Part shown: one piece after another, positions 1-64,000 of the stretch
Numbering within the stretch: position 1 is the stretch's first letter
Layout of the letters: each line of letters opens with the position of its first letter
Program-made: the position numbers and the translations under genes
The notes under the pieces: generated by a model
Seen by the model: only the letters and a program-made list of their open reading frames with translations
Database searches by the model: none
What the model was told of the DNA's origin: nothing
Assembly: GCA_016934675.1 (NCBI GenBank)
Contig: JAFGSJ010000052.1
Span: forward strand, 1-64,000
Length of the DNA stretch: 64,000 bases
Direction: 5' to 3'
From: a bacterium
GTDB taxonomy: Bacteria > CSSED10-310 > JAFGSJ01

Positions 1-27
1 CTGCCACATGAACATTTCCTGTTGCCA

Positions 28-110
28 TGGGGAGAGGAGGATTCTAACCTCCGAAGGCTAAAGCCAACGGGTTTACAGCCCGTCCCGTTTGACCGCTTCG
101 GTATCTCCCC
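28..110 (-). tRNA. tRNA-Tyr (GTA)
   Basis: Read on the minus strand this folds as a class II tRNA of 83 nt. The acceptor strands GGGGAGA and TCTCCCC pair, with discriminator A. The anticodon loop carries GTA, there is a long variable arm, and the T arm is GGAGG-TTAGAAT-CCTCC. It lies 17 nt downstream of tRNA-Thr in the same transcript. The order Thr-Tyr is the start of the common Thr-Tyr-Gly-Thr-tuf array, so tRNA-Gly, a second tRNA-Thr and tuf probably lie just left of the window (inference). Confidence 0.95.
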
Positions 111-127
111 GTCCGATACCGTCTAGA

Positions 128-200
128 AGCTGGCGAGAGGAATTGAACCCCCAACCTGCTGATTACAAGTCAGCTGCTCTACCTGTTGAGCTACGCCAGC
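128..200 (-). tRNA. tRNA-Thr (TGT)
   Basis: A 73-nt class I tRNA on the minus strand. The acceptor GCTGGCG pairs with CGCCAGC, the discriminator is T, the anticodon stem is GCTGA/TCAGC and the anticodon TGT reads ACA threonine codons. It is the first gene of the tRNA transcript; its 5' end lies about 38 nt from the start predicted by the promoter at 245-273. CCA is not encoded. Confidence 0.95.
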
Positions 201-244
201 ATCACTGCTTGCAAGCAAACCTGACCGCTCAAAAGCAAAGGAGT

Positions 245-273
245 ATTTTAAGGCATTGCTTGGGGTTTGTCAA
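245..273 (-). promoter_or_regulatory. Sigma70 promoter of the tRNA-Thr/Tyr operon
   Basis: On the minus strand a perfect -35 (TTGACA, 268-273), a 17-bp spacer and a -10 of TAAAAT (245-250, five of six matches) sit directly upstream of tRNA-Thr. The expected transcription start is near 238. No other gene start uses this position. Confidence 0.75.
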
Positions 274-337
274 GGGTAACACAATGATTTTTCAAAAAAA
301 CATTTAGCATGTAACCAGCGATCCGGATAGTGTTGTT

Positions 338-495
338 AGAACATTACTTCGCAAGTTGATTAATGAAAAGAAAAGTACCCCAGTTTTCACAGATGCCACA
401 GAGTATTGTTCCAATTCAAGAGCGTAACTCTGCGAAATCTGGGGTGATCTTTTGTTTTTCATCTAAAACGTTGAAATTCCGATACAGTGAAAGGA
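338..495. repeat. Dispersed hairpin repeat, copy 1
   Basis: This 158-bp stretch aligns along nearly its whole length with 54814-54973. Shared blocks in the same order include CGCAAGTTGATT, TTTCACAGATG, the segment around CTTTTGTTTTT and TTGAAATTCCGATAC. Each copy holds an imperfect inverted repeat: here ACCCCAG near 377 pairs with CTGGGGT near 440. No ORF spans it. It lies between the tRNA promoter and the 3' end of the Crp/Fnr gene. It may be a MITE or REP-like element; no transposase is nearby. Confidence 0.75.
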
Positions 496-499
496 CTGC

Positions 500-1150
500 T
501 TATACCTTGCGAATACCCCTTCGCCAACGATAGTACTCAATAAATTTGTATAGTTTTTCTTTATCCAGAATGACGAGCGTTTCATCCTTGGAATGGACCA
601 TCCCCCCGGCCACGAGATCATCCAGAATCCGTTGGGTATGGTTTAAGGTTGCCCCGGCTAATCCGGCAATTTCGATAATGGACGCAGGAAAAGTGATATA
701 TATTTTTGAATTTTTAATCACCCCGAATCGTTTCATCAGGTCTACGATCACATTCAGAACACGACCTTTATCATCTTCGGTGGCCAATTCAATGATCGTA
801 TCAAAAACCATTTTCATCCGTTGGCTGTATTTTTTCAGCATTCTGATCGCAATTTCACTGTTTGTGAGAATCATTTTCTCGAAATCATATTTATTTATGA
901 TGACCAATTCAGCATCGACTAAAACCTCAGCACGAGTATCCTGCTCGATTCCATTCAACACGCCAATGTCACCGAAGAAATCACCTTTCTCAAGAATGGC
1001 CAGGGTCATGATCAAGTCATCACAAGTGCGCTGCAATTTCACCAGACCTGACTGGATAAAGAAAATTTCCTGACTTTGCTCATGCTCTTTATAAAGAATA
1101 GTACCCCGATTGACCCGTTTTTTAAATTTTGAAAAAGGATTATGCACCAT
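500..1150 (-). CDS. Crp/Fnr-family transcriptional regulator
   Basis: A 216-residue protein of usual family length. Residues about 12-110 form a cyclic-nucleotide-binding-type beta roll (GDFFGDIGVLNG is the phosphate-binding-cassette region). A long dimer helix follows at about 100-130, and a winged HTH lies near 160-195 (IAGLAGATLNHTQRILDDL is the recognition region). The cassette lacks the Arg-Ser/Thr pair of cAMP-binding Crp, and there is no N-terminal Cys cluster like that of Fnr, so the ligand is unknown. It is transcribed alone; a promoter candidate lies at 1365-1393, giving a leader of about 210 nt. Confidence 0.9.
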   Translation of the reverse strand: MVHNPFSKFKKRVNRGTILYKEHEQSQEIFFIQSGLVKLQRTCDDLIMTLAILEKGDFFGDIGVLNGIEQDTRAEVLVDAELVIINKYDFEKMILTNSEIAIRMLKKYSQRMKMVFDTIIELATEDDKGRVLNVIVDLMKRFGVIKNSKIYITFPASIIEIAGLAGATLNHTQRILDDLVAGGMVHSKDETLVILDKEKLYKFIEYYRWRRGIRKV

Positions 1151-1364
1151 AATTCCGACCTTCGTCCCGATTCCTTCAAGACAATGCGATCACGCGATTG
1201 ACCTTGTCCCGAAAAATCATGGTCGCGTTCTACTGTTCCTAGAGTTAGCATCAGGTATCGCACCCTTATAGTAGTCCTTTAAACCAGTCTGGCAAGTCAG
1301 GTGCGACTGTTAATCTTCATTGATCATGAACAACTCGTTGTTATCAACTCGATCATCTTCAATT

Positions 1365-1393
1365 ATTAAACAAAAAACAAGGCTAGTTGTCAA
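1365..1393 (-). promoter_or_regulatory. Promoter candidate for the Crp/Fnr gene; rest of the 1151-1592 gap
   Basis: The minus strand shows TTGACA (1388-1393), a 17-bp spacer and TTTAAT (1365-1370, five of six). It would serve the gene ending at 500. The 442-bp gap 1151-1592 also holds a plus-strand promoter candidate at 1530-1558. I see no convincing ORF, terminator or RNA in the rest of it. Confidence 0.55.
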
Positions 1394-1529
1394 GAATAAA
1401 GGAACGTGGGGTAGTGCTCGATTTCATGAGGGGGTAATAGCTTTAAGTCATTGACCGGACCTAATTGCAGATAGCTTCCTTCAAAACGGGGACCACGAGG
1501 ATCCCTGATTGAACAAGACGGAAGGTAGG

Positions 1530-1558
1530 TTGTGATTATAAGGGAGCTGTAGTATGAT
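1530..1558 (+). promoter_or_regulatory. Promoter candidate for the sir2 operon
   Basis: TTGTGA (1530-1535), a 17-bp spacer and TATGAT (1553-1558) lie 34 bp before the ATG at 1593. The -10 matches five of six and the -35 four of six. A GAGG ribosome site follows at about 1580, so the leader would be short. Confidence 0.5.
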
Positions 1559-1592
1559 AATCCCGTCAGGACTGATAGAATGAGGTAACAGC

Positions 1593-2426
1593 ATGCTGAC
1601 TGACACGATCAAACGAGCAGCGGAATACATCATCCGGGCTGATGCCCTGCTGATTATGGCAGGTGCAGGCATGGGCGTCGATTCTGGTTTACCTGATTTT
1701 CGGGGGAAGCACGGATTTTGGCAAGCCTATCCGCCCTATGCCTCACGGAATTTGAGTTTCGTGGATTTGGCCAACCCCTCATGGTTTCAATCAGAGCCTG
1801 CTTTGGCTTGGGGTTTTTATGGGCACCGCTTGAACCTTTATCGAGAAACCCGACCACATCAGGGTTTTTTCATTTTGAAAGACTGGGCTACCTCGCGTCC
1901 AGGAGGTTATTTTGTATTTACTTCGAATGTGGATGGACAGTTTCAGAAAGCAGGTTTCCTTGAAGAATCAATCGAGGAAGTTCACGGCTCGATCCACTAC
2001 CTTCAATGCACTCGGGATTGTGGTATCGGGATTTTCGCCACACCTGATCAGATCATCAATATTGATGAAACAACAATGACAGCTCATACTCCTTTACCAT
2101 CATGCCCAGCCTGCGGTGCTTTAGCCCGACCCAACATCCTCATGTTCAACGATTGGGAATATGATAATCGAAGACGCAATGAACAAACCAAACGATTCGA
2201 GGCATGGTTGGATCGGCTTGAGCATTCGTCCTTAGTTATAATTGAATCTGGAGCAGGTCGGGCCGTCCCCACGGTCAGGATGGTTTCGGAGCAACTTGTC
2301 CGGCAACGACAGGCTGTACTAATCCGAATTAACGTCCGGGAACCAGAAGTTCCGGCCAATCAGATTTCATTCAACCAATCAGCTCTTGACATTTTAACTC
2401 TGATCAATAATGAAATAAATCTATGA
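1593..2426 (+). CDS. Sir2-family NAD-dependent protein deacetylase
   Basis: A 277-residue sirtuin. The NAD-binding motif reads GAGMGVDSGLPDFRG (residues about 24-38), the NxD motif is TSNVDGQ, and the catalytic His is in EVHGS. A zinc-ribbon equivalent has CTRDC and CPAC. SNVDG in place of QNIDG and CxxxC in the first knuckle mark a divergent bacterial COG0846-type branch, not a CobB-like one. It would remove acyl groups from lysines using NAD in the cytoplasm; substrates are unknown. Its stop overlaps the PBP1A start (ATGA at 2423-2426), so the two are probably translationally coupled. Confidence 0.9.
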   Translation: MLTDTIKRAAEYIIRADALLIMAGAGMGVDSGLPDFRGKHGFWQAYPPYASRNLSFVDLANPSWFQSEPALAWGFYGHRLNLYRETRPHQGFFILKDWATSRPGGYFVFTSNVDGQFQKAGFLEESIEEVHGSIHYLQCTRDCGIGIFATPDQIINIDETTMTAHTPLPSCPACGALARPNILMFNDWEYDNRRRNEQTKRFEAWLDRLEHSSLVIIESGAGRAVPTVRMVSEQLVRQRQAVLIRINVREPEVPANQISFNQSALDILTLINNEINL

Positions 2427-4921
2427 TCCAGATAGAACCGACCCACGACAATACAGTTCAAGCCAGAACGTCGACTCAGACCGGTTCCGGAAGGACAGGT
2501 CGAGTTTCCCACTTCATTTATCGTTCTATCGTATTTCTCTTATTGGCCGTCCTGGGTCTCATGGGGGGCATAACGCTGGGCTTATACAAATCGTTCAGCC
2601 AGGACCTGCCCGACATTAAAACAATTCTGACACATCGTCCCGCGTTGATTACGAACTGTTATTCTGCTCACAATGATATCTTTGCTCGATTCTATATTGA
2701 AAAACGAGAGATAATCCCGATCGCCGATATCAATCCAATTCTTAAACAGGCATCATTAGCAGTCGAAGACTTACGTTTCTATCAACATAAAGGGATCGAT
2801 ATGCTCGGAATATTCCGAGCCATGAGAACAAATCTAGCTGCTGGCTATATTGTTCAGGGCGGCAGTACAATAACTCAACAGTTAGCCCGGGCCCTTTTTC
2901 TCTCCCGCGAAAAAAAATACGCTCGTAAAATCAAAGAAGCCATTCTCTCAATCAGGATTGAGAACACATTAACGAAATCACAGATTTTAGAACTGTATTT
3001 CAATGAGATTTATTTTGGGCATGGCTGTTATGGCATTCAGGCAGCTGCGAAGACCTTTTTTGGTAAAGATAACAAGGATTTGAGTCTGGCTGAATGTGCA
3101 TTATTGGCAGGTTTACCGAAAGCGCCGAATTTATACTCTCCTTATGATTTTCCTGCAGAAGCAAAGGCTCGGCGGCAAACGGGTTTGGACAGGATGTATG
3201 AAGCCGGTTTCATCAAAGATAAAGAAAGACAGACCGCTGAAAATGAACCATTCCAGTTGATGAAACTGAAGAAGCGTCGGAGTCATTTCCCTTATTTCGA
3301 GGAGTATACGCGTCAAATATTAGAATCCTGTTTCGGGACAAAAGCTGTTCACCAGGGTGGTTTAAGGGTTTATACTACGATTGATCCCAATATTCAGGAA
3401 ACTTCTCAGAGAGCTTTGAAAGAAGGTTTACATGCCTATAATCGACGCCATGCTTACAAAGGTGCCCTTGCGGAAGATGCGGTTTTTGTCACCGAAGAAA
3501 CCTTTCCCTGTCCCGGAAGTTATGGGGAAGCGACACTGACAGCAGTTTCTGATACACTACTAATCGTTTCAGCCCGAGGATTTGAAGGAACTATCAAAAT
3601 TGTCAGGAATGAATGGCCTTTTACGAGCCCTCGGGCTCGATCATTGAAAGTCGGCGATCGGGTTGTTGTTCATGTTCTGAATGATGATTACGCCCCTGAT
3701 CACAAGAGATTTACCGCCCGACTGGATCAAGAACCTGAGGTCGATGGCGCAGTTCTGGTTTTGGATGTCCATACCGGCGATATCCTGGCCATGGTCGGAG
3801 GTTACAGTTTCGAGCGGAGTCAATTCAATCGCGCCATTCAAGCGATACGGCAACCCGGTTCTGCCTTTAAACCCATCGTCTATAGCGTTGCTCTCGATAA
3901 TAACTTTACTGCCTCAAGTATCATATACGACTCCCCTATTGTTGAGGAAATCCCTAAAAATCTTGGCCCCGATGATTTTTCAGCCAACTCAGACGATCTT
4001 CGCAAACTCATCGAACAAGAAACGGAATTATGGAAACCGGAAAATTACGATTCGACCTTCCTAGGGCCAACTACTCTGCGCCGGGCTTTGGAAATGTCCA
4101 GAAACCTGGTTACCATTCATTTATTAAGCAAAATAGGTGTCAGGCAGGTAAGTCGTTATGCCCGAAGTTATGGTCTAACGACTAAAATCGAGGAGGACCT
4201 GTCGGTTGCCCTGGGTTCCTCAGGCGTGATCCCTCTCGAATTGACCTCGGTGTATGGCATGTTCGCCAACCAGGGCATTAGATGCATCCCCCGTGGCATT
4301 ACCAAAGTCTTTGCACCCGATGGCAGCTTGTTATGGGAGAATTTGCCCATCTCATTCAGGGTCCTCGATCCCCAAATAGCCTATCTGATTACCTATTTGA
4401 TGCAAGGCGTTATCGAGCACGGTACCGCGCAGAAAGCCGCCTTCCTTGATCGACCGCTGGCTGGAAAAACAGGAACGACCAACGATTTCAAAGATGCCTG
4501 GTTCATTGGCTTCTCTCCTGATATCGTGGTCGGGGTCTGGATCGGTTTCGACAAACTGATGCCCCTGGGAGCCGGTGAGTCAGGAGCTACGGCCGCTTTA
4601 CCCATCTGGATCGATATCATGAGAAATATCTTACCTTCTTTCCCCTATAAAAATTTTACGATTCCCGATGGAATTGAATTTGCCCTGATTGACAGAAAAA
4701 CAGGCCTTCTGGCTTCAAATTTCAGTAAAGAAGTTTTCAATGAAGCCTATTTAGCCGGAACTGCCCCGACGTTTTATGCGACCGAGCAGGGCCCCTCTCT
4801 TGGTACTTCCCGTGATTTCAGTACCAGCCTGCAACGAATGGAGGAATTGTCACGCCTTGAAACAAAACACAATGATGACACGAACATAAATCACGATACT
4901 GAATTCCCCAGCTTTGATTGA
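2423..4921 (+). CDS. Bifunctional penicillin-binding protein 1A
   Basis: A class A PBP of 832 residues that polymerises and cross-links peptidoglycan. A cytoplasmic tail precedes one membrane segment (residues about 31-55). The GT51 transglycosylase domain holds the catalytic Glu in VEDLRFYQHKG (E115) and GGSTITQQ near 147. The transpeptidase domain has S480-x-x-K483 (SAFK), S559-R-N and K682-T-G-T. All catalytic motifs are intact and the length is normal. It starts inside the sir2 stop codon. The next gene has its own ribosome site but probably shares the transcript. Confidence 0.95.
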   Translation: MIQIEPTHDNTVQARTSTQTGSGRTGRVSHFIYRSIVFLLLAVLGLMGGITLGLYKSFSQDLPDIKTILTHRPALITNCYSAHNDIFARFYIEKREIIPIADINPILKQASLAVEDLRFYQHKGIDMLGIFRAMRTNLAAGYIVQGGSTITQQLARALFLSREKKYARKIKEAILSIRIENTLTKSQILELYFNEIYFGHGCYGIQAAAKTFFGKDNKDLSLAECALLAGLPKAPNLYSPYDFPAEAKARRQTGLDRMYEAGFIKDKERQTAENEPFQLMKLKKRRSHFPYFEEYTRQILESCFGTKAVHQGGLRVYTTIDPNIQETSQRALKEGLHAYNRRHAYKGALAEDAVFVTEETFPCPGSYGEATLTAVSDTLLIVSARGFEGTIKIVRNEWPFTSPRARSLKVGDRVVVHVLNDDYAPDHKRFTARLDQEPEVDGAVLVLDVHTGDILAMVGGYSFERSQFNRAIQAIRQPGSAFKPIVYSVALDNNFTASSIIYDSPIVEEIPKNLGPDDFSANSDDLRKLIEQETELWKPENYDSTFLGPTTLRRALEMSRNLVTIHLLSKIGVRQVSRYARSYGLTTKIEEDLSVALGSSGVIPLELTSVYGMFANQGIRCIPRGITKVFAPDGSLLWENLPISFRVLDPQIAYLITYLMQGVIEHGTAQKAAFLDRPLAGKTGTTNDFKDAWFIGFSPDIVVGVWIGFDKLMPLGAGESGATAALPIWIDIMRNILPSFPYKNFTIPDGIEFALIDRKTGLLASNFSKEVFNEAYLAGTAPTFYATEQGPSLGTSRDFSTSLQRMEELSRLETKHNDDTNINHDTEFPSFD

Positions 4922-4983
4922 AAACCCTCATTACCAATCCAATTCAACCGAAGATGAAGGTACTTTCCCGTAAGGAGATGACA

Positions 4984-7188
4984 ATGAAAGCAAAGTACGT
5001 CCTTGTAATCATGGCACTGGTCATCATTTTCACCAATTGTATGAAACAGCAGACCATGAAAGCGCACAGTGTCCCCGAAACCATGACAAAATCGGCTATT
5101 CCCACACCGCCGATCGCTCCAGTGAAACCCTTTCAGCAAACCATCCATGGCATAACCCTGGTTGATAATTACGCCTGGTTAAAGGACAGGGACCGCACGA
5201 ATCAGGAAGTTCTCGATTACATCGAGGCTGAAAACAGCTATACCGATCAAATGATGAAACATACGATGCCCATGCAAAATGATCTTTTTCAGGAAATAGT
5301 CAGTCGGATAAAGGAAACCGATCTGGCCGTTCCGGTCAAACGAGATCAGTATTTTTATTATTCGCGAACGGAAAAAGGTAAACAATATTCGATCCACTGT
5401 CGCAAAAAGGATTATCTTGATGCGCCCGAGGAGATCATTCTCGATGTGAACGAGATTGCCCGTGACCATGATTATTTCACACTCGATGCAACCTATATCA
5501 GCCCCGATCATCGTTACTACGCATATACCGCGGATGTGACCGGCCAAGAAAAGTTTGAATTAGCTATTAAAGATCTGACAATCGGACAAATGTTATCGGA
5601 TCGAATCCCAAACATCAGTTCCTTTGCCTGGGCCAACGATAATCTCACCTTCTTTTACACGATCGATAATGAGGCCAATAGGAGTTATCAAGCCTATCGC
5701 CATGTGCTCGGCACCGACCCTGTCAACGATGTGCTCATCTATCATGATCCTGATGACGCATATTATGTCTGGGTCGAGAAAACAAAGAGCCAGGAGTATA
5801 TCATTCTTGGTTCAAACAGCAGTAAAACATCAGAAATCCGCTTCCTCGATGCCAATACGCCTTTCGGAACATTCACGCTTATTCATGCGCGTGAACAGGG
5901 CCTGGAATATTACCCGGTCCATCACGGCGGTCTGTTCTATATCTACACGAATGCCGCTGGTGCTAAAAATTATAAAATTGTAACTGCACCGGTGACAGAT
6001 CCTGGCTTGCATAACTGGCAAGATTATGTTCCGGGTCGGGAAACCGTCTTTCTCAGTAATTACGACGTCGTTCAAAATCACCTGATCGTGTTCGAACGGG
6101 AGAAAGGGCTCGAACGAATGAGACTCTTCGATTTGCGGACCAATCAGGACCACTATCTCGACTTTCCGGAGCCGATCTACACGATTCAAAGCCAGGCTAA
6201 TCCTGAATTCGAAACACCTTATTTCCGATTCAGTTATATGTCCCTGATCACGCCTTATACCGTGTATGACTATGATCTCGAGCAGAACCGCCTTATTGTC
6301 AAAAAGCAGGAAGAGGTCCTGGGTGGCTATGATCCCGGCGATTATGAATCTGAGCGGCTGTTCGCTACTGCTGCTGATGGCGTTCAGGTACCGATCAGTC
6401 TTGTTTATAAGAAGTCCTTGTTCCAGAAAAATGGCTCAAACCCACTTTTTCTCGAAGCTTATGGAGCGTATGGTATAAGCTCTGATCCCTATTTTTCCTC
6501 GATCAGGTTGAGCCTGCTCGATCGGGGCTTCATCTATGCCATCGCCCATGTCCGGGGAGGTCATGAATTGGGTGAAGACTGGTACGAGCAAGGACGAATG
6601 CTTAAAAAGATGAATACATTCACAGATTTTATCGCCTGTGCCGAACATCTCATCCAAGCCCACTATACCTCGTCACAAAAACTGGTTATTTATGGTGGGA
6701 GTGCCGGAGGATTGCTGTTGGGTGCGGTTACTAACCTTCGACCCGATTTGTGTGCTATCGTTCTGGCCGATGTTCCCTTCGTCGATGTCTTGAATACAAT
6801 GCTCGACCCTACTCTGGCTGCTACTGTTTCTGAATACGAGGAATGGGGCAATCCTACTATCAAGGAATACTTCGACTCGATCAGGTCTTATTGCCCCTAT
6901 CAGAATGTCAAAGCCCAAAACTACCCTCATATGCTGATTATGGGCGGATTCTACGACCCACGGGTAAATTTCTGGGAACCGGCAAAATGGACCGCAAAAC
7001 TTCGGGCTTTGAAAACCGACTCCAATAGATTACTCCTGAGAATAAATATGTCCGGTCACGGCGGTGCTTCAGGACGTTACGATTTCATAAAGGAGATCGC
7101 CTTCGGCTACGCGTTCGTCTTTGATATTCTGAAGATCCCATACAACACAACTTCCCCCGGAATAAATACGGGGATTGGTGGAGAATGA
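4984..7188 (+). CDS. ptrB: Oligopeptidase B-like S9A serine peptidase, lipoprotein
   Basis: A 734-residue protein with an N-terminal seven-bladed propeller and a C-terminal alpha/beta hydrolase. The catalytic Ser is in GGSAGG (S573), Asp in YDPRVNFWEPAKW and His in GHGGASGRYDF. The YEEWGNP and EPAKW segments are typical of oligopeptidase B, which cuts peptides after Arg or Lys. The ATG at 4984 was chosen because AAGGAG ends 6 nt before it. A longer in-frame TTG at 4918 lacks a ribosome site. The N-terminus is a lipoprotein signal with lipobox Cys in IFTNC, unusual for PtrB, which is normally cytosolic. Confidence 0.9.
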   Translation: MKAKYVLVIMALVIIFTNCMKQQTMKAHSVPETMTKSAIPTPPIAPVKPFQQTIHGITLVDNYAWLKDRDRTNQEVLDYIEAENSYTDQMMKHTMPMQNDLFQEIVSRIKETDLAVPVKRDQYFYYSRTEKGKQYSIHCRKKDYLDAPEEIILDVNEIARDHDYFTLDATYISPDHRYYAYTADVTGQEKFELAIKDLTIGQMLSDRIPNISSFAWANDNLTFFYTIDNEANRSYQAYRHVLGTDPVNDVLIYHDPDDAYYVWVEKTKSQEYIILGSNSSKTSEIRFLDANTPFGTFTLIHAREQGLEYYPVHHGGLFYIYTNAAGAKNYKIVTAPVTDPGLHNWQDYVPGRETVFLSNYDVVQNHLIVFEREKGLERMRLFDLRTNQDHYLDFPEPIYTIQSQANPEFETPYFRFSYMSLITPYTVYDYDLEQNRLIVKKQEEVLGGYDPGDYESERLFATAADGVQVPISLVYKKSLFQKNGSNPLFLEAYGAYGISSDPYFSSIRLSLLDRGFIYAIAHVRGGHELGEDWYEQGRMLKKMNTFTDFIACAEHLIQAHYTSSQKLVIYGGSAGGLLLGAVTNLRPDLCAIVLADVPFVDVLNTMLDPTLAATVSEYEEWGNPTIKEYFDSIRSYCPYQNVKAQNYPHMLIMGGFYDPRVNFWEPAKWTAKLRALKTDSNRLLLRINMSGHGGASGRYDFIKEIAFGYAFVFDILKIPYNTTSPGINTGIGGE

Positions 7189-7369
7189 CGCTGCCCGGCT
7201 GAACTTTGAAAATTTACCACCCAGCCAGCACAAGCGATACATACTCTGGATTGCGACCGTACGACGACCGGAAACCAGAGCCAAAAGGGTCCGGAGAAGC
7301 GATCTACCGATTGGATCAGGGATCGGAGCTAGGCCTGGAATAATTGCCAGTATCGTCGACCAGGTAGAG

Positions 7370-9049
7370 TTAACGCCGATGTCGCTTGTACATCCAATCC
7401 AGCAATGTTTTTCGGATAAAGGCTATCCCGAAAAAGGCAAAGAGTCCCGATGATATCGGATCAAGCTCGAGCTTGAAATAACTATAAAGGAAAACCATGA
7501 TCATCCCAGCCAGACTGGACCAATTTACCCCCGCCAATACTGAATTTCCCAACTCTTGATACCGGACCGGATCGTCTTTGTAATCAACGCTCTCCTCGAC
7601 TGAAAGAGTCTGTCGACGATCTGGGAGCATATGGGCGGCAATGAAACTCAAAGCATAGGCGAGTGAACCAATTAATATCAGTAAAGCGATTGACATATTC
7701 GTCCCGGACTCAGCCGGTATTCCGAAAATATTCTCCTGTAACACCTGAAATATGCCGTACTGAAGACCGTTTTCGTACAACCAAGCCCCACTGGCATAGG
7801 AAAAAGAATAGGCAATATTAGATACTGACATAAAACCGGCAAAGAGCGAACCTGCAGCTTGAACAGGTATGACTGCTCCGACCAGACTGAATGTGCACAT
7901 GGCGACAAAACCCAGGAACACTGACAGAGCGGCATTATAGGTCCCTAAGAATGCGAGACGGATGGTGTGCAGCTCAACCGTGGGGATAACCGTCTGGAAA
8001 CAACGCGTAATTCTGCCGAACCAGGGCTCGACCAGGACATATTGGGTCAAACTGACTGCAATACTTAAAATAATGAAAATCTTAAAAAGTTTCCTCAATC
8101 CCAAACCTTCCATCCAACGGATGCCCAGAGATGCGAATAAAAGCACACCGATAAAATAGCCCACATAGGTTGCACCATCAGTAAAACCAATTTCAGTCTG
8201 CGAGAAACCAAGAACTTCGATCTGATAATTCGTCCAAAGTGCACCCATTGCCGGCTGGAAATGAAAAAGAAAGTAAAAGAGCATGATCCATAAAATGGGA
8301 CCTGTATTTAGACCGACCCAAAAATTCATGACTGATTGTTTCATTGGAATTGGCTGGGCTTTGTCCTTGGGTAAGAAAAAAACCACAACAAGAACAGCCA
8401 GAGGGACCAGGGCTAAAAGATACATCAGATAGTCGATCTCGATATGGTCTGCAATATAACCGCCGGAAATTGCCGCGATGATACTTGTGCCGTATATTGC
8501 TGCCCAGCAGATCGCCTGGTTCAAACCGACTGTTGCCGACTTGGATCGCCCGCTTTCTTTGGCCTCCTCATCACCCTCGATTACCGTGGCCCGGTCAACG
8601 GCAACATCTGTCGCCGCAAGCACGATTGCCAGGGCAAATACCATCCAGAAAAAAAACAAAGCGCTGATGTCAAAAAAAGGAGTAATGAAATAGAGAATAA
8701 CTGCTGAACTCAATAAAAAGGTCAAAATCACCTTTGTTTTACCAAAAGCGTCCATGAAAAAACCGAGGATTGGTTTGAAACTCCAGGCAAGATAAGACTG
8801 AGAAAAAAAACGCTGGGTTGCCGCTTCGGTCAAGCCATAATCGAAGCGAAAATGCTTGAAAAAGGGTTGATAGGTAATTCCCTGAAAAGGGTTGGCCAGC
8901 CCTTGTAAGACATATTCCATGGCAAATAATACTTTTATGGCCTTGATTCGTCGGAAACGGCCTTGTTCAGCCCCCGATTTGTTACACTGTCCCATCCCAG
9001 ACCCTATTCCTGGTCCAACCAAGTCGCTCTTCTCTTCTTGACCATTCAC
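7370..9049 (-). CDS. Major facilitator, BT1/folate-biopterin transporter family
   Basis: A 559-residue membrane protein with about 12 hydrophobic segments. The N-terminal half has the BT1 signature region: GLANPFQGITYQPFFKH, the segment FKPILGFFMDAFGK, and ATDVAVDRATVIEG after the fourth helix. This family moves folates, biopterin or S-adenosylmethionine in trypanosomatids, plants and cyanobacteria; the substrate here is unknown. It lies 46 bp downstream of the UbiA-type gene, the last of a minus-strand run. The 181-bp convergent gap 7189-7369 to ptrB holds nothing I can identify. Confidence 0.8.
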   Translation of the reverse strand: MNGQEEKSDLVGPGIGSGMGQCNKSGAEQGRFRRIKAIKVLFAMEYVLQGLANPFQGITYQPFFKHFRFDYGLTEAATQRFFSQSYLAWSFKPILGFFMDAFGKTKVILTFLLSSAVILYFITPFFDISALFFFWMVFALAIVLAATDVAVDRATVIEGDEEAKESGRSKSATVGLNQAICWAAIYGTSIIAAISGGYIADHIEIDYLMYLLALVPLAVLVVVFFLPKDKAQPIPMKQSVMNFWVGLNTGPILWIMLFYFLFHFQPAMGALWTNYQIEVLGFSQTEIGFTDGATYVGYFIGVLLFASLGIRWMEGLGLRKLFKIFIILSIAVSLTQYVLVEPWFGRITRCFQTVIPTVELHTIRLAFLGTYNAALSVFLGFVAMCTFSLVGAVIPVQAAGSLFAGFMSVSNIAYSFSYASGAWLYENGLQYGIFQVLQENIFGIPAESGTNMSIALLILIGSLAYALSFIAAHMLPDRRQTLSVEESVDYKDDPVRYQELGNSVLAGVNWSSLAGMIMVFLYSYFKLELDPISSGLFAFFGIAFIRKTLLDWMYKRHRR

Positions 9050-9095
9050 TGGACTTTTCCTTTCTGTTCTGCAACCTCTTACGATTCCTGAATTT

Positions 9096-9992
9096 TTATA
9101 TTCGGAAAGATGTTATGAAATAACCGAGAGCGAGTAATATCTGGGTCAGCATGGTCACGGCAACGTTGATTCCCTGGGCGGGTAAAAGCTTTTCACAGGA
9201 ATCGTAATCGCGGATAGCTCCTAAACAGGCACGGAGACTAATGGGTAGAGCCATGAGTGCGATCAGGGTCCAAGTGGGCATGAAACCCAGGATGACCCAG
9301 AGCACGATCCAGAGAAAAACGGCCAGGGCTACTGCGGTATATATCCAGCCAGCCACAGGCTTACCAAAAATGATGACCAGATGTCGACGTCCTCCCTGGG
9401 CATCGGCCTCACAATCCGGGAATTCATTTAAAAGAAGCAGGTTAAAAACGAGAAAACCGGCCGGGACGGCTGCAATCATGGCTGAGCCGGATAGCTGTCC
9501 GGTGTTGACGAATTGGATACCAAGCACCGGCAGAAAACCGAGTCCCAAACCGGCCCCCAGTTCACCTAACATGATTTTGGCCAGCACAGGTGTATAGAAA
9601 ATAACTAAGAACAAACCAATCAATCCGATAAATAGTAATTCCCAACCCGTCTGTGCAGCCAGAAACAAGCCCGTAGCCAAACCGATGATCAGGGCCACAA
9701 GAGCATAGACCAGGGCTTGCCTGGCTGTCATTTTTCCCTCTGGAAGCACGCCGCTTCCGCCGGAAAAAGGTGTCTTGGGTGTCGCGAAATCGATTCGACT
9801 GAGAAAATCGAAATATTCGTTGAAGACATTGACGCTGATATGGAGTGAAACCAAGCCGAGGCCGGCCAGTATTGAATAGAACCAGTTGATCGAGCCATTA
9901 CCCAGATAATAAGCCACAGCCATGCCATACAGGGTCAGAACAAGCGGTAAAATGAGAAACGGACCGCGGGCCGTTAACAGCCATTTATTCAT
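9096..9992 (-). CDS. UbiA-family prenyltransferase, MenA-like
   Basis: A 298-residue integral membrane protein with about nine helices. The two Mg-prenyl-diphosphate motifs are visible: NEYFDFLSRID in the first half and EFPDCEADAQGGRRHL in the second. Such enzymes join a polyprenyl chain to an aromatic acceptor, as MenA does in menaquinone synthesis. No other quinone gene is nearby, so the acceptor is uncertain. I chose the ATG at 9992, preceded by AGAGGGGGA. An upstream TTG at 10019 overlaps the previous stop and would add nine residues. Confidence 0.8.
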   Translation of the reverse strand: MNKWLLTARGPFLILPLVLTLYGMAVAYYLGNGSINWFYSILAGLGLVSLHISVNVFNEYFDFLSRIDFATPKTPFSGGSGVLPEGKMTARQALVYALVALIIGLATGLFLAAQTGWELLFIGLIGLFLVIFYTPVLAKIMLGELGAGLGLGFLPVLGIQFVNTGQLSGSAMIAAVPAGFLVFNLLLLNEFPDCEADAQGGRRHLVIIFGKPVAGWIYTAVALAVFLWIVLWVILGFMPTWTLIALMALPISLRACLGAIRDYDSCEKLLPAQGINVAVTMLTQILLALGYFITSFRI

Positions 9993-10015
9993 GCTTTCCC
10001 CCTCTTCTGATAGAA

Positions 10016-11083
10016 TCAACTTTTACATATGGCACTTGTTTTTTCTGATTTATAACCCCTCAGAAAACGATGCATGGCATGGATGTCTTCCTTGGACCTG
10101 CCCTTGAACAGAATGTTCTCCGCCCACTCGATATCCTTGTTCTGGAATATGATCGAGTCGATAATCTCACCGGCAACGGCTCGGCTGATATAACCCGCCC
10201 GCAACAGAGTGACGACCTCGGAAGCCATATGTGAACGGTGATCGTTGATCTCGGAAATCAGGTCCCCATCTGGAGCCTTTCCGTTGAAGACGATGATGTT
10301 GAAGTAACCCCCAACACCCATATTCTTGCGGGCGGCGAGGTTAACGGCATCGATAATGGCCATGATACCCTCGACCGGATCAATGTCGATCTCGCCATGA
10401 AGGCAGTGATGATCATCAAAAAAAGAGGGCAAAACAAAATTGACCGTGTCACTACCCGAACCTTCTGCAGCAAAACCAAAGGGAACTTCCTCGCAGAATT
10501 GTTCGCGCATCGAGAACAGGAATATCTGAAATCCATGCATTCGATCGTAACCGGCCACAATACCTTTGTTTCCGAAAACTGCGTTCGAGCCACTGAAATC
10601 AGCCGGCGGTGCAATCATTTCCTGCACCCGCTCGATGATTTCGGGTTGTTTTATCGGGATTTCCTGATCATCGAGCTGTTGAAAACCCTGACAAAATTCT
10701 CTCGTGGTAAAGCCAAAACGCGACAGCAATTGATCGTCGATATGCTGATGTTTAACATCCATCAAGATTGAAAAAGTCAGGTCGGCAATATCGCGGATAC
10801 TCATAAAATCAGACTTTTGAGCATCTTTGTCATCACAGAAATCCTTGTAGGCATCCCTGATCCTGGTCCGAAGTGTCAAGCGTATTTCATCCCCGATCGA
10901 GGATGTTCCGGTGTTACCATAGGCAGCAGCAAGTTGAAATCGGTGCATGATGTCATCAGCGACCACGGGCAGAATCTTATCGGCCCCATAGATTTTCATT
11001 CGGTCGTCATTCCAATGGCGTTGTTCATCACAGATCATAGCGCCCGAGTAGTGGTTGAATTTGATAGCATTAATACTTGTCAT
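10016..11083 (-). CDS. Proteasome-like Ntn hydrolase, predicted active subunit
   Basis: A 355-residue protein with a proteasome beta/HslV-like fold. After Met removal the N-terminus is Thr2. Asp19 (in MICDEQR) and Lys36 (in YGADKI) fall where Asp17 and Lys33 of beta subunits and HslV sit, so the catalytic set looks complete. Further along, FAAEGSGSD resembles the GSGS turn, and the stretch from VEGIMAI to GVGGYFN resembles the helix and GG turn before the last strand. It is over 100 residues longer than HslV or Anbu. The helical insert (about 65-150) and the C-terminal tail (about 290-355) are extra. It follows its paralogue by 33 bp. No HslU, ARC/Mpa or Anbu-operon gene is adjacent. I do not know a named family for it. 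Confidence 0.75.
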   Translation of the reverse strand: MTSINAIKFNHYSGAMICDEQRHWNDDRMKIYGADKILPVVADDIMHRFQLAAAYGNTGTSSIGDEIRLTLRTRIRDAYKDFCDDKDAQKSDFMSIRDIADLTFSILMDVKHQHIDDQLLSRFGFTTREFCQGFQQLDDQEIPIKQPEIIERVQEMIAPPADFSGSNAVFGNKGIVAGYDRMHGFQIFLFSMREQFCEEVPFGFAAEGSGSDTVNFVLPSFFDDHHCLHGEIDIDPVEGIMAIIDAVNLAARKNMGVGGYFNIIVFNGKAPDGDLISEINDHRSHMASEVVTLLRAGYISRAVAGEIIDSIIFQNKDIEWAENILFKGRSKEDIHAMHRFLRGYKSEKTSAICKS

Positions 11084-11116
11084 AAGAATCCGTCTCCTCT
11101 GGTCCGGATCGTAAGA

Positions 11117-12214
11117 TCAAGTCCGACTGGCTGAATAGACTTGTTTGAGTATTTTGGACTGCGATTGACCGGGAATGGTCTTTTTGTATCCTCTGAGCAT
11201 TTTTTCGACCGCATGGAAATCGGTGACCTGTTGAAAAAAATCTGTTTCAAGTGTATTCAGTGTTTCATTCCTGAGCAGTCTGGTTATGAGCTTTTCCAAT
11301 TTTTCCTTTGGTAAAAAGCTGTCAGCATAAGCCTTGACCATTTCGATCAGAAGCTGGGCCCTGTTATTGCCAATTTCGCGCGCTCTGTCTTCGGGTTTTT
11401 TCTCATCAGCATCAAGCAGGACCATGCGAAGAGCACCGCCGACATGGCCAAAGGACTTACCTGCTTTAATGATCGCAAGACAAAGGGAGATGATACCCTG
11501 GAGGGTCCCCATACCGAGACGTCGTTGTGAGAGTGATAATTCGTTCAACAGGTTCGCAAATTCAGCACCGGCTATGTATTTACCGGCGCCCAGGGCCTCG
11601 AAACCGCATGAATGAAAGGAGAGAACCCCATCCCTTTCCTTCATTGTAAAGCCACTGAATCCATTTACTGGATCAATCCCGATCAGGCTGGCTTCATTCG
11701 CAACTGTCAGATCGCCATAACCGAGCGATTCTTTACCTTCGATGATAGCCAATGCCCTCTTTTTAACATTGTTCTGATTGATTGGATATGAGCCTGACTT
11801 TGACCGGTTCAAAGAGGGGACCTGATCACCGACAAAGGCCTCTGTCCCAAAACCATAGAGAAATTGAAGCCGGTTATCGATCCTCTTTCTCAGATTCTGT
11901 TGAAAAGCCAGCAACACTTCCCGACACAGGTTAAAAATCGGTCTTGAGTCATGAAGAATCTGCGATTGCCAATAGGTATCATGTGATTTGTGCTCCAAAG
12001 TCTGACGGACCATATTAACAATCTCGAAATGAAATGAGGGATGGCCAATGCCGCCATAATAGAGCTCCAAACCGTTTTTACGCAGATTTTCTGGTAGCAA
12101 TGAATAGAAACAATCAGAAAAAAATGTTTTCCGCCTTCTGAGAAACCAGGATTCCTGGTCCATGGCCATAGCACCGGAGCGCGGTGTGAAGCGGAGTGCA
12201 GTCAACAATGCCAT
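11117..12214 (-). CDS. Proteasome-like Ntn-fold protein, catalytic Thr absent
   Basis: A 365-residue paralogue of the next gene downstream. Both begin with a short strand, then SGAMxxD, and end with HAxxxxLRGYK. Here residue 2 is Ala (MALLTALRF), Asp19 is kept, but the position matching Lys36 is Phe, so proteolysis is not expected. The C-terminal half keeps a proteasome-like helix and a GHVGGALRMVLL strand. The start at 12214 is set by GGGAGG 7 nt upstream; a longer reading to 12247 has no such site. By analogy with alpha/beta proteasomes it may be a structural partner of the active subunit (inference). Confidence 0.7.
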   Translation of the reverse strand: MALLTALRFTPRSGAMAMDQESWFLRRRKTFFSDCFYSLLPENLRKNGLELYYGGIGHPSFHFEIVNMVRQTLEHKSHDTYWQSQILHDSRPIFNLCREVLLAFQQNLRKRIDNRLQFLYGFGTEAFVGDQVPSLNRSKSGSYPINQNNVKKRALAIIEGKESLGYGDLTVANEASLIGIDPVNGFSGFTMKERDGVLSFHSCGFEALGAGKYIAGAEFANLLNELSLSQRRLGMGTLQGIISLCLAIIKAGKSFGHVGGALRMVLLDADEKKPEDRAREIGNNRAQLLIEMVKAYADSFLPKEKLEKLITRLLRNETLNTLETDFFQQVTDFHAVEKMLRGYKKTIPGQSQSKILKQVYSASRT

Positions 12215-12407
12215 AGTAGAACCTCCCACCCAAACACATAAAATCACATCGATTTCATGTTGCGATCACTCTGAGTTAAACCAGAGTCGTGTAAGTATTG
12301 CCAAATTCACATTTTGATAGATATACATTTTGTTTAACATACGACCGGGTCAACGATCCGGGAAAAGTAATAGAGCACTGTCAAACAGAATCCAAGAGAC
12401 TCTGTTA

Positions 12408-15400
12408 TCATTGTGAAGAAAGCAAAAGATCAGGATCGCCAAGAATCCAAGCGAGATGTTGGGCTCGTTTCGATCGGGACTCGGTCGAGAGGACAAGCCC
12501 ATTTTCTGAGACCGGGTACCATGCCAATTGATAGCTCAGACACAATTCCAGAAAATTGCCTGCTTGCCAGGCTTTACTGATCAGCCCTATCTGGGATTCG
12601 AGTGTTGCCCAGGAGTCTTGCGACATCCCCAGGACCCAACTCAATCGACGTAATGGTTCGAAGATCAGGTCCGTTCTTTTCTCAAGCAACGAACAAACCT
12701 GCTTATAGCAATCCCGGGCATGTTCCCAATCCTGCATGCAGGCATATGCCTCAGCCAGATAGCACAGATCAAAGGCATAGCTTTCCTGATTTGGCGGCAG
12801 GTAACGTTGATGCAATTTAGCCTGCTCGAACATTTGTATGGCTTTTGGGTAATCTTGCCGCATCAGGGCGATCTGCCCATGGATTTCTCTGTTTTTCTTA
12901 AGGTCGAAATTATTCTTGACCTGATCGAGCAAGCCGTCCCCCTGAGTAAGGCATTCTTCGGCCGCAGCCTGATTATGAAGCAGGAGATATATTTCCGCCA
13001 GTCTATGCCAGGCATGCACAGTCAATTCCGGATTATTCATGCCCTGAGTCATGTTCAACAATCGCTCGAAATCACGTTTGGCCTGATGAATATCGTTTCT
13101 CATCAGGTTACCAAACCCTGATTTCATCACTAATCGTGCCTGAGACAGAAGCAATTCATTCTGGTTTTCTGTATCTTGAACCGATTGTGTGTGTTTCTGA
13201 TAAGCTATAAAGGCATTCTCCATCATCCTTTCGGCGACCAGACTGGCGGTTTGACTATATTCTGCTGCCGCAGCCTGACCCCAATAATAAGAAGCCTGAA
13301 GGTAAGCTTCAGCATTATGGTAGTGATGGGCGACCAATTCCGGACTGAGGTCAGGTTGAAGGGAGTATTGCTGATGATAATATTGAGCAATCCGATAATG
13401 GATTTCAGTACGTTCAACCCGTTCGAGTGAAGCATAAATCAATTGCTGGACTAATGGCTGTTTGAAATAGTAAAACGTATCCTGATACGATTCTTCACTT
13501 AAGATATTGTCCTGGATCAGTCTGCGTACACACTCGAACAACTCATCGCTCTCCTGGCCGGAAATGTTGCTGATCAGATCAAAAGAAAAGTGATAACCGG
13601 CGACGGCGGCAATGTGCAGATATTTCAAGTAGTTCCGGGGGATGGACCCAAAGCGATCGGCCACAATTTCATAGAGGCTGTTGGGGATGTGCATGTCCCG
13701 CCAATGTTGAGCCGATTCGCACAATGAGCATGAAGCAGTCAGCACGAGTTGGTCTGCGGCTCGACAAAAAGATTTTTGCCGGACCAGATAATGGACTACT
13801 TCCTTGATGAAATAGGGGTTACCCTCGGTCAGGCTGGAAAAGCGTTGCATAAGATCTGATTGAACGGTGCGAACGCCTAACATGGAACAGATAAATTCCA
13901 TGGTCTCAGCTAAGGAAAAAGAAGGTAACGAAATCGAATGGAGAATTCCTTCCTCATGAAACTGGGCCATGTATTTCTGGCAATGGGAGGCTTCGAGAAA
14001 AGGTTCTTGCCTGACAGTGATCATGATGAACAAACGGGGGGGGATAGATGGGTCCAAACCGATCGTTCGCAGAGCCAGAATGATAAATCGGAGTAATTCC
14101 CATTCCTCAGCCGAACTGAAATGCATGTCCTCCAAAACAACGACCAGCGGTTTACGATCTATGAAATTCCTGATTATCTCAAGAACAGTTTGCCAATAAT
14201 GATATTTTCGCCGCTTTGCTTCCCAGCCATAGACCGAAACACGTACTCCTTCCGGTTTGCAAAATGAAGCATAGTAATCACGGTTCCAGCTTGTTTCAGT
14301 GATCCTATGTCGGAATAACCAATCAGGTATGTGCAGTGATGGCAGATCGTGTGTGCAACGAGCGGTTTCGGCGCGTTTCATATTCTGAAGAAAATCACTG
14401 AATAAAGGATAGGACCGTTGCCGGTCGCTGAGTTGACGACCATATACTACTTCTATATTGTTCAAGACCAATTGATGCGTAAACTCTTGGACCAGGCGAG
14501 TTTTACCGATACCATCTGGCCCTTGAATTACCACACACGCAACGGTTTCCTGGCTGTGCCAGTACAATGTATGCAATTGTTCGAGTTCGCCCTGCCGACC
14601 AATGAAACGCGGCTCGAAACAACCATTAATCTGCTCATCTGCGGTGTCAGCTCGCGCCTCGCTGATCGATTGTTCAGCTCCTGGCACGGCTGTACTGCTC
14701 AGTCTCGTTGATGTGTTGTGCAGACAAAATTTCAGTAATTCATTGACAACAGCTTGTGCGGATGAAATCCGATCATCGGGGTCCTTGGCCATCATCTTGA
14801 GAATGAGTTGCGAAATTGCCTCCGGCAACTCTGGATTCAGTAAATGTGGTGAAGCTGGTTCATCCCTGATGATTTTCCAGAGAAAGGCAATGGGGTCCTC
14901 TTCAATAAAGGGCAATGTACCAGTAGTTAATAAATAGAAAATGACCCCTAGAGAATAGATATCGGTCCGACTGTCTACGTGCTTACCCAAAGCCTGCTCG
15001 GGGGACATATATTTAACCGTTCCGATGATCGTGCCCGTTTCCGTGACCATGCTGTCATCAGTGCCCAAGATTTTTACCAGGCCGAAATCAGTCAATTTTA
15101 TGACCTTATCTGCGCCCACCATGATGTTCGACGGTTTCAGATCACGATGAATAATGCCTCGTTCATGCAAGTAAGCCAAAGCGGCTGCAATTTGATCAAT
15201 AATTCTGATTGATTCTTCTAAAGAGATACCGTTTTCTTTATTTTGTGAATAATACTCAGCCAGGGAACTGCCTGAGACATATTCCATGACGAAATAGGGT
15301 GATTCGGCAAATGTCCCCCAATTATAAACCTTGACGATGTGAGGGTGGGACAGATGTATCAAAGCCCTGATTTCACGCATGAAACGGTGATAACGACTGA

Positions 15401-15545
15401 CCATAGTGCGGTCTTTTTCCGAAACCAGGATTTTCAGGGCATAATAATTGGATTTTCCGGTTTCAGTAACCAGAAAAACCTTACCCATCGAGCCTTCACC
15501 GATTTTGTGAACAATCTCATATGCATCGATCTGCTTAGCCATCAA
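12408..15545 (-). CDS. Ser/Thr protein kinase with AAA-type ATPase and TPR region
   Basis: A 1045-residue PknK-like signalling protein. Kinase domain at about 9-275: GEGSMG loop, K38 in YALKIL, HRDLKPSN catalytic loop, TDFG and a PEQALGK activation segment, all intact. A STAND/AAA ATPase follows from about 310 with Walker A GPDGIGKT and a hydrophobic Walker B ending LEDMHFSS. The C-terminal part is helical with TPR-like repeats to the end. There is no membrane segment, so it is cytosolic. It is upstream of, and co-directional with, the proteasome-like pair, with a 193-bp gap; whether they share a transcript is open. It starts with two adjacent Met codons. Confidence 0.9.
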   Translation of the reverse strand: MMAKQIDAYEIVHKIGEGSMGKVFLVTETGKSNYYALKILVSEKDRTMVSRYHRFMREIRALIHLSHPHIVKVYNWGTFAESPYFVMEYVSGSSLAEYYSQNKENGISLEESIRIIDQIAAALAYLHERGIIHRDLKPSNIMVGADKVIKLTDFGLVKILGTDDSMVTETGTIIGTVKYMSPEQALGKHVDSRTDIYSLGVIFYLLTTGTLPFIEEDPIAFLWKIIRDEPASPHLLNPELPEAISQLILKMMAKDPDDRISSAQAVVNELLKFCLHNTSTRLSSTAVPGAEQSISEARADTADEQINGCFEPRFIGRQGELEQLHTLYWHSQETVACVVIQGPDGIGKTRLVQEFTHQLVLNNIEVVYGRQLSDRQRSYPLFSDFLQNMKRAETARCTHDLPSLHIPDWLFRHRITETSWNRDYYASFCKPEGVRVSVYGWEAKRRKYHYWQTVLEIIRNFIDRKPLVVVLEDMHFSSAEEWELLRFIILALRTIGLDPSIPPRLFIMITVRQEPFLEASHCQKYMAQFHEEGILHSISLPSFSLAETMEFICSMLGVRTVQSDLMQRFSSLTEGNPYFIKEVVHYLVRQKSFCRAADQLVLTASCSLCESAQHWRDMHIPNSLYEIVADRFGSIPRNYLKYLHIAAVAGYHFSFDLISNISGQESDELFECVRRLIQDNILSEESYQDTFYYFKQPLVQQLIYASLERVERTEIHYRIAQYYHQQYSLQPDLSPELVAHHYHNAEAYLQASYYWGQAAAAEYSQTASLVAERMMENAFIAYQKHTQSVQDTENQNELLLSQARLVMKSGFGNLMRNDIHQAKRDFERLLNMTQGMNNPELTVHAWHRLAEIYLLLHNQAAAEECLTQGDGLLDQVKNNFDLKKNREIHGQIALMRQDYPKAIQMFEQAKLHQRYLPPNQESYAFDLCYLAEAYACMQDWEHARDCYKQVCSLLEKRTDLIFEPLRRLSWVLGMSQDSWATLESQIGLISKAWQAGNFLELCLSYQLAWYPVSENGLVLSTESRSKRAQHLAWILGDPDLLLSSQ

Positions 15546-15697
15546 CTCATTCTCATGGCCATAACCGACATGCGGTCTGACCGGTCTGTGTCAAAAAGGT
15601 TTTGCACAAAAAGTACTCTGGCTTTCAGTCCAAGACTTGATGAGTATAACAAGGGAAAGGCCCTATGTGCAAGAATATGATCAAGTTCCTTACAATA

Positions 15698-16489
15698 TTA
15701 CTCTTTTGATGTGATACCCTTCGCGAAACCCCGCTGTGAATTCTGGATAAAATCAAGGACGTGTTTGACCTCGGGAGTCATTTCACAGTTTTCTTGAATA
15801 TAGGCGAGGGCGAGACTGCGATTGTGATGCGTTCGAAAGAGAACACGGTAAACTTTTTTGAGGGCAGTAAGCTGTTCTTCAGAAAAGCCCTGACGTTTCA
15901 AGCCAACCAGATTGAGTCCCAGTATCCGAGCGTGATTACCGGCGGCAAGTGCATAGGGGACAATATCTTGACTCACGGCTGAACAACCGCCGATAAAGGC
16001 ATATCTGCCGATATTGACAAATTGATGGACTCCTGTCAGTCCTCCGATCGAAACATGATCTTCGACGGTAATATGTCCGGCTAATGTTGCGGCGTTTGCC
16101 AAGATCACATGATTGCCGACTGAACAATCATGGGCGATATGGGCATAGGCCATGATGAAATTGTGATTACCCAGATGGGTCACACCGCCGCCGTGGCCCG
16201 TGGCCCGGTTGATGGTCACGAATTCTCTGATGGTGTTATCCGAGCCGATTTCGAGTTCCGTTTTTTCACCGCTGAATTTCAAATCCTGTGGTGGCGTACC
16301 CAGAACCGAATAAGCGAAAACCTGTGTGCGTGGTCCGATTTTTGTCCAACCTTCAATGGAAACGCCTTGACCGATGCTACAGTCATCACCGATTTCCACG
16401 TTCTGACCGATACTGACCATGGGGCCGATTGAAACACCATTGCCAAGCTGGGCACCTTTGGCAATAGAAGCAGTTGGATGAATAGACAT
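15698..16489 (-). CDS. lpxA: UDP-N-acetylglucosamine acyltransferase
   Basis: A 263-residue left-handed beta-helix protein with many hexapeptide repeats. It transfers a hydroxyacyl chain to UDP-GlcNAc, the first step of lipid A synthesis. The catalytic region AHIAHDC holds H117 and H120, matching E. coli H122/H125, and LANAATLAGH follows. The C-terminal helical part is complete. It is the last gene of the envelope run and is 96 bp from fabZ, with no other gene between. Confidence 0.97.
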   Translation of the reverse strand: MSIHPTASIAKGAQLGNGVSIGPMVSIGQNVEIGDDCSIGQGVSIEGWTKIGPRTQVFAYSVLGTPPQDLKFSGEKTELEIGSDNTIREFVTINRATGHGGGVTHLGNHNFIMAYAHIAHDCSVGNHVILANAATLAGHITVEDHVSIGGLTGVHQFVNIGRYAFIGGCSAVSQDIVPYALAAGNHARILGLNLVGLKRQGFSEEQLTALKKVYRVLFRTHHNRSLALAYIQENCEMTPEVKHVLDFIQNSQRGFAKGITSKE

Positions 16490-16585
16490 GATTGTTCACC
16501 TTTCCTAGAAATAAGAATGCCTCATATGTTTTTTTACTATTTTCAGCACACTATCATACAACTCCCTCGGAAAGAGCATTCCGGC

Positions 16586-17032
16586 TTAAAGTTGGCGTGG
16601 AACGAGAGTAGCTTCCAACTCCGCGGTTGCCACTATTTCATCTTTGACTAAAGCCTTCCCTTCGAATTTGAAGATTGTATCTCGCTGTTTGAGCAGAACC
16701 AGGTCGAGTATCAGGATATCTCCCGGTATGACCGGTTTGCGAAACTTGGCCCGATTAATGCGGCGGAAAAAAAGCAGTATCTGTGAGGGATCAGGGACAG
16801 TCAGCATCACAAACACAACTCCGACCTGGGCCATGGCTTCGATAATCAGAACACCGGGCAAAATCGGGTATCCCGGAAAATGCCCTTGAAAGAAGGGCTC
16901 GTTGATGGAAACATTTTTCTGACCGAGAATCCGATGCTGCTGTTCATATGAAAGGATACGGTCGACCAATAACAGGGGATAACGATGAGGTATCAACTCC
17001 ATGATCCGGTTGACATCGAGTGGTCCAGTCAT
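16586..17032 (-). CDS. fabZ: 3-hydroxyacyl-ACP dehydratase
   Basis: A hot-dog-fold enzyme of 148 residues that dehydrates 3-hydroxyacyl-ACP in fatty acid synthesis. It competes with LpxA/LpxD for hydroxyacyl-ACP, which explains its usual place between their genes. PHRYPLLLVDR, the catalytic His in GHFPGYP (H51) and Glu in LIIEAMAQ (E65) are all present. The start at 17032 gives the usual length. An open frame to 17089 would overlap the end of lpxD and add residues with no family likeness. Confidence 0.95.
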   Translation of the reverse strand: MTGPLDVNRIMELIPHRYPLLLVDRILSYEQQHRILGQKNVSINEPFFQGHFPGYPILPGVLIIEAMAQVGVVFVMLTVPDPSQILLFFRRINRAKFRKPVIPGDILILDLVLLKQRDTIFKFEGKALVKDEIVATAELEATLVPRQL

Positions 17033-17036
17033 TGCT

Positions 17037-18119
17037 TTATTCACTTTCGGAGGAAAGGTCATCTGTATCCGAACCAAGACGATCATCAAGCTCGAGAATC
17101 CCTTTTGCTCGAAGTATTTTCTCGAGCCGCGTCAGCTTGGTAATGAAATGCGGCAAGCGAAAGAGAGCAGCAATCGAGCGGTGAGCCTTATGGATTTCTC
17201 GTGCCGGGAGAATACCCGAGACAATCGCCCCGGGTTTGACTGATTTTATGACCGCAGTCGCCGCGGCGATCGAGGCATTATCACCAACAGTCAGATGCCC
17301 GGAAACCCCGCTTTTACCCGCAATAGTCACGTGTTTACCGATGTGGGTACTCCCGGCTATACCGACCTGGGCAACGAGCAATGAATGCTCACCTATGGTA
17401 ACATTATGGGCAATGTGGACCTGGTTATCGAATTTCGTGCCCCGTCCGATCACGGTCGAGCCGAGTGTGCCCCGATCAATAGTCACTCCAGCACCCAACT
17501 CGACCTCATCCTCGATAATGACATTCCCGATCTGGGGAATCTTGTAATGGGCCCCCGCTTCGGTGGCAAAGCCGTAGCCATCGCTGCCCACGACCGTGCC
17601 ACTGTGAATGATGACCCGCTGGCCTATCCGCACATTTTCCCGGATCGTCACATTGGCATAGATATAGGTATCCTGCCCGATCGTCACGTCCCGCCCAATA
17701 AAAACATGGGGAAAAATAGTAACACCTGGACCAATATGTGTCCCCGAAGATATATAGACGAACGGGTAAATACAACAAGCCTCGGCAATACTGACATTCT
17801 CTTCGATAACGGCTTGGTCGGAAATCCCGGGTCGTGGCCTCGCTAGCGGATGAAAGAGTTGCGAAACCAGGGCAAAGGTGTAATAGGGATTGCCGGAAAC
17901 CAGAAAGGTGCCTGCCCGCCCCTGGGCTACCTTCTTACTCACGATGATACAGCCCGCCTGGCTCTGGTCCAGAAATTTCGCCAGTCTGGGATTGGTTAAA
18001 AACGTGATCTGATTTGGTCCCGCTGTCTCCAGTGGGGCAATACCCGTAATGATTCGATCACCCTCGCCGACCCATTCACAATGGACTTGTTCCGCGATAT
18101 GTCGGACCGATAGATTCAC
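17037..18119 (-). CDS. lpxD: UDP-3-O-acylglucosamine N-acyltransferase
   Basis: A 360-residue lipid A enzyme. An N-terminal UDP-GlcNAc-binding domain (about 1-100) is followed by hexapeptide repeats forming a beta-helix and a C-terminal helix. The catalytic His lies in HIAHNVTIG, with GKSGVSGH further on. It adds the second hydroxyacyl chain, at the amine. The C-terminus is charged and slightly longer than usual. It is 18 bp from the Skp gene and 4 bp from the fabZ start. Confidence 0.97.
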   Translation of the reverse strand: MNLSVRHIAEQVHCEWVGEGDRIITGIAPLETAGPNQITFLTNPRLAKFLDQSQAGCIIVSKKVAQGRAGTFLVSGNPYYTFALVSQLFHPLARPRPGISDQAVIEENVSIAEACCIYPFVYISSGTHIGPGVTIFPHVFIGRDVTIGQDTYIYANVTIRENVRIGQRVIIHSGTVVGSDGYGFATEAGAHYKIPQIGNVIIEDEVELGAGVTIDRGTLGSTVIGRGTKFDNQVHIAHNVTIGEHSLLVAQVGIAGSTHIGKHVTIAGKSGVSGHLTVGDNASIAAATAVIKSVKPGAIVSGILPAREIHKAHRSIAALFRLPHFITKLTRLEKILRAKGILELDDRLGSDTDDLSSESE

Positions 18120-18137
18120 ATCATGACCCGATGATGG

Positions 18138-18665
18138 CTATTTGGTTTTGCTTTTATCGTATAAAGCGACAACGCGGTCCGTGATGTCATACGCCGTGTT
18201 AGCGTAAACCACATTCGAACCGGTTACCTCGAGTATCAACGAGTACTTCTCATCGGTGCCCAGTTTTTGAATAATCAGGACGATATCCTGCTGCATAAGG
18301 TCAAGCATGGCCTTTTTGCGGCGGTCAAGCTCATATTCGGAATCTTCAAGCAGTCTTTTCAATTCAAGCTTTTTCGTGCGGATTTCTTCACCCTTGACGT
18401 TCTTGGCGTCCTCGGTCAAGGTAAACGATTGCTTCTGGAATTCTCTTTCCATCTGATTCAGTTGTTCCTCGACATCAGAGATTTTTTTCTGGCGTTTTTC
18501 CTGGAAATCCTTCAGTTTCTGGACTTCGGTCTGGCCATAGGCCGAAGAAAAAATGACTTTCTGTATGTCGACATAACCGAATTTCATGGATTCTTCAGCT
18601 TGAACGATCGGGACTAACAGAAACAAAGTCAGGATAACACCACAAGTAAAGGTACGGCTCATCAT
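18138..18665 (-). CDS. skp: OmpH/Skp-family periplasmic chaperone
   Basis: A 175-residue protein with a signal peptide (about 1-23, ending VQAEE) and a long Lys/Glu/Gln-rich coiled coil (about 40-125), as in the tentacles of the Skp trimer. Skp holds unfolded outer-membrane proteins on their way to BamA, and its position between bamA and lpxD is the classic one. Length and composition match the family. Confidence 0.92.
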   Translation of the reverse strand: MMSRTFTCGVILTLFLLVPIVQAEESMKFGYVDIQKVIFSSAYGQTEVQKLKDFQEKRQKKISDVEEQLNQMEREFQKQSFTLTEDAKNVKGEEIRTKKLELKRLLEDSEYELDRRKKAMLDLMQQDIVLIIQKLGTDEKYSLILEVTGSNVVYANTAYDITDRVVALYDKSKTK

Positions 18666-18714
18666 TGTACTCCTCCTCAGGATAACCTGTTAGGATTGTA
18701 AGAGTTGCCTGGGA

Positions 18715-21087
18715 TCAGAACATGCTCCCAATTGTAAATTGGAATTCGGATTGATTTTCAAAATCATATTTTTTCAAATTGTAGCCCCAGATAAATCGGA
18801 TCGGGACCCAGAACATGGGCACGAATATTTGTAACTCGATCCCGACGGTTTCACGCAGGGTCCGCAAATCATAATTTTCATCGAGACCATAAACATCACC
18901 CTGATCGTAAAACAGAATAAGCCGTAACGGGTCGGCGATCGGGAAAATGAGTTCGTGATTGAAAAGAAGGGCTTTGTTACCCCCGATAGTTTCACCCTCA
19001 TAATTCAAGTCTTTGGGGCCGATCGAGGATGATTCGGTCCCCCTGATCGAGCGTTCACCACCAAGGACCAGATATTCAAAAGAGGGAAACTCGTGACCAG
19101 AATAGCCATCGGCATATTGGACCCGGGTGTGAAAGCCATAGATGACCTTATTCAAAAGAGGCATAAAGAAACTGCCGTCATAGGTCGCTTTGTAATAAAT
19201 ATTATCACCGCCAAACAATGAAGTGTTTATTTCATAAGTAACATAATGACGGGTGCCTCGAGTGGGATTACGTCTGTTGTCACGACGGTCCCTTTGCAGA
19301 AAGAAAAGAAAACCACTCGTGATGGAAGAGCCTTCAGCGTCTTTGATCGATTCTCGGGCATCATCGGCAACATCATAGATTTCGACCTGTTCATACTGGT
19401 ACGAAATGCGTCCAAAGACGTACTCGAAGAAATGACGGCCAACACCCAGATTGCCTCCTGTTGCTCGACGATCAAAGTCTTCATAATATTGCGTACTCCG
19501 ATTATACATTGAAACTGAAAGGGCATTACGTGTATCAAAAAGGTAGTCCTCATTAAAGCTGACCGAATACTCCTGTCGACGGCTGCTGTTAATCAGGGAC
19601 AATTGCATCTCCTGACCATAACCCAGGAAATTGTATTCAGAGAAAGAAATCGCCAGGAATACTTTATCCAGACTGCTGTATCCGCCGCCCAACTGTAACT
19701 CAGTCCGCCGTTCATCGGTCATGTTGATGGTAATATCGAGTTGCTGTGGATCAGCTATGGTCGGATTGAACTCAGGATTGATATTCTCGATGTAACCGAG
19801 ATAATTGAGGCGGGAAAGACTATAGCGCAGCTTCGATGAATCAAAGATATCACCCTCGAATATCCTCAACTCACGACGAATGACCTTATCTCTCGTCCGC
19901 TGATTGCCCTTGAATTCAATCTGATGTATAAAGGCCTGCTTACCCTCATAGATTTCAAATGTGAAATCGATACTCCTTGTCTCGACCATGGTCTTTCGCG
20001 TAGGAATGATATTTGCGAAAATATAGCCTCGAGTCCCATAGAGTTCATAGAGGTTTTTGACTGCATCCTGCATGGCTTTACGACTATAGATTTCACCCTG
20101 GCGGAATTTCGGCTCCGGCATCTTAAAGAGACTATCCGGTGAGCCTTCAATCGAATCGATTTGCTGAACAATTTTGAGGATCTGCGGGGTCTCAAAAACA
20201 GTGTTACCGGTTATATCGATATTACCGACCCGGTATTGTTCCCCTTCATTAAGCGGAATCATGATTTTCATTTTCTTGACAATCTTTTGTTTCGAGACCT
20301 GTTCTTCAAAAATCTTAACGTCCGGTTCGCCGATTTCGACCTCGGCAAATCCGCGATTCTCATAAAACTCACGTAAAAGGTCCAAGTCGGCGTCAAATTC
20401 ATCCTGGTTAAACTTCCCGGAATCTGTTAGCCAGGAAAACATCCAGTATTCTCGAGTGCTTTTCAGGACTTTACGGAGTTTTTTCTCCTTAAAGTGATAA
20501 TTGCCGGTAAAGCTGATGTCCTCGATCCGAACACGTATACCTTCAATGACTTTGTAGATAACGGTCACGTTTAAGGACGAAGTATGGATGATTTCGGACT
20601 TGATCTCGACATCGTTATAACCCTGTTCGATATATTTAGCCCGTATTTTTTCTTCATCTTTTTTAACCAGCAGGGGATCGTAAATCTTTTTCACCTGAAC
20701 ATTCAGTTCTTTTTCGAGAGTATCCGTCGAGACTTTTTTGTTGCCGACGATCTCGATTTTGGTGACAATAGGTTTTTCCCGGACAATAAAGGTGATGATT
20801 ACGCCTTTTTCCTGTTCGATCATGTCCACAGATACTTCATCAAAGAAACCGGTCCGATACAAATTCTTGATATCCTCCCTGATTTTAATCAGAGAAACAT
20901 ATTCACCTGGTTTCGTTTTCACGTTAAATAAGATAGTTTCGTCATCGATCGAAGCATTACCATGGATAACGACCCCGATTATTTTCCTGGGTCCGGATTC
21001 TTCGGTTTCTTCGGCAAAGATGGCTCCAGACATGGAAATGAGAAGGATTATCTGAAAAGATAAGAAAAAAGTGAGGCTGCGTTTCAC
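18715..21087 (-). CDS. bamA: Outer membrane assembly factor BamA
   Basis: A 790-residue protein: signal peptide (about 1-25), five POTRA repeats to about residue 430, then a 16-stranded Omp85 barrel ending in an aromatic terminal residue (IGSMF). The barrel contains the conserved loop-6 region near GGERSIRG (VRGY/F-type motif). It folds and inserts outer-membrane proteins. Its ATG overlaps the clpC stop (ATGA at 21084-21087), so it is translationally coupled to clpC. Confidence 0.97.
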   Translation of the reverse strand: MKRSLTFFLSFQIILLISMSGAIFAEETEESGPRKIIGVVIHGNASIDDETILFNVKTKPGEYVSLIKIREDIKNLYRTGFFDEVSVDMIEQEKGVIITFIVREKPIVTKIEIVGNKKVSTDTLEKELNVQVKKIYDPLLVKKDEEKIRAKYIEQGYNDVEIKSEIIHTSSLNVTVIYKVIEGIRVRIEDISFTGNYHFKEKKLRKVLKSTREYWMFSWLTDSGKFNQDEFDADLDLLREFYENRGFAEVEIGEPDVKIFEEQVSKQKIVKKMKIMIPLNEGEQYRVGNIDITGNTVFETPQILKIVQQIDSIEGSPDSLFKMPEPKFRQGEIYSRKAMQDAVKNLYELYGTRGYIFANIIPTRKTMVETRSIDFTFEIYEGKQAFIHQIEFKGNQRTRDKVIRRELRIFEGDIFDSSKLRYSLSRLNYLGYIENINPEFNPTIADPQQLDITINMTDERRTELQLGGGYSSLDKVFLAISFSEYNFLGYGQEMQLSLINSSRRQEYSVSFNEDYLFDTRNALSVSMYNRSTQYYEDFDRRATGGNLGVGRHFFEYVFGRISYQYEQVEIYDVADDARESIKDAEGSSITSGFLFFLQRDRRDNRRNPTRGTRHYVTYEINTSLFGGDNIYYKATYDGSFFMPLLNKVIYGFHTRVQYADGYSGHEFPSFEYLVLGGERSIRGTESSSIGPKDLNYEGETIGGNKALLFNHELIFPIADPLRLILFYDQGDVYGLDENYDLRTLRETVGIELQIFVPMFWVPIRFIWGYNLKKYDFENQSEFQFTIGSMF

Positions 21088-23555
21088 GGAAGGTGGTCCT
21101 TTTCTTCGAGAAGTCCGCTGGGAGTGGTTGAGGTTAAAGCAGGTACGGTTTTTCTATCTGTGAAAACGAGTTGATTATCTGCCACAGAGACCTGGATAAG
21201 ACTACCTTCTCGGTACGTTCCCTTGATGACCTCCTCGGCCAGATAATCTTCGATATATTTCTGCAGTGTCCGACGCAGGGGTCGAGCGCCATAAGCCGGA
21301 TCATAACCCTTTTGCAGGAGCCAATCTTTGGCATCATCGTTCAATTCAAGTTTCATCTTACTTTCACTTAGGTCTTCATTAATGTCGTTCAGTTGTAGCT
21401 GGAGAATGGCCAATAGATGACTCCTGGTCAAAGCATGGAAAATAATGGTTTCGTCGATCCTGTTCAAAAATTCCGGACTGAACAGATTTTTTACTTCTTT
21501 CATCACGGTTTCCTTCATTTTGGCATAACTCGCTTCCCGCGATGAAGAAGAAAATCCGAGTGAGATTTTGGTATTGATCTGACGGGTGCCCACATTCGAG
21601 GTCATAATGATCAGTGTATTTCTGAAATCGACCCGGCGGCCCATACTATCGGTCAATTGACCATCCTCGAAGACCTGAAGGAGAATATTGAAAACTTCCG
21701 GTGATGCTTTTTCAATTTCATCGAGTAAGATGACAGAATAAGGTTTTCTGCGAATGCGTTCAGTAAGCTGGCCACCTTCGCCATAGCCGATATAACCTGG
21801 TGGTGATCCGACCAACCGGGAGACTGAATATTTTTCCATGTATTCGGACATATCAATCCGGACAATGGCATTACGGTTGCCGAAAAGGAATTCGGCCAGA
21901 ACGCGGGCCAGTTCAGTTTTACCGACCCCGGTAGGTCCGAGAAACATGAAAGAACCGATCGGCCTTTTCCCGGACTTCAATCCGGCCCGTGACCGTCTGA
22001 TAGCTTTCGAGACCGCAACAATAGCCTGGTCCTGGCCAATAATCCGTTCGTGAAGCGTCTCTTCCATCCTCAATAGTTTAGCGGATTCATCCTCCTGGAT
22101 CTTATAGATGGGTACGCCTGTCCATTTCGAAACGATATAGGCGATATCCTCGGCAGTAACCTTGACCGGTTGAGTGGTAATCGATTTCTTCCAATTGCTC
22201 TTCATACCTTGATAAGCAGTGACCAATTTGTTTTCCAGGTCACGATACTTGATTGCTTTTTCGTAATCTTCCTGACGGCGGGCCCTTTCTTTGCGATGAG
22301 CAACCTCGGCAATGTCCTTTTCCCGTTTTTTCAATTCATCCGGCAGGACCATCATTTGAAGCCGGGCTCGGGCACTGGCTTCATCCATAACATCGATGGC
22401 CTTGTCCGGCAAACGCCGGTCAGTAATATACTGGGCTGATAATTTAATCGCAGCCTGGACTGCCTCATCACTGATCATGGCCCGATGATGTTGCTCATAT
22501 TTTGGTTTCAGTCCGCGGACGATCGCTATTGCTTCATCAAGGGTCGGTTCCTGGACATGAATAGTTTGAAAGCGGCGTTCGAGTGCCCCGTCTTTTTCAA
22601 TATACTTCCGGTATTCATCCAGGGTTGTGGCGCCAATACACTGTATCTCGCCCCGAGACAAAGCCGGTTTCAACATGTTCGATGCGTCAATCGAACCCTC
22701 TGCTGCGCCGGCACCAACCAGAGTATGCAATTCATCGATAAAAATGATGATATCATGTGCATTTCTTAATTCCTTGATCACGGCCTGTAAACGTTCTTCG
22801 AACTGGCCACGATACTTGGTGCCCGCCACCAGGGCCGCCAGATCAAGTGAAACCAGACGCTGATCGAACAGTAACTCGGGAACCTCATGATTGATGATCC
22901 GCTGGGCTAATCCTTCAACGATGGCAGTTTTTCCTACACCTGGTTCCCCGATGAGTACCGGATTGTTTTTGGTCCGGCGACACAGAATCTGAATCACTCG
23001 CTCGATCTCATCATTGCGTCCAATGACGGGATCCAGTTTGCCCAGAATAGCGAGATGAGTAATATCCCGGCTAAAATTATCAAGGACAGGTGTCTTTTCC
23101 TTGTTCTGTTTAACTTTGGCACTGTCCTGCTTGAGTTCATAGATGCATTGTCGGGCTAAATGCAGGTCGATCTGAAAATCACGCAGGACCTTGAAAGCCA
23201 AGCCCGATGTCTCTTTGAGTAATCCGAGAAAAATATGATTTGCCTCGATTAATTTCTCCCGCAAACGATAGGCTTCTTCAAAGGAATACTCGATTACCCG
23301 CTTTGCTTCGCGGGTAAAAGGAATGTGCTCCGGTATGCTTGAACCCGTTCCCGGCTCGATATGTCGCTCTAAATGAAACAGAATATCCTCGGGATTGATA
23401 CTCATGCGGTTCAGGGCTTCGGCCAGTCCGGTATCTTCACGTAACAAGGCCAGAAGAAGGTGCTCAGTACCCAAACGGGAGTGATGCAATCGTTCCGCTT
23501 CTTCGCGGCCCCGCTGAATAACCCGTTTCGCATCTTCTGAAAATCGTTCAAACAT
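21084..23555 (-). CDS. clpC: ATP-dependent Clp protease ATPase subunit ClpC
   Basis: An 823-residue Hsp100. A double Clp-N repeat (about 1-145) precedes AAA-1 with Walker A GEPGVGKT (203-210) and Walker [14 protein letters not shown]-type linker lies at about 428-447 and AAA-2 has GPTGVGKT (540-547). The short middle region with UVR marks ClpC rather than ClpB. It unfolds substrates for ClpP, which is not in the window. A gene of this kind inside a lolD-bamA run is unusual. Confidence 0.95.
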
Positions 23556-23573
23556 TTATAGTTCCTCGCTCGA

Positions 23574-24257
23574 TCACATTTCGATAAGTCTTCCCTCGAC
23601 TAACTGGAGTTGCCGATCTGTTTCAGCGGCCAATTCGAGATTATGCGTGGCGATTATCACCGTTATCTTAAATTCCGTATGTATCATTTTCAATAGATTA
23701 TGTATAGTACGCCCTGTATTGACGTCAAGATTACCGGTTGGTTCATCAGCCAAGATGACTCGTGGGCTGTGGACCAGGGCCCGTGCTACCGCAACTCGTT
23801 GCTGTTCGCCCCCCGATAATTCACCCGGTTTATGCTCGAGCCGATCAGCCAAACCAACAAGTTCGAGTAATTTGACCGCCTCAGCCCTTGCCTTCTGTCG
23901 GGAGTTACGCTGTATTAATAGCGGAATCATGATATTTTCGCAAGCCGAAAACTCAGGGAGAAGATGATGAGCTTGAAAAACGAAACCGATCATGGTGTTG
24001 CGAAAATGTGCTTGTTCTTGAGAAGATAAGCCGAAAGGATCGACACCGTTGTAGCCGATTCGTCCCGAAGAGGGATAATCCAGAATGCCCAGAATATGTA
24101 AAAGTGTACTCTTGCCCACGCCAGACACGCCGGTTATGGCCACCATTGTACCCTGTTCAAAAACGCACGAAATCCCTTTGAGCACTTCGATGACCTTGTC
24201 GCCCAGAACAAATGATTTCCAGACATTTTCGACAGTAACATGAATATCATTACTCAT
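23574..24257 (-). CDS. lolD: Lipoprotein-export ABC ATPase LolD
   Basis: A 227-residue ABC ATPase of the MacB/LolD branch. It has Walker [10 protein letters not shown], signature [15 protein letters not shown], Walker [13 protein letters not shown] and the switch His in IATHNLE. It powers release of lipoproteins from the inner membrane through LolC/E. The chosen ATG at 24257 overlaps the permease stop by 8 bp; an ATG at 24269 would add four residues. Confidence 0.92.
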
Positions 24258-25506
24258 AACGAATCGCATCCACTGGGTTTAAACGAGAGGCCTGCAATGA
24301 GGGGTAAATCGTTGCCATAAATGAGATCACGATCGACAGAAAGCAAACCAACATGACGTCGAACAGATTAATTGTAAAAGGCAAATGGGTAATATAATAC
24401 ACGTCACCAGACAATTTGATCAATTCATACGTATCGGCAATCCACGAAATAGCGAGACCTAGACACGCCCCGAAAAACGTGCCCATGGTCCCGATTATCA
24501 GACCCTCAGCCAAAAAAATGAGCATGATACTCCGCGAAGTTGCCCCCATTGCTTTCAAAATACCGATATCTTTGTTTTTTTCCATGACCATCATCATCAA
24601 CGAACTGACTATACCGAAAGCTGCTACTGCAACAATGAAAAGCAGGATGATGAACATGACGATTTTTTCGAGTTTCAGTGCCTCAAAAAAAGACTGATTC
24701 ATACTCATCCAATCCCTGATATAGTATTCAGGGCCCAGGGCCGCAGCAAGAAGAGGAGTTATCTTGTCGGCATTTAACGGATCATCCATTTTGATTTCGA
24801 GCCCGCTGACTCGGGAACCCATATTGAAAAAATCCTGTGCTTCGGTCAAAGCAATATATATCCAGGAAGAATCATAATCGTACATACCGGTATAGAATAT
24901 ACCGCATACAGTATATTCACGGCTTTTTGGCACCATACCCACGGGGGTCTGGGTCCCGAACGGTGAAACCAGAAAGACACTGTCTCCGGTAATGACACCC
25001 AGACTCGCCGCTAATTCTCCGCCCAGGATAATCGAGGGAATCAGCCCTGATTCACTCTCATGGTCTCCAGTGGCAAGCGCACCCAACAAACAGTTAAAAT
25101 CTCCGGATCTCATTTTCTGTGCGACAGTGATTACCCGACTCGAAAAGGTTGGATTAATACCCTTGACCACAACAGCACTGACATTTTTCTCGTGACGAAG
25201 CAGGCATTGCTGATAGATGAACGGCGCAGCCGCATCGATATGGTCCACCGCTTCCACCTGGGGCATGATCCGCGTGTAATCCACGACCCCGGAACCCTCT
25301 CGTAAAAAAACAACGGCATGTGAATTAGCTCCCAGTATTTTTTCTTTAAGATCTCCTGCGAAACCGCTCATGACCGCGAGAACGATGATCAATGCACTGA
25401 CACCAATCGTCACACCCAGGGTCGATATCAGGGTAATGATCGAAATCATCACCTGTTTTCGCTTGGCCTTTAAATAACGTAGGGCTAAAAAAATCTCCAG
25501 ATACAT
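24250..25506 (-). CDS. lolC: Lipoprotein-releasing permease LolC/LolE
   Basis: A 418-residue FtsX-type permease. One N-terminal membrane segment (about 20-48) is followed by a large periplasmic domain (about 50-270) and three C-terminal segments. The opening MYLEIFLALRYLKAKRK is typical of LolC/E. Only one permease gene is present with lolD, so the transporter is probably a homodimer (LolF-like) instead of a LolC-LolE pair. It is the first gene of the outer-membrane biogenesis run. AGGAG precedes the start by 4 nt. Confidence 0.9.
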   Translation of the reverse strand: MYLEIFLALRYLKAKRKQVMISIITLISTLGVTIGVSALIIVLAVMSGFAGDLKEKILGANSHAVVFLREGSGVVDYTRIMPQVEAVDHIDAAAPFIYQQCLLRHEKNVSAVVVKGINPTFSSRVITVAQKMRSGDFNCLLGALATGDHESESGLIPSIILGGELAASLGVITGDSVFLVSPFGTQTPVGMVPKSREYTVCGIFYTGMYDYDSSWIYIALTEAQDFFNMGSRVSGLEIKMDDPLNADKITPLLAAALGPEYYIRDWMSMNQSFFEALKLEKIVMFIILLFIVAVAAFGIVSSLMMMVMEKNKDIGILKAMGATSRSIMLIFLAEGLIIGTMGTFFGACLGLAISWIADTYELIKLSGDVYYITHLPFTINLFDVMLVCFLSIVISFMATIYPSLQASRLNPVDAIRYE

Positions 25507-25789
25507 TCGACTCCTATCCTGCTCCCAAAAAACGTTGTCTGGTCCTTGCTCTTACTGTAAGTGAAATTAATGGTAATAACGAAGGTCGATCTCTTGAAGT
25601 TCCGTAAAAGTTACTCTTTAATAATAGCAAAAATCATGTGTTTTGGCGAATTACTCAAAATCAGAATAGTAAAAATTGAGTGAGACCGTCGTGGTCTCTG
25701 TCCATGAAAACATGGCCGGATCTGATCGTATTGTTTGATCTAATTATGACATAAGCAGCTTTCTGAACACACCTCAACAAAAAAAGTCA

Positions 25790-25818
25790 TTGCCTTTTGG
25801 CAAAAACATCTTTACAAT
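25790..25818 (+). promoter_or_regulatory. Promoter candidate for the response-regulator gene; gap 25507-25892
   Basis: TTGCCT (25790-25795), a 17-bp spacer and TACAAT (25813-25818, five of six) lie about 75 bp before the ATG at 25893. The 386-bp divergent gap must also hold the promoter of the lolC operon; I could not pick a clear one on that strand. No ORF or RNA was seen in it. Confidence 0.5.
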
Positions 25819-25892
25819 AAAAGTGTCTGTTTATGTTATTGTCTAAAAAATCGATGAACTTTTATACATAAGACACTCTCCGGAGGAAGGCA

Positions 25893-27869
25893 ATGAACAA
25901 ATCCATTTTAGTGGTCGATGATAGCGCCAATATTAGAAAAATCATTAGGTTGACTTTTGAAGGAATTTACAACGTGTTCGCAGTAGAAAACGGCGAGAAG
26001 GCACTGGAATTGATCAAAACGACCATTCCTGATTTGGTCCTGGTCGATGCGATCATGCCCGGTATCTCCGGTTATGAACTCTGCCGGACGCTGAAGCAGG
26101 ACCAACGCTTCCAATTCATTCCCATCATTCTTATGATCGGAACTTTTGATACTTTCGATGAGGAACAGGGGAAGACGGCTCGTTATGACCTGATCATCTC
26201 GAAACCTTTCGAGTCCGAATTCATCATCAAAACCGTCACTGAAGAAATCGATAAATCCGAACAACGGATACGTCTCAGATCGTCGGACAAGGAACCCGAC
26301 TCAGTGGCTGAACCGGAAGAAAGCGATGGACCAGAGCGTCAAGACGAAGTCGAGTGGGATGAAATCGATAAGAAGGATGAGGAATTTTTCCTCGAGGCTG
26401 ATAGTGGCGAACAGCTCGATGAAACAATGATGACATCAGAAACTGATGATCTTGATCAGACCTTTGCCCCGGATGAACCGGCTTCAATTGACGAAACTGA
26501 AGAAACGCCCGGTCATGATTCAGACATGGAGCAGAAAGCTTTTCTTGGGCCTGAAATTTCCCCGGCATCAGAGGTCCCTGAGCAGGCAGGTGAACTCGTG
26601 ACAAAACCAGCAGCCACTGGGCCGATGCCATCTCCCGTACTGAACAAGAATGAAGTTGATGACTTCTTGTCCGAATTGAAAAAGGAAGCTGCTACGACCA
26701 GCAAAAAAACCGTCATTCTCAAACCTCGTGATTTTACTCATACCCAGGCCAAAGCACACGATGATGAGGAAAAGTGGGAAGAGGCAGAACCAACCTCGTC
26801 GAAAACAGATGAAGATTGGTTGGAATCTGTTCCGGACAAAACAGAAGTTAAGCCGGACCAGATTGAAGAAGTGCACTCCGAACATGATCAACCTGTCACT
26901 GAAGTTCAAGATACTCAAGCCGAGGCGGAAGAAATAGAATACAGTGAATCGGAAAACGTTTCAGGCGATAGTGATCAGGGCCCCCTGTCTTCAGATCAGG
27001 ACCAGCTCTCAACCGAAGCAGATTTTGCTCCGACACTCCCCCAAGGACCCGAAACACACCCTGAAGAAAAGGAAGAAATCGAGGCGCTTCTCGAAGAGCC
27101 CATCGAAACACCTGACCAAGTCGAAATATCTCCTGAACGAGTAGATCAAACTGATGATCTCGGTACATCTTCCAGTTTTGAAGCAGAACCGGCTGCTGAG
27201 TTTGATCTCCCAAAAGATCAGGAAGAACTCGTCACGCCCCCGCCTGCCCAAGAAGCTGAAGATGAACTCTTTGAGCCGATAGCTGATCCAACTACCATGA
27301 TTGGACACACGACTCCCGATAGTGCTGATGATGAAATAGAACCAATAATGGATGGCATGGATGCACTTGATGATGAAGCTGAGCTTGCCACAACCGACTC
27401 GAATGAATCGGAACCTGAACCAGAGATCGTCCACACACCCATTTATGATTTTCAAAAGGATTTGCCCATCCGGGATTATGCTACCGCACAAGCTCAAGCG
27501 GAAAGTCCTGATACTGCGACAGACGATACCGTTCAAGAAGCTGAACCACCCGAACCTATTGATGAACAGCAAGAAGAGATTGACCAGTATAGTGACAAGG
27601 AATTACCGCGATCGGAATTGCCAACAACCAAACTTGAATCCGACCGGGAACGAGTCAGATTCGATCAGGAATGGCCAGAACGGAGTGATCTGGCTGAACA
27701 GGCACCAGCGATTGAGGGTTCCGGTCCCATGACTGATGAGGATTTGGAAAGACTCCTGGCCCTTCTTATCCGGAAACATGGCCAGGAAATGTCCGATCAC
27801 ATTGCTGATAGACTGTACAGCAAAGTGATCCGGAAATTCAGGGAATTTCTTGATCGGGAACTGGACTAA
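25893..27869 (+). CDS. Response regulator with a long acidic low-complexity region
   Basis: A 658-residue protein. Residues 1-120 are a CheY-type receiver with acidic pair D9/D10, phospho-acceptor D52 in LVLVDAIMPG and K104 in ISKPFES. Residues about 125-610 are almost all Asp, Glu, Pro, Gln, Thr and Ser with no predicted fold. The last 45 residues form a basic/hydrophobic helix (from DEDLERLL to the end), likely the conserved effector. There is no DNA-binding domain. GGAGG precedes the start. Such acidic-linker regulators occur in gliding and polarity systems (FrzS-like), but function here is not known. Confidence 0.8.
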   Translation: MNKSILVVDDSANIRKIIRLTFEGIYNVFAVENGEKALELIKTTIPDLVLVDAIMPGISGYELCRTLKQDQRFQFIPIILMIGTFDTFDEEQGKTARYDLIISKPFESEFIIKTVTEEIDKSEQRIRLRSSDKEPDSVAEPEESDGPERQDEVEWDEIDKKDEEFFLEADSGEQLDETMMTSETDDLDQTFAPDEPASIDETEETPGHDSDMEQKAFLGPEISPASEVPEQAGELVTKPAATGPMPSPVLNKNEVDDFLSELKKEAATTSKKTVILKPRDFTHTQAKAHDDEEKWEEAEPTSSKTDEDWLESVPDKTEVKPDQIEEVHSEHDQPVTEVQDTQAEAEEIEYSESENVSGDSDQGPLSSDQDQLSTEADFAPTLPQGPETHPEEKEEIEALLEEPIETPDQVEISPERVDQTDDLGTSSSFEAEPAAEFDLPKDQEELVTPPPAQEAEDELFEPIADPTTMIGHTTPDSADDEIEPIMDGMDALDDEAELATTDSNESEPEPEIVHTPIYDFQKDLPIRDYATAQAQAESPDTATDDTVQEAEPPEPIDEQQEEIDQYSDKELPRSELPTTKLESDRERVRFDQEWPERSDLAEQAPAIEGSGPMTDEDLERLLALLIRKHGQEMSDHIADRLYSKVIRKFREFLDRELD

Positions 27870-27917
27870 GGCGAGCTTGAATAGCCTCAGACAACTGCTG
27901 TGACCACGTTGTTGACA

Positions 27918-28181
27918 TCAATGATTGGGTGCCTGAGAGACCACTTTTATCGCCGAAACCACCGCAGCAATGACACTGGTTCGACCCTGATCATCAGTCA
28001 TGCCAATCCGTGAAAAAGTCTCGCCACGCTGCTTGGATACGTACCTCGCTGGCAACCGGTTTAAAGCATAGACCATCATGTCTGATATACATTGTGGGCA
28101 TGTGCAGATACCGGTTTTCTGTTCGAGATGTTCCTCGAGTGTAATTCTGACTTGCTCTTCCATGAGATTGATTATATCCAT
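27918..28181 (-). CDS. ComFB-family protein
   Basis: An 87-residue protein of the late-competence ComFB family. It contains NLMEEQVRITLEEHL, the Cys motif CTCPQC and ALNRLPARYVS. Cyanobacterial members bind cyclic di-GMP; that is family knowledge, not shown here. The ATG at 28181 has GGAGGAGG just upstream. An alternative ATG at 28205 overlaps the recN stop (ATGA) and would add eight residues. Either way it follows recN in one transcript. Confidence 0.8.
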   Translation of the reverse strand: MDIINLMEEQVRITLEEHLEQKTGICTCPQCISDMMVYALNRLPARYVSKQRGETFSRIGMTDDQGRTSVIAAVVSAIKVVSQAPNH

Positions 28182-28201
28182 ATCCTCCTCCACTTCACCT
28201 T

Positions 28202-29908
28202 TCATCCTTGTTCATCCTTAATACATAATAATGAAGCCGCATGGTCCTTAGATAATTCTGAGAACGATTCACCATCCAGCATTCGGGCAATTTCGCCAAC
28301 CCGTTCCTGCGCATTTAAGACTCGTATCCGTGAAAAAGTCCTGCCCTCTTGGACTTCCTTGCTGACCAGCAGATGATGATCGGCCAGACTGGCAATCTGT
28401 GGGAGATGCGTAATGCAGATGATCTGCCGCACAGAAGAAATTTCCTTGATTTTCTGTCCGACTGCCCGAGCGATGTTTCCACCAATGCCCACATCAACCT
28501 CATCAAAAACCAAGGTTGGGACCTGGTCGAGATCGGCAATCAGGGTCCGAAATCCAAGCATGATCCTTGATATTTCACCACCAGAAGCAATCTGAGCCAA
28601 CGGTTTCATCTCCTCGCCGACATTGGGACTGATCAAGAATTCTGCTTCTTCAAAGCCTTCGGCACTCACGATCAGGGGCAGGTCCAATGAAAACGTGTCC
28701 TGCTCGGTTTCCCGGAACTGGACTGCAAAGTGCACGGATTCCATACCTAATTGGCGCAATTGTTGGACAATTGTTGTACTTAAATCTTCCGCAGCATGTT
28801 TCCTTTTGTGGGACAATTCATGTCCGATCTTACAAAACTGTGCCGCTTTTTTCTCGACCTCACCCGATAATCGCTCGATTTTTGTATCGAATTGGACCGT
28901 ATCGTCCCGTTCCTGTACAATCGTTTGGCGAAAAGCAAGGATTGACCCGATCGAGTCGCCATATTTCCTCTTTAATCGTCGTATCTCTTCGAGACGCTGT
29001 CCAACCGTTTCAAGACGGACAGGATCGACCTCAATCTGATCGCGGCGAGCCCGAACTGCCTCAGCCACATCCTGTAACTGATACAAGGCCGTATTAAACG
29101 CAGCACAAGTCGGTTGAAAAAGATCATCGATCTGGGCGATGGCTTCAAGATCCCGGCCAATAACAGCGAGATGGGTGAGCAAAGCCTCATCGCTCTCCGA
29201 TAAATACTCATAACTACGGCCCAATACTTCCAATAATTGATGGGCTGAAGTGAGTACCTTTTGTTCACGCAACAAGTCTTCTTCCTCGCCCTCCACCAGA
29301 TTGGCTTGATCAATCTCCCGAATCTGAAAATTGATCAGGTCAAGACGCTGTGACCGCTCCCTGGCTTGCTCCTTCAACGCTGCGATCTCCTGTAACGATC
29401 GAGTCAAGGCGAGATGGATTTCAGCCAGGTCAGTTCGCATGCCCCACAATTGACCATAACGATCAAGCATGGCCAGATGATTACGTGAGTCCAACAACAC
29501 CTGTTGCTGATGCTGGCCGTGGACCGAAAGAATTTGCTTCAGCAGTTGTGTCATCGAATTGGTCGTGACACTCACATCATTAATATAGGAGCGGTTACGG
29601 CCGCTTAATACAATCTCCTTGCGCAGGATGATCTGGTTGCTTTCATCCCGCTCGATTCCCATCTCAGCAAGAGTCTGCCACAAGGGAAACGAATCGGGAA
29701 ATTCAAAAATCGCTTCGATGACCGCCCGTTTATCCCCGCTACGAACAAGGCTGGTATTGGCTTTTCCGCCGAGAAGCTGCGACAAGGCACCGATCACGAT
29801 CGATTTTCCCGCACCTGTTTCTCCTGTCAGTACGTTGAAGCCACTCTCGAAAAAAATACGCTCAGACTCGATTATGGCGAAATTCTTTATGCTCAATTCC
29901 CGTAACAT
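28202..29908 (-). CDS. recN: DNA repair protein RecN
   Basis: An SMC-like ATPase of 568 residues acting in double-strand-break repair. It has Walker A GETGAGKSIV near residue 30, two coiled-coil arms, and a C-terminal half with GEISRIMLGF (ABC signature region) and Walker B LVFDEVDVGIGG. I chose the ATG at 29908 (MLRELSIKNFAII), the usual start of the family; the open frame runs to 29935. It heads a two-gene unit with comFB. Confidence 0.95.
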   Translation of the reverse strand: MLRELSIKNFAIIESERIFFESGFNVLTGETGAGKSIVIGALSQLLGGKANTSLVRSGDKRAVIEAIFEFPDSFPLWQTLAEMGIERDESNQIILRKEIVLSGRNRSYINDVSVTTNSMTQLLKQILSVHGQHQQQVLLDSRNHLAMLDRYGQLWGMRTDLAEIHLALTRSLQEIAALKEQARERSQRLDLINFQIREIDQANLVEGEEEDLLREQKVLTSAHQLLEVLGRSYEYLSESDEALLTHLAVIGRDLEAIAQIDDLFQPTCAAFNTALYQLQDVAEAVRARRDQIEVDPVRLETVGQRLEEIRRLKRKYGDSIGSILAFRQTIVQERDDTVQFDTKIERLSGEVEKKAAQFCKIGHELSHKRKHAAEDLSTTIVQQLRQLGMESVHFAVQFRETEQDTFSLDLPLIVSAEGFEEAEFLISPNVGEEMKPLAQIASGGEISRIMLGFRTLIADLDQVPTLVFDEVDVGIGGNIARAVGQKIKEISSVRQIICITHLPQIASLADHHLLVSKEVQEGRTFSRIRVLNAQERVGEIARMLDGESFSELSKDHAASLLCIKDEQG

Positions 29909-30087
29909 GTTCGCAGGCACCAAGTTTATTGTCACTCATGATTCAGTTCGCACACCCGCTTGATAATGTAGCCTATTATCCTGTCTCGGTCAAGCCAGCT
30001 CATATTTATGCATTCACCTGGAACGAACTGATTTCAAGCGTTCTGATTCTGACTGAATATGAAATCTTTAAATAATCTCATTATGAT

Positions 30088-30117
30088 TTGACATGAACCT
30101 CATCAATTCACTATTAT
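30088..30117 (+). promoter_or_regulatory. Promoter candidate for the four-gene membrane cluster
   Basis: A perfect TTGACA (30088-30093), an 18-bp spacer and TATTAT (30112-30117, five of six) lie 54 bp before the GTG at 30172. The divergent gap to recN holds nothing else recognised. Confidence 0.55.
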
Positions 30118-30171
30118 ACTAAGACAAAAATGTATTGTTGGATAATGGACTGAAAAATACCGGGAAAAATT

Positions 30172-31389
30172 GTGACACTATCCACAAAAATTGTAGCGAT
30201 GTCAACCATTTTAATCTGCTTTTTTCTTGCCAGCCCGATGATTGCTTCTGCGGATGTGCCTTCGATTGATACCGGTTCGAGCGAGACGATTGCCGAGATT
30301 CAGGATACGACCACTTTTGTTCTGCCCGAGGGGTTACAGGTCAAAGACGTACCCAACGATGAAGGAGATGCGCTTGTCATAAGTTGGGAAAAACCGGAAG
30401 ACGGTGTTTCAGCAGAGCCGTCATGTGAATATTGGATTGTGCGTTCTGATGCGGTCCAGGGGCCTTTTACCTCCTTGAGTCAGGTCTTTCTGCTTGACGG
30501 AGAATACCTAGATACTGCTGTCCAGGATGGCAACTCATATTGTTATAAGTTTCGGATTAAACGGGGCGATCAGGTAGTTGATAGCCCGGTCCTCGGTCCA
30601 GTCATACCAAAAGGGAGTTGGTTTGACGTGCATCGGATCAATGCCCTAATCTTTCTGGTCGTTTTTTCTTTTCTCATTCTGTTCTATATAAATCAAGCCA
30701 GACATGGCAAAGAATTGTTCATTCGCAAGGTTTCCGGGCTTGATTCCGTAGCGGAAGCTGTCGGTCGGGCAACGGAAATGGGGCGAAAAATCCTCTATAT
30801 TCCGGGGATCGCCGATATCAGTGAAATCCAGACCGTAGCCGGCCTTTCGATTCTGGGCCATATCGCCAAGACCGCTGTGGAATATGCTTCGCGCATTCTG
30901 GTACCCAACATGGACCCGCTGACCTATGCTGCGTCACGTGAAATCGTAAAAGAAGCTTATCTAACAGCCGGAAGGCCTGAAGCTTTTCATGAGGAAGATG
31001 TTTATTTCATCACTTCTGAGCAATTTGCTTATACCGCATCTGTGTCGGGCATGATGGTCCGCGAAAAACCGGCCGCCAACTTTTTCATAGGCTGGTTCAA
31101 GGCTGAGTCACTCATGTTGGCTGAAACCGGCCAATCCACGGGAGCTATTCAGATAGCCGGAACGGCTGAACTAGACCAATTACCCTTCTTTGTGGCGACC
31201 TGTGATTATACTTTGATTGGTGAAGAGCTTTATGCAGCCAGTGCCTATTTAACGCATCAACCCTTATTACTGGGCAGTATCAAGGGGCAGGATATCGCAA
31301 AAGCATTTTTGATCGGTATCATTGTCATCGGCCTGCTGACCTCGTTTTTCAATGTTCACTTCATCAGAGATTTTTTGACCATACAATGA
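30172..31389 (+). CDS. Exported FN3-like membrane protein with DUF6754-type domain
   Basis: A 405-residue protein. A signal peptide (about 1-27) precedes a fibronectin-III-like domain (about 50-145). One membrane segment (about 155-176) is followed by a soluble domain (about 180-380) and a C-terminal segment (about 382-402). The soluble part, starting VSGLDSVAEAVGRATEMGR, resembles proteins annotated as DUF6754 (from memory). The start is GTG with GGGAAA upstream; an in-frame ATG lies at 30199. It is the first gene of four membrane-protein genes spaced 4-21 bp apart, which argues for one complex. Function unknown. Confidence 0.7.
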   Translation: MTLSTKIVAMSTILICFFLASPMIASADVPSIDTGSSETIAEIQDTTTFVLPEGLQVKDVPNDEGDALVISWEKPEDGVSAEPSCEYWIVRSDAVQGPFTSLSQVFLLDGEYLDTAVQDGNSYCYKFRIKRGDQVVDSPVLGPVIPKGSWFDVHRINALIFLVVFSFLILFYINQARHGKELFIRKVSGLDSVAEAVGRATEMGRKILYIPGIADISEIQTVAGLSILGHIAKTAVEYASRILVPNMDPLTYAASREIVKEAYLTAGRPEAFHEEDVYFITSEQFAYTASVSGMMVREKPAANFFIGWFKAESLMLAETGQSTGAIQIAGTAELDQLPFFVATCDYTLIGEELYAASAYLTHQPLLLGSIKGQDIAKAFLIGIIVIGLLTSFFNVHFIRDFLTIQ

Positions 31390-31410
31390 CAAATGATAAA
31401 AGGCTGAATC

Positions 31411-32046
31411 ATGAATAAACAGATTGCTGTCATCATCGCGTTTTGTGCCGGCCTGTTGCCCATTATCGGTTTTTTCATTCCCGAACGCCTGGTTCGGGAA
31501 AGCATTGTCGGGACCTTCGATAACTGGCTGATTATTGTTTCAGCTTTCGCCCTTGTTCTTGGAATTGTCAGTGTGGTTAAAGTCAATTTCCTCAAAATTT
31601 CACGCCAACAGAAAGGTTGGATCAATGCCGTCATTTATCTCCTGGCCCTGTTTCTGATGGCAATATTGGGAATTACCATGGGCATCGGGGAACGTGAGGA
31701 TGGCTCCGTGACGCCGTTCACCTGGATGTTCCGGGCCATGGTCGACCCTATGACCTCGACTATGTTTTCCTTGCTCGCTTTTTTTATAGCTTCGGCTGCG
31801 TTCCGGGCCTTCCGGGCCAGGACTGTGGAAGCGACGCTATTACTCATCGCTGCCACAATCGTCATGCTGGGTCGGATCGATCTGGGCACAAGTCTGAAAA
31901 TACCTGAGTTAACGGAATGGATCATGAATACACCGAATATGGCCGCACAGCGTGGGATTATCATCGGTGCCGCGCTGGGTGGGGCTTCCATGGCCTTACG
32001 GGTCATACTCGGTATCGAACGACCGTATCTCGGTCAGAGTGAATAA
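31411..32046 (+). CDS. Polytopic membrane protein, function unknown
   Basis: A 211-residue hydrophobic protein with about six membrane segments. A short polar loop (about 88-105) is rich in charged residues and sits before FTWMFRAMVDPMTSTMFS. I recognise no family. It is the second gene of the cluster; the gap to the next gene is only 4 bp, so co-translation is likely. Confidence 0.7.
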   Translation: MNKQIAVIIAFCAGLLPIIGFFIPERLVRESIVGTFDNWLIIVSAFALVLGIVSVVKVNFLKISRQQKGWINAVIYLLALFLMAILGITMGIGEREDGSVTPFTWMFRAMVDPMTSTMFSLLAFFIASAAFRAFRARTVEATLLLIAATIVMLGRIDLGTSLKIPELTEWIMNTPNMAAQRGIIIGAALGGASMALRVILGIERPYLGQSE

Positions 32047-32050
32047 TGGC

Positions 32051-32893
32051 ATGAATTTTTTTCACTATATCCAGCATTTGGACCGAAGAATCATCTTTTT
32101 ATTTGTGGGGTTGGGGACCCTAATTCCGATCATATTTCCGATCGGTTTCCACATCTCGGTGACACCTCCCGTTCGACAAATCTTCGACCGGATTGAGAGC
32201 ATGTCGCCAGGTTCCATTCTTCTGCTTTCTTTTGATTACGGCCCCTCTTCAGCTCCGGAACTGACTCCAATGGCCAAAGCGGTCATGAGGCATTGTGCTC
32301 ACAAAAAAATCAAGGTCGTCGGACTGTCATACCTCATCCTGGGCGGTGCGGATATGGCTGAAGCTGTCATGTCAGAAATCGGACGTGAACAGAGTCTTGA
32401 ATATGGCCGTGATTATGTCAATCTTGGCTTTAAATCCGGTGCGCCGGCACCCATGATCAGATTGTCCAAGGATTTTCACGGTGTGTTCCCTCTGGATAAT
32501 CGTGGGAATAAAGTCGAGGACCTGCCCCTTATGCAACAAGTCCACTCATACGCAGATATTGACTTTATTGTGGAGCTTGCCGCGACCATGCTTGGAGATT
32601 ACTGGATTAACGTCGTCAACGCCCGATATGGTGAGGATATGGCCATGGGCACTACCGCGGTCAGTGCCCCCCGCTATTATGCCTTCCTCGAATCCGGCCA
32701 ACTGACCGGATTGATGGGCGGACTCAAGGGTGCCGCCGAATATGAAGTCCTGAACAATCAACGGGATATAGCCGCCAAGGGCATGGACGCTCAACGTATC
32801 GTTCATATCCTGATCATTTTCTTCGTCATTTTAGGTAATATTATTTTCTTCTTTGAACGTAAACAGAAACATCGTTCGATCCTGGCAAGCTGA
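32051..32893 (+). CDS. Membrane-anchored protein, function unknown
   Basis: A 280-residue protein with one N-terminal segment (about 14-36) and one C-terminal segment (about 250-268). Between them lies a soluble alpha/beta domain of about 210 residues with alternating hydrophobic strands, such as SILLLSFDYG and KIKVVGLSYLILGG, suggesting a Rossmann-like fold. The start at 32051 just clears the previous stop; an ATG at 31952 would overlap that gene by 95 bp. No catalytic motif is recognised. Confidence 0.7.
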   Translation: MNFFHYIQHLDRRIIFLFVGLGTLIPIIFPIGFHISVTPPVRQIFDRIESMSPGSILLLSFDYGPSSAPELTPMAKAVMRHCAHKKIKVVGLSYLILGGADMAEAVMSEIGREQSLEYGRDYVNLGFKSGAPAPMIRLSKDFHGVFPLDNRGNKVEDLPLMQQVHSYADIDFIVELAATMLGDYWINVVNARYGEDMAMGTTAVSAPRYYAFLESGQLTGLMGGLKGAAEYEVLNNQRDIAAKGMDAQRIVHILIIFFVILGNIIFFFERKQKHRSILAS

Positions 32894-32907
32894 GCGGGGA
32901 AACAGAC

Positions 32908-33549
32908 ATGACTGAAATATTTCAAATCTGGGTCGCGGGTTTCCTGACCTTATGTATTTTCAGTTTTCTCTACAAGGACAATCCTTTCTATCGTTTCGCC
33001 GAGAACCTCTACGCCGGCCTCTCCTTCGGTTATTACATTGGACTGATATACAACCAGGTCCTCTTACCAAATGTCTGGGAAAAACTGCTTCAAAAAGATT
33101 TCCTGCCTCTACCTGCTGTCTTAATCGGTCTGATGCTCTTTTTCCGTTATCTGCCCTGGAAAAAAGTAGCCGCGCTTTCCAACTGGGCCTTGGCGTTATA
33201 TATCGGCTATTATGTCGGTGTGGCTATCATGCAGAAACTACATGGGGAAATTATCCCGCAGGTTCAGGCCTCCATTCTTACCTTACGCCCCATTTGGACT
33301 CTCCAGACCCTGAATAATGTCATCATTATTATCGGTGTTCTCACCGTACTCATCTATTTCTACTTCTCGCGTCAGAATACAGGCCCGATCGGAACCATCT
33401 CGAAAATCGGGATATGGTTCACCATGATTTGTTTCGGCGCTACCTTCGGTTACACGATCATGGGCAGGATTTCCCTTTTAATCGGTCGGTTCCAATTCTT
33501 GGTCTATCAATGGGTCCCCTCGTTCAAATCTTTTTTTGATCAATTTTAA
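32908..33549 (+). CDS. Polytopic membrane protein, function unknown
   Basis: A 213-residue protein with about six membrane segments and short loops. It begins MTEIFQIWVAGFLTLCIFSF and carries NPFYRFAENLYAGLSFG in the first loop. No family is recognised. It is the last of the four membrane genes. A weak CATG hairpin followed by eight T lies at about 33563-33590 and could end the transcript. Confidence 0.7.
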   Translation: MTEIFQIWVAGFLTLCIFSFLYKDNPFYRFAENLYAGLSFGYYIGLIYNQVLLPNVWEKLLQKDFLPLPAVLIGLMLFFRYLPWKKVAALSNWALALYIGYYVGVAIMQKLHGEIIPQVQASILTLRPIWTLQTLNNVIIIIGVLTVLIYFYFSRQNTGPIGTISKIGIWFTMICFGATFGYTIMGRISLLIGRFQFLVYQWVPSFKSFFDQF

Positions 33550-33861
33550 TATGGTTACCGCATGCATCACTCTGACATGTTTTTTTTCTCAGTATCCCCC
33601 AAAAAACCTTCCCCCGATTGTACCTATATCAGGTCTAATAACATGAAGGCTGGTGACACCTATTCCAATAAAACAAGGAAAGCGTCCATGTTTCAGCTTA
33701 CTTTACACTTCGCACGGATGAAAAAGCATATTCAAAAAGCAATATATGGGCCTGATCATTATAGGTTGACATCTGTTCCGAAATCTCCTACTGATAGAGG
33801 TATTTCAAAACGCAGTCTATCACTCAGTTCATTCTGGAACTGACTCAAGGAGAAAATGGAA
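33550..33861. other. Gap without a convincing gene
   Basis: This 312-bp stretch contains one open frame of 93 codons (33562-33843). It has no ribosome site and no recognised sequence, and I do not call it. A TTGACA near 33767 has no good -10. AAGGAG at 33847-33852 belongs to the next gene. Confidence 0.5.
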
Positions 33862-34236
33862 ATGGCCTCAAAGGACAAAATTTCACGAGAAGAACAAAAA
33901 GACAAAGTGGAAAAGCAACTTGCTGCCCGTATCGCCGTTCTGAAAGAAAAAGGAAAAAGCGAAGCGGAAATTGGAAAGGACTCGACCGTCAGAAAACTCA
34001 ATGCTCGTCGCCGTGAAGCAATCCAGAGAATTAAGGCGATTGATCGCAAGGTCAGCCTTCTCGAAATCGTAAAGAAAATGAGCCAGGAAAAAGCTGCTAT
34101 CCCGAAAGCGGAAAGAAAACTGCAGAAAAAGACCGAGGATCAGCCTGACGGAGCTAAAAAGGAAAAGAAAGCCAAGAAGAAGAAAGAATCGGTTGAGAGC
34201 AGCGAAAATAAAGAGTTAACGCCTGAAAAGGAATGA
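33862..34236 (+). CDS. Small Lys/Glu-rich protein, function unknown
   Basis: A 124-residue, highly charged, mostly helical protein with a basic C-terminal Lys tract (about 98-108). There is no signal peptide or membrane segment, and no family is recognised. The ATG at 33862 was chosen because AAGGAG ends 9 nt before it; an ATG at 33856 is only 3 nt away. The composition could suit nucleic-acid or ribosome binding, but nothing shows it. Downstream 34237-34569 holds two promoter candidates. Confidence 0.6.
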   Translation: MASKDKISREEQKDKVEKQLAARIAVLKEKGKSEAEIGKDSTVRKLNARRREAIQRIKAIDRKVSLLEIVKKMSQEKAAIPKAERKLQKKTEDQPDGAKKEKKAKKKKESVESSENKELTPEKE

Positions 34237-34327
34237 AAGGTCCGGGGTGCGTCAAGCGATCGAGTATTTATAGAAACTGAGGAATAACGGGCCTTACAAT
34301 AGATAGTACTCATCAATTCTATAATGG

Positions 34328-34356
34328 TTGACAAATGGGATCGATCTTAGTATTAA
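34328..34356 (+). promoter_or_regulatory. Promoter candidate P1 for the TPR-TonB-ExbBD operon
   Basis: A perfect TTGACA (34328-34333), a 17-bp spacer and TATTAA (34351-34356, four of six). It lies upstream of the stronger candidate at 34443-34471. Confidence 0.4.
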
Positions 34357-34442
34357 CCTAGACATGGAATGAGGCAAAGAATGGTTTCAAAGAAAGCTGC
34401 GGCATGTTTCCACGGTATTTCGTTGCAGTAATGCTTTTTTGT

Positions 34443-34471
34443 TTGACAGATCGCCCCTGATCAGATATAGT
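34443..34471 (+). promoter_or_regulatory. Promoter candidate P2 for the TPR-TonB-ExbBD operon
   Basis: A perfect TTGACA (34443-34448), a 17-bp spacer and TATAGT (34466-34471, five of six). Expected start near 34478, giving a leader of about 90 nt before 34570. It is the best promoter match in this part of the window. Confidence 0.65.
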
Positions 34472-34569
34472 GAGTGATCGATGTTGGTCCGGGTAGACCA
34501 AAAAAAATAAATGTCTGGCACTAATGCAGCAAGGATGGTAGTCTTAGAAGAGACACAATCAGGAGGTTG

Positions 34570-35517
34570 ATGATACCAGTGAAAACACAAGCATATCTTT
34601 TGAAAAAGCGTTTTTGGCCTATGTTTGTTCTTGCTCTTCTGCTCATGTTTTGTCTTTCCTGTCAAAAATTCAACGAGACGACAACCTATAAAAACGCCAA
34701 TAAATTGTACATCGAAGAGGATTATGCCGGGGCGATCCAGAAATATCAGGAATTGACTTCAGGCCAATTCTATCAGAAGGAAGCCTGGTTAAATCTGGGC
34801 TACTGTTATCTGTCGTTGGTCCGGGGGGCTTTGACCGAAGAAGAGTCAGTGGTCAATTCTGACAAAGCGATCGAAGCTTTCAAGAAATATTTACAGCTCA
34901 ATCCCAGTGATGAAAAAATTGAAGACTATATTTTCAATACCTATATGGATTCGCGGCAATATAATAAAGTCCTCGAATTTCTTTACAGCAAGTATGAAAA
35001 GAATCCTCAGGATATTCGGGCAATCCAGCTTATTATTCAGACCTATGAAGACCAGGGTATGATCCAGGAAGCGATCGAATGGTATCGCAAACGTTGTGAA
35101 ATGACTCCCGATGATCCCGATGCTTTTTATGCCTTTGCAGTTTTTTACTGGCGGAACTCCTTTTACAATCAGGCCCTCGATCAAGCTCTCCGGGCAACTT
35201 TTGTCGAAGAAGGTATCGAGTTGATCAAACAAGCGGTTGAATTGAATCCTGAATTCGCAGATGCTTATATCTATTGGAACCTGTTATTGCGTGAGAAAGC
35301 GAAATACACCAAGAGTAAACGTGAACAAGAAAAAATTACAGAAGAAGCTAACGTTTTACGTGATAAGGGCAGTGCCATAAGAGCGGCCCAGCAAGAAAAG
35401 GAAGCCGCCGAAAAAACTGATGAGGTTCAGACGGAAATGAGTGATCAGCCCGCTGATGATCAGATTGCAGCGACACCGGCTGAGGCTGAGACAACTCTGC
35501 CTGATCCGGGAAATTGA
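34570..35517 (+). CDS. TPR lipoprotein
   Basis: A 315-residue protein. The lipoprotein signal has lipobox Cys in FCLSC, followed by about five TPR-like units (about 30-235; for example NLGYCYLSLV, EAIEWYRKRCEMTPDDPDAF and AFADAY-type helices). The acidic, Ala/Glu-rich tail is probably disordered. It begins the operon of TonB, ExbB and two ExbD. AGGAGG lies 3 nt before the chosen ATG, which is close; a GTG at 34579 is an alternative. It is likely anchored to a membrane facing the periplasm as a scaffold. Confidence 0.8.
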   Translation: MIPVKTQAYLLKKRFWPMFVLALLLMFCLSCQKFNETTTYKNANKLYIEEDYAGAIQKYQELTSGQFYQKEAWLNLGYCYLSLVRGALTEEESVVNSDKAIEAFKKYLQLNPSDEKIEDYIFNTYMDSRQYNKVLEFLYSKYEKNPQDIRAIQLIIQTYEDQGMIQEAIEWYRKRCEMTPDDPDAFYAFAVFYWRNSFYNQALDQALRATFVEEGIELIKQAVELNPEFADAYIYWNLLLREKAKYTKSKREQEKITEEANVLRDKGSAIRAAQQEKEAAEKTDEVQTEMSDQPADDQIAATPAEAETTLPDPGN

Positions 35518-35629
35518 GCGGATCAGCTTTACATACTAACCAAAAGGGGGTTGATGAATTTCGATGAGAACACAATTACACAAAAATCAGGTTTTAAACA
35601 TGTAACCCAATTCACGAATGGGAAAAGCT

Positions 35630-36379
35630 ATGTTTGATTCACTCATTGTCAGTAAAAGGACCAAATTACAGAAGGCAGCAATTGCATTTGCTGTCGCATC
35701 TCTCTTGATTCACTTTGTCGTGATCGGGTCAGTTGCTTTGGATTCATACCTGACTGTCCCAGATATCATGCCTCCGGCGGTGACAGTCACCTTCCTGAAT
35801 GCCACAGCCATTGCGCCACCGCCACCACCTCGAGCCCCGGCCCGCAAGGAAGAACAAAAAGAGCAGCAGAAGCAAGAACAAAAAAAGGATGTTGAAAAGC
35901 CCATATTGAGAGAATTGATGGTTGCTTCGGAAATCCCGGACGATATTTCCTACGAAGTCCAGCCCGAAGCACCCAGTCTAAGTGATCTGTTGTCCAGCGG
36001 TGTTGAGGGCGGTTTGGATGGTGATGTGCTCGGTGGGGCTGATTATGGTGTTCCCGACGGTCTGGTCAGTGTTCCTGATGAATTCCAGCGATTCACCTCC
36101 GAAATGAAAAAACCTGAAAAGATCAGGGCCCCGGCGCCGGCCTATCCTGAACTGGCCAAACAGGCCGGTATTGCCTGCAACGTTATTGTCGAAGCGAAGA
36201 TCGATGCCGGAGGAAATGTGGTGGATGCTACCATTCTTCGGTCATGCCCTGTCTTCGAGGAACAATTCAATCAAGCTGTTCTCGATGTTTTACCGCAGTG
36301 GAAATTCACACCCGCTATTCTGAACGGTGTCCCTGTTGCGGTCCGTTATACCTTGACTGTTAGCTTCAGGCTCAATTGA
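35630..36379 (+). CDS. TonB-family energy transducer
   Basis: A 249-residue protein. It starts with a short cytoplasmic N-terminus, one membrane anchor (about 14-36), a Pro-rich stretch beginning IAPPPPPRAP, and a Lys/Gln/Glu coiled part. The C-terminal TonB domain (about 165-249) has PAYPELAKQAGI, AKIDAGGNVVDA and WKFTPAILNG. It would carry proton-motive energy from ExbB/ExbD across the periplasm. The ATG at 35630 matches the usual MFDSL opening of this subfamily; an upstream ATG at 35618 would add four residues. Confidence 0.9.
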   Translation: MFDSLIVSKRTKLQKAAIAFAVASLLIHFVVIGSVALDSYLTVPDIMPPAVTVTFLNATAIAPPPPPRAPARKEEQKEQQKQEQKKDVEKPILRELMVASEIPDDISYEVQPEAPSLSDLLSSGVEGGLDGDVLGGADYGVPDGLVSVPDEFQRFTSEMKKPEKIRAPAPAYPELAKQAGIACNVIVEAKIDAGGNVVDATILRSCPVFEEQFNQAVLDVLPQWKFTPAILNGVPVAVRYTLTVSFRLN

Positions 36380-36451
36380 ACATGATTGTACTGTTGAAAA
36401 GGTCTCACTTATCCAACACGTAACTCTCAGATGAGATGAAAGGAAAAGGCT

Positions 36452-37276
36452 ATGAGAGGATGTCAAAATTTTCTGCTGCAGTTTTGTTCCCGTCGTCATG
36501 TTTCACTGTTGTTTCTCGCGATTATTGCCATCGTTCTGGTTTCTTCTCCTGTGCGGGTAATGGCCCAGGAAGCACCACATGCGACCGGTGGTGGCTTAAA
36601 TGTGATGGAACTCTACTCTCAGATGGGTTTCTTGGCAAAAGCTGTGTTCTGGGTCCTGATCTGTATGAGTGTTTGGTCATTCTACGTGGCGATCAGCCGC
36701 TTTTTGCTTTTTCAAAAGGCCCGCAGTCAATCCATGCAGTTTGTCAAAGTAGCCACGCCCCTGATCGAAAAAAACAAAATCGCCGAATTGATTAAAATTA
36801 CGAAACGCTTTACCAAAAGTCATCTTGCCCGAATTTATTCTGTGGTCTGTTATGAACTCACCTCGAACGTCGAGGGCGAAGGTGGGGGCAAGGAATTATC
36901 GGAAGACCAGATGATCATGATGTTAAATCGTGCTGTTGCCCGTGAAGCTTTTATCGTAACTGACGAACTGAAAAAGAACCTGAGTGGTTTGGCCACAATC
37001 GGTGCGACTGCACCCTTTGTCGGTCTATTTGGAACCGTTGTCGGAGTTATCAATGCTTTCACCGGGATCGCGGAAGTCGGAGCAGGCGGTATCGGTGCTG
37101 TCTCTGCCGGTATCGCTGAAGCTTTGATTGAGACCGCAGTCGGTCTGTTTGTCGCTATCCCGGCAGTTTGGTTATATAACTATTTCGTCAATCAGGTCGG
37201 CCGTTTTACGGTTGAAATGGAAAACATCGGTTCGGAGCTTGTTGATAAATTCGTCCGTAAGGGTATGAGGATCTAA
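36452..37276 (+). CDS. ExbB/TolQ-type proton channel
   Basis: A 274-residue MotA/TolQ/ExbB protein. It has a signal-like first hydrophobic stretch, an anchor at about 65-85 and a paired C-terminal helix set. The conserved motif [15 protein letters not shown] is followed by the [11 protein letters not shown] helix. It forms the pentameric part of a proton-driven motor with ExbD. AAGGAAAAGG precedes the start. The ExbD gene follows after 2 bp. Confidence 0.92.
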
Positions 37277-37278
37277 CC

Positions 37279-37725
37279 ATGTCAATGAAAGTCGGTGGTG
37301 AAGGCAGTGGCGGCGTATCTGCCGATATCAATGTAACCCCGTTAGTCGATGTCTGCCTCGTGCTTTTGATTATCTTCATGGTCGTCACCCCTATGCTCCA
37401 AAACGGTATTGCCGTGGACCTTCCTATTGCCAAAACGCTCGATGACAAACCGGATGATGAGAACATCCTTCAGATCGTGCTGGACCGTAATTTAAATGTC
37501 TATGCCCGAGAAAACAAGATTGGTAATCTACTCGCTAAAAGTACAGAAGACGATCTACGACGACGTATCGGGAAATTTTTTAAAGATAATCCCGGTGAAT
37601 ATGTTCAGATCAAGGCTGACAAAAACCAACGTTATGGTCACGTCAAGCAACTGATGCGTTACATTCAGGATACTGGCATGAAAGAGACCACTCTGGTCGC
37701 AGATGAGGTCGAGGAACCGAAATAG
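37279..37725 (+). CDS. ExbD/TolR-family protein, first copy
   Basis: A 148-residue protein with one anchor (about 20-42) and a periplasmic domain. The conserved Asp sits at the start of the anchor in [18 protein letters not shown]. It is one of two ExbD genes in tandem; the two copies differ clearly in the periplasmic domain, which suggests a mixed ExbD pair in one motor. Confidence 0.92.
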
Positions 37726-37783
37726 TCGTCTGAAACCGTATTCATCCAGTTGATTGAAGAGAACGAGATCAGGAGGATATATT

Positions 37784-38215
37784 ATGTCTATGAAAGTCGG
37801 GGGTGCTTCAGAAAGCATGTCCGAGATAAACGTCACTCCCTTTATTGACGTTTGTCTGGTTTTGCTTATCATTTTTATGATTGTCACGCCCATCATTTTA
37901 AAGGGCTTCGATGTCAGTGTGCCGCCCAAGGCCACGGAAGACGAAATGAAAACCTATGCCGCCTCTTTATCGCAGCAACTGATCATTACACTTACATCGG
38001 ACGGGCGAATAAAGTTAAACCAGGTGGAAATTGCCAAGGCAGCGCTCCTCTCGGAAATAAAAAACACTTTCGAGAGACGTGGTGGTAAAAAGCTGATTTT
38101 CTTCAATGCGGAAGATGATGTTTTATACGGTCTTGCCGTTGAAGTTATGGACATTTTGCGATTAGCGGGTGCTGAAACGATTGGTATTGTTCCCGAAACG
38201 ATCAAAACTGAATAA
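37784..38215 (+). CDS. ExbD/TolR-family protein, second copy
   Basis: A 143-residue paralogue of the previous gene, with the anchor motif [18 protein letters not shown] and its essential Asp. The start at 37784 is fixed by AGGAGG 7 nt upstream; a longer frame to 37754 lacks a site. The periplasmic domain resembles TolR more than a short ExbD, though I cannot assign the system to Ton or Tol with certainty. Confidence 0.92.
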   Translation: MSMKVGGASESMSEINVTPFIDVCLVLLIIFMIVTPIILKGFDVSVPPKATEDEMKTYAASLSQQLIITLTSDGRIKLNQVEIAKAALLSEIKNTFERRGGKKLIFFNAEDDVLYGLAVEVMDILRLAGAETIGIVPETIKTE

Positions 38216-38292
38216 ATGTTTAACTATTTGTTGAATGGGAACATCCTGTATGCGCAGGTAACAAATTCTAAAAGGGGATGAAAGAGGGGCTT

Positions 38293-39870
38293 ATGAATTA
38301 TCGAAACTGGAATCATGGAGAAAAGCAAAACGGGTTTAAAGTGAAGGACAGCCGCATTTTTGCCACATGCTTGATTGCGGTCATGGGGGTGTGTGTTCTT
38401 TTTTGCTACTCCCCTCTCACACATGCTGTCGAGGACGCCAAGGTAACCAAAAAAATGGAAAAAGCCGAAACCTTGTTTCAAAAGGGTGAGATCGATAATG
38501 CCCTTTCACTGCTCGAGGAACTAGCGCAGAAATTTCCCGATGATGTGCGTCCGACTATTCGTCTGGCCCGTTATTATCTCGATTCCAAGTTGTATCAAGA
38601 TGCCATTCTTTATGCAGAACAGGCATACACCAAAAACAATGCCGATGACAAGGCGAAGTCTGTTCTCTGCGAAGCCTTTCAAGGCATAGGCCAGATGAAC
38701 ATACAATTAAGGAAATTCGAACAAGCTGAGGAAGCATATCATAAAATGGTCGAATTATGCCCGACAGATGACAACAAAAAACGATTGTCCTTCTTGTATG
38801 CCCAACTGGCCAGAGATGCTGTGCAGCGAAAAGAATTGCCGGCTGCCATTACTGCGTACGAGAAAATCCTTGAATTGGAACCCGATAATCAGCAACTCTA
38901 TTTTGAACTCTATCGTATTTATGTCAGAAACGACCAGAAAGATAAGGCATTGGAAATTTTGCAAAAAGGGGTCCTCGCTTTTCCCGAAGATATGAAACTT
39001 GGTCTGGCTTTGGGTTCTGTTTATTTTCAGGAGCAAAAATTCGACGAAGCTCGTGATTTCTTTGGAAAAGCTTTGGAGAACGATCCTGACAATTTTCATG
39101 TTGCTAATTTTTATGCCCAGGTTTTATGGCGCTTGGCGGATAAAAAATTCGAGCAACTCAAAAATGATGATTTACTGCCCAAAGTGACCAAGAAACCCGG
39201 TTCGACTAAAGCGAGTATTGCCGAGTATAATAAAGAGGTCGAGAAGGTCCAGGCGGAGATGCTCGCATTGAAAAGAGAAATTTATCAACCGGTGGTTGAT
39301 GCTTTTAACAGGGCTATCGCACTTGATAAAGACCAGAAAGACCCCAAACTGCTCATGAATAGTGCCATAATTCATAATTTCCTTGGGAATGAGCAAGACA
39401 TGAAACAAGCATATCTTGCTGCAGCTCAGATTTATCAACAAAGACTCGAAGCAGACGCTGGTGATCTCGATGCCATGCATTATTGTGCCTGGTGTCAGTT
39501 TAATGCGAACGAACAATTATCAGATGCGGAAAACCTATTTAAGAAACTCTTGAGTCTGGATGAGCAGCATACGCATCCCACTGCCTTGATCTATCTGGGT
39601 GAAATTTTAATCGATCAGAAAAGGTATGATGAAGCCCAGCAGCACCTTAAAACCTTTCTGGCTGATTACAGCGATCATCCATCCCGAAACAGGGCTGAAT
39701 TATTACTCGATTACATAGATGCGGTCCTCAAGGGGACAGATGCCGGGAAAAAACCGACTAAATTGCTTTTGAAAGAGCCTGTTTTGGATTTTGGCAGCGA
39801 CGATGAAACGGGATTAAAACTCGATGATGACTCGATCGGATTATCGGAAGAAGAATTACTGGGTAATTGA
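38293..39870 (+). CDS. Exported TPR protein
   Basis: A 525-residue protein with a single N-terminal hydrophobic signal (about 23-45, ending THAVED) and roughly ten TPR units across residues 50-470. The tail is acidic. GAGGGG precedes the ATG at 38293; an ATG at 38278 is flush with its own GGGG. It follows the second ExbD by 77 bp and likely forms a periplasmic scaffold of the same machine. Confidence 0.8.
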   Translation: MNYRNWNHGEKQNGFKVKDSRIFATCLIAVMGVCVLFCYSPLTHAVEDAKVTKKMEKAETLFQKGEIDNALSLLEELAQKFPDDVRPTIRLARYYLDSKLYQDAILYAEQAYTKNNADDKAKSVLCEAFQGIGQMNIQLRKFEQAEEAYHKMVELCPTDDNKKRLSFLYAQLARDAVQRKELPAAITAYEKILELEPDNQQLYFELYRIYVRNDQKDKALEILQKGVLAFPEDMKLGLALGSVYFQEQKFDEARDFFGKALENDPDNFHVANFYAQVLWRLADKKFEQLKNDDLLPKVTKKPGSTKASIAEYNKEVEKVQAEMLALKREIYQPVVDAFNRAIALDKDQKDPKLLMNSAIIHNFLGNEQDMKQAYLAAAQIYQQRLEADAGDLDAMHYCAWCQFNANEQLSDAENLFKKLLSLDEQHTHPTALIYLGEILIDQKRYDEAQQHLKTFLADYSDHPSRNRAELLLDYIDAVLKGTDAGKKPTKLLLKEPVLDFGSDDETGLKLDDDSIGLSEEELLGN

Positions 39871-39987
39871 GGACTAGACAGTGTTCATACAATGTTTTCT
39901 CCAGCCCTATCCCCTGACATCCCGGTTACACCTGGGATCATTTTCAGGTCAGCACGCAACCCGTCATTTCTTATCAAGGAGTTCTTT

Positions 39988-41787
39988 ATGAACAAGGTAG
40001 TACGGCCCATGAAGACATTAATGTGTGCCCTCTGTGTTATACTCACGGCAACTCTTGCTTTTTCGGCCTCGTTGGATGAGGTGCTCAACGATGCGAAGGA
40101 TGGTAAACTCGACACTATGCCTCTGATCCAAGCTCTGCTTATAGCCTCAAATACACCTTCTGCAGATGTCTCCCGACTCACCTCCTCGACCGATGCAAAG
40201 ATGGCCCAATTCACTTCTGGACTCACCGATGGACCCAATAGCAAAAAAGCCGACACGATTCTGAAAAACTTGAAAGCCAGTGTCCTCAAGCAGTATTATC
40301 CCGGCAGTAATTATAAAGCGACACTTGAAGAAGGTAAATTCGATCCTCTGTGGGGAACTGCTTTGCTGGCCTATGTCATGAAGAAGAATAACGTGGATTG
40401 CTCTGTTATCGAAACACCCGCGAATTATCTTATTGCGGTCAAAGACAACGGAACAGAAGTACTCTATGATATTTTTGTCGGGAAAGATCCTGTAAAACCA
40501 TCGTTCGAGGAATATCTGACCAAAAGCGCCGGTTTGAGATCGTCACTTGCATTCAAAAAACTACCTTCATTTCTCCTGTCATCCGCACAGCGTCATGACT
40601 GTTCCCGACTCATTGCCGGTATGCTCCAAAAAAGATTGATTCAGAGCGTCAGCGAAGATAATTATTCTGACTATGATGCTGTTTTTAAAAAAGTGAACGA
40701 CACCTTTTCCAAGGTCATGATCGATCAGGACAAGATTGTTGAAACCATTTCGAAGAAATTGAACATCTGCGAAGACCCGAAGCAGGCTATCCCGCTTATC
40801 CGGATCGCCCGAGACACCAATCGCAAAGTCCAGGTCGATACAAAAGAAATGAACGATAATGCCGTGCTTGCTTCCCGAAAATGCTACCTGGCCATCAAAG
40901 GACAAAATGATTGGACAACCATGGAAAAATATCTCAATGATCTCAAGTCACTGGTCCCTGCTGAGGTCTATACTCCCATGGCCAAGGAAGGCTATCTTAA
41001 AATTTTTAATTCATACTGGGAAAAGAAAGATTACTCAAAATCTGAAAAATACGCCCAGATACTCTGCAAGGACCTTAAAATCGAGCAGGCTTGTCCCTTT
41101 TTGATCAAATCTCAACTGAAACAGGTCCAGGACCTGACCCAGAAAAATAAATTCGATGATGCCCTGACCCTGCTTGATAAAATCCTGAAACAAGACCCCA
41201 AAAATCCCGATGCCGATAAACTGAAAAAGTATATTCTCGAGACCCAATACAATTCATTGAAGGATAGGAACGATTATGATGGCATGCTCGCTGTTTTGAA
41301 CAAACTGCGCAAAGCATATCCTCTCGATGAAAATTACAGAAAACTTTCCATAAACACTTTTTGGACCTGGGGAAAGACCTATCTTGACAACAGCCAGTTT
41401 GCAGAGGGCATTCGGGTCCTTACAAACGGTTACAAGGAATTCTCGGATTATGAACCTTTAAAGGACCTGCTCGAAGCCTCGTACTATAATTATGCCATCA
41501 ATCTGGCCAAACAGGGCAATCAGCTTAAGGCCATAGAAGAATTGAAAAAAGCCAACGACAGGTTCGGTGATGCGAGTCTTCAGAGAAACGATCTGATCGC
41601 CGATCTTTACTTGCAGCTTTCGATCAACGCCGCCAAGAATGGTGACCGATCAACAGCCATGTCATATACTGATAAGGGCTTGATTTATGCCCCGGGAAAT
41701 GAGAACCTTCTGGCCCAGCAAGACAATTTAAAACGAGGTAAAGATAGTATCGAAGAACAGGCTATCGAATTTGCGCCGTGGGAGTAA
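39988..41787 (+). CDS. Exported TPR protein with transglutaminase-like N-terminal region
   Basis: A 599-residue protein. It has a signal peptide (about 1-26), a domain at about 90-190 and TPR units at about 345-585. The early domain has LLAYVMKKNNVDCSVIETPANYLIAV. That resembles the Cys/His layout of transglutaminase-like exported proteins, but the usual His and Asp are not clear, so this is a guess. The start at 39988 has AAGGAG 7 nt upstream. It ends the plus-strand operon; the next gene is convergent. Confidence 0.7.
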   Translation: MNKVVRPMKTLMCALCVILTATLAFSASLDEVLNDAKDGKLDTMPLIQALLIASNTPSADVSRLTSSTDAKMAQFTSGLTDGPNSKKADTILKNLKASVLKQYYPGSNYKATLEEGKFDPLWGTALLAYVMKKNNVDCSVIETPANYLIAVKDNGTEVLYDIFVGKDPVKPSFEEYLTKSAGLRSSLAFKKLPSFLLSSAQRHDCSRLIAGMLQKRLIQSVSEDNYSDYDAVFKKVNDTFSKVMIDQDKIVETISKKLNICEDPKQAIPLIRIARDTNRKVQVDTKEMNDNAVLASRKCYLAIKGQNDWTTMEKYLNDLKSLVPAEVYTPMAKEGYLKIFNSYWEKKDYSKSEKYAQILCKDLKIEQACPFLIKSQLKQVQDLTQKNKFDDALTLLDKILKQDPKNPDADKLKKYILETQYNSLKDRNDYDGMLAVLNKLRKAYPLDENYRKLSINTFWTWGKTYLDNSQFAEGIRVLTNGYKEFSDYEPLKDLLEASYYNYAINLAKQGNQLKAIEELKKANDRFGDASLQRNDLIADLYLQLSINAAKNGDRSTAMSYTDKGLIYAPGNENLLAQQDNLKRGKDSIEEQAIEFAPWE

Positions 41788-41833
41788 AATCCAGTTCAAA
41801 AGACCAATCACTGTAGAGCACTGGGCCTGTTGT

Positions 41834-42520
41834 TCAGGATGCCGCTTTCTTTTTGCCCCGTTTTCTGCGCTCTGAAATTGATCCGTTTTCTCGTAGTTTT
41901 CTGATACGGCTTTTGATACTGCTGACCTTGACATCGAAATGATCGGCCAACCATTGGTTCGATTTATCCAAATGATCACGTATGTACTGATCATCTTCTT
42001 CAAGCCATACCCGAATAGTTTTCTTATGAGTGGCCGGCAAAACCCCTTTTGTCTTTAAACGATAGATCCTGCCTTTAATGGATGAGACCGTTGTTTTAAG
42101 TTTGGCCGCAAGCCATTGGTTTGTTTTATCAATATTCCGGATAAGAAAGGTATCTTTTGAAGCATCCCACTCGAAATTTCTTTTTAAATGCATCCTGCAC
42201 AATTTTTTTTCGACGATTTTTTCCGTGCATTGAAGGACCAAGGCCAAATCTCGATTAGTCATCGTCATGAAATGGTCTTGCAGGAATTTCTCTTTGCAGG
42301 GTTTCCAGCCCTGTTTCCTGAAATAGGTGATCTGCGTGTCCTCATACATCACGGTAAAGTAATAGCGATTAGCTTCTGTGATTCGACCGAATCTTTTGAG
42401 GTCCGTATCATAGATCAATTCATCTGTTGAATAATCACAATTGAGGTCGATCCCCCTGCTTTTGATGGCATTGAGATTGCCAACAACATTGCGGATGAAC
42501 TGGATTCTCTTGCTGGTCAT
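41834..42520 (-). CDS. DNA-binding-like protein with three HTH/SANT-type repeats
   Basis: A 228-residue protein. Residues about 1-70 form an unknown domain. Three repeats of about 40-45 residues follow: one near 76-115, one starting KDTFLIRNIDKTNQWLAAKL, and one starting DDQYIRDHLDKSNQWLADHF. The last two continue with a SSIKxRIxxLr helix. The pattern of a Trp/acidic start, a helix, then a basic recognition helix resembles Myb/SANT or sigma region-4-like HTH. A Lys/Arg tail ends the protein. It lies 23 bp upstream of purC on the same strand. Function unknown. Confidence 0.65.
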   Translation of the reverse strand: MTSKRIQFIRNVVGNLNAIKSRGIDLNCDYSTDELIYDTDLKRFGRITEANRYYFTVMYEDTQITYFRKQGWKPCKEKFLQDHFMTMTNRDLALVLQCTEKIVEKKLCRMHLKRNFEWDASKDTFLIRNIDKTNQWLAAKLKTTVSSIKGRIYRLKTKGVLPATHKKTIRVWLEEDDQYIRDHLDKSNQWLADHFDVKVSSIKSRIRKLRENGSISERRKRGKKKAAS

Positions 42521-42543
42521 GGTATCTCAGGCTTGATACTTCT

Positions 42544-43440
42544 TCATACCTCTAGGTGTTGTTTCGTAATCAAATCGAAGACGTGTAGATATCTCGCCCT
42601 GGTCTTTTCTATTATTTCAGCAGGCAGATGGGGCGGGGGACCTTCACCCGTCCAATGTGCTTGCCGCAAAAATTCTCTGACAAATTCCTTATCGAGCCCT
42701 TCCTGTTGCGTTCCGGGACGATATGTCTCTAATTTCCAAAACCGGGATGAGTCGGGAGTAAAAATCTCATCGACCAGGACAAGTTCCCCATGCTCTAAAC
42801 CAAATTCAAACTTGGTATCAACCAAGATCAGCTTGCGGTCCCGTAAGAATTTTCGAGCAAAACAAAACAAATCCAATGAGACTTGTTTTATTCTCGTTGC
42901 CAGCATCTTCCCTAGTTTGTTGGCCATATACTCAAAAGAGACATTTTGATCATGCCCCTGTTCCGCCTTGGTAGACGGTGTAAAAAGCGGTTCGCTGAAT
43001 TGGTCTGCCAATTGCATTCCCGCAGGTAATTTCGATCCACACACAGTGCCGTGTTCCTGGTACTCACGCCAAGCCGACCCGACTAAGTAATCTCGAACAA
43101 CACATTCAAATGGGATAATTTCGACCTTACGGACGAACATAGAACGTCCCTCAAGTTGTGATTGGTCCGCATCATCTGGTAAGGGCATCTCAGCTAACCG
43201 GGCTGTAGTGAAATGGTTTCTGACAATATCGGTAGTCTTTTCGAACCAAAACACGGATAAACCATTTAAGACACGCCCCTTATCAGGTATGCCTTCGGGT
43301 AGAATCGCATCAAACGCTGAAATACGATCAGTGGCGATAAATAACAAACCTCGATCCAGAAAATAGATATCTCGGACCTTGCCTCGTCGAAATAATGACA
43401 ACGAAGGGATAGCGCATGTTAACATTGCATCTTTACTCAT
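42544..43440 (-). CDS. purC: SAICAR synthetase
   Basis: A 298-residue enzyme joining aspartate to CAIR in purine synthesis. It has FRRGKVRDIYFLD, ATDRISAFDAILPEGIPDKG and the signature LVDEIFTPDSSRFW. The length fits the longer class. The start at 43440 overlaps the bactofilin stop by 8 bp; an upstream frame to 43458 is inside that gene. No other purine gene is in the window. Confidence 0.95.
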   Translation of the reverse strand: MSKDAMLTCAIPSLSLFRRGKVRDIYFLDRGLLFIATDRISAFDAILPEGIPDKGRVLNGLSVFWFEKTTDIVRNHFTTARLAEMPLPDDADQSQLEGRSMFVRKVEIIPFECVVRDYLVGSAWREYQEHGTVCGSKLPAGMQLADQFSEPLFTPSTKAEQGHDQNVSFEYMANKLGKMLATRIKQVSLDLFCFARKFLRDRKLILVDTKFEFGLEHGELVLVDEIFTPDSSRFWKLETYRPGTQQEGLDKEFVREFLRQAHWTGEGPPPHLPAEIIEKTRARYLHVFDLITKQHLEV

Positions 43441-43774
43441 TTTTCTTGACATTCTCACCGACAGAAATATTGCCGTTCACCTTGGCCCCATCCGCAATGG
43501 CAATCCGGGGCACCCTAATATCTCCCTCAACCTGACCCGTCGCCTGAATCTCGATCCGATCTGTGGCTGTGATATTACCCAAAACACGTCCCGAGACAAT
43601 TATATTCTCAGATGAGATGTTGCCCTTGACCATGCCCTGGTTCTCAATACTACAACTCCCAACAATGGTCGTCTCACCCTCAATCTCGCCTTCAATCAGG
43701 ATGTTACCGTCTCCGCTTATCTCACCCTTGATTTTGATCCCTTTTAAAATGCAACTCGTTTGTTTGTCTGCCAC
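43433..43774 (-). CDS. Bactofilin
   Basis: A 113-residue polymer-forming cytoskeletal protein (DUF583). A short N-terminus is followed by a right-handed beta-helix of hydrophobic/Gly repeats, for example LIEGEIEGETTIVGSC and GNISSENIIVSGRVLGNI. The GTG at 43774 is preferred, with AGAGGGG upstream; ATGs at 43807 and 43825 would add a non-conserved extension. It probably polymerises at the membrane. The downstream purC start overlaps its stop. Confidence 0.88.
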   Translation of the reverse strand: MADKQTSCILKGIKIKGEISGDGNILIEGEIEGETTIVGSCSIENQGMVKGNISSENIIVSGRVLGNITATDRIEIQATGQVEGDIRVPRIAIADGAKVNGNISVGENVKKNE

Positions 43775-43944
43775 AATACCCCTCTCTTCGTGTGAGTTTC
43801 TATTCATACTGTGTGAAAAAACCAATCTGACTCTGATAATGCTTCAGAATTACAGGATTTTCACAGTCATGTCAAGAAAAATCATGCCTATCTCCAGGAT
43901 GCAGTGGCCATTTCTGCAATAATTACAGGGGGTTATTATCAAAA

Positions 43945-44865
43945 TCATTTCTGAAGCATCTTTAAAGCGTAGCGAAAATCGGGTGGGAGTGGTGCCGTAA
44001 TAGTCATTTTTTCTGGTAATACGGGATGTTGTAAGCAAATTTTGGCTGCGTGAAGGGCCGGTCGGTCCATCAAAGAAGTCGGACGGGCCTCATAGCGAGT
44101 GTCCCCCAAAATCGGGTGCCCAAGACAATGGGCATGGTATCTGATCTGATGCCTGCGACCGGTGAGGGGAAGGACTTTGACAAATGAAAAATCGGCTATT
44201 CTTTTTAGTAGCTGGAATTCGGTCTGGGCTGGTTTATAAATGCTGGGACCTCGTCGACTGATGACCCGGACAGGTTCCGAAATCTCAATTAATCCTGGTC
44301 TGAGATAGCCCTCCAGGATAGCACAGTAAGTTTTGCGGATCGTGCCCTGCAAAAAAGCGTGGCTCAAAATCCGGGCGCAGATCACACCTTTAGCTGCCAA
44401 CACGATCCCACTGACCCCCCTGTCCAACCTGTGAACCGGTTTGGGACAGGCCTGTCCTGAATCAAGATAGAAGTGAGACAGACTGTTCATGAGAGTACCG
44501 GTCAGTTGGCCGAAAACAGGATGAATGATCATCTCCGCTGGTTTATTAACGGCTACCAACCATTCATCCTCATAGAGGATAGAAAGCGAACATTGTGAAG
44601 GAATTTCCTGAAAAGGGACCTGCCTGGGCAGGATGATACGGACCGTATCACCGGTATGGACCCGACGTGAGGCTTTACCAACCAACCCGTTGATCGTTAT
44701 CATCTTTTCTTTCAGCAATTTTTGAATATCCTGACGGCTGTATTGGGGTACATAACGCGAGACGAATAGGTCCAGACGCATACCTTCAGCACTGCTCTTG
44801 GCTGTCAGAGATCGTTGCTGACAGCGCTGGTAATCCCATAAGTATGGTTGAAACTTATCACTCAT
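43945..44865 (-). CDS. RluA/RluD-family pseudouridine synthase
   Basis: A 306-residue protein with an N-terminal S4 RNA-binding domain (about 25-80) and the catalytic domain. The catalytic Asp is in HRLDRGVSGIVLAAK, and GRRHQIRYHAHCLGHPILGD marks the C-terminal half. It modifies uridines in rRNA or tRNA; the exact target cannot be read from sequence. The 119-bp gap to bactofilin holds nothing recognised. Confidence 0.93.
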   Translation of the reverse strand: MSDKFQPYLWDYQRCQQRSLTAKSSAEGMRLDLFVSRYVPQYSRQDIQKLLKEKMITINGLVGKASRRVHTGDTVRIILPRQVPFQEIPSQCSLSILYEDEWLVAVNKPAEMIIHPVFGQLTGTLMNSLSHFYLDSGQACPKPVHRLDRGVSGIVLAAKGVICARILSHAFLQGTIRKTYCAILEGYLRPGLIEISEPVRVISRRGPSIYKPAQTEFQLLKRIADFSFVKVLPLTGRRHQIRYHAHCLGHPILGDTRYEARPTSLMDRPALHAAKICLQHPVLPEKMTITAPLPPDFRYALKMLQK

Positions 44866-44962
44866 CTTGATACTACCTATTCATATTCAATAGTCTGTGA
44901 GAAGACAAACCTGAATAGATTTTCCAGGATTGAACGAAACAGATAGATATGGTGTGAAACAG

Positions 44963-46819
44963 ATGATCAAACATTGGTCTTTCCCGTTTGTTGCCATACT
45001 CTTTATTCTCACATGCTGGTATTTTCTCACCTTTTCACAAAACAGTGCCATCATTAATCCCGACGGTATTCTCTATTTTTCATATCTCTGTTCACTTTGT
45101 TTTGATCAGGATCTTCTTTTTGTCAACGAATTCGACCGATTACGTTTGATCGAGGAGACCCGTTATATCAGTGCGAGCGGACTTGAGGGCAATCACGTCG
45201 CTTTTGGTACTGCGATGCTCATGGCTCCTTTTTTTTGTGTGCTGCATCTTCTCAGTAGATTCGTTCCTGGACTTGATGCTCATGTTTCATATTCAGGATA
45301 TAATGCAATCCTGTTCAATACTTTTCCACTTGGTTCATTGGTCTACGGATTCTTGACCATATATCTGATCTTCAGATTATTCCAGCACGTCATCTGGAAC
45401 AAAAATTCAGAGTTGCCTCATGTCACTCTTTTCAAGATCGTTTTTGGGACCATGTTTTTTTTCTATATGTTGATATTTCCAGGTCTTTCACATATTACTT
45501 CTGCTTTTTCAGTGACCCTGTTTATCTATTATTTTGAAAAAATAAGAGGGACAGATAGTTCTTCTAATCCCAGCAGATCGTTGTTCATACTGGGGCTTTT
45601 AATTGGTTTAGCGATCATGGTCAGGACCCAAAACGGCCTTTTTATTGTTTTGCCGATCTTTCATTTATGTCAATATAGAAAAAACAATAATGCGATCCGT
45701 GAAGTGGCACTCAAAGCACTACCTTTTTCTCTGGGTACTGTTTTAGGTGTCATTCCTCAAGTAATCATCTGGAAAATTCTCAACGGAAAATTCCTTGATG
45801 CGGTTGAATCAGCGAATGTGGATTTTTCTTCTCCTCATCTTTACGAGACCTTGCTCTCCTCTTACCACGGCTTATTTTTCTGGACACCTATAACCGTGTT
45901 AGCTTGTTTAGGGCTTATTGCCTTGACCGTTCATAAGTACACCATCGGATTACCCTATCTGTTGGCCTTCCTATTACAATTATGGTTGAACAGCTCGATT
46001 TTGGCCTGGTGGGAGGCGGTCTCCTTCAGTATGAGGCTTTTTACTAATTGCACTGCTATCTTTGCTATCGGACTTGCATACCTCTACCAATGCATCCCGG
46101 CAATCTGGTTGAGGGTCACCGCCTGGCTATGTGTCTGCTGGACCATAGTATTGTCGTTGTTATTTAAATTCGGACGGCTTGATCTGAATCTATTCTACAG
46201 TCCGGGAAAAATCTGGGAAATGGTCATGACATTTCTCATAGGGTTAGGCAGTGAGCTGGAATCCTGGAAACGTATCCTCGTTCTGGACAATCCTGGGCGA
46301 GCTTTCTGCATTTTATGTGTAGCCCTACTTATTACGATACTAATAGTGTTTTTCTGGCACCGTCTCACCAGGGAATGTTCTTCAAGATGTTCTCTTCTTC
46401 AAAAATCGCATTACATGTGGGTGATCTGGATTTTAATCCTGTCCCTGTTTCTTGTCCACGCCGGTCTGAGAAGTCAGGCACGTATTCCTGACTATCGCAA
46501 TCGTATTGCTGCTATCAGCGCAATCTCAAAAGACTATAGCTATTATATGACTTGGTCATATCATCTTAGTAATGCCCATTATTTACAGGCCCTCAGGCAC
46601 TATCAGAAAGCAGAAGAAGAATACTTGAAGGCATTGGCCATGAAACATGACTTGATCGAGGCTTATCTGAGAATCGGTCTTTTGTATTACGCCAGGCAAC
46701 AGCATGAAAAGGCGCTAACAATTATCGAGGAAGGACTGAAGAATGAACCGGAAAATAGTCAATTGCTTCAGATAAGGGATCAGTTAGAAAAAGAGATCAG
46801 AATAATGAACCACAGATAA
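44963..46819 (+). CDS. GT-C-like polytopic membrane protein with C-terminal TPR
   Basis: A 618-residue protein with about ten membrane segments and a large loop after the first (NPDGILYFSYL), where GT-C glycosyltransferases hold their catalytic acidic residue. Residues about 535-612 form two TPR units (ALRHYQKAEEEYLKALAMKH and HEKALTIIEEGLKNEP). This suits a lipid-linked sugar transferase acting outside the inner membrane, but substrate and reaction are not shown. The ATG at 44963 was chosen; an upstream TTG lacks a ribosome site. Confidence 0.7.
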   Translation: MIKHWSFPFVAILFILTCWYFLTFSQNSAIINPDGILYFSYLCSLCFDQDLLFVNEFDRLRLIEETRYISASGLEGNHVAFGTAMLMAPFFCVLHLLSRFVPGLDAHVSYSGYNAILFNTFPLGSLVYGFLTIYLIFRLFQHVIWNKNSELPHVTLFKIVFGTMFFFYMLIFPGLSHITSAFSVTLFIYYFEKIRGTDSSSNPSRSLFILGLLIGLAIMVRTQNGLFIVLPIFHLCQYRKNNNAIREVALKALPFSLGTVLGVIPQVIIWKILNGKFLDAVESANVDFSSPHLYETLLSSYHGLFFWTPITVLACLGLIALTVHKYTIGLPYLLAFLLQLWLNSSILAWWEAVSFSMRLFTNCTAIFAIGLAYLYQCIPAIWLRVTAWLCVCWTIVLSLLFKFGRLDLNLFYSPGKIWEMVMTFLIGLGSELESWKRILVLDNPGRAFCILCVALLITILIVFFWHRLTRECSSRCSLLQKSHYMWVIWILILSLFLVHAGLRSQARIPDYRNRIAAISAISKDYSYYMTWSYHLSNAHYLQALRHYQKAEEEYLKALAMKHDLIEAYLRIGLLYYARQQHEKALTIIEEGLKNEPENSQLLQIRDQLEKEIRIMNHR

Positions 46820-46881
46820 CATCTATCATCATATTATCAGGAAAAAGCAAGACCTGGGTCAGCACAAAAGAACAGTGACAC

Positions 46882-48363
46882 TCAAAGGGTTCTGATCATT
46901 TTTTCAAGCTCACTGAATTCCTGGGCGATAAGTTCACTGGTTTTTCGACGGGCTACAGCTTCAATCGAGCGTCGGATTGAGTCGAGTTTAGTGACCAATG
47001 TCGTGAGTCCCTTGTCTCGATTCACTTTCTGTTTTTGCAATTGTTTAATGAGCTCATCTTTCTGAGAGACAAGTTGCCGTGCTTGAGCGAGTTCCTGATC
47101 AAGCTCCACAATGCGGTCGTCCTGTTCCTGCTCCTCAAGACGACCTGATAATTCAAGATCGTGGAACGGACCGCCCGACGTTCTGCGAGCATCCGCAAGC
47201 TGGTTGCGCATCTGACAGACCTGGTCCTGAGATTCACGGACCTGGTTCTCCAGGGAAAATATCTGTTGTCGTAACTGGGAATTTTCCCGTTTCAGTTGAT
47301 TCAAATCGATAGTCACGCCCCCTGTTAATTCAACGATGGGAGTTTCAAACGAACTGTTTTTGGTGAGACGAGCCAGTTCCTGCTCATATTGTGCTTTCAT
47401 ATCCTGAGCATGTTGCTTGATCTGATCGAGTTTAGCTGTAAGTTGTCCTATTTGTTGGTTTTTAAGCACTAATTCCTGCTCAGTTTTTTCTGAATCCTGA
47501 AGAGACGGTTGAACTTTCTGGGCCTGCTCGAGTTCGCTGTGCAGAAAAGTGATCCGTGCTTGATGTTCTTCAATGATCTGGGCTTGTTCTTTGACCTTAT
47601 TCTGGAGGAGTTCGAGTTGGTTGTTCAACTCCTTGTTCTGGTTCTGTAACTGTATCCGGCCGAGATTATAGTCTTCAAGAATTCTTTGCTGCTCGATCAT
47701 TCTATCCTGTAGTTTATCGTGTTGGGCATGAGCGTCGGTCAATTGCAGATGCAACGCCTCGATCTGCTCCTGGTTTTTTAGGTCCTGTTGCCGGACCAGT
47801 TCAACATCACTCTGGCCGGCATGAAAATCCATGATTTTCCGTTCGAGTTCAGCAATTGTATGCTCGTATTGGGCACTAACTTCGGTCAATGTATCCACAT
47901 CCGAGCCCGGTTGTTGTTCAGGCTGAGTCACATCTCGTTCAGGGTCTGGGCTGGACTGGTCCGTGCTGTCCATGGTTTCCATTTCGTTGATCTGGACATG
48001 CAATGCCGAAATCTCATCGCGAGCAATCTTCAGTTCGGCTTGAAGATGATCACGTTCTTTAAGGGTTGCTTCAAGTAATATCTGTAACTCGAGCTCATCT
48101 TTGTCGTTGGCAGGTATGAGGTGATCAGATTTTTCTCCCGTTGGCACGCTGGGTTGATCTGGGCCAGAAGCGGGATTGAAGATGGTCTCCTGCATTTCGC
48201 GGATCAACGAATCAATAGTGTCTGTCTGGTCTTTGTTCATGCTCTTGAGTTGGTCTATTTCACGATTACAATCCTGCACCCTTTTTTTATAGGTTTCAAT
48301 CTCAAGATGTAAGGCCATGTTTTCTTCCTGGAGTCTCTCAAGGTCATTACTATCATTCGTCAT
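46882..48363 (-). CDS. Long coiled-coil protein
   Basis: A 493-residue protein, nearly all predicted coiled coil and rich in Gln, Glu, Leu and Lys. A less helical break lies at about 125-165. A globular C-terminal helix (about 430-493) ends KTSELIAQEFSELEKMIRTL. No signal or membrane segment. No family is recognised; a cytoplasmic structural role is a guess. It is divergent from the next gene. Confidence 0.7.
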   Translation of the reverse strand: MTNDSNDLERLQEENMALHLEIETYKKRVQDCNREIDQLKSMNKDQTDTIDSLIREMQETIFNPASGPDQPSVPTGEKSDHLIPANDKDELELQILLEATLKERDHLQAELKIARDEISALHVQINEMETMDSTDQSSPDPERDVTQPEQQPGSDVDTLTEVSAQYEHTIAELERKIMDFHAGQSDVELVRQQDLKNQEQIEALHLQLTDAHAQHDKLQDRMIEQQRILEDYNLGRIQLQNQNKELNNQLELLQNKVKEQAQIIEEHQARITFLHSELEQAQKVQPSLQDSEKTEQELVLKNQQIGQLTAKLDQIKQHAQDMKAQYEQELARLTKNSSFETPIVELTGGVTIDLNQLKRENSQLRQQIFSLENQVRESQDQVCQMRNQLADARRTSGGPFHDLELSGRLEEQEQDDRIVELDQELAQARQLVSQKDELIKQLQKQKVNRDKGLTTLVTKLDSIRRSIEAVARRKTSELIAQEFSELEKMIRTL

Positions 48364-48598
48364 GATCTGGAATGTCCTTTCCTCAAACTCTTCAGCCTCC
48401 AGAACAAGCGATTCTGGCCTGCCGTGAAGAGAGTATAATATTCATTTTCTGTAATTACCTGATCAGATAGTACTATCTTAGTTTTTTATGTTCATTTATG
48501 CAATTTAAATCCCAAATGAGAACCACTCATAACGAACGAAGCGAATACACTGTATCTGAAAGCCGGGATATCTTCCATGCACATTTTTGGTCCTATTC

Positions 48599-48627
48599 TT
48601 GCATTTCTGCTGAATAGAGGCTAGAAT
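48599..48627 (+). promoter_or_regulatory. Weak promoter candidate in the 48364-48674 gap
   Basis: TAGAAT (48622-48627, five of six) has a poor -35 (TTGCAT, 48599-48604) at 17 bp. The 311-bp divergent gap also carries a TATTAT/TATACT run on the minus strand near 48438-48448 that could start the coiled-coil gene. No gene or RNA seen in the gap. Confidence 0.3.
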
Positions 48628-48674
48628 GGTAAAACCTGGTTCGAGAACAATACGATCATCCAAGGAGTGAAATT

Positions 48675-49550
48675 ATGAAAAGAGTATTTCGTTACCGGCT
48701 CGAGACAATCTCAATCCTTCTGTGTTCACTGTTTATTGTATTCGGAAGCACGCTCCTTTACCCTCCTTCTCTCGCGCAATGTCAAGAGGCAACGCTCACT
48801 CATGAAAAAACGACTTCTGAAACTCACGGAGTTACTCCGCCGGAACATCCTGTTGGTAAAACGGAATTATACGCTGCGTTGGATGAACAGTACGCCGGCT
48901 GTAACACTTTGTCTAAAAGGGAGTCGGCCTTGGAGGAACTGCGGGAATTGCTCAAAGCGACCCCCAACGACTATGAGTTGCTCTGGCGAGCTGCGCGATT
49001 GACCTGGTTTATCGGTGATTGGCTTGAAGATGATCAGAGTGAGCGACTCGAAACACTGGGCATCGAGGGTATGGATTGGGCAGATCGAGCCATGAAATTG
49101 AATCCTCAGGGCCTCGAAGGGCATTACTATAAAGCCCTGGCGATCTCGAACTACTCCCGGGGCATTTCCATCGTCAAAGCCCTGATCAAAGGTTTGGCTA
49201 ATGATTATGTCGCTCATCTCGAACATGTTCTCAAGAATGACCGGGCTTTCGATCAAGGCGGGCCTCTGCGGGCCATGGGCAGATATTACTGGAAACTTCC
49301 CTGGCCGAAATATGACTATAAACAATCGTTGAAATATCTGGACCAAGCGCTCGAAGTCAATCCCGATGTATTAAGAACACATTTTTATCGAGCCGATACA
49401 CTATGGGCACTTAAAAAATATCAGGAAGCCCGAGTTGCATTCGAATATGTACTCGAGACCGATCCGAAGCCTTTCGATATCAAGGATGTCCCCTGGATCA
49501 AGGACCAAGCGAAAGAACGACTCGAGCTGCTTCTCAAAGAAGAATTCTGA
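48675..49550 (+). CDS. Exported TPR protein
   Basis: A 291-residue protein with a signal peptide (about 1-38, ending AQCQEA) and TPR-like units at about 65-285, with a last unit around SLKYLDQALEVNPDVLRTHF. A segment near GLEGHYYKALAISNYSRG is typical of regulator-of-microtubule-dynamics-type TPR proteins. AAGGAG precedes the ATG. It stands alone; role unknown. Confidence 0.75.
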   Translation: MKRVFRYRLETISILLCSLFIVFGSTLLYPPSLAQCQEATLTHEKTTSETHGVTPPEHPVGKTELYAALDEQYAGCNTLSKRESALEELRELLKATPNDYELLWRAARLTWFIGDWLEDDQSERLETLGIEGMDWADRAMKLNPQGLEGHYYKALAISNYSRGISIVKALIKGLANDYVAHLEHVLKNDRAFDQGGPLRAMGRYYWKLPWPKYDYKQSLKYLDQALEVNPDVLRTHFYRADTLWALKKYQEARVAFEYVLETDPKPFDIKDVPWIKDQAKERLELLLKEEF

Positions 49551-49627
49551 TGAGCCAGATCGAAAAGAGTTCTGATTTGCTTTCCTGTCCAAGCCCGTTT
49601 AATCAGAAAAGTATCGCCTAGGCCCAT

Positions 49628-50320
49628 TCAGCCCGTGAATACATCGAAGCGACTGTTCTGCGCATCGGCATAGTGTTGCAACAGATGCTTGAATTCAATC
49701 ATGATCTGTGTGAACTCATCTTCAGATGAAAAAAGTGAAGGTGTGCTGAACACGACACCAATAACACTATGAGTGATTTCAGTTATTTTACCGATCAATG
49801 AATCTTTAATCGGATTGCCGAACGGTAAACTCTCATCCGCATCCGAAAGACCGCAGATACAAAGCAATCCTTTCAGTTGTATGGATTGGCCCGATTGATT
49901 GAAAACGTATGATTCGTCCGCCCGACCATAACGAAGTTCAAGGCGTTGACCTGTTTTTTCACAATCAAGAAGACAGATCGGCAAGCCATATTTCAGCGAA
50001 ATGTAGTTATTTATGTCCACAACATTATTGATCTGCGGGAAATCGCCTTTTAGGACTGCATTGGCCAGATACTCGCTGGCCGGTCGTCCGCGCCCGGATG
50101 GTTTATATCCACCATAACGCAGCATGGACCGGATCGGTTCCCGGGTCAATTCTGCTGCGAAATGCTGCTCTATCCTGATGCGCTGACAAAGTTGCTGAAT
50201 AGAATTCCGTAATGATTCATCGGTCGGTTTGACCTTGACTTGATCAGCAAATAAGACCCCCACTGTAAGTTGAGGATTCTCACAGTTGAGCTTAAATGAC
50301 GGATAATTAACGATATTCAT
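49628..50320 (-). CDS. Free-standing B3/B4 (tRNA synthetase beta-type) domain protein
   Basis: A 230-residue protein. The core (about 65-225) resembles the B3/B4 domain of phenylalanyl-tRNA synthetase beta. It has YKPSGRGRPASEYLANA, INNVVDINNYISLKYGLP and TEITHSVIGVVFS. In the synthetase this domain edits Tyr-tRNA-Phe; stand-alone versions may act as trans editors or on amino acids. GGGAG precedes the start by 5 nt. It follows a sensor gene on the same strand by 77 bp. Confidence 0.85.
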   Translation of the reverse strand: MNIVNYPSFKLNCENPQLTVGVLFADQVKVKPTDESLRNSIQQLCQRIRIEQHFAAELTREPIRSMLRYGGYKPSGRGRPASEYLANAVLKGDFPQINNVVDINNYISLKYGLPICLLDCEKTGQRLELRYGRADESYVFNQSGQSIQLKGLLCICGLSDADESLPFGNPIKDSLIGKITEITHSVIGVVFSTPSLFSSEDEFTQIMIEFKHLLQHYADAQNSRFDVFTG

Positions 50321-50397
50321 GGATACTCCCTCAGATGCAAATCAAGCAATTCAACGGGCGTAAAGATGGCTTGTATCCAACTCTTCTGACTAATGGA

Positions 50398-51429
50398 TCA
50401 GACTCTGTGTCCAAATCGGAGTTGAATCTTCCGGCCCCCCTGTTCAAGTGCTTCAAGCGATAACGAACCACCCAAACAAGCACTCACGTGATAACAGACT
50501 ATTAAACGACGGTCCTGAATATTGTTCGATCGAGGCATGGCATATAAATCAAACGAGGTCGTCCGACTTTCTGATGCGTCCATAAACAAAATACATGTCT
50601 CGGTAGAAGTCTGAATGACCTCGACACTTAACTGATCATCATGGGAACAATCCTCGATAAGCGTAATCACAAGAAAAAACAGCAATTTTAGAAATTTCTC
50701 CCTATTGATAACGATATTGTTCAACTGTTCAGGTATTCGCACATCACATCGGATCAAATATCTCAACATCCAGGGTCGGACCGTGTCCTGAAAATCAACG
50801 AGAATCTTACCCAGATCAGGAACGGGTTCAGTTGCCTTGGCATCAGGATCACCCAGGACGAAATGGCGAAGGAGTTCCGAAATTTTGCTGATTTCATCAT
50901 CAATATATGTGAGCTGTTGTTTCTGGACATCATGTTCGACCGTCGTTTGTAAAATATAACTGTAATTTTTTATGATTTCGAGTGGATTGTTCAACTTATG
51001 AGCGAGTTTGGTCGTCAAAAAAAGCTGATTGACCAGTTGATCGAGTTCAAAGCGTAAACCATCATAAGCTCGTTGATGATGCAAATCACGACAAATGATC
51101 AGATACCGACATGCCAGATCACTCTTCAGTGTTAAACTCGAAAATGATAGACTGACAGGTATCCTACTCTGGTCTTTCAATCTGAACGTGCTGAGTACTT
51201 CACTCAAGCTATATTCCTGATCGAGTCTTGCTGAAAATAATGACAATGGAAAGGTGTCTTCCAGCAGTTTTAAGAATGGCATGTTCTCGAGCTCATCGCC
51301 CGTATAACCGGTCAAACGGCAGACAGCTTGATTGGTAAATCTGATCCTGAACTCCTGGTCGCAGCACAAGACCGCATCAGCTAAAGCTTCCAGATATCTC
51401 ATTTCTGGACCAAGGCCTTTCATGCACAT
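50398..51429 (-). CDS. PAS-domain sensor with a degenerate histidine-kinase core
   Basis: A 343-residue soluble protein. A PAS domain (about 8-118) precedes a HisKA-like helix with H144 in AHKLNNPLEI. The following HATPase-like region lacks the N and G1 boxes; only a GGSLSLE trace remains near the end. So autophosphorylation is doubtful. It may act as a dimerisation or phosphotransfer partner. A start at 51423 (two residues later) is equally possible. Confidence 0.8.
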   Translation of the reverse strand: MCMKGLGPEMRYLEALADAVLCCDQEFRIRFTNQAVCRLTGYTGDELENMPFLKLLEDTFPLSLFSARLDQEYSLSEVLSTFRLKDQSRIPVSLSFSSLTLKSDLACRYLIICRDLHHQRAYDGLRFELDQLVNQLFLTTKLAHKLNNPLEIIKNYSYILQTTVEHDVQKQQLTYIDDEISKISELLRHFVLGDPDAKATEPVPDLGKILVDFQDTVRPWMLRYLIRCDVRIPEQLNNIVINREKFLKLLFFLVITLIEDCSHDDQLSVEVIQTSTETCILFMDASESRTTSFDLYAMPRSNNIQDRRLIVCYHVSACLGGSLSLEALEQGGRKIQLRFGHRV

Positions 51430-51475
51430 GTCTTCTCGTTTAATCTAGCAGGTTTCATCCCCATTTCGCCATCAT

Positions 51476-52780
51476 TTACCCGGAAGTCAACTGTGTTTGA
51501 TACTCAATACTCTCGGCCCGCCGAATGCCTCTGCGAAAAGACAAATTGTAAATCCAGAACCAGAAAATATGGGGAAAACGAAGAGGCATACGTTTCAACA
51601 TCGAACGGAGGGAATAGAATTTTTTATACAACGATAAACGCCCGGTTCTCAAATCTTTCAGACTATAATTCTTGGGTTGGAAAACGACGTGTTGACGAGT
51701 ATATTTGCTCCAATCCTTGGTAAGTATTCGATTCTCACGATCCAATTTTTCAAATATCGGGGTACCGGGAATGGGAGTCAGGATACAGAAATTGGCTGTA
51801 TCGAGATTAATTGTCTGGACGAAATCGAGTGTTTCCTGGAAGATAGAGGGCGTATCACCATCAAAACCGAAAATAAAAGAGCCTTGGATCAATATGCCCG
51901 CATCATGGATGCGGCCGATCGCCTGCTTATAATCCTCGATCGACTTAACAGGCTTGCCCATTTCGTGAAAATTTGCCTGGGATACAGTCTCGAATCCCAG
52001 CAGAAAAGCCATGCAACCTGCTTTCCGAGCCAATCTCAACAGTTGCTCATCCTCAGAAACAGTGAAAGCTGCTTGGGTGACCCAGTATTTTTTTAATGGA
52101 ATGAGTGCTTGCATAAGCTCCCGAGCATATTTTCGATCAAAGAATAGATTATCATCCAGAAAAATAAAAAAGCGACGGGGAAAAGCCGCAATTTCCCTGA
52201 TAACATCCTGGACCGGTCGGGTCCGGTATCTCTTGCCAAAAAGAGTAGCGGTAGCACAAAAGGAACATTGGAATGGACAACCCCGTGTAGCCATGACCGT
52301 CTGAGAAAGTCGGTATCGATATCGGGTAAAGATCGAGTGGTCAGGGATAGCCACCTTGGCCAGATCAATTGGTTCCGTCGAATAGGTCTGTTTCATCTGA
52401 CCATTTTCGAAATCCTCCAAAAGTTGTGGCCAGGCCCGTTCACCTTCGCCAATGACAATTGCATCAGCATGCTCTAAGCATTCATCCGGGCATAAAGTCA
52501 CATGGATGCCACCCAAAACAACGGCATGACCTGCAGCCCGAAACCGATCGGCCAACTCGAATCCATGGGGTGATGCTGGTGTATGAATGGTAATCCCGAT
52601 TAAGTCAACATCATTCGGCAGATCGATTTCTTCAAGTGTTTCATCAAGACAGATGAGTGTATGGTGTGAAGGCGTTACCGCAGCGAGACAGGCCAGTGCC
52701 AGAGGCGGAAAAACAAAGACGCTTCGTGTATTTTTCCATTCATTGGTTTGATCGCATGGTGCTATAAGAACGATTTTCAT
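51476..52780 (-). CDS. B12-binding-domain radical SAM protein
   Basis: A 434-residue enzyme. The N-terminal cobalamin-binding-like domain (about 1-135) ends near IVIGEGERAWPQLL. The radical SAM cluster motif is CPFQCSFC, near residue 167. A PIPGTPIFEKL segment and a C-terminal helical part follow. These B7-class enzymes make or modify lipids, hopanoids or cofactors; the substrate is not evident. AGGAG precedes the start. The B12 domain lacks the DxHxxG motif, so base-off cobalamin binding is uncertain. Confidence 0.88.
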   Translation of the reverse strand: MKIVLIAPCDQTNEWKNTRSVFVFPPLALACLAAVTPSHHTLICLDETLEEIDLPNDVDLIGITIHTPASPHGFELADRFRAAGHAVVLGGIHVTLCPDECLEHADAIVIGEGERAWPQLLEDFENGQMKQTYSTEPIDLAKVAIPDHSIFTRYRYRLSQTVMATRGCPFQCSFCATATLFGKRYRTRPVQDVIREIAAFPRRFFIFLDDNLFFDRKYARELMQALIPLKKYWVTQAAFTVSEDEQLLRLARKAGCMAFLLGFETVSQANFHEMGKPVKSIEDYKQAIGRIHDAGILIQGSFIFGFDGDTPSIFQETLDFVQTINLDTANFCILTPIPGTPIFEKLDRENRILTKDWSKYTRQHVVFQPKNYSLKDLRTGRLSLYKKFYSLRSMLKRMPLRFPHIFWFWIYNLSFRRGIRRAESIEYQTQLTSG

Positions 52781-52849
52781 CTTTCAACTCCTGAATTCGA
52801 GACAATGCTACTATAATCTGATAAGAAACTCAAGAGGGTATTCCCTCCA

Positions 52850-53845
52850 TTATAACCGCTCGTGTTGAGCTGAATCATTCGTATTTGTTTTGGGACTGCG
52901 TTTTCTGCTTAACATATCCAGAAATGCTTCCAGACGTGTCTGCACTGCTTCGAGACTGGATTGTTGATCAAGAACCAGAGAAAGGTAAGGCAATCCGGAT
53001 TGGGAAGCAGCGGACAAATCAAGTAATTCCTTGATCAGAGAATCAGGGCCGCAACCAAAAGTAACTACCTGGATCAAACCATCTAAACGACGCATCTTGA
53101 ATAGATGAAAGGCTGCTCCGGCATTTTCACGGCTATTATACCAGAAGATCGGACGTTGAAGACACTCGAGAGCTCTTTGCTTGGCCCTTTGGCCTACCAT
53201 TTCCGGCGTGATAACAAAAATTCTCTCACTCCGGAAAAAAGTAAAAAGCTTGCCTGCTAACTCCGGCTCGTAGAGAATATAGGGCCTGCCCACCAGACCG
53301 ATGATATAGCGGGCTTGCCTGATCTCGATCTGCTCGAAAGGCAAGGGCTCGGTCCGATGAGGAAAACGGTATTGCATTTTTCTGACAAGATCATGTGCCT
53401 CATGAGACACACGGTCCAGAGCCGAGGCTCGGCCGCCTAACCCTCGCCATAACTGGGCAATAAACGCAGAGAGTGCTTGAGACTCGATTTTCGCGTCCCA
53501 TACAGGTTCGAGTAAAGCGATTTCTTTTGGGGCCTGGGCACGAGCAACGTCAGGAATAGCCAGAAAATGTGGACAATTATAGGTGTCCTTCTGGAAACTG
53601 ATCAGCCGGGGGATGAACAGCAGATCACAACGGTCAATTAAGTCGTTCACATGGGTCAGATACAGCTTGACAGGCAAACAGACATCGCCGGGTCCGGCTA
53701 AATCCCCGGCGGCAATATAACCATTCGGCGGGCGCCGAGACAGGACAAGATCATGTCCCGATTCCCTGATAATCCATTTCCAGAGCGGGAAATAGCGATA
53801 AAACATTAAACCTTGCGGCACACCGATCCGGGCCATCTTCCTCAT
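52850..53845 (-). CDS. Acyl-CoA dehydratase activase-related protein (DUF2229 type)
   Basis: A 331-residue protein. It opens RIGVPQGLMFYRYFPLWKW; then come GPGDVCLPVKLYLTHVNDL, LLFIPRLISFQKDTYNCPHF and FGCGPDSLIKELL. These match the family found in 2-hydroxyglutaryl-CoA dehydratase activase proteins. No BadF-type ATPase or dehydratase subunit is adjacent, so it is a stand-alone version. The frame runs on to 53986 inside RNase P RNA, so I set the start at 53845; 53836 is also possible. Confidence 0.8.
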   Translation of the reverse strand: MRKMARIGVPQGLMFYRYFPLWKWIIRESGHDLVLSRRPPNGYIAAGDLAGPGDVCLPVKLYLTHVNDLIDRCDLLFIPRLISFQKDTYNCPHFLAIPDVARAQAPKEIALLEPVWDAKIESQALSAFIAQLWRGLGGRASALDRVSHEAHDLVRKMQYRFPHRTEPLPFEQIEIRQARYIIGLVGRPYILYEPELAGKLFTFFRSERIFVITPEMVGQRAKQRALECLQRPIFWYNSRENAGAAFHLFKMRRLDGLIQVVTFGCGPDSLIKELLDLSAASQSGLPYLSLVLDQQSSLEAVQTRLEAFLDMLSRKRSPKTNTNDSAQHERL

Positions 53846-53932
53846 CTCGTTTCGTAAGGAGCCAATCCACCTGCCCTGTCGTTTGGTTAACCCGGTCTCA
53901 ATACAAACAAGACGGGCCAGCTTGAAAAAAAA

Positions 53933-54294
53933 GCCAGAGAAAACCATAAGCCGAGTTCTGTCCCCCGAAGGGTGGCGATCATTCATCTAGGATTACTGTT
54001 ACCAGTAATCTCGAGCAACCTACCCGGAAGCTTGGATGGGCTATCCTCGAACGCTTCTCTATTTGGTTTTGCTCCGGATGGGGTTTGCCCTGCCAGGTCG
54101 ATTTCTCCACCTGCGGTGCGCTCTTACCGCACCTTTTCACCCTTACCCCTGTAAACAGGGGCGGTATCTTTTCTGTGGCACTTTCCTTGAGGTCACCCTC
54201 ACTGGGAATTACCCAGCATCCTGCCCTGTGGAGCTCGGACTTTCCTCTCCTTCTCGATTGTGCGAGAAGCAGCGATCGCCTGGTATTCTCTGGC
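53933..54294 (-). ncRNA. rnpB: RNase P RNA, bacterial type A
   Basis: A 362-nt RNA, the catalytic part of RNase P. On the minus strand it has GAGGAAAGTCCGAGCTCC, then AGGGTGAAAAGGTGCGGTAAG and GACAGAACTCGGCTTA. The ends pair in a 14-nt P1 helix (54281-54294 with 53933-53946, one mismatch). P2 GGCGATC pairs with GATCGCC. Eight U follow the P1 3' strand (53925-53932), probably acting as the terminator. Ends are set by P1 and could shift by a few nt. Confidence 0.95.
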
Positions 54295-54397
54295 AGCATC
54301 TGTCAACATGAATCATATAATGAGAAACGACTGTATCATAGCACATAGATCTCATGTACTCAATAAAAACAAGTTCAACCAGCCCTGTGCCTGCGAA

Positions 54398-54414
54398 CGT
54401 TGCCACCGGCAACG
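54398..54414. terminator. Perfect 7-bp hairpin between fmdB and rnpB
   Basis: CGTTGCC (54398-54404) pairs with GGCAACG (54408-54414) across a three-base loop, 16 nt downstream of the fmdB stop on the minus strand. There is no U tract on either side, so it may be an imperfect terminator or an mRNA 3'-end hairpin. Confidence 0.35.
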
Positions 54415-54429
54415 TCTATTTCACGCGCC

Positions 54430-54648
54430 TCACCTGAATGGGCCCCGGCTTGCACAATTATGCGAGTGTTCAGAAGACGAACCGGGTTGACGCATCCCCA
54501 CGCCAGTCGAGGCAAACGTTGAGAATATTTTCCGAACCGAAGCACGTCCGCATTTGGGGCATGACAGGTTGGCACCGTCTTCACCCATTTGACTGAGTTT
54601 TGTGAATACATGTTGACACTGATCACATTGAAATTCATAGAGAGGCAT
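54430..54648 (-). CDS. FmdB-family zinc-ribbon protein
   Basis: A 72-residue protein starting MPLYEFQC. C8, C11, C30 and C33 form a zinc ribbon. The tail (about 45-72) is low complexity with several His/Ser. The role of this family is unclear. It lies upstream of rnpB on the same strand. Confidence 0.85.
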   Translation of the reverse strand: MPLYEFQCDQCQHVFTKLSQMGEDGANLSCPKCGRASVRKIFSTFASTGVGMRQPGSSSEHSHNCASRGPFR

Positions 54649-54813
54649 TTTCTTTCTCCCTTCGATTCTCCTTGAATAGCGGTATCACTACCTGCATCCG
54701 TTTTGCATTCCTATCAACTCACGTTCGCATCACAGCATTTTCTATTAGAGTAAAGATGCATTTTCCATAAAAAGGATTCCCTCTGAAACTTTTTTGATAA
54801 TAGAGCATCTAAT

Positions 54814-54973
54814 AGAACATAGCTCCGCAAGTTGATTTATGAAACCAAAAGCACCACAGATTTCACAGATGAAAAGGCCAGATTTCGCAGATAAATCGGT
54901 GCTATGTGCGGAGTCTGTGGTGGTTTTTTGTTTTTAACCTCAAACTTTGAAATTCCGATACTGTAAAAAAGGA
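54814..54973. repeat. Dispersed hairpin repeat, copy 2
   Basis: A 160-bp match to 338-495 in the same orientation. ACCACAGAT near 54854 pairs with GTCTGTGGT near 54920, and inner parts pair too (AGATTTC/GCAGAT type). The element ends at AAAGGA, which is part of the ribosome site of the gene at 54982. Upstream, 54649-54813 shows no gene. Compensated differences between the copies in the stem would support selection on structure. Confidence 0.75.
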
Positions 54974-54981
54974 GAAAATAT

Positions 54982-55194
54982 ATGGCTTTCTTAAGTCAGA
55001 TTTGGGTGCGGGCCCTTATTGGAGCCTGCCTGGGCTTTGGATTCTCTCTTTTCAGCCAATCTGTTGGCTCGACCTGAGGCTTGACCTGCAATCCCCTGAT
55101 CATGCTGGCATTGGGTGCAATTGTGGGGATTAGCTTTGGTCCTGGTCAGGATAACGATAACACTACGAAAAACAATACAGAGGAAAAGCGATAA
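54982..55194 (+). CDS. Candidate selenoprotein: small two-helix membrane protein with in-frame TGA
   Basis: Read through the TGA at 55075-55077 this is a 70-residue protein with two membrane helices (about 5-29 and 38-54) and a polar C-terminus. GGAG lies 7 nt before the ATG. Sec32 would sit in ST-U-GLTCNP, matching the GTCPxTxNP turn of small proteins I recall as DUF6132 (from memory), where this position is Cys; U-x3-C then forms a likely redox pair. The reading frame stays open and membrane-like after the TGA, ending in TAA at 55192. A plain nonsense mutation is the alternative. SelA/B/C are not in the window. Confidence 0.6.
55078..55131 (+). promoter_or_regulatory. Possible bacterial SECIS hairpin
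   Basis: Directly after the TGA, AATCCCC (55090-55096) can pair with GGGGATT (55125-55131). Inside it ATTG (55110-55113) and CAAT (55118-55121) close a GGTG loop. The loop begins 36 nt after the TGA with G first, which fits reported bacterial SECIS limits (16-37 nt, early G). An alternative fold puts CTGG (55105-55108) in the loop. Folding was done by eye. Confidence 0.4.
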
Positions 55195-55202
55195 ACACAG
55201 GA

Positions 55203-55451
55203 TCAATAGTCCGAACATCTCTTGTATTCTTCCTCGAGACGTTGACGCAGCCTGCTTTTAATTTCCTCGGGCATCTCGACCTTCAGCAGTTCTCGGCACA
55301 ATTCAATATTTCGCGTAAAACTGCTGAAGAAGGAACGGCAAGTCGGACAATTTTCTATATGCTCCCTGATTGATTCACATTCACTTGATCCAAGTTCACC
55401 GTCTATATACTCAGAGATTTTACGCACGATTTCCTTGCATTTCATGATCAT
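55203..55451 (-). CDS. Anti-sigma factor with zinc-finger (ZAS-type) domain
   Basis: An 82-residue protein with C5 and the ZAS motif H31-x3-C35-x2-C38 (HIENCPTC). It lacks a membrane segment, so it is a soluble, possibly redox-sensing, anti-sigma factor. Its ATG overlaps the sigma gene stop (ATGA), the usual pairing. The start at 55451 is kept; M3 would also serve. Confidence 0.85.
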   Translation of the reverse strand: MIMKCKEIVRKISEYIDGELGSSECESIREHIENCPTCRSFFSSFTRNIELCRELLKVEMPEEIKSRLRQRLEEEYKRCSDY

Positions 55452-56158
55452 AATCCACCATTCAAATAGCCGGCTAAGTGTTCACGTAAAAAAAGACGGG
55501 CCCTGTGTAATCTTGACTTGACTGTAGCCACACTAATATCGAGCATATCCGAGATTTCCTGATTTCGGAAGCCTTGAAGATCAGAAAGAATAAAGACCTG
55601 TCGATACAACTTGGGCAGTTCGAGTAATGTGCTTTGTAAAACAGTTCGAAATTCATGATTCAGAGTGTGGTCAAATGGGCTCTGATCCAAGGTGGGTGTG
55701 ACTATTTCGCGTTCTTTACCCGGGATCATACCGAGATCATCCCATGACAGTTCCTGTTCTGGGGCAAACTTGCTTTTCCGCCTCTTCATCAGGCAGGAAT
55801 TATTGGCGATCCGATATAACCAGGTCACAAACCTGGCGTGCCCCCGAAAGCTCTTCAGTGCCCGAAATGCATGCAAAAAAGTCTCCTGAAAAATATCTTC
55901 TGCATCAGCTTGATTGCCACACATCCGAAGTGCATAGTGAAAAATTTTAGCTTCATAACGGGCTACCAACTCATTAAATAAAAAGTGCTTCCCAGACACT
56001 ATTAATTGAACGAGTTCCTGGTCGTCAAGATGTTGTGAAACTGATTTTTGTTCAATGTCGATCATGGGCGGATGTAGGTCAACTCGTCGGCCATTGTTTT
56101 CATCAATCAGGGATATGTCCAGTATTGATAATCTGATTCGAGTGTTGATAGAGACCAC
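55448..56158 (-). CDS. ECF-family RNA polymerase sigma factor
   Basis: A 236-residue sigma factor. Region 2 (about 60-130) has DAEDIFQETFLHAFRALKSF, and region 4 (about 168-232) has the HTH RNQEISDMLDISVATVKSRL. The called start is a GTG, giving a 30-residue extension beyond the family's usual length; an ATG at 56065 gives 205 residues. It is coupled to the anti-sigma gene. Its stimulus is not known. Confidence 0.88.
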   Translation of the reverse strand: MVSINTRIRLSILDISLIDENNGRRVDLHPPMIDIEQKSVSQHLDDQELVQLIVSGKHFLFNELVARYEAKIFHYALRMCGNQADAEDIFQETFLHAFRALKSFRGHARFVTWLYRIANNSCLMKRRKSKFAPEQELSWDDLGMIPGKEREIVTPTLDQSPFDHTLNHEFRTVLQSTLLELPKLYRQVFILSDLQGFRNQEISDMLDISVATVKSRLHRARLFLREHLAGYLNGGL

Positions 56159-56242
56159 ATTCTCTTAATCATCACTTTCCTTTTCTATTTCATTAAGTTT
56201 TTTGACGTTTTTTTTCAACTGCCGCTGCGAAAAGTACTCTGC

Positions 56243-57523
56243 TCAACCGGAATTCACCACATTGGAAATCAACCTGACTGGTTGCGGTAAGCAAGCCAGA
56301 ATTCTATGAGTGTTCCGCTTTGTACTGGCATAGATCAGCAGGTCTTTGGGCTGAATAAGCGATAAATCGAAGTCACCAAGACAGCGCCATTCTTTCTCAC
56401 GCCACCAGTCTAAACCTGACCTTTGGCCGATATCTTGCTGAAAGAGGAATCGAGATGGTGCAGTGAGTTCTTGAAAAAGAGCTTGTGGACCATATATAAC
56501 GGGACAAACATCCAGTTCACGAGCCAATTCCTTCCGAATGCCAAGGCCATATGGCTGAAGGTTCCAACGGCCCAGTGATCGTTGATATCGCCTGATTGTC
56601 GATAAGCCCACTGGAGTGACCTCGCTGAAGCAGACTACGGGGTATCCTCCTTTAATCATAGCGGTTGATGCAAAAAGCTTCTGGCTGGTTAGTATGTGGC
56701 ACAGGCTGTCAAGAGCATTATGTCCGGATGAAGGATCGGCCGTGATCAAGGAAAATATATATTCCTGCCAACTCTGATCAGGCCAGGGTCCTTGATGAGG
56801 TCGAGTATAGTGCCAAATGAAGTTGTCGAGCTCTCCTGGTTTTATCGCATCCGTTTCGATGTCCGCTTGTAATGAAACTGAGTTGTCCATAGAAGGAGCT
56901 CTTTCGGTCAGTGAAATCTCAAGGCCGGGTACTCCTGCAGCCAATAACTCAAGATTACCGCCAAATTGGTCTGTCGAATGTGGTGGAACAACGACATAGA
57001 GCGGAATACCTCGATCAAGGGCTTCCTTGGCATAAGCCACCATGGACCCGTTTTTTCTGAGAGCCACAGCAATGAGTAAATCAGCCGATTGGACCATGGA
57101 CCTATCCCGAAATGCGAACATCTCTCGCTTGGACAGGTCTGATCTATTGGGGAGAAGGTATACATTTTCAGTGAAAGCAAACTGTTCCTTCCTATGAGAT
57201 TGCTCAGTTTGGTCCAGGCTGAAGAGAATAACCGGAAAAGTCCGCTCGATCAAATAGTGAAGCACATCGAGAAAAAAAAGAGTATCCGCGGAAAAGAAGA
57301 CGATATCATCTCGAACTAATTCAGACAATAACTGCTGACAGATTCGAAACCACCAGGTATTATGAGTAAGCGGACCCTTTTGACGTGAAAGAAGTAACAT
57401 GATTTTGGGTCGCTCAAAGAGAGTATGATTGCCTTGGACAACCCAGCCATCTGGCAGTTTTTTGCGTTGATGACAACTATGCCGAACGCATTGATTGATT
57501 TCTTCCGCCCTATTTCCCTGCAT
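56243..57523 (-). CDS. SLOG/DprA-like Rossmann domain fused to a domain of unknown function
   Basis: A 426-residue protein. The N-terminal part (about 25-180) resembles DprA/LOG-type SLOG domains: GNHTLFERPKIMLLLSR, and SADLLIAVALRKNGSMVAYA with a GIPLYVVVPP strand. The C-terminal part (about 255-420) begins near CHILTSQKLFASTAMIKGG and has PVVCFSEVTP and WREKEWRCLGDFD. That pattern recalls families of phage-defence-associated proteins (AbiGi- or DUF2971-like), by memory only. It could bind a nucleotide and act as a defence or stress effector. Low certainty for function. Confidence 0.65.
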   Translation of the reverse strand: MQGNRAEEINQCVRHSCHQRKKLPDGWVVQGNHTLFERPKIMLLLSRQKGPLTHNTWWFRICQQLLSELVRDDIVFFSADTLFFLDVLHYLIERTFPVILFSLDQTEQSHRKEQFAFTENVYLLPNRSDLSKREMFAFRDRSMVQSADLLIAVALRKNGSMVAYAKEALDRGIPLYVVVPPHSTDQFGGNLELLAAGVPGLEISLTERAPSMDNSVSLQADIETDAIKPGELDNFIWHYTRPHQGPWPDQSWQEYIFSLITADPSSGHNALDSLCHILTSQKLFASTAMIKGGYPVVCFSEVTPVGLSTIRRYQRSLGRWNLQPYGLGIRKELARELDVCPVIYGPQALFQELTAPSRFLFQQDIGQRSGLDWWREKEWRCLGDFDLSLIQPKDLLIYASTKRNTHRILACLPQPVRLISNVVNSG

Positions 57524-57542
57524 CAGTTCGAGAGAGTCAGAT

Positions 57543-58745
57543 TCAGACTCCGATGATATCGTCTGGTAATGGAGTCAAACGCTCTCCTCCGTTTTTCGTC
57601 ACCCGGTATGTATTCTCTATCCCTACCCCACCACGACCAGCAAAGAAAAATTTAGGTTCCAAAGCGATGACCATGTTTTCCTGAAGCAGGTCCTTCGAGC
57701 CTTCGGAGAGGACCGGTGCTTCATCGAGTTCGAGTCCGACTCCATGCCCGATAAAAGAGACACGATTAGCAGGTGACCCCATGAACTGATCCAATAAGCC
57801 TTGGTCACGAGCGATTTCAACAGCTCTGCGATAGAGTTCCCTGGCCGGCTGATTCGGTCTCAAATCGAGCGCAAGTTGGTCCTGAATGTTCATGGCCACT
57901 GCATGAGCCCGGACAAGCTCATCTGGCAGCGAACCAAGCACAAAAATTCTGGTTTGGTCAACCTGATAGCCTTCATAACCGAACACGATATCGACCATGA
58001 TCGGTTCATCGACCCGGATTTCGCGCATGCTGCACAGAAATGGCGCAGCGGCTGAAAGACCTGGCGTGCCTACAGGACCGTCAAAGGCAGTCGAAGCGTT
58101 TGCTGAATCACCGGCAGAAAAAGCCCCAAAGTATATTTCGCTATTGAATGCGTGCAATCTGACCGGGCCTTGGTGGCCAGCCCTCCTCATCACGGCTTCA
58201 AATTCCGACATAATGGCCAATTCCGTTTTCGGTTCGGTTCTTTGAATGATTGCTGGTAACTGTTGAAAAGAGTGTGCTGCCCGCAGACCCGCCTCTTTTA
58301 GTATTTCAAGCTCATACTCCGATTTCATCGCCCTCTGCTGACGGATTTCCTGCGCTATGTCGACGAATTCAAAATCTGGAAAATATTTCTTCACCATCCG
58401 GTAGAGACTGAGTGTGATCCGGTCTGCTTCAAGCCCGATTTCATGCCGGTCAGGCCAGCCTTTCTCGCTTAAAAACGAAGCCATATCCCTGAACGAACGA
58501 ATCGGCACTGTCGGGAAAAAAGATTCTTGATGAGCCCTCTCGAAACCACGGCGGACAAAAAGGACCGGCTCACCCTCTCGGGGAATATAGCCTGCACCGC
58601 CCGGGATCGTACCAAAATAATAATATAAAGACACGCGATCGAGTAGGAGCACTCCGGCAAGATTATGCGTATTCAACTGATCCTGTAAGCGACAGGCCCG
58701 CGAATTCCATTCCTCACTCAGATAAGAGTCTCCCGGGCTCATCAT
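57543..58745 (-). CDS. M24 metallopeptidase, Xaa-Pro aminopeptidase-like
   Basis: A 400-residue protein with a creatinase-like N-terminal domain (about 15-145) and a pita-bread domain. The five metal ligands are present: Asp in IMVDIV, Asp in YQVDQTR, His in GHGVGLE, Glu in ALEPKF and Glu in GIENTY. It would release N-terminal residues before proline. The ATG at 58745 overlaps the nitroreductase stop and has GAGGGGAG upstream. Confidence 0.9.
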   Translation of the reverse strand: MMSPGDSYLSEEWNSRACRLQDQLNTHNLAGVLLLDRVSLYYYFGTIPGGAGYIPREGEPVLFVRRGFERAHQESFFPTVPIRSFRDMASFLSEKGWPDRHEIGLEADRITLSLYRMVKKYFPDFEFVDIAQEIRQQRAMKSEYELEILKEAGLRAAHSFQQLPAIIQRTEPKTELAIMSEFEAVMRRAGHQGPVRLHAFNSEIYFGAFSAGDSANASTAFDGPVGTPGLSAAAPFLCSMREIRVDEPIMVDIVFGYEGYQVDQTRIFVLGSLPDELVRAHAVAMNIQDQLALDLRPNQPARELYRRAVEIARDQGLLDQFMGSPANRVSFIGHGVGLELDEAPVLSEGSKDLLQENMVIALEPKFFFAGRGGVGIENTYRVTKNGGERLTPLPDDIIGV

Positions 58746-59275
58746 TGTGAACGCTCCCCTCGCCATTTATTCCAGTAAATCCTGCTTTGATCATACTGAC
58801 ATCGTGGTTCTTTACGTTCAGCAGGATGACCGATTGACAGAAGCGAAAGGCACAATAAGCCTTCCGGAATAGCGAGAACCGTGTGCAGCGGCTGTAATCG
58901 CTCAGTCCTGGGATATATTCCCAACCAGACTGCGCCAAGACCCAAGCCGGATGCCGCTAACAAAATGTTCTCTGTCGCAGCAGCACAGTCTTGGACCCAA
59001 CAGTGAGGAGATTTGGTTGGATCAGCAACCACGGCGATGGCCAAAGGGGCTTCGAACAACATTTTCCCATACGGATGAGCCTGTGCAAGCTGGTCTAAAA
59101 CCGACCGTTCGGTTACTACGACAAATGACCAGGGTTGGCTATTGTTCGCAGATGGTGCAGCCATACCCGCTTCCAATAATACGGTGATATCGTCCCCATG
59201 GACCGGTTCCGTCGTGTAATGACGAATACTCCGCCGCTGAAACAAAAACTGTCGGACCTTTTCCCGATCTGCCAT
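58742..59275 (-). CDS. Nitroreductase-family flavoprotein
   Basis: A 177-residue FMN enzyme. It has FQRRSIRHYTTEPV, APSANNSQPWSFVVV (FMN contacts) and SGLGLGAVWLGIYPR. Usual length for the short nitroreductase family. GAGGAG precedes the start. It is coupled to the M24 gene by an ATGA overlap. Confidence 0.92.
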   Translation of the reverse strand: MADREKVRQFLFQRRSIRHYTTEPVHGDDITVLLEAGMAAPSANNSQPWSFVVVTERSVLDQLAQAHPYGKMLFEAPLAIAVVADPTKSPHCWVQDCAAATENILLAASGLGLGAVWLGIYPRTERLQPLHTVLAIPEGLLCLSLLSIGHPAERKEPRCQYDQSRIYWNKWRGERSQ

Positions 59276-59324
59276 AACACTCCTCTCTTTCTTTCATCTA
59301 TTGGGTCCTAATTCCTCACAAAAC

Positions 59325-60638
59325 TCAGATGATCTGCCCCATGAAACCCCGGTCTTTGATTTCTTCAAGTGTTACGCGTGTGATTGTATTGAACAGGCTC
59401 TCATCACCCTCGAACAGAACTTTGAGATAATTATCTGTTAAACCGACCAACAAACCGGTTCTATGGTCGCGTTTTCCCAAAACCAGGACCTCCTTGATCC
59501 GGCCCTTCTGATTTTCATAAAACATCTGCCTTTTTCGAGCACCGACCGCACGCAACTCGGCCACCCGGGCACTGATCAGTTCCCGATCACATGGTTTTGA
59601 GAATGTGCTGGCCGGAGTCCCCTTTCTGACAGAATAACCAAAAACATGAAGATAGGCAAGAGGAAGTGATTCGATCAATTCCAGTGTAGTCCGAAACTCA
59701 GTTTCGTCTTCACCCGGAAACCCGGCTATGACATCAGCCCCGAGACATGCATCAGGTCGCATCCGAGCCAATCGGTTGACCAGAGCCTCAAAGTCCCGGC
59801 GACTGTATTTCCGGTCCATCCGACCCAACACGGAATCGGAACCGCTCTGAAGGGGAATATGAAAATGGCCACATAGCCCCGGACAGGTCTCGATTATACG
59901 AAACAATGACTCGTCCCATTCATGAGGCTCAACAGAACTCAATCTGATTCTGGTTGTCGGTGATATGCGTGTTAACTCTAAAACTAAATCAGCTAGTGAA
60001 CATTGAGGCAAAAGGTCTCGACCATAGATCCCCAGATTAATGCCCGTAAGTACCACTTCACGATAACCATGCTCGATAAAAACCCGAAACTGGGTCAGAA
60101 CCCTGTCCAAAGGCAGACTTCGCGAAGGACCTCGAGCAAAGCGGACCGCACAATATGTACAACTGCAATTGCAGCCATCCTGAACTTTGATAAAGGCACG
60201 AGTATAGCTGGAAAAACGTCTGAGGACCGTGTTGGCTATTTTCGTTGATAATGAAATATCGCTGACCTGGATGCGTTTGGGTTGCTTCTGCTGCTTTAGC
60301 TCCATTATCAATGTGGCTAATCGGACCTTTTCTTCGTTCCCCAGGATATAATCGACTTCGGACATGACTGCAAATTCATCAGGATAACGCTGAGCCAGAC
60401 AACCGGTTACCACAATCACTGAATCGGGCGAGTCCCGTTTGGCCCTTCTGACTGCTTGCTTGGACTCACGGTCCGTTTTCAGGGTAACTGTACAACTGTT
60501 AACCACAACCAGATCAGCTTTCTCATCGGCCCGACACGCATGCAATCCCGCCTGATCCAACAACTCACCCATCATGGTACTCTCGAATTGGTTCAGCTTG
60601 CAACCCAAAGTCACGATGCGATATGCCTGTAGACGCAT
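59325..60638 (-). CDS. mtaB: tRNA t6A37 methylthiotransferase
   Basis: A 437-residue radical SAM enzyme making ms2t6A at tRNA position 37. The UPF0004 cluster Cys are C13 (LGCKLNQFE), C49 (NSCTVT) and C80 (TGCLAQ). The radical SAM motif is C156-x3-C160-x2-C163. A C-terminal TRAM domain follows (about 370-430). QDGCNCSC and the CKLNQFE opening match MtaB rather than MiaB. The ATG at 60638 has GGAG 6 nt upstream; one at 60650 adds four residues. Confidence 0.92.
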   Translation of the reverse strand: MRLQAYRIVTLGCKLNQFESTMMGELLDQAGLHACRADEKADLVVVNSCTVTLKTDRESKQAVRRAKRDSPDSVIVVTGCLAQRYPDEFAVMSEVDYILGNEEKVRLATLIMELKQQKQPKRIQVSDISLSTKIANTVLRRFSSYTRAFIKVQDGCNCSCTYCAVRFARGPSRSLPLDRVLTQFRVFIEHGYREVVLTGINLGIYGRDLLPQCSLADLVLELTRISPTTRIRLSSVEPHEWDESLFRIIETCPGLCGHFHIPLQSGSDSVLGRMDRKYSRRDFEALVNRLARMRPDACLGADVIAGFPGEDETEFRTTLELIESLPLAYLHVFGYSVRKGTPASTFSKPCDRELISARVAELRAVGARKRQMFYENQKGRIKEVLVLGKRDHRTGLLVGLTDNYLKVLFEGDESLFNTITRVTLEEIKDRGFMGQII

Positions 60639-60929
60639 CTTTGTCTCCATCCCTACTCAACTCCTATACATCCGATCGACTCCATAAAGCTGATAGTCTC
60701 GAACCCATGATTTATCAAATCGCTTCCTCGAACAATCAGTCGAGGATCGACTTTCGATGCTCGACTGTCCCGAAATGAAAAGACATCACGAAATTGGGAA
60801 CAATATCAAAAAAACACAGTGAAATAAGCGGAACGATTCCCTAACAGAAAAGTTCTTTCAGGGTCTGCTTTACTTTTTCGAGAGACATAACTAGTATATG
60901 GATAGTCTTGACATAGATGTGGAGGAAAA

Positions 60930-61580
60930 ATGCCCATGAAAGTCAGAGCGTCAGTTTTGATAACTGTCATTAGTGTGGTTGGATTCATGCTATTCGTCTC
61001 ATCCTGTGGCGATGATACCGAACTCGAAGCTGAATTCGGTGCTCAGAATGCGAAGCCACATCTCAACGCGATCAGTCTTTTTCCCGGAGATCGATCGGAC
61101 AATTATTTTGATATCATAGCCCATGTCGGGATTAAACGTGAAAGCGATGATTTACCCTTCAAGCATAAAATCCCCTGGATTTTCCAAGAAGAATATCTGC
61201 TGAATGTTAAAAAAATCAGTTTCTGCCTCGAATATTGGGGTGATTTCGTTGAATTTGTGCTCGATTATGAACCGGGTGATTATTTTGAAAAAGCGTATCC
61301 TGATTGCCCGGTCCGTTATTGTATCAGTTCACCCTATCTCGATGAAACCATCGGTTTGATGATTCTTCCCGTTGAAGTCTTCATCGAAAACGCTCCGCCG
61401 CCCGAAGATGCACCAGCCTATTATTTCGGCGATTTGCTCACCCTGAAATTCAGAGCAAAAAGGTCGGGAAAGGTCCCGCTTAATTTTAGTGATCGTCACG
61501 GTTCGGTCTATGATCTGGCCGACCAGCCTATCACCGGTGTTGGCTGGTATGGCGGTTACATCACTTCTTATTATGAATGA
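60930..61580 (+). CDS. Lipoprotein with cohesin-like domain
   Basis: A 216-residue lipoprotein with lipobox Cys in FVSSC. Residues about 45-205 look like a cohesin fold: repeated strands, YEPGDYFEKAYPDCP in the middle, and LLTLKFRAKRSGKVPLNFSD near the end. Cohesins bind dockerins or carbohydrates; no dockerin partner is clear here. GGAGG lies before the ATG. It overlaps or abuts the next lipoprotein gene. Confidence 0.65.
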   Translation: MPMKVRASVLITVISVVGFMLFVSSCGDDTELEAEFGAQNAKPHLNAISLFPGDRSDNYFDIIAHVGIKRESDDLPFKHKIPWIFQEEYLLNVKKISFCLEYWGDFVEFVLDYEPGDYFEKAYPDCPVRYCISSPYLDETIGLMILPVEVFIENAPPPEDAPAYYFGDLLTLKFRAKRSGKVPLNFSDRHGSVYDLADQPITGVGWYGGYITSYYE

Positions 61581-61627
61581 TCACATTCGGCGTGATTGGT
61601 ATGCTCTCCGGGTCAATGAGGCCTCGT

Positions 61628-62359
61628 ATGAAATATCTCTTGACAGGAGCGATCATCACTACTCTGGCAACCTTCCTTTCCTGCTCAAACCATCCCTTTG
61701 ATAACCCACTTGATCCTGACAATAGCGGGGAAATCGATGAATATGTCCTCATGTTCAGATGTCCTACCGATACACCGAGCGATTTAGCCTGGGACGGCTT
61801 TTTTCTGTGGGTGAGTGATTATATCAACAATGAACTGATCCAAATAAGTCCCTATGATGGTTCGATCGCGGAACGAATGAGTATGTCCTGTCAAGGTCCG
61901 GCAGGTTTGACAGTGACAGATGATAGTTTCTGGGTCGCCACGCCTGCAAGTCAACGTATCCGGGAACTTGATTTTTTAACGGGACGGGAGGTTTATTCTT
62001 TTTCTTCGCCCGGTTCAAATCCACAAGGCCTCACCTTTGGGGATGAGGAGCGCACAATCTACAATGTTGATGCTAACTCTCTGCTCATCTATTCTATGAA
62101 AACCACAACCGGTGAAATAACGGGACACATTCCTTCGCCATCACAAGCCCCACGTGGTCTCACCTGGACTGGAACAAGTCTCTATGTTGCTGGTTTCACG
62201 GAAAATACGATTTACGCAGTCGACCCCATGAATGGTCACATCCAGGATGAAATCCAAGGTCCGCACCTGGCCCCACTTGGTCTGACCTGGGATGGTCAAG
62301 CCCTCTGGGTTATAGACTGGGACCTGCATATTTATCGTCGGACCCTGTCAATTCCCTGA
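61628..62359 (+). CDS. Lipoprotein with beta-propeller repeats
   Basis: A 243-residue lipoprotein with lipobox Cys in FLSC and a Pro/Asp-rich spacer (NPFDNPLDPDNSG). About five propeller-type repeats of roughly 40 residues follow, with a GLTWDGxxLWV motif in the later ones. No catalytic residue is seen. The ATG at 61628 was chosen (GAGG 6 nt upstream); the frame also starts at 61577, overlapping the previous stop. Confidence 0.7.
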   Translation: MKYLLTGAIITTLATFLSCSNHPFDNPLDPDNSGEIDEYVLMFRCPTDTPSDLAWDGFFLWVSDYINNELIQISPYDGSIAERMSMSCQGPAGLTVTDDSFWVATPASQRIRELDFLTGREVYSFSSPGSNPQGLTFGDEERTIYNVDANSLLIYSMKTTTGEITGHIPSPSQAPRGLTWTGTSLYVAGFTENTIYAVDPMNGHIQDEIQGPHLAPLGLTWDGQALWVIDWDLHIYRRTLSIP

Positions 62360-62416
62360 CAGAACAGGGAACGCTTCGAGACCTACCCAAAAGAGATGGT
62401 CCGGGCAGGTCCTGAC

Positions 62417-64000
62417 CTAAAATTGATATGAAACAAGCAGTGAAAACAAATGTCGAGCGATATTCTGTTGTTCTCTTTCAGGATCATTAACGATCTGAAT
62501 GGGATCGAAATCGTTAAAAGGACTACCGGTAGGAGAACAACTGGACATCATGCAATTCGATCCTGAATCATGAATTCTGCCGCTGTTCTGCCAGTAATCA
62601 GACCAGATCACCTGGAGTTCATAATGAAGAAGCAGTTTGAAATCGTGAGGCAGAATGACATGCATACCTGTTAATAAACCGAAACCGAAACCATTGATCG
62701 GTTGGGTATGATTGCGATATCCGGAGTACTCAGGCCCATAATCAGCCTGATCGTCATCCCGTTCGAGTTGTGCCTGAAAGGCATGTGCTGAAACCCCGAT
62801 TATCGGGGTTAAATATTTTTTTAACGGGAAAAAGGGAATCTGTTGATGAAGAAAAATCGACTCATTAAATGAGGAAAATGTTGAGGGAAAAATATTTTCA
62901 TAAACAAAATCCTGTTCTGAATAAGATAGAGAAAAACCGAGCTCATAACGAGTTACCTTCCGGCTGAAACCAAAGCCTACCTGCGGCAGAGAACCCATGC
63001 CTTCATACATACCGCTCCCATTGGCAGTCAGGAAAAAAAACGAATTTTTCGGAGTCTGAAAATAAGACGTGCCTTTGTGCCGAACTGCAGTTAGTAAAAC
63101 CGATTGCATGTTCGATTCCTGGACGATATAATCCCCACCCCAATGCAAATTGACCCGGGCTATCAAAAGATCGTTCTCACGCTTTTTCTTGATTACATAA
63201 CTTCCTCGGGGCAAAGAGATGCGAGTCATCTCTCCTGCTTTGGCCCGGACTTCTACGAACAATTCACCGGTTTCCTCTGAAGAAATATAATAATCCCCGG
63301 CAATGTTTCCCGGAAAAATGATGTGAACGGGAGAAGACGGCAAATAAGTGAGAATCAGTTCACCTCGCCCTCGCAAATTGATCTGATAATTTGGATGCTG
63401 GACGATTCCGGTCGTCTCTGATGATGCTCGCAGCGTATTAACATAAGCATACCGGTAGACCTCGGTTAAACTGATCCGTTTATCGTCATTGAAATCGGCT
63501 GCACCACGTAAAGCTGAAACCAGATAATACGTAAACAGTGAGGAGGAATAGGCTTCGGATTCATGTGAGACTTCCTCTGCCATGGACGAAGTCAAATACA
63601 CACTCCCGCTGATATCCGATTCCTCGACCAGATTGATCGTGAAGGGATGCCCCTTATACCCCCCCTTGATCTTGGTTATCGCGCCACTCTGACAAGTATC
63701 GAATATGCCAAAATGGATGTCGGCATTACAATCAGCCAACCGCGACTTGAGATGATCGAATGTTAATAATTCACCGTTGATATGCATTGCCTTATCATCA
63801 GCATGACCGGAATAAAAAAAGAAAAAAATGACCTTCTCGCCCGATGCTTTGAGTTCAGCAATGGTCGCATGCAGATCGTCCAACGTAAAAAGGATATCCT
63901 CCAAATTGCAATCGATTAACAATCTGCTTTTACGTTGCGACAATCCTCCCAATTCTTCCATGACCCTGTAAAAACGTCGTGCATCCTGACCAGCATAACG
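62417..64000 (-). CDS. Caspase-like (C14) protease with C-terminal outer-membrane-like region, partial
   Basis: The frame is open to the window edge, so the true start is beyond 64000; the ATG at 63961 is internal, because 13 upstream codons (YAGQDARRFYRV) are caspase-like. The catalytic His is in FFFYSGHAD and Cys in IFDTCQSGA. An EF-hand-like turn (DFNDDKRISLTE) follows. The last 280 residues are rich in alternating strands, with an aromatic C-terminus, like an outer-membrane barrel. Most likely it is exported. Confidence 0.8.
   Translation of the reverse strand, partial: RYAGQDARRFYRVMEELGGLSQRKSRLLIDCNLEDILFTLDDLHATIAELKASGEKVIFFFFYSGHADDKAMHINGELLTFDHLKSRLADCNADIHFGIFDTCQSGAITKIKGGYKGHPFTINLVEESDISGSVYLTSSMAEEVSHESEAYSSSLFTYYLVSALRGAADFNDDKRISLTEVYRYAYVNTLRASSETTGIVQHPNYQINLRGRGELILTYLPSSPVHIIFPGNIAGDYYISSEETGELFVEVRAKAGEMTRISLPRGSYVIKKKRENDLLIARVNLHWGGDYIVQESNMQSVLLTAVRHKGTSYFQTPKNSFFFLTANGSGMYEGMGSLPQVGFGFSRKVTRYELGFSLSYSEQDFVYENIFPSTFSSFNESIFLHQQIPFFPLKKYLTPIIGVSAHAFQAQLERDDDQADYGPEYSGYRNHTQPINGFGFGLLTGMHVILPHDFKLLLHYELQVIWSDYWQNSGRIHDSGSNCMMSSCSPTGSPFNDFDPIQIVNDPEREQQNIARHLFSLLVSYQF

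Follow-up and report, generated by a model that had tools for sequence, protein, structure and literature searches.

A recurrent tandem gene pair in two bacterial phyla encodes a predicted catalytic proteasome-like protein and a predicted inactive partner

The 20S proteasome combines, on the Ntn sandwich fold, an active threonine subunit (beta) with an inactive homologous partner (alpha). Beta subunits are compact, with about 200 aa and usually a processed propeptide, and carry a catalytic Thr, Asp and Lys, an oxyanion Gly and a GSG segment; alpha subunits bear an N-terminal H0 extension. HslV has the same catalytic set and a Met-Thr start, and is a homomeric protein of about 175 aa paired with HslU. 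Anbu is the product of one gene (about 240 aa), with a C-terminal helical extension and no linked AAA+ ATPase, in an operon with transglutaminase, ATP-grasp and Alpha-E genes (PMC5666114). BPH is a Thr1 hydrolase that forms a homomeric double ring, with no inactive partner and no known unfoldase, and its Thr1 is exposed by Met removal (PMC5777263). Connectase is a proteasome-fold protein that carries an insertion and is taxonomically restricted. In addition, Fuchs, Alva and Lupas 2021 present 22 new, uncharacterised proteasome-like families (PMC8665760). Outside the 20S system, the prokaryotic relatives described in the literature searched are single-gene systems, and no description of an inactive partner was found there, most subscription journals being outside the reach of that search.

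The window analysed here (the whole stretch of 64,000 nucleotides from contig JAFGSJ010000052.1) contains two adjacent proteasome-like genes, referred to as A and B, whose features are presented in Table 1. An earlier reading of the letters without database searches (the sequence-only reading) had placed two genes of about 355 and 365 codons here, and both open reading frames were confirmed, on the minus strand. The start of B was set at the ATG conserved in the family, whereas the mechanical open reading frame begins at GTG 12247. The pair resembles the 20S system in its fold and in joining a predicted active subunit to an inactive homologue, and A presents the same catalytic elements as beta subunits. 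However, A starts with Met-Thr and has both an insert and a C-terminal tail, B begins directly at strand 1 (residues 3-10) with no counterpart of H0, the insert and helical tail common to A and B are absent from both 20S subunits, and both sequences fall below the family cut-offs. A also resembles HslV in its start and catalytic set, yet it is about twice as long and no hslU was seen beside the pairs. Likewise, the pair shares with Anbu the C-terminal helical extension, the missing AAA+ linkage and, at some copies, a neighbouring ATP-grasp ligase, but comprises two genes of 355-365 aa. With BPH it shares the predicted Thr1 chemistry and exposure by Met removal, but it differs in having a predicted inactive partner. 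Like connectase, it has an insertion and a narrow distribution.

Table 1. Coordinates of the features of the pair within the window.
Feature	Position	Strand	Basis or conservation
Gene B (365 aa), predicted non-catalytic partner of proteasome-like fold, 5' of A	11117..12214	-	Fold; catalytic positions lost, 24 homologues
Ala2 codon of B, nucleophile position	12209..12211	-	B: A 17, S 5, G 2
Cys35 codon of B, catalytic-Lys position	12110..12112	-	B: N/H/S/A/C/Y/F, never K
B insert, residues 121-173, helix 2 to strand 5, homologous to A insert	11696..11854	-	Model; profile alignment
LRGYK motif of B, residues 340-344	11183..11197	-	
GAGGAG ribosome-binding-like site in B-A gap	11084..11103	-	
Gene A, predicted proteasome-like catalytic subunit	10016..11083	-	355 aa, ATG start; fold and invariant residues
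Thr2 codon of A (= proteasome Thr1), predicted N-terminal nucleophile once Met removed	11078..11080	-	
Asp19 codon of A (= proteasome Asp17)	11027..11029	-	28/28 A, 24/24 B
Lys36 codon of A (= proteasome Lys33)	10976..10978	-	28/28 A, 0/24 B
Gly-Ser-Gly 208-210 of A (proteasome Ser129 region)	10454..10462	-	28/28 A
A insert, residues 124-172, helix 2 to strand 5, pore-loop position	10568..10714	-	AlphaFold and alignment
A C-terminal helical extension (281-345), LRGYK 341-345 at its end	10049..10243	-	Model and conservation

Structures were predicted with AlphaFold2 from four-row alignments of the window proteins and those of locus L034. The A model presents a pLDDT of 79.6 and a pTM of 0.78, and the B model a pLDDT of 76.9 and a pTM of 0.76. 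Both contain the canonical strands (S1-S10) and helices H1-H4. Each also has an insert that separates H2 from S5, and its helical C-terminal extension finishes with LRGYK. When compared with the PDB using Foldseek, A yielded a best E of 5.7e-8 (probability 1.00, target-normalised TM up to 0.77) and B a best E of 1.3e-7 (probability 1.00); among the best matches listed, all are proteasome subunits, Anbu also appearing among those of A. These models make a four-layer proteasome-type Ntn sandwich nearly certain for both proteins.

Sequence profiles point the same way at weaker values. Proteasome chains account for 30 of the 32 PDB profile matches of A (best proteasome E 0.013), which arise from its GSG region, and for 18 of the 25 of B (best proteasome E 0.077), while the phage family phrog_1040, annotated as 'peptidase HslV family', is matched by nine of 20 A members (best E 9.6e-5). 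Neither window protein matches the Pfam family PF00227 (Proteasome) at E<=1, and only two of 20 A members do match it (best E 0.02, below the curated cut-off). No significant family was found for A or B in Pfam, NCBIfam or PADLOC, the best family-library match being an archaeal proteasome beta model for A (E 0.09). Curated family libraries miss both proteins, and the active/inactive pair was previously undescribed in the literature searched.

Thr2, Asp19, Lys36, Gly59, Gly208, Ser209 and Gly210 are invariant across 28 A homologues, although identity among A proteins from the two phyla falls to about 30%. All 28 thus carry the N-terminal Thr, Asp17, Lys33 and oxyanion Gly47 by which proteasome-like Ntn hydrolases are recognised; the equivalents of Asp166 and Ser169 are not conserved. 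In the 24 B proteins, Asp19 and the G-x-G pattern are always retained, but Thr2 is never found (it is replaced by Ala, Ser or Gly), Ser209 is present in only two, and the Lys36 position holds Asn in 14, His in four and other residues in the remainder. Given that Lys36 is absent from every B while Thr2, Asp19 and Lys36 are present in every A, this pattern goes beyond chance. A is likely catalytic, as predicted from its conserved residue set, and B is almost certainly non-catalytic. The sequence-only reading had proposed the Ntn fold for both proteins, extra helical inserts with a shared LRGYK tail, and a catalytic subunit next to a non-catalytic one, all of which agree with the models and the conservation. 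Its residue assignments stand for Thr2, Asp19 and Lys36 of A and for Ala2 and Asp19 of B; Phe36 of B, by contrast, has to be replaced by Cys35, due to a one-residue gap in the alignment.

The same reading had suggested searching for co-occurrence of the pair across phyla, and the pair does recur as a fixed unit: 23 complete tandem pairs were obtained from nine genomes in two phyla. The family is present in seven of the eight genomes examined of the window's phylum, with up to nine copies in each and up to four pairs per genome. In the second phylum it is present in two of 149 genomes, namely G008 (deposited as 'Bacillota bacterium isolate UR.bin48', which carries L034) and G397, the sole genome of its class in the sample. 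A search around G397 returned just two further genomes, with match coordinates and scores identical to those of G002 and G005. A profile search of the sample taken from other phyla, roughly 380 genomes, yielded no family member; matches from other phyla with E of 0.006-0.4 are short fragments and were discounted as relatives. No relatives were found in viral contigs (A profile) or in plasmids and phages (tblastn).

In all 23 complete pairs, B lies directly 5' of A on the same strand. The genes overlap in 15 pairs (by four bases in 12, by one base in three), and most of the remainder are spaced within 35 bases, the widest gap being 99; 33 bases separate the genes of the window. Sequences resembling Shine-Dalgarno sites occur at the end of B. 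B was seen without A only on one contig fragment (L052), while two A genes have no adjacent B (L078:4975-6021 and one in L111), so A might function on its own. The former (minus strand) lies beside a DUF772 transposase gene (6101-6805, minus strand), and its B may have been lost through insertion. A B-A-A arrangement with a strongly diverged second A is observed at L037:11204-14440 (minus strand).

The A and the B proteins separate into two clades (bootstrap 100%), a split that precedes the paralogous pairs. Each clade radiates into matching groups: I (ispA), II (M20 peptidase), III (M23 peptidase), IV (the window) and L042/L110. Distances between matched A and B proteins present a correlation of r = 0.80, which was reached in none of 5000 permutations and in one of 5000 within-genome permutations. 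However, mirrored trees are also expected of tandem genes inherited together, and hence are no proof of physical contact. Aligning the A and B profiles yielded 351 columns (E 1.5e-77), versus 75 columns (E 1.8e-4) for A against two 20S beta genes of the window's phylum. For the latter, the first genes (beta, TTIL) were used, and the G007 'PsmB' and G006 'HslV' rows, which have incorrect frames, were excluded. Given this full-length alignment and the shared insert and tail, A and B are best regarded as sisters, and the site was probably lost in B independently of 20S alpha. To judge from this sequence comparison, their duplication was probably an event of its own, parallel to the beta/alpha split of the 20S proteasome.

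Our main reading, to which we assign a probability of about 0.6, is a heteromeric N-terminal-threonine hydrolase of proteasome-like type, with A and B as its two subunits. That the two form a complex is likely, whereas the odds of a ring are about even, and the reaction is moderately likely to be proteolysis as opposed to specific ligation or processing. A small second residue leads to removal of the initiator Met, and since the second residue is small in every A and every B, removal is expected in both. Methionine aminopeptidase would thereby expose Thr2 of A, so that no propeptide would be necessary. Thr2 would then attack peptide or amide bonds together with Lys36, Asp19 and Ser209, and B would join A in the assembly as a pseudo-enzyme with a structural or gating role. 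The complex would act without a dedicated AAA+ unfoldase, its substrates hence being presumed to be peptides or unfolded chains. Different pairs in one genome would probably be specialised for different substrates, some of them in pathways of peptide breakdown or uptake.

The site of the insert could stand in the way of a ring and bears on an unlikely alternative, in which A is a monomer or an A-B heterodimer that forms no ring and, like connectase, performs a specific reaction other than degradation (ligation of peptides, transpeptidation or one processing cut), with B as a specificity or regulatory subunit. The size of the insert, its place at the pore loop and the long C-terminal extension would suit this, as long inserts at that site are considered hard to fit into rings by Fuchs et al. 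2021 (PMC8665760), who propose that they could hinder ring assembly or closure. The missing unfoldase linkage would also suit it, as would the gene next downstream of A in two group II loci, L038:5065-8654 and L049:7032-10612 (both minus strand), which encodes a divergent ATP-grasp ligase of the circularly permuted type. Connectase, however, is a monomer that lacks H1 and H2, and its insert lies between S3 and S4, whereas both of our models present H1 and H2 and have the insert after H2.

With a comparably low probability, the pair could be an unrecognised branch of the published uncharacterised families, PHI or PMI-1 to PMI-6. According to the accessible part of PMC8665760, these proteasome-like proteins carry insertions, in part at the pore-loop site occupied in A and B, and a C-terminal coiled coil is present in some members of PHI. 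On the other hand, that part does not contain the word 'tandem', describes no tandem inactive partner, and applies 'inactive' only to 20S alpha and unassembled subunits. PMI-2 to PMI-6 are reported there with an H3/H4 insertion, while the H3-H4 loop of the A model is short, and PHI is reported as near the proteasome in sequence, while A and B lie below the Pfam Proteasome cut-off; the families were compared by description only. The claim of the sequence-only reading that no named system has this make-up holds for Pfam and NCBIfam, but has to be set against the 22 families already published.

The heteromeric hydrolase remains our preferred reading. That both proteins are degraded or non-proteolytic scaffold relics, or that the threonine set of A is kept for assembly only, is highly improbable: several eukaryotic beta subunits do retain the fold with no activity, but Thr2, Asp19, Lys36, Gly59 and Ser209 are invariant in A over two phyla, whereas most of them vary in B.

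The recurrence of the pair in two phyla as a fixed, co-translated unit suggests a second active-plus-inactive proteasome-type machine, independent of the classical one. We consider it an evenly balanced possibility that such a heteromeric particle evolved independently, through its own duplication followed by multiplication of matched pairs, giving unfoldase-free 'mini-proteasomes'. If this is true, bacteria hold parallel, unfoldase-independent proteasome-type particles and the heteromeric design has a second origin. A separate active/inactive family also raises the question of why such a split occurs, be it for gating, for assembly or for fewer active sites. Since A and B are small and propeptide-free, co-expression in E. 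coli should be straightforward.

The gene neighbourhoods agree with the sequence-only reading in that no AAA+ unfoldase was found among the annotated neighbours of the pairs; elsewhere in the window's genome, HslV lies next to an HslU-like AAA ATPase (G000:C162, L081:6342-8416, minus strand). That reading had also pointed to an upstream kinase, which is present at the window but is no general companion of the pairs. It is a 1045 aa Ser/Thr kinase with an AAA_16 ATPase domain and TPR repeats, directly upstream of B (12408-15545, minus strand). Different kinases lie near three further pairs (L078:12253-16050, L079:510-2546 and L109:5086-7083); of the four kinases near pairs that Pfam identified, a regular-expression scan missed three. 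A Ser/Thr kinase thus occurs within about two genes of four of the 23 pairs, against about 1.3 expected by chance according to a rough hand estimate. The genomes with kinase-linked pairs (G000, G008 and G397) contain 69-114 kinases each, 69 in the window's genome. Given so many kinases, the linkage is possibly due to chance, and as a functional signal it is only suggestive.

On the other side of the window's pair lies a UbiA/MenA-like prenyltransferase (9096-10019, minus strand), whose longest open reading frame overlaps the end of A by four bases. In group I, an ispA-like polyprenyl synthase gene follows A within a region of dxs, FtsJ-like methyltransferase, NAD kinase and RecN-like genes, which we read as a stable housekeeping location with no pathway clue; oligopeptide ABC transporter genes lie near three group I pairs. 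An M20 peptidase gene is found upstream of B in group II (L036, L038 and L049), an M23 peptidase gene is the neighbour in group III, and an M29 aminopeptidase gene lies beside the pair at L035. As the neighbours differ between paralogous groups, no single pathway is indicated.

The arrangement at L038 and L049 faintly recalls the Anbu operon minus Alpha-E and transglutaminase. Alpha-E is absent from the window's genome, and no transglutaminase was seen among the annotated neighbours. Circularly permuted ATP-grasp genes occur in six of the eight genomes of the window's phylum, with three to six copies each, and adjoin A only in group II, in two related genomes; in the window's genome, all copies are on contigs other than that of the pair. 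In genome G004, of the window's phylum, 20S proteasome beta and alpha genes are followed by a Pup ligase gene (L082:839-4103, plus strand), and since this genome also carries the new pairs, the two systems coexist.
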